A stretch of 40,708 nt of DNA, from NCBI GenBank assembly GCA_937139565.1, contig CAKZQH010000022.1, positions 1-40,708 on the forward strand. Direction: 5' to 3'. Below the pieces are notes generated by a model. That model made no database searches, was not told where the DNA came from, and was given only the letters and a program-made list of their open reading frames with translations. This DNA comes from an uncultured Nitrospiraceae bacterium. GTDB taxonomy: Bacteria > Nitrospirota > Thermodesulfovibrionia > Thermodesulfovibrionales > Thermodesulfovibrionaceae. This document shows, piece by piece, positions 1-40,708 of this stretch; the stretch's first letter is position 1, and each line of letters begins with the position of its first letter. The position numbers and the translations under genes were made by a program.

Positions 1-60
1 ACAAACATTTAGAAAAGAACCCACTACAAGACCTAACAGAAAAAAAACTAAGATTTCCAT
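1..60 (-). CDS. Prepilin peptidase, N-terminal fragment cut by window edge
   Basis: The minus strand from an ATG at 58-60 stays open to the window edge and encodes MEILVFFLLGLVVGSFLNVC. A short hydrophobic segment running straight into GSFLNVC is the hallmark start of type IV prepilin peptidases (A24 family; PilD, GspO, ComC). These inner-membrane aspartyl proteases cleave and N-methylate prepilins and pseudopilins. Only 20 codons are visible, so the catalytic Asp residues and the Cys4 zinc motif cannot be checked. The start overlaps the end of the coiled-coil gene by 13 nt, which implies translational coupling at the end of the apgM-tatD operon. Confidence 0.7.
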   Translation of the reverse strand, partial: MEILVFFLLGLVVGSFLNVC

Positions 61-368
61 CTACCAATCTCTTCCAAGTCAGCAAGTTTCTTTTTTTTCT
101 CTTCTATTTCCAAATCAAGCTCTTTTATCTGTCTTATTAAATAGGAAATTTTTTCGTTTTCCTTGAGGTTAAAATCGGTGTTCCAGGTTTCGCTAATTTC
201 TTCTCCTATTCTTTTCAGCAATTCTTCTCTTTTTTCCATGAGACTATTTATTTGTCCTATCAATTTTAAAACATTTATCTCAACCTTTATCCTTTCGGAA
301 ATAACACTTGCCCAAAATTTAAATGTCTTGAGTCCCTGGATAAAATCTTTTTTTATGTTCTCAATCAC
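48..368 (-). CDS. Small coiled-coil protein of unknown function
   Basis: I do not recognise this 106-residue protein. It begins at a GTG two nt after the stop of the TatD-radical SAM gene. It has no signal peptide or membrane segment. It is very rich in Lys and Glu, and residues about 38-60 and 78-102 have heptad-like runs of Leu/Ile among charged residues, consistent with a helical hairpin or coiled coil. It sits between tatD-rSAM and a prepilin peptidase, overlapping the latter by 13 nt, so it is probably co-transcribed with both. That position gives only a weak hint of a link to pilus assembly. The coding call rests on tight spacing and continuous amphipathic composition. Confidence 0.62.
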   Translation of the reverse strand: MIENIKKDFIQGLKTFKFWASVISERIKVEINVLKLIGQINSLMEKREELLKRIGEEISETWNTDFNLKENEKISYLIRQIKELDLEIEEKKKKLADLEEIGRWKS

Positions 369-370
369 TT

Positions 371-1720
371 TTAGCCCACCTTATCAAGATGTCTAATTTT
401 AAACCTAACCCCATAAGAATTTGCAATTTCTTCACATTTTTTTAAATCTACACCGTCCATGTCAACAACTGTGACCTGAACGTTTTTAATGTATTTTTTT
501 GCATCCTCTATAAATTCTAAAACTGCTTCATAGGAATTAGGATATAAAGGATTACATATTTTTTCGTAAGTTTCACTGTCTTGAGCATTTAGACTTATTG
601 ATATAGAGTCAATTAGGCCTTCTAATTCTGATAAAATTTTCCTTTTATGGATGAGATTTCCATGACCATTGGTATTCACTCTTACCCTTCCACCCTTTTC
701 TTTAATCCACTTTGCAACATTTTTAACAAGTTCAAGCCTTAAAAAAGGCTCACCATAACCGCAAAATACTATTTCTTTGTATTCCTTAGGATCTCCGATT
801 GCTTCAATTAATTCTTCTTCAGTAGGCTCTTTTTCAAGTCTTAAGTTATGACCCTTAACATAATCGGTATGAAATCTAACACAAAATCTGCATACATTAG
901 TGCATCGATTTGTTACATTTAAATAAAGAGAATCCCTTATTTTATATGCTATTTCACTCTTTGGCATTTTGCCTATTTTAAATAGCCTGCAGGCATTCAC
1001 CGTAGTTATACGATCAATATCTTCTACTGTCACTTCCCTGAGCTTTGCAACAGCTTGAGCAGTATAGGTTAAAAAAGCAGGCTCATTTCTTTTACCCCTA
1101 AAAGGTTCAGGTGCAAGATATGGAGCATCTGTCTCAATTAGAAGACTTTCATCAGGAACAAACTGAGCAACCTCTTTTATTTTTCTGGAATTTTTAAATG
1201 TCACCACTCCTGAAATGGAGATTAAAAATCCTAATTTTAAAGCCTCTTTAGCTTGAGAAACATCGCCGCTAAAACAATGCATTACACCTTTTCTAATCCC
1301 TGACTCTTTCAAAATATTAATTGTGTCTTTAAAGGCTTCACGGGAGTGAATAACTACGGGTAGGTGAACCTCTTTAGCAATTTCTAACTGTTCTCTAAAA
1401 ACCTTTTTTTGGATTTCTCTCGGTGAATGCTCATAATAATAATCAAGACCGATCTCGCCTATTGCAATCACCTTCGGGTGTCTGCTTAATTCAAATATTC
1501 TATTTTTAATCTCTTCGTTATAATCCTTTGCATCATGAGGATGAATACCCACACTCGCATATACCATAGGATACTCTTCAGCAATTTTAATAGCCCAATC
1601 GAGACTTTCTACATCAGAGGAAATGGTAATTATGTTACTCACACCTGCTTCACAGGCCCGACTTATTGCTCTCGGTATTTCATCTTCAAACATCTCAAGG
1701 TGACAGTGAGTGTCAATCAT
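371..1720 (-). CDS. TatD-family metal-dependent deoxyribonuclease fused to a radical SAM domain
   Basis: The 449-residue protein has two parts. Residues 1-255 are a TatD hydrolase (TIM barrel, two-metal DNase/exonuclease): DTHCHL at 3-8, GEIGLDYY from 88, VIHSRE from 123, MHCFSG from 147 and ETDAPYLAP from 196 supply the metal-binding His, Glu and Asp residues. Residues about 262-449 hold a radical SAM core: C273-x3-C277-x2-C280 for the [4Fe-4S] cluster, followed by GYGEP for SAM binding. A radical SAM family found fused or adjacent to TatD is known, but its substrate is not. The domain is short, with no extra Fe-S domain visible. The start overlaps the end of apgM by ATGA, so the two are translationally coupled. 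Both active sites look intact, so this is a genuine bifunctional fusion rather than a read-through error. Confidence 0.9.
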   Translation of the reverse strand: MIDTHCHLEMFEDEIPRAISRACEAGVSNIITISSDVESLDWAIKIAEEYPMVYASVGIHPHDAKDYNEEIKNRIFELSRHPKVIAIGEIGLDYYYEHSPREIQKKVFREQLEIAKEVHLPVVIHSREAFKDTINILKESGIRKGVMHCFSGDVSQAKEALKLGFLISISGVVTFKNSRKIKEVAQFVPDESLLIETDAPYLAPEPFRGKRNEPAFLTYTAQAVAKLREVTVEDIDRITTVNACRLFKIGKMPKSEIAYKIRDSLYLNVTNRCTNVCRFCVRFHTDYVKGHNLRLEKEPTEEELIEAIGDPKEYKEIVFCGYGEPFLRLELVKNVAKWIKEKGGRVRVNTNGHGNLIHKRKILSELEGLIDSISISLNAQDSETYEKICNPLYPNSYEAVLEFIEDAKKYIKNVQVTVVDMDGVDLKKCEEIANSYGVRFKIRHLDKVG

Positions 1721-2919
1721 GCGCCAAATTTCCTCAATCTCAAAGAATTTGCAAGAACAAGAGGCATGATTGCTGTTGCAGGAATAATCCCAAGCTCACC
1801 CTTTAGGCACTCTCTTTCAGTAAAAGACTGTGAAGTTCCGCCTAAAACATAGGGTGAATGGATTAGTAAAGGAACAGGATGCCAACTATGAGCCTTAAGC
1901 AAAGCTGGAGTGCTGTGATCTCCCGTAAGTACTAATACATCTGGAGAGAGAGAGAGTATTTCAGGTAAATAATTGTCGAATTCTTCAATTTTTTTAACTT
2001 TTCCTTCAAAATTTCCATCCTCTCCCATTGAGTCTATCTTTTTTATGTGAAGAAACAAAAAGTCGTAATCCTTATAGACTCTTTTTAAGGTCTCTATTTC
2101 ATCTTTAACATCTCCCTCTACTGATAGGGTTTCCATTCCGAGTAATTTAGTAATGCCTCTATACATTGGATATATTGCTATGGAACAGGCTCTTAACCCG
2201 TATTTATTTTCAAAAGATGGAATATCAGGAAGAGATGAAAAGCCTCGCAAAAGCACAAAATTGGCCTTATCCTCATCTTGTAATATCTCAGAAGCTCGTC
2301 TTATAAATTCCTCAGCAATATCTGCAACCTTCTTTGCCTCCTCCATCAATGGTAAAGGCTTAAGAGGAGACCTACCCTCTTTCTGTGGGTCCGTATCTGC
2401 CACCATTGCTTGACTCTCGGAGATATTCTGAGGAAATCTCATTACAAAAGAGAATCTATGTTCCTTACCTGGTCGAAGAATAATTTTGACCTCATCAATT
2501 TCCTCTATTTGAGATGAAAGTTTTTCTGTTAGCTCAATATTTTTCTCTGTTGGTATTCTTCCCGCTCTTCTGTCAACAATGACTCCATCTTTGATTGTGG
2601 CATAGTTACATCTCACTGCCACATCGGTTTTTTCAAGTTCGATACCTAAGCCAAGTGCCTCTAAAACTCCTCTTCCAATTTCATACTTCAGGGGGTCATA
2701 ACCAAAGACACCAAAATGGCCTGGACCACTTCCAGGTGTTATGCCATAGGAAACTGGGATATGTAGTCCACAGGCAGATTTTCTTGCAAGAGCATCCATA
2801 TTTGGTTTTGATGCAGCATCAAGTTCGGTTTTACCATTTATTGGAAGCCCACCTACTCCATCAAGAATAACAAAAATAATCTTTGAACTGTTTTTCTGCA
2901 CTAGCGATGAAATATCCAT
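1717..2919 (-). CDS. apgM: 2,3-bisphosphoglycerate-independent phosphoglycerate mutase, archaeal type
   Basis: This enzyme interconverts 3- and 2-phosphoglycerate in glycolysis and gluconeogenesis. The 400 residues match the aPGM branch of the alkaline phosphatase superfamily, which is shorter than bacterial GpmI (about 510). D20 in FVILDGVGG is a metal ligand, S64 in TPGSGPGHFG is the expected phospho-Ser nucleophile, and LTGDHSTP plus HSWHPVPLL near residues 330-350 carry the remaining Asp/His metal ligands. A strong Shine-Dalgarno (GGGAGG) lies about 8 nt before the ATG. It is the first gene of a leftward unit with tatD-rSAM. The family is widespread in Archaea and deep-branching thermophilic bacteria. 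I see no bacterial-type gpm in the window. Confidence 0.92.
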   Translation of the reverse strand: MDISSLVQKNSSKIIFVILDGVGGLPINGKTELDAASKPNMDALARKSACGLHIPVSYGITPGSGPGHFGVFGYDPLKYEIGRGVLEALGLGIELEKTDVAVRCNYATIKDGVIVDRRAGRIPTEKNIELTEKLSSQIEEIDEVKIILRPGKEHRFSFVMRFPQNISESQAMVADTDPQKEGRSPLKPLPLMEEAKKVADIAEEFIRRASEILQDEDKANFVLLRGFSSLPDIPSFENKYGLRACSIAIYPMYRGITKLLGMETLSVEGDVKDEIETLKRVYKDYDFLFLHIKKIDSMGEDGNFEGKVKKIEEFDNYLPEILSLSPDVLVLTGDHSTPALLKAHSWHPVPLLIHSPYVLGGTSQSFTERECLKGELGIIPATAIMPLVLANSLRLRKFGA

Positions 2920-3062
2920 TAAAAATCCTCCCTTTTTAGTTGTAAAAAAAGAGCATACTTAATAATAACAAAAAAGACTGACTGGATAAAATTTATTAAA
3001 AAACCAAGATAAAGCATTGTTAAGGCAATCCATAAATTCTACAGAGCTTTAAAATTCTTAAT

Positions 3063-3092
3063 TTTACTAAATCCTTTGCAATTTTATATAAT
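3063..3092 (+). promoter_or_regulatory. Promoter of rpiB-glyA, predicted leaderless
   Basis: A perfect TATAAT at 3087-3092 is preceded by TTTACT at 3063-3068 with an 18-nt spacer. The rpiB ATG begins at 3099, only six nt after the -10 box, so the expected transcription start falls on or next to the A of the start codon. No Shine-Dalgarno could fit. This is one of several such arrangements in the window. Confidence 0.7.
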
Positions 3093-3098
3093 ACTCGA

Positions 3099-3551
3099 AT
3101 GAAGATTGCAATTGGGGCAGATCACGCTGGATATGAGCTAAAAGAGCTTATTAAAGCCCATGTTACTAAGATGAATTTTGAAGTGTACGACATGGGCACT
3201 TGTTCCACTTGCTCTGTAGATTATCCTGACTTTGCTGAAACTGTAGCATCAGCTGTTTCTCAGGGTCTTTATGATAGAGGGATTTTAATATGTGGAACTG
3301 GTATAGGTATGAGCATTGTAGCAAATAAATTTAAAAACATAAGAGCTGCTCTTTGCAATGACCTTTTTACAGCTAAAATGTCCAGATTGCACAACGATGC
3401 AAATATATTATGTATGGGTTCTAGAATAATTGGATCAGGACTCGCAATAGAAATAGTAAATACTTGGCTTACAACACCTTTTGAAGGAGAAAGGCACGGC
3501 AGAAGAGTTGAAAAAATAAATCTTATAGAAAGGAAGGTTATTGATAAATGA
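3099..3551 (+). CDS. rpiB: Ribose-5-phosphate isomerase B
   Basis: RpiB interconverts ribose 5-phosphate and ribulose 5-phosphate in the pentose phosphate pathway. The 150 residues are the normal length for this RpiB/LacAB family. D8-H9 in GADHAG, catalytic C65 in ICGTGIGMS, and H98 in RLHNDAN (phosphate and ring-opening region) are all present. Its last four bases overlap the glyA start (ATGA), so the two are translationally coupled. The start is fixed by the GADHAG motif and by the promoter immediately upstream. Confidence 0.95.
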
Positions 3552-4786
3552 AAATGAAATCTTTAAAGGAAGTGGATTTTGAAATTTATTCGTTAATCAG
3601 GAAAGAGAAAAAAAGAGAGACAAACAAAATTCTTATGATTGCTTCTGAAAATTATGTTAGTAAGGCAGTGATGGAGGCACAGGGGTCTCTCTTTACTAAT
3701 AAATATGCTGAGGGCTATCCTGGAAGAAGATATTACGGCGGATGTGAATATGCCGATGAAGTAGAAAGACTTGCTCAGGAAAGAGCAAAGGAGCTTTTCA
3801 AGGCTGAACATGTAAATGTTCAACCTCACTCTGGTACTCAAGCAAACATGGCCGTTTATCTTGCTTTTCTTAAGCCTGGAGATACAATAATGGGGATGAG
3901 CCTTACTCACGGTGGACACTTGTCTCATGGTTCTCCTGTTAATTTTACTGGTAAAATTTATAAAACTGTCTTTTATGGTGTTAATAAGGATACAGGATAC
4001 ATTGACATGGATGAGGTAAGAAAACTTGCCCACGAGCATAAGCCTAAAATAATTATAACAGGTGCGAGTGCCTATCCAAGAACAATTGATTTTAATGCAT
4101 TTTCAGAAATAGCAAAAGAAGTAGGAGCCTATTTAATGGCAGACATAGCCCATATTGCAGGATTAGTTGCAACTGGTATACATCCATCTCCAATTAATGC
4201 CTCTGATTTTGTAACAACCACAACCCACAAGACTCTTAGGGGACCAAGAGGTGGAGTTATAATGTGTAAGGCCGAACATGCCAAAGGGATTGACAAGGCA
4301 GTTTTCCCAGGAATTCAGGGCGGTCCTCTTGTGCATGTGATTGCTGCAAAAGCTGTAGCATTTAAAGAGGCTCTATCAGAAGAATTTAGAGACTATCAAA
4401 AGAAAGTAGTAAACAATGCAAAAACACTTGCCAACGCCCTTAAAAAGAAAGGCTTTAAAATGGTATCAGATGGAACAGATAATCATTTAATGCTTGTTGA
4501 TCTTACAAACTTGAACATAACAGGTAAAGAAGCTGAAGAAGCCCTTGATAAAGCAGGAATTACAGTAAATAAAAACACTATTCCCTTCGATACAAAGCCT
4601 CCGACAATTACATCAGGAATTAGAATAGGAACACCATGTGTTACAACCCGGGGAATGGGTGAAGATGAGATGGAAGAGATTGCTGAGATTATAGATAAAG
4701 TGCTTAAGAACATTTCCAATGATTCAGTTATAAAAGAAATGAAGAAAAAAGTACAGGACCTTTGCAAAAGATTTCCTATTTATTAA
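3548..4786 (+). CDS. glyA: Serine hydroxymethyltransferase
   Basis: GlyA is a PLP enzyme that transfers the hydroxymethyl carbon of serine to tetrahydrofolate, giving glycine and methylene-THF. The 412 residues match the family length. The PLP lysine is K228 in [14 protein letters not shown]. The ASENY motif (32-36), [13 protein letters not shown] (53-65) and PHSGTQAN (93-100) are conserved. The gene is coupled to rpiB by ATGA overlap. The rpiB-glyA pairing is a common bacterial arrangement, so there is no need to invoke a special link. A hairpin at 4810-4832 follows the stop. Confidence 0.97.
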
Positions 4787-4809
4787 ACTTCAAGAAACTT
4801 TAAACCAAG

Positions 4810-4832
4810 GGCATTCCAACAAAAGGAATGCC
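4810..4832 (+). terminator. Hairpin after glyA, possible terminator
   Basis: A perfect 8-bp inverted repeat (GGCATTCC / GGAATGCC) has a 7-nt A-rich loop and begins 24 nt after the glyA stop. The downstream tract is only weakly T-rich, so it may be a leaky intrinsic terminator. It separates rpiB-glyA from the promoter at 4854. Confidence 0.5.
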
Positions 4833-4853
4833 TGTTAATTTCAAAAACTTTTC

Positions 4854-4882
4854 TTGACTTTTTAGTAAAATGTTTTCAAACT
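4854..4882 (+). promoter_or_regulatory. Possible leaderless promoter of the rlmI-type gene
   Basis: TTGACT at 4854-4859 is followed by a 17-nt spacer and a weak -10 hexamer, CAAACT, at 4877-4882. The ATG lies seven nt further on at 4890. The -35 box is good and the spacing matches the other leaderless units here, but the -10 matches consensus at only three positions. No Shine-Dalgarno is visible. Confidence 0.4.
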
Positions 4883-4889
4883 ATGCTTT

Positions 4890-6053
4890 ATGGAAAAAAT
4901 CTTTGTTAAACCATTAAAAAGATTCGGATATCTCTGGATTTATAGAAATGAAATCCTATCTCCAATCGAACATATAAAGCCCGGAAGCATTGTTAGGGTT
5001 TATGATTCAGCTAAAGAAAAATTCATTGGAGTTGGATACATAAATCCTAAATCAATAATCTCTGTGAGACTTTTGAGCTTTCAGGATGAAGAGATAAATG
5101 AAGAGTTTTTAAGACAAAGAATTAAAAAAAGTCTCGATTACAGGGAGAAAATCTTAAAATTAAAAGGAAGCTTCAGAGCCATCTATAGTGAGTCCGATTT
5201 TCTTCCTGGATTAATAGTAGATAAATACAATAAATGCTTAGTAGTACAGATTTCTACTGCAGGAATGGAGAAATTAAAAGACTCTATTTTAAAAATACTC
5301 GATGAGATTTTTTCTCCTGATATCATTGTAATTAAAAACATTGGCCAAGCTTTAGAAAAGGAGGGATTGAGAAATGAAACCCATGTAATAAAAGGAGAAA
5401 TTAAAGAACTTCCAATAATTGAAGAGGATGATGTGAAATTTTTTATTGACCCTGTGCAAGGACAGAAAACCGGTTTCTTTCTTGACCAAAGAGAAAATAG
5501 GCTTTTCTTTAAAAAATTAATCCAAAGTGGTGAAGGGCTTGACCTTTTCTGCTATGTTGGTGCATGGAGTATGCATTTAGCTAAAAATGGCGCTTCTGTT
5601 ATAGGAATTGATAGTTCAGAAAGAGCAATATCCATATGTAAGAAAAATGCCTCTTTAAACAATCTTTCCGATAAATGTAAATTTATTAAAGCTGATGTAT
5701 TTGATTATCTTAAATGGGAGATAAAAAAAGGGAAAAAATACGACTTTATAGTGGTTGATCCTCCTGCTTTTGTAAAATCAAAAGGAGAGAAAAAAGATGC
5801 TGTAGAGGGATACTTAAGTCTGAACACATTATGCTTAAAGCTCCTTAAAAAAAACTCCTTCCTTGCCACTTCATCCTGTTCTCAACATATATCGGAGGTG
5901 GATTTTTATCAAATTATCTCAGAAGCCTTCAAGCAGACAAAAAAGAAAGCACGATTAATCTATAAGGGCATGCAAAGTAAAGACCATCCAGTGCTTTTAT
6001 CAATGGAAGAAACAGCCTATCTAAAATGTTTTATCCTTCAAATAATTGACTAA
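4890..6053 (+). CDS. rlmI: Class I SAM-dependent rRNA (cytosine-C5) methyltransferase, RlmI/YccW family
   Basis: The 387 residues show an N-terminal PUA-like RNA-binding region (about 1-75), a linker domain and a Rossmann methyltransferase fold (about 205-365). Motif I lies in GLDLFCYVGAWS, FFLDQRENR precedes it, VVDPPAF is motif IV and TSSCSQH carries the catalytic Cys region typical of RlmI. Escherichia coli RlmI makes m5C1962 in 23S rRNA. The family assignment is firm; the exact target base is by analogy. The gene stands between rpiB-glyA and tpiA, and its own stop region contains the tpiA -35 box. Confidence 0.85.
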   Translation: MEKIFVKPLKRFGYLWIYRNEILSPIEHIKPGSIVRVYDSAKEKFIGVGYINPKSIISVRLLSFQDEEINEEFLRQRIKKSLDYREKILKLKGSFRAIYSESDFLPGLIVDKYNKCLVVQISTAGMEKLKDSILKILDEIFSPDIIVIKNIGQALEKEGLRNETHVIKGEIKELPIIEEDDVKFFIDPVQGQKTGFFLDQRENRLFFKKLIQSGEGLDLFCYVGAWSMHLAKNGASVIGIDSSERAISICKKNASLNNLSDKCKFIKADVFDYLKWEIKKGKKYDFIVVDPPAFVKSKGEKKDAVEGYLSLNTLCLKLLKKNSFLATSSCSQHISEVDFYQIISEAFKQTKKKARLIYKGMQSKDHPVLLSMEETAYLKCFILQIID

Positions 6054-6075
6054 TAGGCTTTATTTTAATTAGACT
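6046..6075 (+). promoter_or_regulatory. Promoter of tpiA operon, predicted leaderless
   Basis: TTGACT at 6046-6051 overlaps the last codons of the upstream gene. After an 18-nt spacer, TAGACT sits at 6070-6075, and the tpiA ATG begins eight nt later. No Shine-Dalgarno fits in the gap. Confidence 0.6.
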
Positions 6076-6083
6076 AATAAATT

Positions 6084-6833
6084 ATGCGAAGAAATTTTTA
6101 TGTGGCAAACTGGAAAATGTATAAAACAGTGAAAGAGGCTATTGAATTTTTGAATGCTTTTATACCATTAGTAAAAGATATTAATGCAAAGGATATAGCT
6201 ATTGCACCTTCTTTTGTATGCATTGATGCAGTTGGTAGAAACATAAAAAATACAAAAATAAAACTTTGTGCCCAAAATGCCTTTTATGAGAATCAGGGTG
6301 CATACACAGGTGAAATTTCGCCTCTTATGCTCAAAGCCCTTGATGTAGAATATGTAATAATCGGCCATTCAGAAAGAAGAAGATACTTTAATGAAACAGA
6401 TGAAATTATCAATAAAAAAATAAAAGCATGTCTTAAGGAAAATTTAAAAGTCATTTTTTGTATCGGAGAAACTTTAAGCGAAAGAGAAAATAACGAGACT
6501 GAAAAAATCTTAAACTCTCAACTAGAAAATGGTCTTAAAGAGATTGAAATTCCTGAATCTATTGTAGTTGCTTATGAGCCTGTTTGGGCGATTGGCACAG
6601 GCAAAGTTGCATCGGATGAACAGATTAAAGAAGCCCATCTTTTTGTCAGAAAGAAACTTGAAGAGATATTTGGAGAAAAAGCCCAAACCATTAGAATTCT
6701 ATATGGTGGAAGTGTTTCACCTGAAAATATTGATTCTATAATGGCAATCGAAAATGTTGATGGAGTTTTAGTGGGTGGTGCAAGCTTAGATCCATTGAAA
6801 TTTTCAAAAATCATAAACCATAAACAAAATTAA
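6084..6833 (+). CDS. tpiA: Triosephosphate isomerase
   Basis: TpiA interconverts dihydroxyacetone phosphate and glyceraldehyde 3-phosphate. The 249 residues are standard length. N9 and K11 in NWKMYKT, electrophile H95 in IIGHSERR, base E165 in VAYEPVWAIGTGK and the phosphate-gripping LVGGASL loop are all intact. It begins a plus-strand unit with secG (14 nt away), a peptide-binding lipoprotein and lolA. A tpiA-secG pair is a common bacterial arrangement. Confidence 0.97.
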   Translation: MRRNFYVANWKMYKTVKEAIEFLNAFIPLVKDINAKDIAIAPSFVCIDAVGRNIKNTKIKLCAQNAFYENQGAYTGEISPLMLKALDVEYVIIGHSERRRYFNETDEIINKKIKACLKENLKVIFCIGETLSERENNETEKILNSQLENGLKEIEIPESIVVAYEPVWAIGTGKVASDEQIKEAHLFVRKKLEEIFGEKAQTIRILYGGSVSPENIDSIMAIENVDGVLVGGASLDPLKFSKIINHKQN

Positions 6834-6847
6834 TCGGAGGCTATGTT

Positions 6848-7171
6848 ATGAAAACATTACTTTTAGTTTTTCACATAATACTTTGTTTCGTAATGATTGC
6901 AGTGGTATTACTCCATAGGGGTAAAGGGGCAGAATTAGGGCCTGCTTTTGGCGGTGGTTCATCCCAAACACTCTTTGGTCCAAGAGGTGCAGCAACCTTT
7001 TTAAACAAATTAGCCACTATTGTAGCAGTGCTATTTATGCTTTCATCATTTTTTCTTACTTACATTACTACAAGAACAAAATCTGTTGTTAGCGATGTAA
7101 ATATTCCTATTCAAACTCAACCTATTCAACCAGCTCAGCAACCAGTAGGAGAACAACCTCAACAGAGATAA
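6848..7171 (+). CDS. secG: Preprotein translocase subunit SecG
   Basis: SecG is the small accessory subunit of the SecYEG channel. The 107 residues have two membrane segments (about 3-22 and 52-73) separated by the conserved cytoplasmic loop containing GKGAELGPAFGGGSS and LFGPRGA. The tail is rich in Gln and Pro and is low complexity. A good Shine-Dalgarno (CGGAGG) precedes the ATG. The stop codon abuts the next gene's ATG directly. Confidence 0.95.
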   Translation: MKTLLLVFHIILCFVMIAVVLLHRGKGAELGPAFGGGSSQTLFGPRGAATFLNKLATIVAVLFMLSSFFLTYITTRTKSVVSDVNIPIQTQPIQPAQQPVGEQPQQR

Positions 7172-8758
7172 ATGTTGAAAAAACATGGCAGATACCTTTT
7201 TCTAATACTTATTGTCCTTGTATCCTGCCAAAAACCTCCTGAAATAAAAGAACCCTTTTCACTTACAGGAGCCTCCTCTGCTGATGCAAAAAGACTTCTT
7301 CCTTTATTCGCATCAGATTCAGCAAGCGCAGATATAAGCGGAAGAATCTTTAATGGACTTACGAAATACGATAAGAATCTCAATCTTACTGGTGATTTAG
7401 CAGAAAAATGGAGCATCTCAAAGGATGGTAAAGAAATAACATTTTATTTAAAAAAAAATGTTAAATGGCATGATGGGCATGAATTTAATGCAGAAGATGT
7501 CTTTTTTACCTATAAAGAGGTTACTAATCCTAAAAATCCAACACCTTACAGTAGCAATTATGGTCCTGTAAAAGAAATAAAAATAATTGATAAACATACA
7601 ATTAAAGTAATCTATAGCAGACCATTTGCTCCTGCCTTAGAAGCATGGTCAATGGGTATAATACCAAAGCATATTCTTGAGGGAAAAGAACTTTTTGACT
7701 CTCCATTGAATAGAAATCCTATTGGTACTGGCCCTTATAAGATGAAAGAATGGATTACAGGACAGAGGATAGTGCTTGAAAGAAATAAGGATTATTTTGA
7801 AGGAGTGCCTTTTTTTGAAAAATTTATATCCCGGATTATTCCAGATCCATCAACAATGTTTCTTGAACTCAGATTTGGCGGTATAGATTTTATCGGTCTT
7901 AATCCAGCCCAATATAAGTACTATGGAGAAAAGAGAGAGTTTCAAAAATACTTTAACATTTATCGCTATCCTTCTTTTAGTTATACCTACATAGGCTATA
8001 ATCTTAAAAATCCTCTTTTCGCTGACAAAAAAGTTCGACAGGCTATTGCTCATGCCATTAATAAAAAAGACATTGTTGAGGGCGTCTTACTGGGTTATGG
8101 AACACCATGTACTGGGCCCTTTCCCCCAACCTCCTGGGCATTTAACCCAGATGTTAAAGACTTTGAGTATAACCCTACCAAAGCTCAAGAAATGCTCGCT
8201 GAATTGGGATGGAAAAAGGACAGGGATGGTATTTTAAGCAAAAATGGGATGAAATTCTCCTTTATTTTACTTGTTAATCAGGGTAATGAAACAAGGCTTA
8301 AAACAGCCCAAATTATTAAAGAACAACTTAAAAAAATTGGAATTGAAATAAAAATTAGAGTACTTGAATGGCAAAGTTTTCTTGAACTAGTAACAAAAAG
8401 ACAATTTCAGGCTGTTCTATTAGGCTGGTCACTTTCTCGGGATCCAGATTTATACGATATTTTTCACTCTACAAAAACAAAAAAAGGAGAATTTAACTTC
8501 GTAGGATATAATAATAAAGAAGTGGATAGTTTAATAGAAAAAGGTAGAGAGATTGTTGATCAGGAAGAGAGAAAGAAAATTTACAAAAAAATTCATGCCC
8601 TTATAGCAGAAGACCAACCCTATACTTTCTTATATGTGCCCGATGTAATTTTAGCTGTAAATAAGAGAATTAAAGGTATAGAACTTGCACCAGCAGGCAT
8701 ATGGCATAATTACATTCACTGGTATGTGCCAAAAAATAGGTTAGATTGGTATAATTAA
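7172..8758 (+). CDS. Oligopeptide/dipeptide-type ABC transporter substrate-binding lipoprotein
   Basis: The 528-residue protein starts with a lipoprotein signal (lipobox L16-V-S-C19) and then has the SBP_bac_5 (DppA/OppA) fold. Family signatures include GLTKYDKNL, LAEKWSISKDG, FYLKKNVKWHDG, AEDVFFTYK and NPIGTGPYKMKEW. It should be anchored outside the inner membrane and deliver peptides, nickel or another small ligand to a permease. No permease or ATPase genes lie beside it, so it is an orphan receptor in a tpiA-secG-lolA context. The ligand cannot be read from sequence alone. There is no spacer between the secG stop and its ATG. The lolA promoter -10 lies in its last codons. Confidence 0.88.
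   Translation: MLKKHGRYLFLILIVLVSCQKPPEIKEPFSLTGASSADAKRLLPLFASDSASADISGRIFNGLTKYDKNLNLTGDLAEKWSISKDGKEITFYLKKNVKWHDGHEFNAEDVFFTYKEVTNPKNPTPYSSNYGPVKEIKIIDKHTIKVIYSRPFAPALEAWSMGIIPKHILEGKELFDSPLNRNPIGTGPYKMKEWITGQRIVLERNKDYFEGVPFFEKFISRIIPDPSTMFLELRFGGIDFIGLNPAQYKYYGEKREFQKYFNIYRYPSFSYTYIGYNLKNPLFADKKVRQAIAHAINKKDIVEGVLLGYGTPCTGPFPPTSWAFNPDVKDFEYNPTKAQEMLAELGWKKDRDGILSKNGMKFSFILLVNQGNETRLKTAQIIKEQLKKIGIEIKIRVLEWQSFLELVTKRQFQAVLLGWSLSRDPDLYDIFHSTKTKKGEFNFVGYNNKEVDSLIEKGREIVDQEERKKIYKKIHALIAEDQPYTFLYVPDVILAVNKRIKGIELAPAGIWHNYIHWYVPKNRLDWYN
8747..8755 (+). promoter_or_regulatory. Extended -10 promoter for lolA, predicted leaderless
   Basis: TGG-TATAAT at 8747-8755 is a full extended -10 element embedded in the final Trp-Tyr-Asn codons of the upstream gene. 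The lolA ATG follows after seven nt. No -35 box is obvious and there is no Shine-Dalgarno before lolA. Because TAT-AAT codes for Tyr-Asn, the match could be coincidental. Confidence 0.45.
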
Positions 8759-8762
8759 AAAT

Positions 8763-9392
8763 ATGAACTCAAAAAAGAGAATATTTTTTTTAATCTTATT
8801 CTTTTTTTGCCTGGCTTTTGTAAATTTCTCAAGTGCTGAAGAGAACACTATTACAAAACTTGAAGAAGCTTATAAAAATATTAATGATGCGCAAGGAAGA
8901 TTTAGTCAAATATCCTATTTAAGAGATTTAGATAAAACACAAAAATTTAACGGTAGATTTTTCATCAAAGGCGATAAAATCAGATGGCAATACACGGGTG
9001 ATTTTCCGCAGGTTATATATATAAATAAAAAAACTCTTACCGTGTACGATAAAATAAGAAAACAGGCAATTGAAAGCACCTTTGATGAAAAAAAATATGG
9101 TCAATTGCCTCTTGCTCTTCTTTCAAGGGTATCAGTTCTCAAGGATGATTTTGAAATCTCCCAAATATCAAAAGACACCCTTGTTCTTATTCCAAAAAGT
9201 AAGATGGGAAATATAAGAAAAATTGAATTAACCTTAGAAGAAGGAGACTTTCCAATAAAATCTCTTAAAGTCACAGATGTTCAGAATAACACGGTTAAGG
9301 TTGAATTTTATTCCGTTAAAATAAACAAAAACCTAAGAGATTCTATTTTTAAATTTGTCCCTCAAAAAGATGATACTATTCTGAGATATTAA
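8763..9392 (+). CDS. lolA: Outer-membrane lipoprotein carrier protein LolA
   Basis: LolA shuttles lipoproteins across the periplasm from LolCDE to the outer membrane. The 209 residues have a signal peptide (hydrophobic 7-22, probable cleavage after SSA at 25). The mature part has the LolA beta-half-barrel pattern: QGRFSQISYLRD, FNGRFFIKGDKIRWQY, PQVIYINKKTLTVYD and the C-terminal KINKNLRDSIFKF. Presence of LolA implies a diderm envelope. It lies five nt after the peptide-binding lipoprotein, itself a possible client, and probably has its own promoter. Confidence 0.88.
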   Translation: MNSKKRIFFLILFFFCLAFVNFSSAEENTITKLEEAYKNINDAQGRFSQISYLRDLDKTQKFNGRFFIKGDKIRWQYTGDFPQVIYINKKTLTVYDKIRKQAIESTFDEKKYGQLPLALLSRVSVLKDDFEISQISKDTLVLIPKSKMGNIRKIELTLEEGDFPIKSLKVTDVQNNTVKVEFYSVKINKNLRDSIFKFVPQKDDTILRY

Positions 9393-9425
9393 AAGCTCAA
9401 ATTAAAAACCTTGCAGGAGGAAAAA

Positions 9426-10376
9426 ATGGCTAAAAAGAAAGTTGCCATTACAATGGGGGACCCAGCTGGAATAGGTCCAGAAATAATTGTAAAAGCCTTT
9501 GCAGAAGAGGATATATATAAAATTTGTAATCCAATTGTCATAGGAGATAAAGGGATAATAAAAGAAGTAATTAGGGTCACCAATTTTGAATACGATCCCG
9601 ACAATATAGAAACACTTAACCTCAATGAAATCAAAAATCCTACCAAGTTTCCAAAGGCAATACCCTCTGAAGAATCGGGAAAAGCAGCTTTTAGCTACAT
9701 CCGAAAAGCTGTGGAGCTATATAAACTTGGAATAGTACAAGCCATCGTTACATGTCCTATCTCAAAAACAGCTCTTCAAATGGCAAGACTTCCATGGATT
9801 GGACATACTGAGATGCTTGCGGAACTAACTGAAACAGAAAGTGTGGCAATGGGCTTTTACAGTGATACCCTCAAAGTTCTGCTTGCTACAATACATGTCC
9901 CTCTTAAGGATGTACCTCACCTTATAAAAAAGGAAAAAGTCATAAATTCAATATTTTTTGCTCAGAAAGCATGTGAAATGCTTCAGATAGAAAATCCGCG
10001 TATTGCTGTCTGTGGACTTAATCCTCATGCTGGTGAAGATGGATTAATGGGAAGGGAGGAAATTGAGGAGATCATCCCAGCAATAAAAGAAGCTAAAGCT
10101 TTGGGAATAAATGTAACAGGCCCCTACCCTGCTGATTCCCTCTTTTGGAGAGCATCTAATGGAGAGTTTGACATGGTGGTTGCCATGTATCATGATCAGG
10201 CACTTGCTCCATTTAAACTCATTGCCTTTGAAAAAGGTGTTAATTTCACAGTAGGACTACCCTTTGTCAGAACTTCACCAGACCATGGCACAGCCTATGA
10301 TATAGCTTGGCAGGGAAAGGCCAAGCCAACAAGCCTCATTGAGGCTATTAAACTTGCCTCGAGGATGGTGATCTAA
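9426..10376 (+). CDS. pdxA: 4-hydroxythreonine-4-phosphate dehydrogenase
   Basis: PdxA oxidises 4-phosphohydroxy-L-threonine in the DXP-dependent pyridoxal phosphate pathway. I chose the ATG at 9426, not the in-frame TTG at 9411, because AGGAGG at 9415-9420 sits five nt before it and the N-terminus then matches the family (MAKKKVAITMGDPAGIGPEI). That gives 316 residues, close to the usual 330. The metal-binding His residues are present: H127 in WIGHTEM, one in MYHDQALAPFK and one in SPDHGTAYDIA. Its stop overlaps the next ATG by one base. No other pdx gene is in the window. Confidence 0.93.
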   Translation: MAKKKVAITMGDPAGIGPEIIVKAFAEEDIYKICNPIVIGDKGIIKEVIRVTNFEYDPDNIETLNLNEIKNPTKFPKAIPSEESGKAAFSYIRKAVELYKLGIVQAIVTCPISKTALQMARLPWIGHTEMLAELTETESVAMGFYSDTLKVLLATIHVPLKDVPHLIKKEKVINSIFFAQKACEMLQIENPRIAVCGLNPHAGEDGLMGREEIEEIIPAIKEAKALGINVTGPYPADSLFWRASNGEFDMVVAMYHDQALAPFKLIAFEKGVNFTVGLPFVRTSPDHGTAYDIAWQGKAKPTSLIEAIKLASRMVI

Positions 10377-11476
10377 TGAAGCTTTTTTCGAACTTTGAGA
10401 TTAAGACAATCAAAATGAAAAATCGTATTGTCCGGTCTGCAACCTTTGAAAAAATGGCTGATGATGACGGATTTGTAACGGACAAGTTAATTGACCTTTA
10501 TGTGAATCTTGCAAAAGGCGGAGTTGGACTAATAATTACAGGCAATGCCCTTGTTCACACCTCTGGAAGAAGCGCTCCAAAAATGATCTGCATACATAAT
10601 GACTTTTACATCGAAGGCTTAAAACGGCTTACAGATGCTGTCCACAAAGAGGATGGCAAAATTGTAATTCAACTTACCCATGGTGGAAGGCAGTGTGCCT
10701 CTATATTTTTGCACGGAAATCCTCCTTTAGCTCCATCTGCTGTTTATGAACCAGTTTACAAAGTAAAGCCACGAGAATTAAAACATGAGGAAATCTGGGA
10801 AATTATAGATTCCTTTGGCAAAGCAGCAAGAAGGGCAAAAGAAGCAGGCTTTGATGGAGTTCAAATCCATGGAGCTCACGGATACTTAGTTAACCAATTT
10901 CTCTCACCCTATACAAACAGAAGAAATGACTACTGGGGTGGCGATGAAGAACGAAGATTTCATTTTCTTGAAGAAGTTTATCAAAGCATTCGGGATAATG
11001 TAGGTTACGATTATCCTGTGATGATAAAGTTAAATGCCTGTGACTTTATAGATGGAGGTCTAACACTAGATGAGAGTCTTAGAATTGCCAAACGACTTGA
11101 GAATCTTGGAATTGATGCAATTGAAGTAAGTGGAGGCATAGTTGAATCAAAAATTGATGAAAGACCTGTTAGACCTAAAATTGACTCTCCAGAAAAGGAG
11201 GCTTATTTTAGAGGCTTTGCACGAGAGTTCAAGAAAAATCTGAATATTCCAATTATGGTTGTGGGAGGCATCCGTTCCCGTACAACTGCAGAGGATATTT
11301 TGCAGAAAAATGATGCTGACCTGATATCGCTTTCAAGGCCTCTCATAAGAGAGCCTGATTTACCAAAAAAATGGATGAAGGGTAAAGATATAGTAGATTG
11401 TATCTATTGTAATGGCTGCATGAGATTTATAAAATTAGAACATGTAAAGTGCACTCAACTTGAAAAAAAGAAATAA
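10376..11476 (+). CDS. Old yellow enzyme-like NADH:flavin oxidoreductase
   Basis: The 366 residues form an FMN-binding TIM barrel of the OYE / 2,4-dienoyl-CoA reductase N-terminal family. Signatures are KNRIVRSATFEKM near the N-terminus, IQLTHGGRQ (about 99-107), GFDGVQIHGAHGYLVNQFLSP with the conserved His pair, YTNRRNDYWGG, and VVGGIRS plus SLSRPLIREPDL for phosphate binding. A C-terminal cluster, C-x2-C-x2-C near residues 341-347 followed by a Cys about ten residues later, resembles a metal or Fe-S site found in anaerobic OYE relatives. The substrate is unknown. There is no second flavin/NAD domain, so electrons must come from NAD(P)H directly or from a partner. It is coupled to pdxA by TAATG overlap. 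Confidence 0.87.
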   Translation: MKLFSNFEIKTIKMKNRIVRSATFEKMADDDGFVTDKLIDLYVNLAKGGVGLIITGNALVHTSGRSAPKMICIHNDFYIEGLKRLTDAVHKEDGKIVIQLTHGGRQCASIFLHGNPPLAPSAVYEPVYKVKPRELKHEEIWEIIDSFGKAARRAKEAGFDGVQIHGAHGYLVNQFLSPYTNRRNDYWGGDEERRFHFLEEVYQSIRDNVGYDYPVMIKLNACDFIDGGLTLDESLRIAKRLENLGIDAIEVSGGIVESKIDERPVRPKIDSPEKEAYFRGFAREFKKNLNIPIMVVGGIRSRTTAEDILQKNDADLISLSRPLIREPDLPKKWMKGKDIVDCIYCNGCMRFIKLEHVKCTQLEKKK

Positions 11477-11517
11477 ATTGCTTTAATTTATTTGATAAAA
11501 TTTAAAGGAGGGCAATT

Positions 11518-12972
11518 TTGGAATTCCATAAACTAACAGTTGTAGAACTTGCAAAATTAATTCATCGAAGAGAGGTTATGCCTCATGAGGTAATAATTGA
11601 CATATTTAAACGAATTCAAGAGGTTGAACCAAAAGTTAAAGCATATATAACTCTTTCAATTGACAAAGCATATGATATGGCGAGAGAAGCAGAAAATACT
11701 ATCTTTTCTGGAAAAAATAAGCTTCTTACTGGAATTCCAATAGCTGTAAAAGACAATATATGTACAAAAGGAATACCCACTACCTGTGCATCAAAAATAC
11801 TCTATAATTTTTATCCACCTTATGAAAGCACTGTAACATCAAAGCTATTAGCTCAAAAATACATCCTTCCTGGAAAAACAAATATGGATGAATTTGCTAT
11901 GGGTTCGTCCACTGAGAACTCTGCATTCCAGATAACAAGAAATCCATGGGATCTGGAGAGAGTTCCAGGTGGAAGTTCAGGTGGAAGTGCTGCAGCTGTT
12001 GCTGCTGATGAGTGTATAGCTGCACTTGGCTCTGACACAGGAGGATCTATTAGACAGCCCGCTTCATTTTGCGGTGTTGTAGGACTTAAACCGACCTATG
12101 GAAGGGTCTCAAGATTTGGTTTAGTTGCCTTTGCATCTTCCCTTGACCAGATAGGCCCAATTACCAAATGTGTAACCGATGCTGCTCTTTTAATGAATGT
12201 TATTGCAGGTCATGATTCAATGGACTCCACTTCTGCTCCTATCGAACCTACAGACTTTACAGAATACCTTGGACATGATGTAAAGGGATTAAAAATTGGG
12301 ATTCCAAAGGAATATTTTATAGAAGGTATAGATAAAGAAGTAGAGGAAAGAATTCAAGAAGCAATTAAAAAACTTGAAGACTTAGGTTGTATTCCAATTG
12401 AAATATCTCTTCCCCATACCGAATATGCTGTTGCAACATATTACATAGTAGCCACCTCTGAAGCTTCTTCAAATCTTGCAAGATACGATGGAGTAAAATA
12501 TGGTTTAAGAGCACCAGGAAAGGATCTTCTTGAGATGTACATGAAAACCCGTAGTAAAGGCTTTGGAGCAGAAGTAAAAAGAAGAATAATGCTTGGAACT
12601 TACTGTCTCTCTGCAGGATATTACGATGCCTATTATAAAAAAGCTCTTCAGGTAAGAACCCTGATTAAAAATGATTTTGAAAAAGCATTCGAAAAAGTGG
12701 ATTTTATCATAACTCCAACAGCTCCATCTCCTGCCTTTAAAATAGGAGAAAAAATAGATGATCCCCTTCAAATGTATCTATCTGACATATTTACCATATC
12801 TATAAATTTAGCGGGAGTTCCTGCGATTTCAATTCCCTGTGGTTTTAGTGAAAAAGGACTTCCAATAGGTCTTCAAATTATCGGTAAACCCTTTGATGAG
12901 GCTCGAATACTTCAGTTATCCTATGCCTATGAACAATCAACACCCTGGCATAAAATGAAACCAACACTATAA
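11518..12972 (+). CDS. gatA: Asp-tRNA(Asn)/Glu-tRNA(Gln) amidotransferase subunit A
   Basis: GatA is the glutaminase of the GatCAB complex, which converts mischarged Glu-tRNA(Gln) or Asp-tRNA(Asn) to the cognate amide. The 484 residues carry the amidase Ser-cisSer-Lys triad: K78 (AVKDN), S153 (GGSSGGS) and S177 ([11 protein letters not shown]). The start is a TTG at 11518, placed 5-6 nt after the Shine-Dalgarno AGGAGGG and giving the expected N-terminus. It forms a unit with gatB (10 nt downstream). gatC is not adjacent, so it must lie elsewhere. Confidence 0.96.
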
Positions 12973-12982
12973 AGGAGAAGAT

Positions 12983-14413
12983 ATGCAATACGAAGCAGTA
13001 ATAGGATTGGAAGTGCATGCCCAACTTTTAACCTGTAGTAAAATATTCTGTAGCTGTTCTACTCAATTTGGTTCAGAGCCAAATACACAGGTATGTCCTG
13101 TTTGCTTGGGAATGCCCGGAGTACTTCCTGTCTTAAATAAAAAGGCTGTAGAATTCACAATAAAAACCGGATTAGCCATGAATTGTAAAATTGCCCCTTA
13201 TAGCAGATTTGCGAGAAAGAACTACTTCTATCCTGATCTTCCAAAAGGCTATCAGATAAGCCAATATGAACTGCCTCTTTGTGAAGATGGATATCTTGAA
13301 ATTACCGTTGATGGAGAAGAAAGAAAAATACGCATCAAAAGAATTCACCTTGAAGAAGATGCAGGGAAAAACATACACGATGCTTCTGGTTATAGTTTTG
13401 TGGATTTCAACAGAACCGGTGTTCCTCTTATGGAAATAGTCTCTGAACCAGACATTCGCTCACCCAAAGAAGCAGCTTTGTATATGAAAAAACTTAGAAC
13501 AATTTTAAGATATCTTGGAGTGTGCGATGGAAATCTTGAACAGGGATCTCTTCGCTGTGATGCAAATGTATCGGTAAGACCTATAGGTTCAACAGAATTT
13601 GGAGTAAAAACAGAAATTAAAAATATTAACTCCTTCAGATTTGTCGAAAAGGCCCTCGAATACGAAATACAAAGACAAATTAAAGCAATAAAAAATGGAG
13701 AACAAATAGTTCAGGAGACAAGACTTTGGGATGCCCAGGCTGGTAAAACCTTTTCCATGCGTTCAAAGGAAGAAGCCCATGATTATCGTTACTTTCCTGA
13801 ACCTGATCTCGTTCCAATTGTTATATATTCTGATTGGATTGAGAAGATTAAGGAAAGTATGCCTGAACTTCCTGATTTTAAGATTAAAAAATTTATTAAC
13901 CAATATGGACTTCCTCCTTATGATGCTGAAATCTTAACAGAAGAAAAAAATATTGCCGAATGGTTTGAGGAAGCAGTTAAATTAGGAGGAAAACCAAAGG
14001 AAGTAGCAAACTGGATAATGGTTGAACTGCTGAGACTTATTAATGAAGATGGAAAAGACATTGCAGAATGCACGCTTAAGCCTTCTCAACTTGTCGAACT
14101 TATAAAATTAATTGAAAACGGCACCATAAATAGAAACATTGGGAAAGAAATATTTGAAGAGATGTATAAAACTGGAAAAGCGCCTGAGTCTATTGTCAAA
14201 GAAAAGGGACTTACACAAATATCCGATGACAGTGTAATTATTGGGGCTATTAAGGAAGTTATCAGCAAAAATCCAAAGGAGGTTGAAAGATTTAAAAATG
14301 GAGAGGAGAAATTAATTGGATTTTTTGTAGGACAGGTAATGAAAATTACAAAAGGAAAAGCAAATCCAAAATTAGTAAATGAGTTCGTTATAAAAATTCT
14401 AAAGGAGGAATAA
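12983..14413 (+). CDS. gatB: Asp-tRNA(Asn)/Glu-tRNA(Gln) amidotransferase subunit B
   Basis: GatB binds the mischarged tRNA and carries out its ATP-dependent phosphorylation and amidation. The 476 residues show [13 protein letters not shown] at the N-terminus, the zinc-type cysteines in KIFCSCST and [30 protein letters not shown], and the [12 protein letters not shown] motif. The C-terminal 150 residues form the helical YqeY-like tRNA-binding tail. A Shine-Dalgarno AAAGGAG precedes the ATG. A small cytochrome gene begins one nt after the stop, with its ribosome site inside the gatB end. Confidence 0.97.
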
Positions 14414-14414
14414 T

Positions 14415-14654
14415 ATGCGTTATTTGATATTTACTTTAATTTTAGTTTTAACATTGTCATCTCCAGCTTTTGCATTAAAATGCGATAAATGCCACAAAGA
14501 TGATAAAAATCTTAATTTAGTATTTCAGCAAAAAGGAATTAAAACAAAGGATGAACTTTTTAACATTTTAAGGAATGGAAAGATGTCCAAGCTGCATAAA
14601 AATTTAACAGATGATGAAATTGCTGAAGCTTCAAAAATTATGAATTTGAAATAG
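14415..14654 (+). CDS. Small monohaem c-type cytochrome
   Basis: The 79-residue protein has a clear Sec signal peptide ending at about A20 (SPAFA) and one haem c motif, C23-D-K-C26-H27, at the very start of the mature chain. A downstream GKMSKLHK could give a Met or His axial ligand. It is smaller than typical cytochrome c551 and resembles minimal class I periplasmic cytochromes. AAGGAGG at 14402-14408, within gatB, positions the ATG. Its place behind gatAB is odd functionally and may be simple operon hitch-hiking. The redox partner is unknown. Confidence 0.8.
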   Translation: MRYLIFTLILVLTLSSPAFALKCDKCHKDDKNLNLVFQQKGIKTKDELFNILRNGKMSKLHKNLTDDEIAEASKIMNLK

Positions 14655-14671
14655 AATTTAAAAATTAATTT

Positions 14672-15586
14672 TTATACAAAATCCAACCAGTGTTTGTATT
14701 TTTGGTTATTACCTTTAACTATGTCAAAGAATAGATTTTGTATTTTCTCTGTCAATGGACCCCGACTTCCTATGCCAACTTTTCTTCCGTCAACTTCTTT
14801 TATTGGTGTAATCTCTGCAGCAGTTCCTGTAAAAAATGCTTCATCCGCAATATAAAGTTCATCTCTTGTGAAACGCTCTTCCTTTACTTCAACACCTAAA
14901 TCCTCAGCAAGTCTGATTACTGTATCTCTTGTAATACCCTCAAGAATTGAAGTAAGAGGTGTTGTCTTTAGTGTTCCCTTTCTCACAATAAATATATTCT
15001 CACCACTTCCTTCAGAAACATATCCTTCTGTGTCAAGAAGAACTGCTTCATCAAAACCACAAGAGATTGCCTCTATTTTTGCAAGCTGACTATTAACATA
15101 ATAGCCAGAAACCTTCCCTCTTGCCATAGATGAATTGACATGATTTCTTATAAAAGATGAAGTTTTAACCTTAATGCCTTTTTGCAAGCCTTCTTCTCCA
15201 AGATAGGCACCCCAATTCCAGGCTGCTATAGCTACTTGAATCGGATTTTTCTTTGGATAAAGTCCCATATTTCCATATCCAACAAAAACAATGGGTCTAA
15301 TATAGCAAGATTCAATTTTGTTTATTCTTACAGTTTCTTTAATTGCCTCAAAGATTTCTTCTTCTGAAAAGGGTATTTCCATTGTAAAAATATGAGCTGA
15401 CTTAAAAAGCCTTTCAACATGGTCTTTCAATCGAAAAATAGCAGGTCCTTCTGGAGTGTTATAACATCTAATTCCTTCAAATACAGCTAAACCATAATGA
15501 AGTGAATGGGTGAGCACATGTACCTTAGCATCGTCCCAATTAATAAACTTTCCATCCATCCATATCTTATCTGTCTTCGGAATCAT
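14672..15586 (-). CDS. ilvE: Branched-chain amino acid aminotransferase
   Basis: IlvE does the last transamination step of valine, leucine and isoleucine synthesis, or the first step of their breakdown. The 304 residues are fold-type IV PLP enzyme. K158 in ARGKVSGYY is the PLP lysine, [13 protein letters not shown] (30-42) is the substrate-gating region, and [11 protein letters not shown] and ITRDTV are conserved phosphate and cofactor motifs. It is a single-gene leftward unit with its own promoter (15594-15623) and converges on the cytochrome gene with a 17-nt gap. D-amino acid transaminase is less likely given the IlvE-like motifs. Confidence 0.93.
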
Positions 15587-15593
15587 AGCTTAT

Positions 15594-15623
15594 ATTTAAC
15601 AATATTCTACTGATTTAAGTCAA
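15594..15623 (-). promoter_or_regulatory. Promoter of ilvE, predicted leaderless
   Basis: On the minus strand TTGACT (15618-15623) is separated by 18 nt from TTAAAT (15594-15599), and the ilvE ATG follows after seven nt. There is no Shine-Dalgarno and no room for a leader attenuator or T-box. Confidence 0.6.
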
Positions 15624-15772
15624 GGATTTTTTGAATTTTGTATTCCTTTTATTAAGGAAAAATTGTTATTGACTTTTTTAAGTAAGTTGAATTTTTATGT
15701 CATTGCAGCCATTATAAATAACCTATCACTGTTAGAGCTTCGATGGCTCAAAACACCATATTGATATACCCC

Positions 15773-15836
15773 CATTTTTGGAATATTATAAATACGAATT
15801 TTAATACTTATGAACCCAAACATTGGAACAAAATAT
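15773..15836. repeat. Flank repeat shared with 39888-39960
   Basis: About 65 bp containing ATTATAAATACGAATT and CCCAAACATTG recur in the same orientation at 39888-39960, just outside the third copy of the mobile element. Read on the minus strand, both copies encode related peptides (FG...IRIYN-PK), so this is probably the decayed tail of an insertion sequence. Confidence 0.6.
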
Positions 15837-16038
15837 TTACGTATCACGCCTAAATACCTCCATCGGTATGCCATAAAGCTCTGTGTATTCTTCAAAAGCC
15901 TCAATTACCTCCCTATCTCTAATCCTCAACCCAATATTGATGCCTATACAAAACCTGCTAAAAAAGGTCTTCAACTGTCATAAATTTTATAAACCTACCA
16001 TCAGAAAGAGAATCAAAAAGAAAATCTACTGCCCAGAC
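15837..16038 (-). pseudogene. IS3-type transposase (rve integrase core) remnant
   Basis: Minus-strand translation gives VWAVDFLFDSLSDGRF and TVEDLF, then after a frameshift SRFCIGINIGLRIRDREVIEA and YGIPMEVFRRD. This matches the pattern W-x-D-F-x3-D-x-L-x2-G-R ... V-x-D-x-F-S-R ... G-x-P around the first catalytic Asp of IS3-family OrfB (DDE, rve) transposases. A run of six T (15960-15965) breaks the frame. The sequence stops at 15837, about where the second catalytic Asp motif (DNG) should be. The 5' part is replaced at 16038 by the end of the TIR element. It is clearly non-functional. Confidence 0.75.
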
Positions 16039-16908
16039 ACCCGACTTCATCACTTTATGGCATATTTTATTCAAAAACTAAATATTTAAAAGAATTATAT
16101 CTTCCCTGTCCACCCAATATAGTCTAATGTCTTTTACTCCTCTTAAAGCCAATTTCTCTCTTGCTTCGTTTACTAATATCAAAAATCTTTACCTGTAAAA
16201 CTTGAATCAAAAGATTAATACTCTCTCCGTTGATTTCTGCTTTTAATCCATTGTATTCTACACATAATCTTTATACTATGAGGGTATCATGATTAACACA
16301 AGACAAGCTTCTAATGAGATTGGTAAAGGATAGAGAGAGCTATGAGGGAGAGAATAAAGGCAGGAAGGGGATCTCTGATAACATAGCGTATGCATTTTGT
16401 CACTTTGAGCCCTCGATGAGGCGAAGCAGTCTCTGACCCCCCGACATGTCACTGCGAGGCCACGAAGTGGCCGTGGCAGTCTCTTTCTGTCACTGCGAGG
16501 GGCTCGATGCCCCGAAGGGGTCTCTAAGTAAAGCCTACAAAGAGGCAACGACGAGATCACTTCGCTGACGTTCGCAATGACTCCTCCTCCACCGTCATTC
16601 CGAACGAAGTGAGGAATCTCATTTCGTCCAAGTAGGAGGAACGACGAGATTGCTTCGCTGACGCTCGCAATGACAGAAGAGGGGGACTCGCAATGACAGG
16701 AAGGGGGAGAGGTTCTAATTTCAAGAATAGAGCGGAACGAAAAGAGATGATCAGATTCGCAAATGAGATAACAAGGAAGGAGGAAAATATAGACAGTTAG
16801 AGGAAAATCGGATGTTTAAAAATAGCTTAGAGGGCATTTAGACTAATTTGTAGATGATAAATCATTGATTTACAAAGGTTTTTAAGTTTATAGTGATGAA
16901 GTCGGGTG
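16038..16908 (-). mobile_element. 871-bp transposase-less element with perfect 17-bp terminal inverted repeats (copy A)
   Basis: CACCCGACTTCATCACT at 16038-16054 is exactly inverted at 16892-16908. Between them are AT-rich arms and a GC-rich cluster of palindromes (about 16370-16730). Copies B (to 38265) and C (from 39966) share both arms and the GC-rich core in the opposite orientation, and copy B ends at exactly the same GGGTG border, which confirms the boundary. One arm, read on the minus strand at about 16131-16275, keeps an open frame ending KRSKREIGFKRSKRH that is also open in copy C. I cannot name that product; it may be a transposase relic. No target-site duplication is evident. Best read as a non-autonomous or decayed insertion element. 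Confidence 0.75.
16370..16730. repeat. GC-rich cluster of REP-like palindromes inside copy A
   Basis: This core is far richer in GC than its surroundings and is built from short units such as TCATTGCGAGC/GCTCGCAATGA, GTCACTGCGAGG, GTCATTCCGAACGAAGTGAG and GGGGCTCGATGCCCC. A perfect hairpin GGCCAC-GAA-GTGGCC lies at 16458-16472 inside a longer ACTGC...GCAGT stem. Similar TTGCGAGCGAAGCGAAGCAA-type repeats are scattered in many unrelated bacterial genomes and give spurious ORFs. No RAYT (REP transposase) gene is in the window. Confidence 0.8.
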
Positions 16909-16954
16909 ACAAAAAGAAAGACATCCATTTTTATTGATTAAAAATGGATGTCTT
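16908..16954 (-). terminator. Strong intrinsic terminator of the xerC-hslVU-cupin operon
   Basis: A perfect 16-bp inverted repeat (AAGACATCCATTTTTA, 16918-16933, against 16939-16954) with a 5-nt loop is followed on the minus strand by TCTTTTTG. That is a classic hairpin plus U-tract for leftward transcripts. It lies about 230 nt past the cupin stop and directly abuts the border of element copy A. Confidence 0.7.
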
Positions 16955-17025
16955 CGTAAAACCGAAAAGAAGTTCTTGCACCTACAAAAAATAGTTCTCA
17001 TAATTCTCGGCATCAAGACCTTTTC

Positions 17026-17115
17026 AAAGTGACTTAGGAAAAGTAACTCCATTGTTTTGATACCTCACGATTTTACTATTGCATAGGAGACACAATATTC
17101 TTCTAAGTCACCTTT
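17026..17115. repeat. 90-bp imperfect inverted-repeat unit
   Basis: AAAGTGACTTAGGA at the left and TTCTAAGTCACCTTT at the right form about 13-14 bp imperfect terminal inverted repeats around a 60-bp AT-rich interior. It could be a tiny MITE or a 3'-UTR structure of the cupin operon. No second copy is visible in this window. Confidence 0.4.
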
Positions 17116-17185
17116 TATTATCAACGAGACTATTCTGAATCTCTGCTATTTTTTAGTTCCAAAGGAGAGAAACTCATTAAGTATA

Positions 17186-17527
17186 TTACCATAATGCAGG
17201 CGCATGAATTATATAGGCTTTCAGAGGCACCTCTCCTTTTGCTCTAAGTCCATGGAGCTCTTTGCTTCCTATCACTATTATGTCACCTTCCTTTACAGGA
17301 GTCCATTCGTTGTTAATAAAAGTCTCTGCCTCTCCTTGCAGGATTAAGATACTATCAATTTCCTTTTCATGGGTATGGTTAGGAATCTCTACTCCTGGTG
17401 AAACCTCGAGTAAAATTATACTTAACTCAGGATGGATTTCTTTGGTTACTACATAACCAATTTTTACTCCATCAAATTTTGGATGTGGTTTCATTGAAAC
17501 TTTGTTTAAGTTAGTTTTTAAAGCCAT
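17186..17527 (-). CDS. Small single-domain cupin
   Basis: The 113-residue protein is one cupin beta-barrel: PNHTHEKEID (metal ligands His, His, Glu), ILQGEAETFINNEW, GDIIVIGSKELHGL (third His). I chose the ATG at 17527 because AGGAGG lies about 8 nt before it; an in-frame TTG at 17551 would overlap the rlmD stop and has no ribosome site. Such stand-alone cupins may be sugar isomerases, dioxygenases or ligand sensors; the reaction is not deducible. It is the last gene of the leftward xerC operon. Confidence 0.82.
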   Translation of the reverse strand: MALKTNLNKVSMKPHPKFDGVKIGYVVTKEIHPELSIILLEVSPGVEIPNHTHEKEIDSILILQGEAETFINNEWTPVKEGDIIVIGSKELHGLRAKGEVPLKAYIIHAPALW

Positions 17528-17543
17528 AACTCTCTCCTCCTTT

Positions 17544-18713
17544 TTATTCAAGTATCATTAAAGCCACATTTTCAATGTGACAGGTCTGTGGAAACATATC
17601 CACAGGCTGCACTTTAACTAACCTATACCCTTTTTCTTTTAAATATTTAAGATCTCTTGCAAGAGTAGAGGGTTCACAGGAAACATAGACAACCTTTCTT
17701 ATTCTTTTTTCAGCAATTGCCTCTAAAACTTCCTTCATACATCCAACCCTTGGAGGATCTATTACTATTGCATCCCCTTGAATGTTTTGATCTAAAAGAG
17801 CTTCTTCTGTTTTTTTGCATAGGTAGCTTATATTATCAAAGCCTTTTATATTAATTTGCGCATCCTTAAAGGCAGAACGACTCTCTTCAATTGCTATTAC
17901 TCGCTCTACCTTCTCTGCAATGAAAACACTAAATGTTCCAACACCTGCATAGGCATCTATAACCACTCTATCTTCCTTTGATAGGTATCCTAATACACTC
18001 TGAATAAGCCTTTCTGCTTGATAGGTATTCACTTGAAAAAATGATGGTGCTGATATTTGGAACTCCTTTCCTAACAGTTTCTCTTTGTAAAAAGGTTGGC
18101 CTGTTTCAATCTGGGTTACATCAATAGCAGGTTGGACCAAGTAAGTATCTGTATAAATTCCATAGCGTATAGTAATGTTATGGGTTTTTCTTTTAGGATT
18201 TTTCTCCTGAAGTAGAGACAGTATTTTATTAATTTGATCGTGCATTATGTAACAGTATTCAACATGAATAAATTTATGGGTTCCTCGAATTTTAAAACCT
18301 AATCGTTTTTCTCGGTTTATTGAGAAATCTCCACGATTACGGTAATTATAAGGATTTTGTGCTTTTATTGTTAGATTGGTAAATTCCTCTGGATTTTCAA
18401 ACCCTCCAATTCTTTTAAGTTGCTCAATCACCACTATTTCTTTGAGTTTAGTCTGATAACTGTAGGTCACATTTTGAAAACTACATCCACCGCAAATACC
18501 AAATAATTTACAAGGTGGTTGCTCTCTGTAAAAAGATGGCACTATTATCTCTGAAATCTCACCCCTTAAATAATCGCCTTCATCTTTTATTATTTTTACT
18601 TTCACTATTTCTCCTGGAATTCCGTAGGGAACAAAGACTACTTTCCCATCATATTTTCCTATTGCCTCTCCAAGATGAGCAATCCCTGTTAGTTCTATTT
18701 CGATTTCATTCAT
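17544..18713 (-). CDS. rlmD: 23S rRNA (uracil-C5) methyltransferase, RlmD/TrmA family
   Basis: The 389-residue enzyme has an N-terminal TRAM domain (about 1-58), then an Fe-S cysteine set (C68-x5-C74-x2-C77 and a later Cys in VEYCYIMHD), then a Rossmann methyltransferase with VIDAYAGVGTFS (SAM), VIDPPRVGC and YVSCEPSTLARDL with the catalytic Cys. E. coli RlmD makes m5U1939; RlmCD relatives modify 747 and 1939, so the exact site is uncertain. The ATG at 18713 overlaps the stop of the FmdE gene by ATGA, which fixes the start; a GTG at 18740 is unlikely. Confidence 0.9.
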   Translation of the reverse strand: MNEIEIELTGIAHLGEAIGKYDGKVVFVPYGIPGEIVKVKIIKDEGDYLRGEISEIIVPSFYREQPPCKLFGICGGCSFQNVTYSYQTKLKEIVVIEQLKRIGGFENPEEFTNLTIKAQNPYNYRNRGDFSINREKRLGFKIRGTHKFIHVEYCYIMHDQINKILSLLQEKNPKRKTHNITIRYGIYTDTYLVQPAIDVTQIETGQPFYKEKLLGKEFQISAPSFFQVNTYQAERLIQSVLGYLSKEDRVVIDAYAGVGTFSVFIAEKVERVIAIEESRSAFKDAQINIKGFDNISYLCKKTEEALLDQNIQGDAIVIDPPRVGCMKEVLEAIAEKRIRKVVYVSCEPSTLARDLKYLKEKGYRLVKVQPVDMFPQTCHIENVALMILE

Positions 18714-19300
18714 AGAAGTGCCTCGAAGCAGGGGATACACAAAAACTTAGAGTTTAAAATTCTACCCTTTGTTTCTGCCACTTTTTCTTTGCAATTTTCG
18801 CATCTCAAACTTTTGAAAATTCTTGCTTGTCGGGGTGGATTAAAATCCGGATAGGTTATATGGAAAATTTCTTCTCTTGGAGCTTCAAGTATTTTTTTTG
18901 TTTTTTCAGCTTTTCTTTTTTGTATAAACTCTAAAACCTCTTGAGATCTATCTCCACTGATAAACTTCTGCCACAGCGCTTTCTCTTCCTCTGTTTCTTC
19001 AAACTCAAAATCGATTACTATCCTTATGGCTTTGCTATTTTTTCTATCAAAAAATGTATAGACCTGTTTTCCATAGTCTTTAAATATTAGATTACCTTTA
19101 CCAAAAGTACATCCGGTAATTACTTGAATTGCATCAACAGCGCATGAGTCATTTTCCACTACGCAGACTATTTCCTCATCCTCTGAACGGTTGATGTTTA
19201 ACTCCTCTACTGCTAACTTTGCCACTCTATAACCAAATGCAAGCCCTGGACAAACATGACCATGAAATTTCACAACATCTTCAAATTTTTCAAATTTCAT
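18710..19300 (-). CDS. FmdE-family protein with C-terminal zinc-finger-like domain
   Basis: The 196 residues start with FHGHVCPGLAFGYRVAKLA (H13, H15, C17), the FmdE family signature, and include NDSCAVDAIQVITGCTFGKGN with two more conserved Cys. The last 35 residues (C-x2-C ... C-x2-C) look like a treble-clef zinc finger. FmdE was named for a subunit co-purified with formylmethanofuran dehydrogenase, but most bacterial members have unknown roles, perhaps in molybdenum or metal handling. I chose the ATG at 19300, with GGGAGGG about 7 nt upstream; it overlaps rlpA by 11 nt and rlmD by 4, so all are coupled. There is no fmd operon nearby. Confidence 0.83.
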   Translation of the reverse strand: MKFEKFEDVVKFHGHVCPGLAFGYRVAKLAVEELNINRSEDEEIVCVVENDSCAVDAIQVITGCTFGKGNLIFKDYGKQVYTFFDRKNSKAIRIVIDFEFEETEEEKALWQKFISGDRSQEVLEFIQKRKAEKTKKILEAPREEIFHITYPDFNPPRQARIFKSLRCENCKEKVAETKGRILNSKFLCIPCFEALL

Positions 19301-20003
19301 CTTTAAGCCCTCCCTCAAAACTGGTTATAAGTATCTTATATCCTTCCTGTCCCATTAATTTAGCCATATTATATGCCTCTTCGTAACTGTTAAATTTTCC
19401 AACTCTTACTCTAAAAAATGTTTCACCTTTTATTACAGCCTTATTAATATAAACATTTCTATAGCTTAAACTTAAAGCATCTTTTAATCTTAAAGCATTT
19501 TCTACTTCCTTAAAAGCTCCTACCTGTATTGTTAACTGTCCGGGAATTGGTTTATAGCTTACATATTTTACATACTGATAATCCCTTCCTATAGGTTCCA
19601 TAAATACTTCTGCCACTCCTGGTCCTATAAGGTCAATTTGTTTTGCTGCACCGTAAGAAAGGTCTAAATCTCTTCCTGCCACAAAGGGTCCTCTATCATT
19701 TACAGTGCATATGACTTCTTTTTTATTATTAAGATTAGTTACTCTTAGCTTTGTGCCAAAGGGATACTCTCTGTGAGCACAGGTGTAATCGTACATATTG
19801 AAAATTTCTCCTGATGCGGTTGGTCTTCCATGAAAATCTCTTCCATACCATGATGCCACACCCTTTGTTCCACCTTCAGGCAAACTTTCCATAACATAAG
19901 GTTTCTTCGAAGCACATGAAGAAAGAAGCAAAATTAAAAATACAAAAGTCCCTTTTTGAATTCCTTCTCTAACTCTATAAAATATATCTACTGAGATCTT
20001 CAC
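19290..20003 (-). CDS. rlpA: RlpA-family septal lipoprotein / lytic transglycosylase with SPOR domain
   Basis: The 237-residue protein has a lipobox LLSSC (C30) after a long n-region, a double-psi beta-barrel ([19 protein letters not shown] ... [20 protein letters not shown], about 48-145) and a C-terminal SPOR domain (about 156-230) that binds denuded glycan at division sites. RlpA of Pseudomonas cleaves such strands; in E. coli it is inactive. The D-R-G-P-F and H-R-E motifs associated with activity are present. The start overlaps the hslU end by 29 nt; no later ATG precedes the lipobox. Confidence 0.9.
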
Positions 20004-21315
20004 TCTTTGTTATTTCGCTAAGTTTTTCTTGTACAAACTTTGCATCGATAATTATCCTCTGACCTTTCAGCTCAGATGCATTAAAGGAAATATCTTCAAG
20101 AAGCTTTTCCATCACAGTATGTAATCTTCTGGCTCCAATATTTTCAGTTTTTTCATTAACATACTGAGCCACTTCGGCAATCTCTGAAATTCCATCATCA
20201 GTAAACTGAAGTTTCACATTTTCTGTTCCTAAAAGAGCTATATACTGTTTTATAAGAGCATTATCAGGCTCTGTGAGTATTTTAATAAACTCTTCTTTAC
20301 CGAGAGAGCTAAGTTCTACCCTTATTGGAAATCTACCTTGAAGTTCAGGAATTAAATCAGAAGGCTTTGCCACATGAAATGCACCTGCTGCTATGAAAAG
20401 AATGTGATCTGTTTTTACAGGACCATATTTTGTAGTAACCGTTGAGCCTTCTACAATAGGAAGTAAGTCTCGCTGTACACCCTCCCTTGATACATCTGGA
20501 CCATGGGAACTTCCACGAGATGCGATTTTATCAATTTCATCGATAAAAACTATACCTGTCTGCTCTGCTCTCTCAATGGCTTCTTTTGTTACTTTTTCCA
20601 TATCAATCAACTTATTTGCTTCTTCTTGGGTGAAAAGCTGGAGAGCTTCTGAAATTTTTACTTTTTTTCTTTTTACCTTTTCTGGAAGAAAACTACCAAG
20701 CATTTCTTTAAGATTTATCTCTATTTCCTCCATAGCTACATTTGAGATAACTCCGAAGGGCATAATTTTTTCTTTTAAATCAATCTCAATATATCGTTCG
20801 TTTAATAAACCATCCCTTAACTGTTTTCTCAACTTTTCTCGTGTATCTTTATATCTGATTCTCTCTTCTGCCTCGTTAGAGTCAGCTGAATATCTGGGTT
20901 GAGGAAGAAGTATATCAAGTATTCTCTCCTCTGCCATCTGTCTTGCTTTTTCTTGAACCCTCTGAGTATGTTCCTGTTTCACCATGTTCATTGAAACTTC
21001 TGTAAGGTCTCTGATGATCGACTCTACATCCCTTCCAACATATCCTACTTCTGTAAATTTTGAAGCCTCAACTTTTACAAACGGTGCATTCACAAGCCGT
21101 GCAAGCCTTCTTGCTATCTCTGTTTTTCCAACTCCTGTTGGTCCTATCATTAAAATGTTTTTTGGTAAAACCTCGTCCCTTAATTCTGGAGGCAGTAATT
21201 GCCTGCGAAATCTGTTTCTAAGGGCTATCGCAACTGCTTTTTTTGCCTTTTCCTGGCCAATAATAAATTTATCAAGTTCCTCAACGATTTTTTTCGGTGT
21301 GAGATTTTCAACCAC
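19975..21315 (-). CDS. hslU: ATP-dependent protease ATPase subunit HslU
   Basis: HslU (ClpY) is the AAA+ unfoldase that feeds the HslV chamber. The 446 residues contain Walker A GPTGVGKT (58-65), Walker [13 protein letters not shown], the I-domain insertion (about 110-240), and the sensor-2 [10 protein letters not shown]. The C-terminal tail ends in RYIL, matching the conserved hydrophobic tail that docks into HslV. The start is a GTG whose G is the last base of the hslV stop codon. It belongs to the xerC-hslV-hslU cluster. Confidence 0.97.
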
Positions 21316-21845
21316 TATAACTCCTCCATTACGATATTATTGTTTGTGTAAATACAGATTTTACCTGCAATCTCCATTGCTTTTATCACAATCTCTCTTG
21401 CAGAAAGGTCGGTATTATCATACAAGGCCTTTGCTGCAGCGTATGCAAAAGGACCTCCTGACCCAATGGCTGCAATTTGGTCATCAGGCTCAATTACATC
21501 TCCATTACCTGAGAGAATTAGAGTGTATTGTTTGTCAGCAACTATTAACAAGGCTTCGAGTCTTCTTAAAATCTTATCTGTTCTCCAGTCTTTTGCAAGC
21601 TCAACAGCTGCTCGTAAAATATTGCCTTTATAAGTTTCCAACTTTCCTTCAAATCTCTCAAAGAGAGTAAAAGCATCTGCTGTAGAGCCTGCAAAACCTG
21701 TCAGGACCTTCCCATTGTAAAGTCTTCTTATTTTTTTTGAATTGTGCTTTAGGACCGTATTTCCTAAGCTAACCTGACCATCAGAAGCAATAACAACAGA
21801 GTTATCCTTTCTTATACACAAAACAGTTGTACCGTGAAAATTCAT
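21315..21845 (-). CDS. hslV: ATP-dependent protease peptidase subunit HslV
   Basis: HslV (ClpQ) is the proteasome-like dodecameric peptidase. The 176 residues have GTTVLCI at the N-terminus; T6 should become the catalytic N-terminal Thr after removal of a 5-residue propeptide (MNFHG), similar to Thermotoga-type members rather than the E. coli form with just Met. [12 protein letters not shown] and [14 protein letters not shown] are conserved. It directly abuts xerC upstream and hslU downstream. Confidence 0.97.
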
Positions 21846-22751
21846 CTATTTTTCCTCCTTTGAAAACGGATGTGATTGATCGTAAATTTCCATTAAATGC
21901 TTTAAATCCACATGAGTATATATTTGGGTTGTTGATAAAGAGGCATGACCGAGCAATTCCTGAATTACTCTTAAATCGGCGCCTTCCATAAGAAGGTGAC
22001 TTGCAAAGGTATGCCTAAGAGTATGGGGACCTATTTTTTCAGGCAATCCAATTACCTTTGCATATTTATCTACAATTCTTCTTACTTGTCTATCCGATAA
22101 CCTTTTACCTCTATTGTTTATAAAAAGCGGAGTTTCATCAAAGGATAAATTTTTTTTAATTCGAACAATCTGCCGAATAGTAAGATATTTTTTTAAGGCC
22201 TCCTTTGCCTTTTGTCCAGTAGGAACAATTCTCTCTTTACTTCCCTTTCCTCTAACCTTAATAAGACCTTCTCGTAAATCTAAATCTTCAATGTTCAATC
22301 CACAAAGTTCGCTAACTCTTATTCCACATCCGTATAAAATTTCGAGAATTGCTCTATCTCTTTGAATTATAAACTTATCTTCTGTCGCTGATTCAACAAG
22401 TTTGAAAGCATCATCAACAGTGAGAAATTTTGGAAGACTTCTCCAAGATTTCAAAGAAGAAATTACCCTTGCAGGATTAACTTGAATAAGTCCCTCTGAA
22501 TGAATATAAGTAAAAAAAGACCTGAGGGTGGAAAGCTTTCTTGCGACAGTTGTTTTTGATTTACCTTTTATAATTTGCTCGGATATGAAACCTCTGATTG
22601 CCAAAGGATCTATTTTTTCCGGTTCAACTTTAACAAAATGAAAAAACTCCTCCAAATCCTTTTTATAAGCTCTTTGAGTATGGGGTGATCCTCCCTTTTG
22701 AATTTTTATGTGGTTCAGAAAATTTTCTATATATGTTTTATATTTAGTCAC
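21846..22751 (-). CDS. xerC: Tyrosine recombinase XerC/XerD family
   Basis: This site-specific recombinase would resolve chromosome dimers at dif. The 301 residues have the SAM-like core-binding N-terminus (about 5-90) and the catalytic domain with R145, K169, H243, R246, H269 and nucleophile Y278. The start is GTG at 22751. It heads the cluster with hslV and hslU in the same order as codV-clpQ-clpY of Bacillus, which favours a housekeeping XerC role over a phage integrase. No dif-like site was recognised in the window. Confidence 0.9.
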   Translation of the reverse strand: MTKYKTYIENFLNHIKIQKGGSPHTQRAYKKDLEEFFHFVKVEPEKIDPLAIRGFISEQIIKGKSKTTVARKLSTLRSFFTYIHSEGLIQVNPARVISSLKSWRSLPKFLTVDDAFKLVESATEDKFIIQRDRAILEILYGCGIRVSELCGLNIEDLDLREGLIKVRGKGSKERIVPTGQKAKEALKKYLTIRQIVRIKKNLSFDETPLFINNRGKRLSDRQVRRIVDKYAKVIGLPEKIGPHTLRHTFASHLLMEGADLRVIQELLGHASLSTTQIYTHVDLKHLMEIYDQSHPFSKEEK

Positions 22752-22762
22752 GCTTAGAAGAT

Positions 22763-22792
22763 ATTGTAAAATCCAATGCTCAATTAAATCAA
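22763..22792 (-). promoter_or_regulatory. Promoter of the xerC-hslVU operon
   Basis: On the minus strand TTGATT (22787-22792), an 18-nt spacer and TACAAT (22763-22768) precede the xerC GTG by 11 nt. The predicted leader is about 4 nt, so this is nearly leaderless. It lies back to back with the rightward promoter at 22804. Confidence 0.55.
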
Positions 22793-22803
22793 CACTTTAA
22801 TGC

Positions 22804-22833
22804 TTGACATAAAGATATTTATTAGTTTATAAA
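22804..22833 (+). promoter_or_regulatory. Promoter of the inositol-phosphate synthase operon
   Basis: A perfect TTGACA (22804-22809) and TATAAA (22828-22833) are 18 nt apart. The gene starts at 22881 with AAGGAG at 22869-22874, so this unit has a conventional leader of about 40 nt, unlike many others here. Confidence 0.7.
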
Positions 22834-22880
22834 ATTTTGTTTTGGCATTATTTCATAACTAATCTTTCAAGGAGACAAGA

Positions 22881-23978
22881 ATGGGTAAAATAAAACTTGC
22901 TATTGTTGGGATTGGCAATTGCGCAAGTTCTCTTATTCAAGGTATCGAATATTATAAAAAATACAATCAAACAAGAGAAATTCCGGGACTAATGCATTTT
23001 AATCTGGGAGGATATCTTCCCAGTGATATAGAAGTTGTTGCGGCCTTTGATATAGATAAACGAAAGGTTAATAAATCTCTTAAAGACGCTGTTTTTGCAA
23101 AACCAAATTGTACGAAAATTTTTTGCCCTGATTTACCAGACTATCCGGTTAAGGTATCAATGGGACCTATTTTAGATGGTGTTGCAGACCACATGAGAGA
23201 TTATCCTGATGATAAAAGATTTATACCATCCGATGAAAAACCTGTGGATGTAGTAGAGGTTTTAAGAGAATCTGGAGCTGAGATAATGGTTAGCTACCTT
23301 CCTGTTGGTTCAGAGGAGGCTACAAAATTTTATGCCCAGGCAGCGCTGGAGGCAGGTGTTGCCTTTATCAATTGCATTCCAGTGTTTATTGCCTCTAATG
23401 ATGATTGGATAAAAAAGTTTGAAGATAAAAAAATTCCTCTTATAGGAGATGACATAAAAAGTCAAATTGGTGCCACTATTGTTCATAGAGTTTTAACTAA
23501 ACTTTGCATGGACAGAGGAGTAAGAATAACAAATACCTATCAATTGAATGTAGGCGGAAATACGGATTTTCTCAATATGTTAAACAGAAGCAGGCTTTCC
23601 TCAAAAAAAATCTCCAAAACTGAGGCAGTAACAAGTCAAATTTCCCATGAAATAACCGCTGAGCATGTTCATATTGGACCTTCTGACTATATTCCATGGA
23701 TGAACGATAATAAAGTTTGCTTTCTCAGAATAGAGGGTGAAATTTTTGGAAATGTGCCTATTAACCTTGAACTTCGTTTGAGTGTTGAAGACTCTCCAAA
23801 TAGCGCTGGTGTTGTTATAGATGCAATAAGATGTTGTAAAGTGGCACTTGATAGAGGCATAGGAGGCTTACTTATATCGCCATCAGCCTACTTTATGAAG
23901 CATCCTCGAATTCAATATGCCGACGAGACTGCCAAAAGAATGCTGGAGGAGTTTATAGAAGGAAAGAGGGAAAGATAG
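22881..23978 (+). CDS. ino1: Myo-inositol-1-phosphate synthase
   Basis: The enzyme converts glucose 6-phosphate to 1L-myo-inositol 1-phosphate with NAD. The 365 residues are the short archaeal/actinobacterial type. Motifs include IVGIGNCASSLIQG (NAD binding), VAAFDID, SYLPVGSEEATKFYA, GDDIKSQIGATIVHR, NVGGNTDFLN and SPNSAGVVIDAIR, with catalytic Lys/Asp regions retained. It has its own consensus promoter. The next gene is a CDP-alcohol phosphatidyltransferase, one nt away, which suggests inositol is made for a phospholipid head group rather than only as compatible solute. Confidence 0.93.
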   Translation: MGKIKLAIVGIGNCASSLIQGIEYYKKYNQTREIPGLMHFNLGGYLPSDIEVVAAFDIDKRKVNKSLKDAVFAKPNCTKIFCPDLPDYPVKVSMGPILDGVADHMRDYPDDKRFIPSDEKPVDVVEVLRESGAEIMVSYLPVGSEEATKFYAQAALEAGVAFINCIPVFIASNDDWIKKFEDKKIPLIGDDIKSQIGATIVHRVLTKLCMDRGVRITNTYQLNVGGNTDFLNMLNRSRLSSKKISKTEAVTSQISHEITAEHVHIGPSDYIPWMNDNKVCFLRIEGEIFGNVPINLELRLSVEDSPNSAGVVIDAIRCCKVALDRGIGGLLISPSAYFMKHPRIQYADETAKRMLEEFIEGKRER

Positions 23979-23979
23979 T

Positions 23980-24558
23980 TTGTTAAGTGAGAAATTCAGT
24001 CATTTTTTAGATAAACCCTTAACTCCTTTAGCTAAAGCCTTTCCCATTAATCCAAACATTATTACATTTCTTGGAATGATCATTACTTCATCAACTGCGT
24101 TTATTATTCCCGTTAATTTACTTTTAGGTGGACTTTTTATTCTTGCGGGAGGCTTATTTGATCTGCTTGATGGAATTTTTGCTCGAGTAAATGGAAGAGC
24201 ATCAAAATTTGGAGCGCTTTTTGATTCCTCTCTTGATAGAATTGCTGATGGTTTCATTTTTTTTGGTATAACTTGGCATTATTTTATAACTCAAAACGAT
24301 ACTGCTTTTTTAATAACTCTATTATGCATGATTGCCTCTTTTCTGATCTCCTATGTTAGAGCAAGAGCTGAAGGATTAGGAGTTTCCTGTAATGTAGGTT
24401 TGATAGAAAGACCTGAAAGATTAATTTTTTTAGCTGTCGGATGCATGGCGAACATTCTATTTTATATACTTTTAGCTCTTACTATTCTGAGCTGGATCAC
24501 GGTTATCCAGCGACTTCTTCATGTTAAGAAAACATTAAAAATGTTGCCACAGAACTAG
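23980..24558 (+). CDS. CDP-alcohol phosphatidyltransferase, probably phosphatidylinositol-phosphate synthase-like
   Basis: This 192-residue membrane enzyme has the full CDP-alcohol signature: D61-x2-D64-G-x2-A-R69-x8-G78-x3-D82-x3-D86. Four to six hydrophobic helices surround it. It starts at TTG 23980 with GAGGG a few nt upstream. Directly following inositol-1-phosphate synthase, it most likely joins inositol 1-phosphate to CDP-diacylglycerol, as in actinobacterial PgsA1 or archaeal AIP synthase. PGP synthase is the main alternative; the motif alone cannot decide. Confidence 0.85.
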   Translation: MLSEKFSHFLDKPLTPLAKAFPINPNIITFLGMIITSSTAFIIPVNLLLGGLFILAGGLFDLLDGIFARVNGRASKFGALFDSSLDRIADGFIFFGITWHYFITQNDTAFLITLLCMIASFLISYVRARAEGLGVSCNVGLIERPERLIFLAVGCMANILFYILLALTILSWITVIQRLLHVKKTLKMLPQN

Positions 24559-24592
24559 CTAAAATGTTATCCTTTCCTTAAAGGAGGACACC

Positions 24593-25000
24593 ATGGGCGA
24601 AACATGGATTGTTATTTTAAGTATTGGTTATTTTCTTGCCACATTAAGCCTTATTGCTGCATTGATTTTTTTAATTGTTGTGGCTGTAGAACTTAGAAGA
24701 GGAATAAACGCCTTCAAAGAATTCCTTAACAGCACAAAAACAAAATTAGATCCTGCAATTTATGAAGCTGAAAAAGTTATTCAAGGAGTGCATGCTTCTG
24801 TAGAAGATATAAACAATGTGACTGAAAAGGCACGAGAACTTGCTTCAATAGTTGAAAAGCTAACAATTGTAATAGCTGAACTGGTAGAAACCGTTGATAA
24901 AGTAAAAAGTTCCATTTCTATTAGAAGTAATGCTTTAAAAACTGCAATCAGTGTTGCAGCTTCAGTTTTTTTAGAAAATTTAAAGAAAGGAGGTAAATAA
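24593..25000 (+). CDS. Membrane-anchored coiled-coil protein, DUF948-like
   Basis: The 135 residues have one N-terminal membrane helix (about 7-30) followed by a long amphipathic helix rich in Lys, Glu, Ile and Val (35-110). This is the layout of DUF948 proteins, usually encoded next to YtxH-type proteins as here. The function is unknown; general-stress association is known for some Firmicutes homologues. AAAGGAGG precedes the ATG. Only two nt separate it from the next gene. Confidence 0.72.
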   Translation: MGETWIVILSIGYFLATLSLIAALIFLIVVAVELRRGINAFKEFLNSTKTKLDPAIYEAEKVIQGVHASVEDINNVTEKARELASIVEKLTIVIAELVETVDKVKSSISIRSNALKTAISVAASVFLENLKKGGK

Positions 25001-25002
25001 AA

Positions 25003-25320
25003 ATGGATGAGGACAGAGGATTCAGCGCAAAGTCTGTATTGATATCTTTTTTACTTGGAGGCTTAGTAGGTGCGGGTTTAGCTTTGCTTTTAGCACCGCA
25101 GGCAGGAAGAGAAACAAGGGCAAAAATTAAAGAAACCGCAGAAGATGTAAAAGAAAAGGCAGAAACATACATCAAGGAAGCCAAAGAAAAAATTGCTTCA
25201 ACACTTGATAAGGCAAAAGAGACCTTAGATGAAAAAAAATCTGCTATAACCAAAGCCTTAGAAGCTGGTAAAGAGGTCTATGAAAAGGAGGTCTCAAAGG
25301 AAAAGGAGCAAGAGGGCTGA
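25003..25320 (+). CDS. YtxH-family protein
   Basis: The 105 residues start with a Gly-rich membrane helix (SVLISFLLGGLVGAGLALLLAP, about 10-31) ending in APQAGRETR, the YtxH signature. A long charged helix of Ala, Lys and Glu repeats follows, resembling LEA/apolipoprotein-like helices. It may protect or scaffold the inner membrane; the role is unproven. AGGAGG lies upstream, inside the DUF948 gene end. The stop shares a base with the hypA ATG. Confidence 0.8.
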   Translation: MDEDRGFSAKSVLISFLLGGLVGAGLALLLAPQAGRETRAKIKETAEDVKEKAETYIKEAKEKIASTLDKAKETLDEKKSAITKALEAGKEVYEKEVSKEKEQEG

Positions 25321-25676
25321 TGCATGAAGCATCCATTGTTAGTCAACTCTTACATATTGCCATAGCAGAGTGTGAAAAAAATGGATACAAAAAAATAGAC
25401 TCAATTAAAGTAACCATAGGCAGGGCAACGGGAATTATGATCGATGCCCTGCTTTTTGCTTTTAATGTTTTAAAGGAAGGCACACTTGCATCAGATTCCA
25501 GTTTAATTGTTGAGGAAATACCAGTTAGAGCCATGTGCAATGATTGTGGTGAAAAAATTGAAAGTAATGAAAATTACATTATTTTCGAATGTCCTAAATG
25601 TGGAAGTTTTTCAATAAATTTAATCTCAGGTAAAGAACTTAATATTACAGAAATGGAGGTAAGTGATGAAGCTTAA
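25320..25676 (+). CDS. hypA: Hydrogenase maturation nickel chaperone HypA
   Basis: HypA inserts nickel into [NiFe]-hydrogenase with HypB. The 118 residues begin with MHEASI; His2 and Glu3 are the nickel ligands, and the zinc site is C-N-D-C ... C-P-K-C in the C-terminal third. The ATG shares a base with the YtxH stop. hypB overlaps its 3' end by 11 nt. No hydrogenase structural genes or hypCDEF are in the window. Confidence 0.95.
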   Translation: MHEASIVSQLLHIAIAECEKNGYKKIDSIKVTIGRATGIMIDALLFAFNVLKEGTLASDSSLIVEEIPVRAMCNDCGEKIESNENYIIFECPKCGSFSINLISGKELNITEMEVSDEA

Positions 25677-26310
25677 AGTAACCACAAAAATACTTGATGC
25701 AAATGACAGAATTGCAGAGGAAAACAAAAAGATGTTTAAGGAGGCAGGGGTTTATGTTATAAATTTAATGAGTTCTCCTGGAGCAGGAAAGACTACCCTG
25801 CTTGAGAAAACTATTAGTGCAATTAAAGATAAAGTTAAAGTAGGCGTAATTGAGGGAGACATAACAGGAACAAATGACGCGGAAAGAATAGATAAACTAG
25901 GAGTGCCTGTGATTCAAATTAATACAGAGGGCGCCTGTCATCTTGATGCAAATATGATAGCTGAGGCAGCTAAAGAGCTTCCTCTCAAAGATTTGGATTT
26001 GTTATTTATAGAAAATGTAGGCAATTTAGTTTGTCCAGCCGAGTTTAAAGTTGGTGAAGATGTAAAAGTAATGATACTAAGCTTAACAGAAGGAGATGAT
26101 AAACCCCTTAAATATCCTCTTATGTTTCAAGAATCATCTGTTCTAATCATAAACAAAATTGATCTCAAAGATTTTCTTGATGTGGATGTAGAAAAAATAA
26201 AAAAGGATGCTAAATTTTTAAATCCAAATATAAAGATTTTTGAAGTATCCTGCAAAACTGGAAAAGGGCTTGATGAGTGGACGAATTTCTTACTCACATC
26301 CATTTCATGA
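25666..26310 (+). CDS. hypB: Hydrogenase maturation GTPase HypB
   Basis: HypB is a SIMIBI-class GTPase that drives nickel delivery with HypA. From the ATG at 25666 (GGAGG about 7 nt upstream; a GTG one codon earlier is less likely) the protein has 214 residues. P-loop SSPGAGKT (36-43), GDITGTNDAERI, the metal-binding EGACHLDANM, IENVGNLVCPA and base-recognition NKID are all seen. There is no His-rich N-terminal tail or CxxCGC motif, so it lacks the nickel-storage and high-affinity sites of some homologues. Confidence 0.95.
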   Translation: MKLKVTTKILDANDRIAEENKKMFKEAGVYVINLMSSPGAGKTTLLEKTISAIKDKVKVGVIEGDITGTNDAERIDKLGVPVIQINTEGACHLDANMIAEAAKELPLKDLDLLFIENVGNLVCPAEFKVGEDVKVMILSLTEGDDKPLKYPLMFQESSVLIINKIDLKDFLDVDVEKIKKDAKFLNPNIKIFEVSCKTGKGLDEWTNFLLTSIS

Positions 26311-26771
26311 AAGAAGCTTTAAAAGAAGCTAACAAAGCTTATGAAAAGGGTGAAATACCAGTTGGTGCAGTGATTGTTTTAAACGATGAAATTATATCAA
26401 AAGCGCATAATTTAAAAGAAACAACCTTTGATCCCACTGCGCACGCTGAAATTTTAGCTATTCGACAAGCATCACAAAAGCTTGAAGCATGGAGATTGGG
26501 TGATGCAATTTTATATATTACAAAAGAACCTTGTATTATGTGTTGTGGAGCAATAATAAATGCAAGAATAAAAAAAATTGTATATGGTTGTGATGATCCA
26601 AAAGGTGGTGGAGCCGTGAGTCTTTACAAATTACTTGAAGACAGGCGACTTAATCATCAAGTAGAAATTGAGCGCGGCATTCTTGAAGAGGAATGTCGTG
26701 CTCTTTTAAAAAAATTTTTCCACGAATTAAGACAAACTAAATTAAACGAAAATATTTTAAACAATCTATAG
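26307..26771 (+). CDS. tadA: tRNA-specific adenosine deaminase TadA
   Basis: TadA converts A34 to inosine in tRNA-Arg(ACG). The ATG at 26307 overlaps the hypB stop by ATGA, giving 154 residues starting MKEALKEANKA; an upstream GTG at 26277 would only add hypB-overlapping codons. Zinc-site motifs are HAE (in PTAHAEILAI, with catalytic Glu) and PCIMC. The end converges on the cysteine synthase gene with two nt between the stops. Confidence 0.93.
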   Translation: MKEALKEANKAYEKGEIPVGAVIVLNDEIISKAHNLKETTFDPTAHAEILAIRQASQKLEAWRLGDAILYITKEPCIMCCGAIINARIKKIVYGCDDPKGGGAVSLYKLLEDRRLNHQVEIERGILEEECRALLKKFFHELRQTKLNENILNNL

Positions 26772-26773
26772 CT

Positions 26774-27682
26774 TTATGGTGGGCATTTACTGCATATGGA
26801 AGCAAATAGAGAGGTTGAAAGATATCTGTCTCCTCTGTCAGGAAGAATAACTACAATTACACCACTTCTAATTTCACTTGCTTTTTTAAGTGCCACATGC
26901 ATTGCTGCTCCTGAAGACATGCCTACAAATACACCCTCTAACATTGCAAGTTTTCTTGTTGTATCAAATGCCTCTTCATCATTAACATAGATTCTTTCAT
27001 CAAGCCTTGAAGGATCGAATATTTTAGGCACTATGCTTTCAGTAAGATTTTTTAATCCTTGAATACGATGACCCGGGACTGGCTCAACTCCTATGATTTG
27101 AATTTGACCATTAAACTCCTTAAACCTTTTACTTGCACCCATAAGAGTCCCTGTGGTTCCAAGACCTGCTACAAAGTGAGTTATTTCACCTTTTGTTTGT
27201 TCTATAATTTCATTCGCCGTTGTTTCATAATGGGCTCTAACATTTGCATCATTGTCAAATTGATTTGGCATAAAATAAAGCTCTGGTGCATCCTCATAAA
27301 TTTGATGCGCAAGTCTGATTGCGCCATCTGTGCTTTCTTCTGCTGGAGTTAAAATAAGTTCAGCACTCAAAGCCTCGAGCACTCTTCTTCTTTCTACACT
27401 AACGCATTTCGGCATAACAAGTTTAATGCGATATCCTTTTGCTGCGGCAATCATGGCAAGTCCTATGCCTGTATTTCCTGAGGTTGGTTCAAGAATAATC
27501 TTGTCTTTTGTAAGAAGCCCTTTTTCTTCTGCGTCTCTAATTAGGTAAAGAGCTGTTCTATCCTTTATGGAGCCTCCTGGATTTGCACCTTCAAATTTAC
27601 CATATAGTCTAACTTTTGGGTTAGGATTTATCCTATCAAGTCTTATAAGAGGTGTATTGCCAATTATATCAATTACACTCAT
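26774..27682 (-). CDS. cysM: Cysteine synthase (O-acetylserine sulfhydrylase B-like)
   Basis: This PLP enzyme makes cysteine from O-acetylserine (or O-phosphoserine) and sulfide. The 302 residues have K40 (GGSIKDRTA) as PLP lysine, TSGNTG for substrate binding, GTTGT(LMG) phosphate loop and GMSSGAA. The sequence is closer to the CysM branch (MPKCVSVERRR). The C-terminus ends in an unusual C-S-K-C, a possible metal or redox pair. It probably has its own extended -10 promoter in the end of thyX. Confidence 0.9.
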   Translation of the reverse strand: MSVIDIIGNTPLIRLDRINPNPKVRLYGKFEGANPGGSIKDRTALYLIRDAEEKGLLTKDKIILEPTSGNTGIGLAMIAAAKGYRIKLVMPKCVSVERRRVLEALSAELILTPAEESTDGAIRLAHQIYEDAPELYFMPNQFDNDANVRAHYETTANEIIEQTKGEITHFVAGLGTTGTLMGASKRFKEFNGQIQIIGVEPVPGHRIQGLKNLTESIVPKIFDPSRLDERIYVNDEEAFDTTRKLAMLEGVFVGMSSGAAMHVALKKASEIRSGVIVVILPDRGDRYLSTSLFASICSKCPP

Positions 27683-27689
27683 AAATTTG

Positions 27690-27698
27690 ATTATATCA
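27690..27698 (-). promoter_or_regulatory. Extended -10 promoter for the cysteine synthase gene, predicted leaderless
   Basis: On the minus strand TGA-TATAAT spans 27698-27690, so the thyX stop codon TGA is itself the TGN of a perfect extended -10. The ATG at 27682 follows after seven nt. There is no clear -35 and no Shine-Dalgarno. Confidence 0.6.
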
Positions 27699-28424
27699 CA
27701 GTCTTTTAAATTTTTTCCTTATTTTATCAGCTTCTCCGCAACTAAATCTTCCCTCCGGACATTTCCCTATTAAACAACCTGGACCTGCATCCTTAAAAAG
27801 TAAAGGAGCTATTTTTTTTACCTGTTTTAACATCTCTGTTGCAAGCTCCCTTATTTCCCATTGAGCTCGTCTGCAGCAACGAACTTTAAAAAAATGAAGC
27901 AGTTCTCGGGCATTCATTGTCATAACAATCTTTGTTTCAGCAGCATTTGGTAATACAAATCTCGCATCTTGCCTTGCTATTTCACCTTTAAATCCTCTTT
28001 CCTCAAGCAGATTCAAAAGTTGGCAATAATAGCTATGGCATTTTTCCATAGCCTCAAGAAAAAGAGTTTTTAATTGTTCATCTTCTTTAAAAATTGGTGG
28101 TATTATAAAATCAAATCCCTTTTCCTCACTAACATACCTTTGGGATTGTTGACTATAGGAGGCAATCCTATGTCTTACAAGTTGATGAGAACATGCACGG
28201 GATATTCCCTCTACAGCAAAAGTAAAAGATACATGCTCAAAGGGACTTAAATGGCCACTATCTCTAAGAAGATTAATTAATCTTTCCTTTTCCTCCTCAG
28301 TTATTTTTTCTTTTAATTCATCAATTCCAATAGGACTGTAGCATAGTCTGGCAGCAAGAGCTACTAAATTCTCGGGATTTGGAGTGTGTTCTAATATGGA
28401 AACTTTAAGAGAAGCTTCTCTCAT
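27696..28424 (-). CDS. thyX: Flavin-dependent thymidylate synthase ThyX
   Basis: ThyX methylates dUMP using methylene-THF and FADH2 without making dihydrofolate. The 242 residues contain the ThyX motif R-H-R-x7-S-x-R (RHRIASYSQQSQR) and RARQD/NAAET-like regions for dUMP binding. It is coupled to hisB by an ATGA overlap, so thymidylate synthesis lies in a histidine-gene transcript. glyA in the same window supplies methylene-THF. Confidence 0.95.
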   Translation of the reverse strand: MREASLKVSILEHTPNPENLVALAARLCYSPIGIDELKEKITEEEKERLINLLRDSGHLSPFEHVSFTFAVEGISRACSHQLVRHRIASYSQQSQRYVSEEKGFDFIIPPIFKEDEQLKTLFLEAMEKCHSYYCQLLNLLEERGFKGEIARQDARFVLPNAAETKIVMTMNARELLHFFKVRCCRRAQWEIRELATEMLKQVKKIAPLLFKDAGPGCLIGKCPEGRFSCGEADKIRKKFKRL

Positions 28425-28996
28425 AATAAGCCTTTTGTAGAAGGAAGCATGTCTCCGTTAATTGTTATAGCCTCCTTAAGAGCCTTAGAAAAAGCTTTAA
28501 ATATTGCTTCAACTATATGATGTAAGTCTTTGCCATATAGGACATTTACATGCATATTGATTTTAGCATTGTTAACTATAGCACGGAAAAACTCCTCAAA
28601 AAGATTAATATCAATGTCCTTTATAAATCCGTCAAAAGGAACTTTATAGACAAGAAAAGGCCTTCCTCCAAGATCTATTGTCACTTGACAAAGTGCTTCG
28701 TCCATTGGAATAGATGCAAAGCCATATCTTTTTATTCCTTTTCTTTCCGAAAGAGCTTCATCAATTGCTTTACCAATGACAATTCCTGTGTCTTCCATCA
28801 GGTGATGATAATCTACATGGATATCTCCCTTTGCAAATATTTTCAGATCAAAATTTCCATGAAATGCAAAAAGCTCAAGCATGTGGTCTAAAAAGCCAAC
28901 GGATGTTTCAATTTGGTATTTTCCGCTACCGTCCAAATTAAGCTCAATTTCTATCTCTGTCTCTTTGGTTTTTCTAGATATAAAAGCTTTTCTCAT
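28421..28996 (-). CDS. hisB: Imidazoleglycerol-phosphate dehydratase, monofunctional
   Basis: HisB does step six of histidine synthesis. The 191 residues are dehydratase only, with no N-terminal phosphatase domain. Two metal motifs are present, FLDHMLELFAFHG with DVDYHHLMEDTGI-like residues (HVDYHHLMEDTG), and later LHHIVEAIFKA. ATGA overlaps at both ends couple it to hisC upstream and thyX downstream. Confidence 0.95.
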   Translation of the reverse strand: MRKAFISRKTKETEIEIELNLDGSGKYQIETSVGFLDHMLELFAFHGNFDLKIFAKGDIHVDYHHLMEDTGIVIGKAIDEALSERKGIKRYGFASIPMDEALCQVTIDLGGRPFLVYKVPFDGFIKDIDINLFEEFFRAIVNNAKINMHVNVLYGKDLHHIVEAIFKAFSKALKEAITINGDMLPSTKGLL

Positions 28997-30057
28997 TTCC
29001 TGTTCTCTAAAATTTTCCTTATAGTTTCTATAAAAGTTTTATTTTCTTCTTTTGTTCCCACAGTAACCCTTAATGCTCCTTTAATTGTAGATGAAAGGTT
29101 TCTTATTAAAATTCCTTCCTTTATCAGTTTCTCATAGATGTTCTTACTGTCTTTGACTTGAAAGAGTATGAAATTTGCTTCTGAGGGAAAAACTTTTATT
29201 CCTCTGATTTTTGAAAGCTCTCTTTGAAGATATTCTCTTTCTCTTTTAATATCTCGGATAAAGGTTTTTATCTCATCGTAAAAACTATTAAGAGCTTTAG
29301 CGGCAATGAATTGGGTAAGAGAATCCACATTATAGGGAAGTTTTACTTTGCTTACTTCTTTTAAAATCTCTTCGTTTCCAATCAAATAACCAATTCTTAA
29401 ACCTGCAAGGCCTATTTTACTAAAAGTCCTTAAAATAAGAAGATTGTCAAAATCTTTTAAGAAAGGTAAGAAACCTTTTTCACTACAAAATGGCTGATAG
29501 GCTTCATCAACAACCACAATTGACGAAGTCTTACGGGCTATATCAATGATTTTCAGTATTTTGTCGGAGGAGAAAGTATTGCCTGTAGGATTATTGGGCG
29601 AACTTAAAAAAATTAGTGATGGCTTTTTTTCTTTTATTAAGCTCAAAAAGTCATTTTCATTTAAATCAAAATTAATGTCAAGCCCTGATTCTATTGTATT
29701 AACTCCAACTGACTGGGCAATTATTCCGTACATTGCAAAAGTAGGCACTGGATATAAAACTGGTCCTCCAAACGTAAGAATTAAATAGTATATAATTTCA
29801 TCTGAGCCATTTCCGATGAGAATGTTTTTGTATTTGAGTTTAAGTTTCTTAGCAATTTGCTTTCTAAGTTCAATCGCTTCTGGATCTGGATATCGATTTA
29901 GAGGAATATTAATATCATCAACAATCTGAGAGATTTTTACTGGAAAGGGAGATTCATTTGCATCGAGCTTAATTTTACAGGGTATTTCAACTGCCTCATA
30001 GGGTTTAAGTTTCTTAATGTTTTCTCTTAAAATTTGCTGAACATTAAAATTACTCAT
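28993..30057 (-). CDS. hisC: Histidinol-phosphate aminotransferase
   Basis: HisC transaminates imidazole-acetol phosphate in histidine synthesis. The 354 residues are fold-type I PLP aminotransferase: LDANESPFP at 31-39, GNGSDEII (82-89), SPNNPTGN (153-160), DEAY (184-187), PLP lysine K214 in TFSKIGLAGLRIGY. It begins a hisC-hisB-thyX unit from a near-consensus promoter with a leaderless layout. The rest of the his pathway is absent here. Confidence 0.94.
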   Translation of the reverse strand: MSNFNVQQILRENIKKLKPYEAVEIPCKIKLDANESPFPVKISQIVDDINIPLNRYPDPEAIELRKQIAKKLKLKYKNILIGNGSDEIIYYLILTFGGPVLYPVPTFAMYGIIAQSVGVNTIESGLDINFDLNENDFLSLIKEKKPSLIFLSSPNNPTGNTFSSDKILKIIDIARKTSSIVVVDEAYQPFCSEKGFLPFLKDFDNLLILRTFSKIGLAGLRIGYLIGNEEILKEVSKVKLPYNVDSLTQFIAAKALNSFYDEIKTFIRDIKREREYLQRELSKIRGIKVFPSEANFILFQVKDSKNIYEKLIKEGILIRNLSSTIKGALRVTVGTKEENKTFIETIRKILENRK

Positions 30058-30065
30058 AAATTTTT

Positions 30066-30094
30066 ATGATAAAGATTATTTTAAATATTGTCAA
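30066..30094 (-). promoter_or_regulatory. Promoter of hisC-hisB-thyX, predicted leaderless
   Basis: On the minus strand a perfect TTGACA (30089-30094), a 17-nt spacer and TATCAT (30066-30071) precede the hisC ATG by eight nt. The -35 overlaps the rightward -35 at 30088-30093. Confidence 0.72.
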
Positions 30095-30117
30095 CTTTTA
30101 AAATTTAAGGCTATAAT
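30088..30117 (+). promoter_or_regulatory. Promoter of the IMPase-like/CDF pair, predicted near-leaderless
   Basis: TTGTCA (30088-30093), an 18-nt spacer and a perfect TATAAT (30112-30117) precede the ATG at 30126 by eight nt. It shares its -35 bases with the divergent hisC promoter, so RNA polymerase can probably occupy only one direction at a time. Confidence 0.7.
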
Positions 30118-30125
30118 AATCAGTT

Positions 30126-30914
30126 ATGGAAATTGCTTTTTTAAAAAGTATAGGCAAAAAAATTTTAAGAGAAATAGGCACTTTAAGGCCTCAATTTAAC
30201 GATGATTCTCTCGGTACGGGAGCAGGCGGAGACACTACTTTTCCAATAGATAAGGTAGCTGAAGACATAATTATTGAAAATTTAGAAAAAGAGGGTCTGG
30301 ATTGTAACATAATTGCAGAAGAAAGAGGAGTTAAAATTAACGATAATAGCCATTTAACTATAATTATCGATCCTATTGATGGAAGTAAAAATGCTGTCTC
30401 TGGAATACCTTTTTTTTCTACCTCTATTGCAGTAGCTGATGGAAAATATCTAGATAGTTTAAGTATGGGCTACATAATAAATCTTATAAACGGTGATGAA
30501 TTTTATGCTGAAAGAGGTAAAGGAGCTTTTTTTAATGGCAAAAAAATTAAACAAAAGAGAGATAAAAAGACAATAATAGTTGCCTTTGAAGCTTCAAATC
30601 CTTATGGGGCTATTAAAAGAATTCTTCCTTTACTTAGAATTGCAAACAGAGTAAGGTGTTATGGAAGCACTGCTCTTGACCTTGCCTATCTTTCAATGGG
30701 TGCAATAAGTATTTTTGTTACACCTACTCCTTCAAGAATTTTTGATTTTTCAGCAGGTATTTTAATAGCAAAAGAGGCAAATGCTTGCTTGTCTGATATG
30801 GAAGGAAAAAGCATATATCAACTTCCGGTGATGTTTAACACTAAGACGAATCTTTTAGTTTGTGAAAACGAAATTCTTTATAAATCTGCTTTAGAGATTC
30901 TAAAAAAATCATGA
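30126..30914 (+). CDS. suhB: Inositol monophosphatase-family phosphatase
   Basis: The 262 residues have the lithium-sensitive phosphatase motifs: AEE (64-66), I-D82-P-I-D85-G-S for metals 1 and 2, and D207 in FDFSAG (the usual WDxAAG with Trp replaced by Phe). It resembles archaeal dual inositol-1-phosphatase / fructose-1,6-bisphosphatase enzymes more than E. coli SuhB, so the symbol is approximate. It could supply free inositol or act in gluconeogenesis. It is coupled by ATGA to a cation efflux gene. Confidence 0.83.
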   Translation: MEIAFLKSIGKKILREIGTLRPQFNDDSLGTGAGGDTTFPIDKVAEDIIIENLEKEGLDCNIIAEERGVKINDNSHLTIIIDPIDGSKNAVSGIPFFSTSIAVADGKYLDSLSMGYIINLINGDEFYAERGKGAFFNGKKIKQKRDKKTIIVAFEASNPYGAIKRILPLLRIANRVRCYGSTALDLAYLSMGAISIFVTPTPSRIFDFSAGILIAKEANACLSDMEGKSIYQLPVMFNTKTNLLVCENEILYKSALEILKKS

Positions 30915-31813
30915 CGCATAACTCATCAACAAAAAAACTCTCTCTGGTTCTAGTTATAACTTTTTTAATCTTCACTGGCGAAGTGATAGGAGGGTTTCTA
31001 AGTAATAGCCTAGCTCTTTTAAGTGATGCAGGTCATGTTTTCACTGATGCCCTTGCTATATTATTAAGTTTAATCGCTTCAATAATTAGCCGCAGACCTT
31101 CAGGGAGTAAAGCTACCTATGGATATCAAAAGATAGGGATTCTTGCAGCGCTTATTAATGGAGTAAGCCTAATAATTATAGCTTTGATAATATTTATTGA
31201 AGGATACAGAAGATTTATAAATCCTCCTTCCATTGATTCATATATTATGCTTCCTGTTGCAGTCTTTGGTTTTATAGGAAATCTCTTAATGGCAAAAATT
31301 TTAGAACATAAACACGAAGATTTGAATCTAAAAAGCGCTTGGTTACATGTGATTGGGGATACAATATCCTCAGCTGCTGTAATCATTTCAGCATTGATAA
31401 TAAAATTCACAGGATGGTTGTTGGTTGATCCTTTAGCAAGTTGGCTTGTGGGATTAATTATAATCTTTGGTGGAATTAGAGTTGTGAAAGAGTCTCTCTT
31501 AATATTTCTCGATTTTACTCCAAAGGGATTCAACTTAGATGAAATCGCCCATAAGATTAAAAACATTAAGGGAGTTAAAAGTATTCATGATATCCATATA
31601 TGGTCAATAGGTTCTGGTATTTATGCCTTTTCAAGCCATGTGGTCGTTGATGTTGAATCATTAGAAGAAGGAGACAAAATTAGAATGGAAGTTGAAAAGC
31701 AACTTAAAGAATTGGGCATCAAGCACACAGTTATTCAAATTGAAAAAACTCCGTGTGAAAATAAAAATTTTTTCTGTGAAATCGAGAATTACAGAAAACA
31801 TCATCTTCATTGA
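30911..31813 (+). CDS. Cation diffusion facilitator (CzcD/ZitB-type) transporter
   Basis: The 300-residue inner-membrane protein has six predicted helices and exports Zn2+, Co2+, Cd2+ or similar by proton antiport. Transport-site motifs are S-D-A-G-H-x3-D in TM2 (about residues 37-45) and H-x3-D in TM5 (HVIGD), the HD-HD pattern of Zn/Co/Cd exporters. The C-terminal cytoplasmic domain (about 205-300) ends in a His-rich tail (KHHLH). The ATG overlaps the upstream stop (ATGA). Confidence 0.92.
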   Translation: MTHNSSTKKLSLVLVITFLIFTGEVIGGFLSNSLALLSDAGHVFTDALAILLSLIASIISRRPSGSKATYGYQKIGILAALINGVSLIIIALIIFIEGYRRFINPPSIDSYIMLPVAVFGFIGNLLMAKILEHKHEDLNLKSAWLHVIGDTISSAAVIISALIIKFTGWLLVDPLASWLVGLIIIFGGIRVVKESLLIFLDFTPKGFNLDEIAHKIKNIKGVKSIHDIHIWSIGSGIYAFSSHVVVDVESLEEGDKIRMEVEKQLKELGIKHTVIQIEKTPCENKNFFCEIENYRKHHLH

Positions 31814-31933
31814 TACTTATAAAAGGGTACAAATTTTAACCATTTCAAACATCATTTTATAATAGTAATCACAACTAAAGAGGGTATAATTTAAGAGTAA
31901 CCGTTGCAAATAAATTATTTTGGTCAATAAAGT

Positions 31934-32410
31934 TTAACTGAATAGTTTTTTCAGCTTCTCTTCAATAATGAATTGCAAATTTAACTGCTTTCCCTCGAAA
32001 TAGCGTAATCTCTTTAAATGATTTATGGACAATTTTTCTTGTATTTTATTGCAAACAAAATTAATACAAAAAACGTCTCTTGCAAAAAGGCAGCAGCCAT
32101 TCTTTTTGAGAAAAAAGCATCTGTCAACAAACTCCTGCCCTTGTGGCATATGGACTCCAAAAAGCATGTTTACAAGCAAAAGTTCTGAGGAATACTTTAG
32201 CTCTATTCCACTTCCACAACAAGGTACCTCTTTGGTTCCGCATAAAAAGCATATCTCACTCATCCCAATGCTTCTTCTCTCTTTATTAGCCTCACTTATA
32301 TAAAATTTAAGTTCATTTAAGAGAGTGTTTATTTCATCTGGAATACCTATCTGTTTGATGAGTTCATACTTACTCTTAGCTGTTGAAATTTTCCCATCTA
32401 TACCTTTCAT
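31934..32410 (-). CDS. Cys-rich hypothetical protein, possible metal binding
   Basis: I do not recognise this 158-residue protein with certainty. Ten or so cysteines cluster as CFLCGTKEVPCCGSG (about 54-68), CFFLKKNGCC (about 98-107) and CINFVC (about 114-119), flanked by charged helices. The spacing is reminiscent of YkgJ-type zinc/iron-chelate proteins but is not a clean match. It is a single leftward gene, divergent from holA. The region before its ATG has TAAAAT seven nt upstream, again without a Shine-Dalgarno. Confidence 0.65.
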   Translation of the reverse strand: MKGIDGKISTAKSKYELIKQIGIPDEINTLLNELKFYISEANKERRSIGMSEICFLCGTKEVPCCGSGIELKYSSELLLVNMLFGVHMPQGQEFVDRCFFLKKNGCCLFARDVFCINFVCNKIQEKLSINHLKRLRYFEGKQLNLQFIIEEKLKKLFS

Positions 32411-32514
32411 AATGAATATTTTACTGCATAACGATATCTTTTTTGTGAGTTACTGTTAAAAAAAGCATATCTGTAGTTCTTTAGTCCCATTATACGCCTA
32501 TGATAAAATAAAAA

Positions 32515-33369
32515 ATGCTATCAATTCAGAAATTCGAAAATGAAGTAGATAGAGGCCTTCCTGCCAGTATATATTTTTTTTATTCCGTCGAACCCTTTTT
32601 ACTTTCTGAGATAATCAGGATTATAAAAGAGAGAATTTCACAAATATCGATTGAAACATTTGAATCTCCTGAAGATATAAAAAATGAAACACTAGTCAAA
32701 GAGACTTCTCTTTTCTCTCAAAAAAGGATTTTAATAGTACATAACTTTGAAAAATTTAAAAAATCAGAAAAAAAAATAGATTGGTTAAAAAAAATCACAG
32801 GTGCGATATCTTCATCTGTTACATTAATAATCCTGTGTAACTGCTCAGGAAAAGACATTAACGATGAAATCTCCTTCTTAAAAAAAACTAAGAATGCTCT
32901 TATCTTTAATCTAGAACTCTATGAGAGAGATTTGCCTGCCTGGGTATCCTACAAGGCATCTAAGCACGGAATTGGTTTCCAGAGGGAGGCTGTTTTCTAT
33001 TTAATAGAAGTTACTGGAGGGCAACCTGGATTAATATCATCCGAAATTGAGAAAATTTCTATTCTGCTGCGAAAAAGAGATATTGATATTTTAGAACTTA
33101 GAGAAATTTTATCTGAGACTGGAGAGTATAAGGCCTTTGATTTGATAGAGGCAGTTAGAAAGAAAGATAGAATAAAAACTTTTAAAATTCTCCAAAACAT
33201 ACAGCAGTCAGATTATGACATGATTTTAGGTGCTTTAAACTGGCACTTCTCAAATAGAGAGGAGGGAGATTTGAAAATATATTCTCAGTTATTTAAAACA
33301 AATCTTGCCATACGACAAGGTCATCTGTGTAGCCTTGAGATGTTAATTTATAAACTTTTAAAGGATTAG
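32515..33369 (+). CDS. holA: DNA polymerase III delta subunit (HolA-like)
   Basis: Delta is the clamp-loader subunit that opens the beta clamp. The 284-residue protein is shorter than usual (about 330-350) but has the HolA layout: YFFYSVEPFLLSEIIRIIKER near the N-terminus, LFSQKRILIVHNFEKFKK, then the C-terminal helical collar with GGQPGLISSEIEKISIL and AFDLIEAVRKKD. It has no P-loop, as expected for delta. Its stop overlaps that of the convergent mtaD gene by 4 nt. A -10-like TATGAT lies 10 nt before the ATG with no Shine-Dalgarno. Confidence 0.82.
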   Translation: MLSIQKFENEVDRGLPASIYFFYSVEPFLLSEIIRIIKERISQISIETFESPEDIKNETLVKETSLFSQKRILIVHNFEKFKKSEKKIDWLKKITGAISSSVTLIILCNCSGKDINDEISFLKKTKNALIFNLELYERDLPAWVSYKASKHGIGFQREAVFYLIEVTGGQPGLISSEIEKISILLRKRDIDILELREILSETGEYKAFDLIEAVRKKDRIKTFKILQNIQQSDYDMILGALNWHFSNREEGDLKIYSQLFKTNLAIRQGHLCSLEMLIYKLLKD

Positions 33370-34682
33370 GTTTTTATCCTGTTTGACCACTCGATGGCTT
33401 TGTTTATCAGCTGTTGTTCATCTACTAATTGATGCTTTCCATTTAATATTACAGGCTCTCCATTTACAAAAACATCCTCAATATCTGAAGACTTTGCAGA
33501 GTAGATAATTATTGAGCGGATATCATATACGGGTTGCAGATGGGCTTTGTTAAGATTCATTCTTATAATATCTGCCTTTTTACCCACTTCTAAGCTTCCG
33601 ATTTGTCGTTGGAGACCTAATGTTTCTGCTGCCCATATTGTAAGCATCTTCATACATTTTTTTACATCCAGAACTGTTGGGTCGCTGGTTATGCCTTTTT
33701 GTACCTTTGCTGCTATAGAGATTTCCTCAAGAAGATCAAGGTTATTGTTACTAGCTGCCCCATCAGTTCCCATACTTACTTTAACACCCTTTTTTATCAT
33801 CTTCGCTATGGGTGCAATACCACTAGAAAGTTTAAGATTACTCTCAATACAATGAGAGACCCCTACCCTATTCTCAGCCATAATCTCAATTTCCTCATCA
33901 TTTAACCAAACACAGTGAGCTGCTGTGATGATTCCCTCAAGGAAACCGATTTCTTTGAGATATTTGAGAGGTCTTTTGCCATGCATTTTTAAGCATTCCT
34001 CTACTTCGTCTATTGTTTCACTCAGATGAATGTGAATGGGTGAATTTTTCTCTAAGGCAAGTTTTTTTGACTTAAGAAGTGTTTCTTTGCTGCATGTGTA
34101 GATTGCATGTGGAGCCACAGCCGGACAGATTAAATCGTCTTCCTTGTATTTTTCAATAAATGTCTCTGCTTTTCTTAAGTAATCATCTGGTCCATTACCA
34201 GCAGATGTCGGAAAATCAAGAATACCCTGACCAACAACGGCTCTTATACCCATTTTTTTGGCTGCTTGCGCAATAGATTCTGCATAAAAATACATATCAT
34301 TAAAGGTTGTTATTCCATTTTTTAACATTTCAAGACAGGCAAGAGAGGTTCCATCAAATACGAATTCCTCACTTAGAAATTCAGACTCTCTCGGCCATAT
34401 ATGTTCAGTTAACCATCTCTTGAGAGGAATATCATCAGCAATGCCTCTAAAAAGAACCATCGCTGCATGGGTATGGGTATTGATTAAGCCAGGCATTAGA
34501 ACTGACTGAAAATCTCCATGTCTCTCAAAAGTCCTTTCATCGTATTTACTTCTTATTGAATCTATCTCACCAATATCAACAATTCGTCCCTTCTCAATAA
34601 TTATGGCACCATTTTCAATTATCTCATCGTTGCTATTCATAGTTATCAAATACTTTCCGTAAATAATTCTCCTGCTTGGCAC
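33366..34682 (-). CDS. mtaD: Amidohydrolase: MTA/S-adenosylhomocysteine deaminase or aminodeoxyfutalosine deaminase
   Basis: I chose the GTG at 34682, 4-5 nt after GGAGGA, giving 438 residues; an upstream in-frame start would overlap ubiA. The TIM-barrel amidohydrolase site is complete: H70-x-H72 (INTHTHAAM), a His in PAVAPHAIYT, HIHLSET, AAHCVW and the MGTDGAAS Asp. GIADDIPLKRWLTEHIWP closely matches MtaD-type deaminases such as Thermotoga TM0936. Family members deaminate 5'-methylthioadenosine and SAH, but a related branch deaminates 6-amino-6-deoxyfutalosine in menaquinone synthesis, and the adjacent ubiA fits that option. The symbol is provisional. Confidence 0.82.
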   Translation of the reverse strand: MPSRRIIYGKYLITMNSNDEIIENGAIIIEKGRIVDIGEIDSIRSKYDERTFERHGDFQSVLMPGLINTHTHAAMVLFRGIADDIPLKRWLTEHIWPRESEFLSEEFVFDGTSLACLEMLKNGITTFNDMYFYAESIAQAAKKMGIRAVVGQGILDFPTSAGNGPDDYLRKAETFIEKYKEDDLICPAVAPHAIYTCSKETLLKSKKLALEKNSPIHIHLSETIDEVEECLKMHGKRPLKYLKEIGFLEGIITAAHCVWLNDEEIEIMAENRVGVSHCIESNLKLSSGIAPIAKMIKKGVKVSMGTDGAASNNNLDLLEEISIAAKVQKGITSDPTVLDVKKCMKMLTIWAAETLGLQRQIGSLEVGKKADIIRMNLNKAHLQPVYDIRSIIIYSAKSSDIEDVFVNGEPVILNGKHQLVDEQQLINKAIEWSNRIKT

Positions 34683-34695
34683 TAAAATCCTCCCT

Positions 34696-35559
34696 TTAGA
34701 TATTAACGAATACTGCCACAGTGGTGAATGCAAATACAGTCAAACTTATGTATCCGTTCATATTGAAAAAGGCTATGTTTAGTTTTGATAGATCATTGGG
34801 TTTAATGATAGAGTGTTCCCTAATAAATAGTCCAGCAACTATAGCCATACCAACCCAGTAGAAGATATTGAGTTTAAAAATAATTCCAGTAATTACTAAA
34901 AAAATCCATGAGATTAGATGAAAAAATCTTGCCATGCTTATTGCATTTTTAATTCCAAACATTTGAGGAATTGAATATAAGGCATGTTTTTTGTCAAATT
35001 CCACATCCCACAAAGCATAGAGTGTATCAAAACCAGCCAACCAAAAAATGACAGCGACAACAAGAGGAATTATTTCCCAGTCAAAGGATCCTCGAACAGC
35101 AATCCATGCTCCAAGAGGAGCAAGAGACAGAGCAATTCCAAGAACAAAATGGCATGCCCACGTGAATCTCTTTGTGTAGGAATAGATAAAAAGTATAAAT
35201 ATCGCCAATGGTGAAAGCTTAAAACACAAAGGATTTAGCATCAATGCTGAATAAATAAAAATAATTAGGCAGAGAATAGTAAAAAAAAATGCTTCCCACA
35301 GCTTAATTTTACCGGCAGGAAGCTCTCTGTTTGAAGTACGAGGATTCAGTGCGTCAATTTTTCTATCTATTATTCTATTAAATCCAAAGGCTGCAGCTCT
35401 AGCAGTCACCATCGCAACGGTTATCCAGACAATCTTTTCACTCTCTGGGAACCCTCCTGCTGCAAGTATGGCTCCTACAAAAGCAAAGGGAAGAGCAAAA
35501 ACACTGTGTTCAATTTTTATCATTCTCAGATAGGCAATAGCCTTACTCACCAATAACAT
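34696..35559 (-). CDS. ubiA: UbiA-family prenyltransferase (UbiA/MqnP type)
   Basis: The 287-residue integral membrane enzyme joins an aromatic acid to a polyprenyl diphosphate. It has about eight to nine hydrophobic helices, the first Asp-rich motif N61-x3-D65-x3-D69 (FNRIIDRKIDA) and the second DVEFDKKH. In futalosine-pathway organisms this family member acts as MqnP on 1,4-dihydroxy-6-naphthoate. The neighbour downstream (13 nt) is a deaminase-type amidohydrolase. It starts a leftward pair with a perfect TATAAT eight nt before the ATG. Confidence 0.88.
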   Translation of the reverse strand: MLLVSKAIAYLRMIKIEHSVFALPFAFVGAILAAGGFPESEKIVWITVAMVTARAAAFGFNRIIDRKIDALNPRTSNRELPAGKIKLWEAFFFTILCLIIFIYSALMLNPLCFKLSPLAIFILFIYSYTKRFTWACHFVLGIALSLAPLGAWIAVRGSFDWEIIPLVVAVIFWLAGFDTLYALWDVEFDKKHALYSIPQMFGIKNAISMARFFHLISWIFLVITGIIFKLNIFYWVGMAIVAGLFIREHSIIKPNDLSKLNIAFFNMNGYISLTVFAFTTVAVFVNI

Positions 35560-35567
35560 AACAAAAT

Positions 35568-35597
35568 ATTATAACATAGACCAACTTTCGATTCTAA
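35568..35597 (-). promoter_or_regulatory. Promoter of ubiA-mtaD, predicted leaderless
   Basis: On the minus strand TATAAT (35568-35573) lies eight nt before the ubiA ATG. An imperfect -35 TTAGAA (35592-35597) is 18 nt further up, inside the loop of the inverted repeat at 35581-35610. Confidence 0.6.
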
Positions 35598-35610
35598 TTA
35601 AAAAAGTTGG
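35581..35610. promoter_or_regulatory. Inverted repeat spanning the ubiA -35 region, candidate operator
   Basis: CCAACTTT (35581-35588) and AAAGTTGG (35603-35610) form a perfect 8-bp inverted repeat with a 14-nt centre that includes the -35 box. Half-sites about 22 bp apart centre to centre (two helical turns) would suit a dimeric regulator. It could alternatively be a hairpin in an upstream transcript. Confidence 0.4.
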
Positions 35611-35720
35611 TAGAAAATCTTTAATCAGCCTTGGTATTTCTCATGCTACTCACCATAAGAATTAACTAAATTGACCCTTTTTTAAATTTATTCTAAGAAT
35701 TTTTATCTTAACCTCAACAT

Positions 35721-35748
35721 TTGTAAATTTAATTTCATATGCTATACT
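35721..35748 (+). promoter_or_regulatory. Promoter of the SDR-DUF2867 gene, predicted leaderless
   Basis: TTGTAA (35721-35726), a 16-nt spacer and TATACT (35743-35748) precede the ATG at 35756 by seven nt. No Shine-Dalgarno is present. Confidence 0.62.
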
Positions 35749-35755
35749 TAATATC

Positions 35756-37180
35756 ATGCGAGTTCTACTTACAGGTGCTACAGGCTTTATTGGAAGAAGG
35801 CTTTATGGCCGACTAGTAAGGAGGGAAGATATTGAGCTAACTCTTCTCGTTAGAGATAAAAGAAAACTCTCTCCAATTCCCCCTAATGTCAGAGTTATCG
35901 AAGGAGATACCTTTAACATAGATGCTCTCCATAAGGCAACATCAAACATTGATGTTGCTTATTATTTAATCCATTCAATGAGAGCTAAAAACTATGACCA
36001 ACTAGACAAAGAGAGCGCAAAAAATTTTCTTCATAGCTGTATTAGTAACAGAGTGGAGAAAATCATTTATCTTGGTGGGCTTGGTGAAAAAGATAAATCC
36101 AGTCTTCACTTAAGAAGCCGAATAGAGGTCGGTGAAATCCTTAGTTCTCGTGAGAGAGAGATAAAAACCATATGGTTTAGGGCAGGGATGATTATCGGTG
36201 CTGGTTCCGCAAGTTTTGAAATAGTAAGACATTTAACCCAAAAAATTCCTATCATGATAACTCCAAAGTGGGTTAGAACCAAAACACAGCCAATATCTGT
36301 AAATGATGTTATAGACTATCTTGAGACTGCGATTTGGACTAATATAGAAAAAAATGAGGTTGTTGACATAGGAGCTGACTTAGTGTCTTTTGAAGAACTA
36401 ATTAGACTAACAGCCAAAATTATGGGTTTAAGAAGACTAATAATTCCTGTTCCTCTATTGAGTCCGAGATTATCCTCCTACTGGCTTATACTTTTTACAC
36501 CTGTTCCCTATTCTATAGCAGGCGAACTTGTTGAAGGGCTTCGCTATGAAACAACTTTAAAAAACTCCAGAGCAAAAGAACTATTTCCTCAAATTAATCC
36601 TACACCAATTAAAGATGCTATAATTAAAGCTCTTGATGAAACAATACAATCAAATATCATTAGTAGATGGTGTGACAGCACAACAAGTCTATTTTGTGAC
36701 ATATCTCAAAAATCAATGCAGTTAAGCGAAAGTATCCTTACATATGAAACCAGTAAACCTCTCCCCTCAGGTTTAGAAGAAAAAGTTTTTAAAGTTATTA
36801 AATCTCTGGGTGGTGATAAAGGCTGGTATAAATTCGACTTTCTATGGCACATAAGGGGGTTAATAGATAAACTTTTTGGAGGGTATGGGATTAATCGTGG
36901 TCGAAGAGATCCTGATGATTTAAGAGTCGGAGATGCTTTAGATTGGTGGAAAGTTATAGACATTATACCTAACCGAAGGCTTTTACTTTACTCTCAGATG
37001 AAAAACCCTGGAGAGGCCTGGCTCGAATTTTTGATAGAAAAAAATTCTCTTAAACTCACTGCATATTTCAATCCAAAAGGCCTTTTGGGGATTCTATACT
37101 GGAGATTAACCCAACCCTTTCATTACCTAGTTTTTAATGACCTTATAAAGAACATTGTAAGGGAAGCTACGAATAAATAA
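35756..37180 (+). CDS. NAD(P)-dependent SDR/epimerase-like protein with C-terminal DUF2867
   Basis: The 474-residue protein has an atypical SDR Rossmann domain (LLTGATGFIGRRLYGRL at 4-20, VIEGDTFN, YLIHSM) to about residue 290, and a C-terminal DUF2867 domain (about 325-470) with VGDALDWWKV, NPGEAWLEF and FNPKGLLGILYW. This fused layout is common but its substrate is unknown. The usual YxxxK active-site pair is not clear, as in other YbjT-like proteins, so it may act as a sensor or isomerase. It is monocistronic and is followed by a tandem ATTGAAATCT repeat at 37181-37200. Confidence 0.86.
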   Translation: MRVLLTGATGFIGRRLYGRLVRREDIELTLLVRDKRKLSPIPPNVRVIEGDTFNIDALHKATSNIDVAYYLIHSMRAKNYDQLDKESAKNFLHSCISNRVEKIIYLGGLGEKDKSSLHLRSRIEVGEILSSREREIKTIWFRAGMIIGAGSASFEIVRHLTQKIPIMITPKWVRTKTQPISVNDVIDYLETAIWTNIEKNEVVDIGADLVSFEELIRLTAKIMGLRRLIIPVPLLSPRLSSYWLILFTPVPYSIAGELVEGLRYETTLKNSRAKELFPQINPTPIKDAIIKALDETIQSNIISRWCDSTTSLFCDISQKSMQLSESILTYETSKPLPSGLEEKVFKVIKSLGGDKGWYKFDFLWHIRGLIDKLFGGYGINRGRRDPDDLRVGDALDWWKVIDIIPNRRLLLYSQMKNPGEAWLEFLIEKNSLKLTAYFNPKGLLGILYWRLTQPFHYLVFNDLIKNIVREATNK

Positions 37181-37377
37181 ATTGAAATCTATTGAAATCT
37201 CCTATTAAATTTCAAGCCACTTTCCTCGTAAAACTTTGAGACAAAGAATTGTATTCCTCAGAGCATCTGTAAAAATTATTACTTTCCCAGCTATGGATAT
37301 CTTTCTGTAGTTTATAAAATAAAGATTGACATCCTCTAATTTTTTTCAACAACAAAAAATGTCTCAAAAGGGATAGA

Positions 37378-37506
37378 ATGAGAAAAGACAAAAAACGTCA
37401 AGTTGAAAAAATCCAGCAGATAATCTATGAATCTGAACTTCGAGGTAATTCCTTAGCTGATATATGCCTTAATTATTCTATCCTCAGAAGCACTTTTGAC
37501 AAATAA
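37378..37506 (+). pseudogene. Truncated helix-turn-helix fragment, probable transposase OrfA remnant
   Basis: A 42-codon ORF reads EKIQQIIYESELRGNSLADI and then SILRSTFDK before a stop. It matches the N-terminal HTH of IS3/IS481-type transposases, where a segment like SLAD-I-C-x2-Y-S-I-S-R-S-T-F-Y-K-W-K is expected; it stops just where the recognition helix ends. The C-terminal part is missing and the GC-rich repeat begins about 45 nt downstream. It is most likely a remnant; a tiny functional DNA-binding protein is the alternative. Confidence 0.5.
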
Positions 37507-37549
37507 AGACCTTTAAGATAACAGCTTGAGACTCAACAGGATCGAGCTC

Positions 37550-38265
37550 CCCTCTTCCGTCATTGCGAGCCCCCCTCTTCCGTCATTGCGAGCGAAGCGA
37601 AGCAATCTCGTCGTTGTCTTTTCGTAAACTTTACTTAGAGACTGCTTCGGGACATCGAGTCCCTCGCAGTGACAAAAGAAGGATGTCTTGCGAGGAGCGC
37701 AAGCGACGAAGGGATCTCGTTGTTCCTCCTACGTGGACGAAATGAGATTCCTCACTTCGTTCGGAATGACGGTGGAGGAGGAGTCATTGCGAGCGTCAGA
37801 GAAACAATCTCGTCGTTGCCTGTTCGTAGGCTTTACATAGAGACTGCTTCAGGACATCGAGTCCCTCGCAGTGACAGAAAGAGACTGCCACGGCCACTTC
37901 GTGGCCTCGCAGTGACATGTGAGGGGTGTCAGAAACTCCTTCGCCTCATCGAGAGGCTCACAGTGACAAAATGCATACGCTATGTTCTCAGAGATCACCT
38001 TCCTGCCTTTATTCTCTCCCTCATAGCATAAAGATTATGCATAGAATACAATGGACTAAAACCAGAAATCAACGGAGAGAGTATTCATCTCTTGATTTAA
38101 GTTTTATAGGTAAAGATTTTAATATTAATAAACGAAGCAAGAGAGAAATTGGCTTTAAGAAGCGTAAAAGACATTAGACTACATTAGGTGGGTGCGGAAA
38201 ATATAAGTCTCTGAAATATTTAGTTTTTTTGAATAAAATATGGCCTAAAATGATGAAGTCGGGTG
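37550..38265 (+). mobile_element. Repeat element copy B, lacking its left terminal repeat
   Basis: A GC-rich palindrome cluster (about 37555-37975) is followed by the same AT-rich arm as copies A and C, ending in ATGATGAAGTCGGGTG at 38250-38265, the TIR border seen in copy A with one mismatch. No CACCCGACTTC left terminal repeat was found upstream, so the left arm is missing. The arm's small reading frame carries two stop codons here that are absent in A and C. ORFs of 60-120 codons across this element are repeat translations, not genes. Confidence 0.7.
37865..37917 (+). repeat. Direct repeat pair bounding a 41-bp unit
   Basis: CTCGCAGTGACA at 37865-37876 recurs at 37906-37917, a 41-bp period. 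The unit contains the hairpin GGCCACTTCGTGGCC (37892-37906). Copy C has a single CTCGCAGTGACA at 40384-40395 and lacks exactly this 41-bp unit. Confidence 0.75.
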
Positions 38266-38388
38266 AAACAACATTTAACACTAATATTGGATTCGGCATT
38301 TCAATGAATACCATCCTGTAGAGAAAATTATATATAATTATATATATATATAATATAAAAATTTAATTAAAAAAAGAGGGAAGGTTTT

Positions 38389-39846
38389 ATGAAAATTCCG
38401 AGAGTCATGTCTACCCAACATCCTGATAATGTTCGCCTTCCTTTTTTTGCTGAAAGTCCAGATATGTCTGGAGATGATGAAGTTCAAGAAGCCTATTATG
38501 CCTTCTCCCATCTAGGCTGTGATGAGCAGATGTGGGACTGTGAAGGAAAGGAAGTTGATAACTTTGTTGTAAGAAAACTTCTTACTAAATACGAGTATTT
38601 CTTCTCCCAAACAAAATTAGGGGAGGATGTTTTTCTTACTCTTAGAGTGCCTAACCCTGATGTGGAAAGGGAGGAAGCAAAAGTTCTTATTGAAACCCTT
38701 GAGAGTATACCGCGCTCTTCTGATGCTGCTAAGCTTTTCTATGGCAGGGATAAGGCTCCTATTTTTGAGATTATACTGCCAATGACTACTTCTGCGATAA
38801 GCCTCAATAGAATTTATTACTATTACAAAAATTTTGTTGTGGGAAAACAGAATCAGTTATTCTTTCCTGGGGATATAAATATAGCGGCATGGATTGGAAA
38901 ATTTTTTCCGGAGACAATCAATGTGATTCCCTTATTTGAAACAAAAGAACATCAACTTGAAGCCCATAAAATTATAGGAGAATATCTTAAGGACAAGATT
39001 ATTAAACATCAGAGAGTATTCATTGCGAGATCTGATCCGGCAATGAACTATGGTATGATAAGTGCAGTTTTGTGTAACAAAATTGCACTTCAACGACTAA
39101 GAAATCTATCGGAAGACTTAGGAGTAAAGATCTATCCGATACTGGGTGTTGGTTCTGCGCCATTCAGAGGACATCTTAAACCTGAGACTGTTGATATGAT
39201 TCTTGATGAATACCCTGATGTTCAAACATTTACAATTCAGTCAGCTTTCAAATATGACAATCCTGTTTCTTCGGTGATCTCTGCAATAAACAAACTAAAG
39301 AATTCACAAATGAGAGATGGTCGTGTAATTGATGAAGAAAGAGGTATAGTAATAATAAACAAAGTTGAAAAAGAATATAAGAAAATAATTAAACACATTG
39401 CTCCACTTATTAATTATGTGGCAAGTTTTGTTCCTAAAAGAAGAATGCGTAAACTTCATATAGGATTATTTGGCTATCCAAGAGAGGTTGAAGGGATAAA
39501 GCTTCCTAGAGTAATCAGTTTTTGTGCTGTTTGCTACTCGATTGGTCTTCCTCCCGAAATATTCGGATTAAATAGTCTCTCTGAGGAGGATATCCAATAC
39601 TTGAAGGAAGTCTATCCGAGTCTAACATTTGACATTCAAACAGCGATGTCTTACTTCAATGAGGAAATTTTCAGTCTTTTACCAGATGAGGTAAAAAATT
39701 TAATCAAAATTGACTGGGAGTATGAAACAAATATTGAGCACAGGGAGATTACCTCAAGAATAATTAGAACATTAAAAGAAGGAAAAAAATTAGATATTCA
39801 AACTATGATTGTAGAGGCAGCTCATATAAGAAGGTTCTTAGGATAA
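38389..39846 (+). CDS. ppcA: Phosphoenolpyruvate carboxylase, archaeal type
   Basis: The 485-residue protein matches the short archaeal-type PEPC family (bacterial Ppc is about 900). It makes oxaloacetate from PEP and bicarbonate for anaplerosis. Recognisable parts are PRVMSTQHPDN (4-14), DEQMWDCEGKEVDN, FLTLRVPNPDVER, IFEIILPMTTSA and GVGSAPFRGHLKPE. GAGGGAAGG lies 5-8 nt before the ATG, and an AT-only tract with TATAAT at 38349-38354 is the likely promoter. The gene stands alone between repeat-element copies B and C. The family is common in Archaea and sporadic in Bacteria. Confidence 0.93.
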   Translation: MKIPRVMSTQHPDNVRLPFFAESPDMSGDDEVQEAYYAFSHLGCDEQMWDCEGKEVDNFVVRKLLTKYEYFFSQTKLGEDVFLTLRVPNPDVEREEAKVLIETLESIPRSSDAAKLFYGRDKAPIFEIILPMTTSAISLNRIYYYYKNFVVGKQNQLFFPGDINIAAWIGKFFPETINVIPLFETKEHQLEAHKIIGEYLKDKIIKHQRVFIARSDPAMNYGMISAVLCNKIALQRLRNLSEDLGVKIYPILGVGSAPFRGHLKPETVDMILDEYPDVQTFTIQSAFKYDNPVSSVISAINKLKNSQMRDGRVIDEERGIVIINKVEKEYKKIIKHIAPLINYVASFVPKRRMRKLHIGLFGYPREVEGIKLPRVISFCAVCYSIGLPPEIFGLNSLSEEDIQYLKEVYPSLTFDIQTAMSYFNEEIFSLLPDEVKNLIKIDWEYETNIEHREITSRIIRTLKEGKKLDIQTMIVEAAHIRRFLG

Positions 39847-39887
39847 AGATTATCAGTTTTTCATTCTTTCTTCAATATGATTTACCC

Positions 39888-39960
39888 CTGTTTTTTGGAA
39901 CATTATAAATACGAATTCTAAGTCTCTCATCTTTCATGCACCCAAACATTGAAACATTTT
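39888..39960. repeat. Flank repeat shared with 15773-15836
   Basis: This segment after ppcA repeats the ATTATAAATACGAATT and CCCAAACATTG blocks of the region left of copy A, in the same orientation. On the minus strand it reads MFGCMKDERLRIRIYNVPK before a stop at 39872-39874, similar to the A-side peptide. It is probably an insertion-sequence relic. Confidence 0.55.
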
Positions 39961-39965
39961 TCTTA

Positions 39966-40708
39966 AGCCCATCTTCATCACTATGAACTTAAAAACCACT
40001 GTAAATCAATGAGTTATCATCTACAAATTAGTCTACATGCCTTTTAAACTATTTTTAAACCATCCGATTTTCCTCTAACCGTCTATATTCTCCTCCTCCC
40101 TTGTTATCTCATTTGCGAGTCTGATCATCTCTCTATCTTCCGATCTATTTATGCAATTAGAACCTCTCTCCCTTTCTTTCATTGCAAGGCTTATCTTTTT
40201 ATGTCATTGCGAGGAGCGCAAGCGACGAAGGGATCTCGTTGTTCCTCCTACGTGGACAAAATGAGATTCCTCACTTCGTTCGGAATGACGGTGGAGGAGG
40301 AGTCATTGCGAGCGTCAGAGAAACAATCTCGTCGTTGCCTGTTCGTAGGCTTTACATAGAGACTGCTTCAGGACATCGAGTCCCTCGCAGTGACATGTGA
40401 GGGGAGTAAGAGACTGCTTCCTGCCTTTATTCTCTCCCTCATAGCTCACTCTATCCTTTATCAATCTCATTAGAACCATGTATTTCGTTAATCGTGATAC
40501 CCTCATAGCATAAAGATTATGTGTAGAATACAATGGATTAAAACCAGAAATCAACGGAGATAGTATTCATCTTTTAATTCAAGTTTTACAGGTAAAGATT
40601 TTTGTTATTAGTAAACGAAGCAAGAGAGAAATTGGCTTTAAGAAGCGTAAAAGACAATAGACTACATTAGGTGGGAAAGGAAAATATTAGTCTTTGAAAT
40701 ATTTAGTT
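39966..40708 (+). mobile_element. Repeat element copy C, running off the window
   Basis: The left end is a degenerate terminal repeat (CCCATCTTCATCACT, 39968-39982; 13 of 17 positions match copy A). The left arm matches the reverse complement of copy A's right arm, the GC-rich core (about 40195-40420) is nearly identical to copy B, and the right arm continues to the last base of the window, about 40 nt short of the expected border. Its arm frame (NGLKPEINGDSIHLLIQVL to KRKRQ-stop) is open. No complete transposase is present. Confidence 0.7.

Follow-up and report, generated by a model that had tools for sequence, protein, structure and literature searches.

Background

REPs of the 'CGTC' superfamily carry a short CCA-like tail and a stem of 8-9 bp that starts with A-T and encloses a loop of 4-5, TGTC variants of the head being common (PMC3733652). 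They occur across several phyla, of which five were listed in 2013 (Nitrospirota not among them), and the same survey found no dedicated transposase, leaving open a movement by other transposases (PMC3733652). Insertion sequences of the IS1634 family, formerly placed within IS4, are marked by ends of the type C-----YT and by AT-rich target duplications of 5-6 bp (PMC2266710).

The locus described here lies in a window of 40,708 nucleotides (the whole stretch of DNA that was analysed), taken from contig CAKZQH010000022.1 of an uncultured Nitrospiraceae bacterium. We consider it highly probable that positions 16040-16906 of this window are a large MITE of the IS1634 family, which would be moved in trans by an IS1634-type transposase and thereby spread a core of REPs that was captured once.

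Results

Borders and structure of the element

A perfect 17-bp inverted repeat and a GC-rich palindromic core are present at positions 16038-16908, where the initial annotation had described perfect 17-bp terminal inverted repeats (TIRs) bounding an 871-bp unit with a REP-like core; two further copies could also be identified in the window. The unit is real, but its limits were corrected from 16038-16908 to 16040-16906 on the basis of target duplications. Across copies the 5-bp duplication stops right before CCC, so the TIR begins at CCCGACTTCATCA with the border at CCC and not, as first annotated, at CACCC, and comparison across copies assigns the CA/TG at the outer edge of the 17-bp repeat to the target. 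The features are listed in Table 1. The element has no coding capacity, as only short frames were present and a Pfam search gave no match. In the left arm, no similarity to a transposase was found in the approximately 250 bp that follow the terminal 100 bp. An origin of the arms as transposase remnants was considered and rejected, since sequence comparison gave it no support. Directly to the right of copy A lies a palindrome with a stem of 15-16 bp (16918-16955; folding energy -20.7 kcal/mol, z -5.9), which looks like a bidirectional terminator.

Table 1. Copies of the element in the window and their parts
Feature	Position	Strand	Remarks
Left target duplication AGACA	16035..16039	.	4/5 match to right one
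Copy A, complete 867-bp non-autonomous element	16040..16906	+	Based on borders, genome matches, target duplication
Copy A left TIR CCCGACTTCATCACT	16040..16054	+	
Copy A left arm, conserved among copies	16040..16398	+	No long ORF, no Pfam match
Copy A core, array of CGTC-type REP palindromes	16399..16699	+	6 recognisable heads
Copy A right arm	16700..16906	+	Outer ~75 bp ~80% identical to right end of resident IS1634-type IS
Copy A right TIR CCCGACTTCATCACT	16892..16906	-	
Right target duplication TGACA	16907..16911	.	4/5 match to AGACA on left
Copy B: left TIR, left arm with internal deletion, REP core	37547..38263	-	Right arm lost
Copy C: degenerate right TIR, right arm, REP core	39968..40708	-	Left arm cut by contig end

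Copy B had been said to share the border of copy A, and it indeed reaches position 38264 with the same left border, its right arm being gone. The degenerate 'left end' reported for copy C exists as a degenerate TIR at 39967, but in the orientation of the element it is the right end, because copies B and C are both on the minus strand. The two copies, which have the same orientation, flank an ORF (38389-39846) whose putative product is an archaeal-type phosphoenolpyruvate carboxylase; a match to this ORF was found in only nine of the 16 genomes of the genus. Another dispersed repeat, about 100 bp long (TTTTTGGAATATTATAAATACGAATTTTAA...), was seen just outside several element copies, at 15762-15866 and 39878-39956 in the window and also at C24:432-511 (where it abuts a TIR), C72:58477-58574, C72:2102-2178 and C109:649-731. 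This repeat may represent a favoured target or an outer remnant of the element.

Copy number and target duplications

The 871-bp sequence and the TIR pattern were used to search the genome of the window (1.99 Mb, 113 contigs), as the initial annotation had proposed. The 871-bp query gave dozens of matches, mostly with 75-92% identity and with ends clustering at query positions 2 and 870, and a scan with ACCCRACTTCATCA, allowing one mismatch, detected 106 TIR-like sites against one for a control pattern, far above chance. When sorted by their inner sequence, these sites fall into the left and right ends of one element plus two further classes. At least 31 distinct two-ended copies of 678 to 1262 bp could be identified, and the genome holds about 50 left and about 44 right ends. 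Thus, neither outcome that had been named as contrary evidence was observed: further copies with the same borders exist, and TIRs and core are not randomly combined.

With the border set at CCC, exact 5-bp direct repeats flank six of the 31 copies (0.69 expected; 0 of 3000 shuffles), all six being among the 17 copies with at most two TIR mismatches. These target duplications are AT-rich, and no length other than 5 bp stands out at this border. Moving the border outwards by one base gives an excess of 3-bp and 4-bp matches as well; target duplications of 3-4 bp were nevertheless dropped, as the shift of the border by one base gave 5 bp. A preference for targets of the T...A type would explain this excess at the outer border, as well as the A that precedes CCC at most ends and the apparent 17-bp repeat of copy A.

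Arm identity among copies has a pairwise median of about 81%, rising to about 92-93% between nearest neighbours, and the copies include both old and young ones. No insertion interrupting a recognisable gene was found in a check for spanning ORFs. Likewise, no empty site could be demonstrated, because the relatives, with about 60% protein identity, are too divergent, and no spanning ORF was convincing. One copy of the MITE contains inside its right arm another IS1634-type element with the TIR CCCGACTTTGTCAG (locus L189, contig C44, 1150-1829).

A resident insertion sequence with the same ends

The TIRs of the element are shared by a resident IS, represented by 10 left ends and about 10 right ends with identical or nearly identical sequences; ten ends have the sequence ACCCAACTTCATCACAAAAACTAAAAAATCCC and ten others ACCCAACTTCATCAAAAATAACCCCGAAATTTTAAG. 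In nearly all cases the contig terminates about 75 bp into the IS, a behaviour expected of identical repeats in short-read assemblies. Two contigs extend further into the IS, one with the first 189 codons of the transposase (up to DITSVYFEGR) and the other with the last 89 codons. The full-length relative with the same TIRs plus a transposase that had been suggested as a search target was therefore found as regards its TIRs, but its transposase is seen as two halves on different contigs, with no complete gene in the assembly. The N-terminal 189 residues match the NCBIfam model for IS1634 (NF033559) with an E-value of 8.9e-15 and the C-terminal 89 residues with 2e-4; being fragments, both stay under the 100-bit cut-off set for the whole protein. 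The contig with the C-terminal half also shows that the resident IS is disrupted by an IS256 (Transposase_mut) element (L148, contig C75, 8870-9586).

The right ends of element and resident IS are about 80% identical over 75 bp (local score 69, against a maximum of 28 for shuffled sequences), while the left ends have in common only the TIR and a TAGTCTAAT motif at equal distance, which is not significant by shuffling. The element ends CCCGACTT fit the C-----YT pattern of the IS1634 family, and complete IS1634 elements of the genus have the TIRs CCTGACTTTATCAA and CCTGACTTTGTCAG, which resemble CCCGACTTCATCAA at 12 and 10 of 14 positions, respectively. Since the resident IS looks young and the elements are about 20% apart at the median, an older relative of this IS may have moved most of the element copies.

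The REP core

The palindromes of the core start with (C/T)GTC followed by A(T/C)TGC or ATTCC, and finish in GCAATCTC, GCAGTCTC or GGAATCTC. By inspection, the CGTC or TGTC tag and the stem starting with A-T fit the CGTC superfamily. The tail is CTC; five outer pairs are present, some units have an additional inner stem, and single units range from strong to weak folding. To judge from these sequences, the core palindromes would belong with the CGTC superfamily, albeit as an imperfect match.

Every complete copy of the element contains REPs, the most diverged copies included, and no pair of arms was found without them. Many copies have the same junctions: on the left the core begins 22 bp past a GGGATCTCT motif with a GTCACTG-like head, and the right junction is common as well. 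The shared junctions and the presence of the core in all complete copies argue for a single capture, and the acquisition of the REP core was thus probably one event that preceded amplification. In six whole contigs (406 kb, that of the window included), 73 of 81 exact REP heads (about 90%) are at most 700 bp from an arm and eight are elsewhere. REP density is 199 per Mb with the elements and about 20 per Mb outside them, the latter value being similar to the 5 to 45 per Mb that the same motifs reach in three relatives.

Distribution among relatives

The arms are species-restricted, and the REPs are genus-wide: none of the 15 further genus members searched has arms or TIRs, and their genomes contain palindromes only, or nothing. 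In a sample of 396 genomes of the phylum the left arm was not found except for two 25-bp matches; as this DNA search was limited to two scored candidates per genome, distant copies of the arms could be missed. In a search of the same 396 genomes, the N-terminal half of the IS transposase was found in this genome alone. Scans of the genome contig collection gave no match to the transposase halves, and the plasmid collection gave no DNA match, its closest proteins being IS1634 transposases with about 30% identity. An Rfam search returned nothing above threshold.

In the sampled 200 kb of the relative G002, a different REP variant is abundant and no such TIR is present, so an IS1634-type vehicle is not the sole way in which REPs multiply. 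In the arrays of this relative (L111, 1100-2186), units of another variant are joined by a repeated linker GTCCAAACAGGAATCCCTGACGTCA, without TIR arms.

Discussion

An association of REPs with TIR elements could also be secondary, if REPs had entered pre-existing elements independently, or if the TIR element targets REP clusters. REPs are known insertion targets, and they are found outside the elements too. Moreover, 9 of 21 ends of the IS class have a REP motif at a distance of 50 bp or less, compared to 2.3% of random positions; the IS itself counts 8 of 20, because the end at C75:7956 is that of an old MITE copy. The resident IS thus seems to insert preferentially into REP and element sequence, or to persist there. 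For the MITE ends, however, a REP motif was found just outside in only 3 of 94 cases, and the occurrence of REPs in all complete copies, mostly at two identical junctions, makes independent insertion improbable. A movement of the REPs by a RAYT tyrosine transposase of their own, with the TIRs being incidental, is more improbable still. The genome does contain one Y1 transposase locus (L151, contig C106, 1470-2100), but this combines a frameshifted tnpA with a tnpB-like frame behind it, and is IS605-like and not a RAYT. In addition, Y1 hits occur in only two of the 16 genomes of the genus, yet the REPs are genus-wide. A RAYT/REPtron system was rejected, as the search for Y1 transposases gave no RAYT gene flanked by the palindromes.

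The core could furthermore be a functional part of the element under selection, such as a recombination site, a transcription insulator or a transposition enhancer. No complete copy lacks it, and some palindrome types fold well as single strands. On the other hand, the core differs among copies in both length (149 to 724 bp) and content (2 to 16 heads), and the same REPs occur outside the elements and in relatives without arms. We regard such a function as rather unlikely, although it would be compatible with the MITE reading and would alter no more than the role of the core.

An IS1634-family MITE with a REP core corresponds to one of two options given in the initial annotation, that of a non-autonomous transposon spreading REP sequences, and is supported by the borders, the target duplications, the IS with the same TIRs and the constant core. 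The other option, an IS hollowed out by REP insertion, may apply to the founder only: both ends are IS1634-like, but the left arm has no transposase match. We propose that an IS1634-type transposase, from the resident IS or from an extinct relative, would act in trans to cut and join the ends of the element, with insertion presumably into intergenic AT-rich 5-bp targets that become duplicated. The founder element would have acquired a cluster of CGTC-type REPs once, after which the whole TIR-arm-REP-arm-TIR unit could have reached dozens of copies through prolonged amplification. Recombination may meanwhile have enlarged, shortened and reshuffled the internal REP array. As the REP core travels with the amplifying unit, the spread of REPs would here be a case of hitch-hiking, and REP abundance may reflect the host element instead of the REP.

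In this genome, a class of REPs would have found its vehicle in a DDE insertion-sequence system. The value of the observation is this tie between a DDE transposase system and a REP class without a known transposase: the travel of most REPs of one genome in an IS1634-type element gives a concrete answer, for at least one lineage, to the question of CGTC mobility raised earlier (PMC3733652). That capture by DDE IS derivatives is a general route for CGTC-type REPs to multiply within genomes and to cross between them is a speculative extension that we think doubtful; if it holds, this genome shows such a spread in action.

Comparison with known systems

The initial annotation had not recognised the combination as a described family. 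No description of an IS1634 MITE with a CGTC-type REP array was found in the literature, within a partial coverage, and a search with the REP head sequence gave unrelated papers only; a precedent for a MITE with a REP does exist in QMITE2 of Coxiella burnetii (PMC10969869, which cites earlier work). QMITE2, which has itself been hit by an IS, differs in being only about 190 bp long, in containing one GTAG REP, and in that the attacking IS is IS1111, of another family. Like the IS-derived MITEs MITEAba12, Nezha and the Cardinium MITE of ISCca4, the present element has the TIRs of a resident IS, no coding capacity, target duplications and many copies, but it is longer (about 0.68-1.26 kb for complete copies) and is built around a variable REP array. 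With the IS1634 family it has in common the C-----YT ends and the 5-bp AT-rich duplications, and the fragments of the partner transposase match the family model, whereas the element itself lacks a transposase.

The CGTC-tagged REPs RPE-4, RPE-6 and dRS3 (PMC3733652) likewise exhibit a (C/T)GTC head, an A-T stem start, a short unpaired tail and clustered units; here, in contrast, the tail is CTC instead of CCA, the loops are longer and the units lie inside a TIR element. CGTC REPs embedded in another repeat are also known from Halothiobacillus neapolitanus, where CGTC-1 dimers occur in 41-bp palindromes (PMC3733652), that is, in a short palindrome and not in an IS-type element with arms and target duplications. 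The element is consequently of a kind already known, the MITE, and a REP inside a MITE has its precedent in QMITE2; the CGTC-type array as cargo appears to be new.
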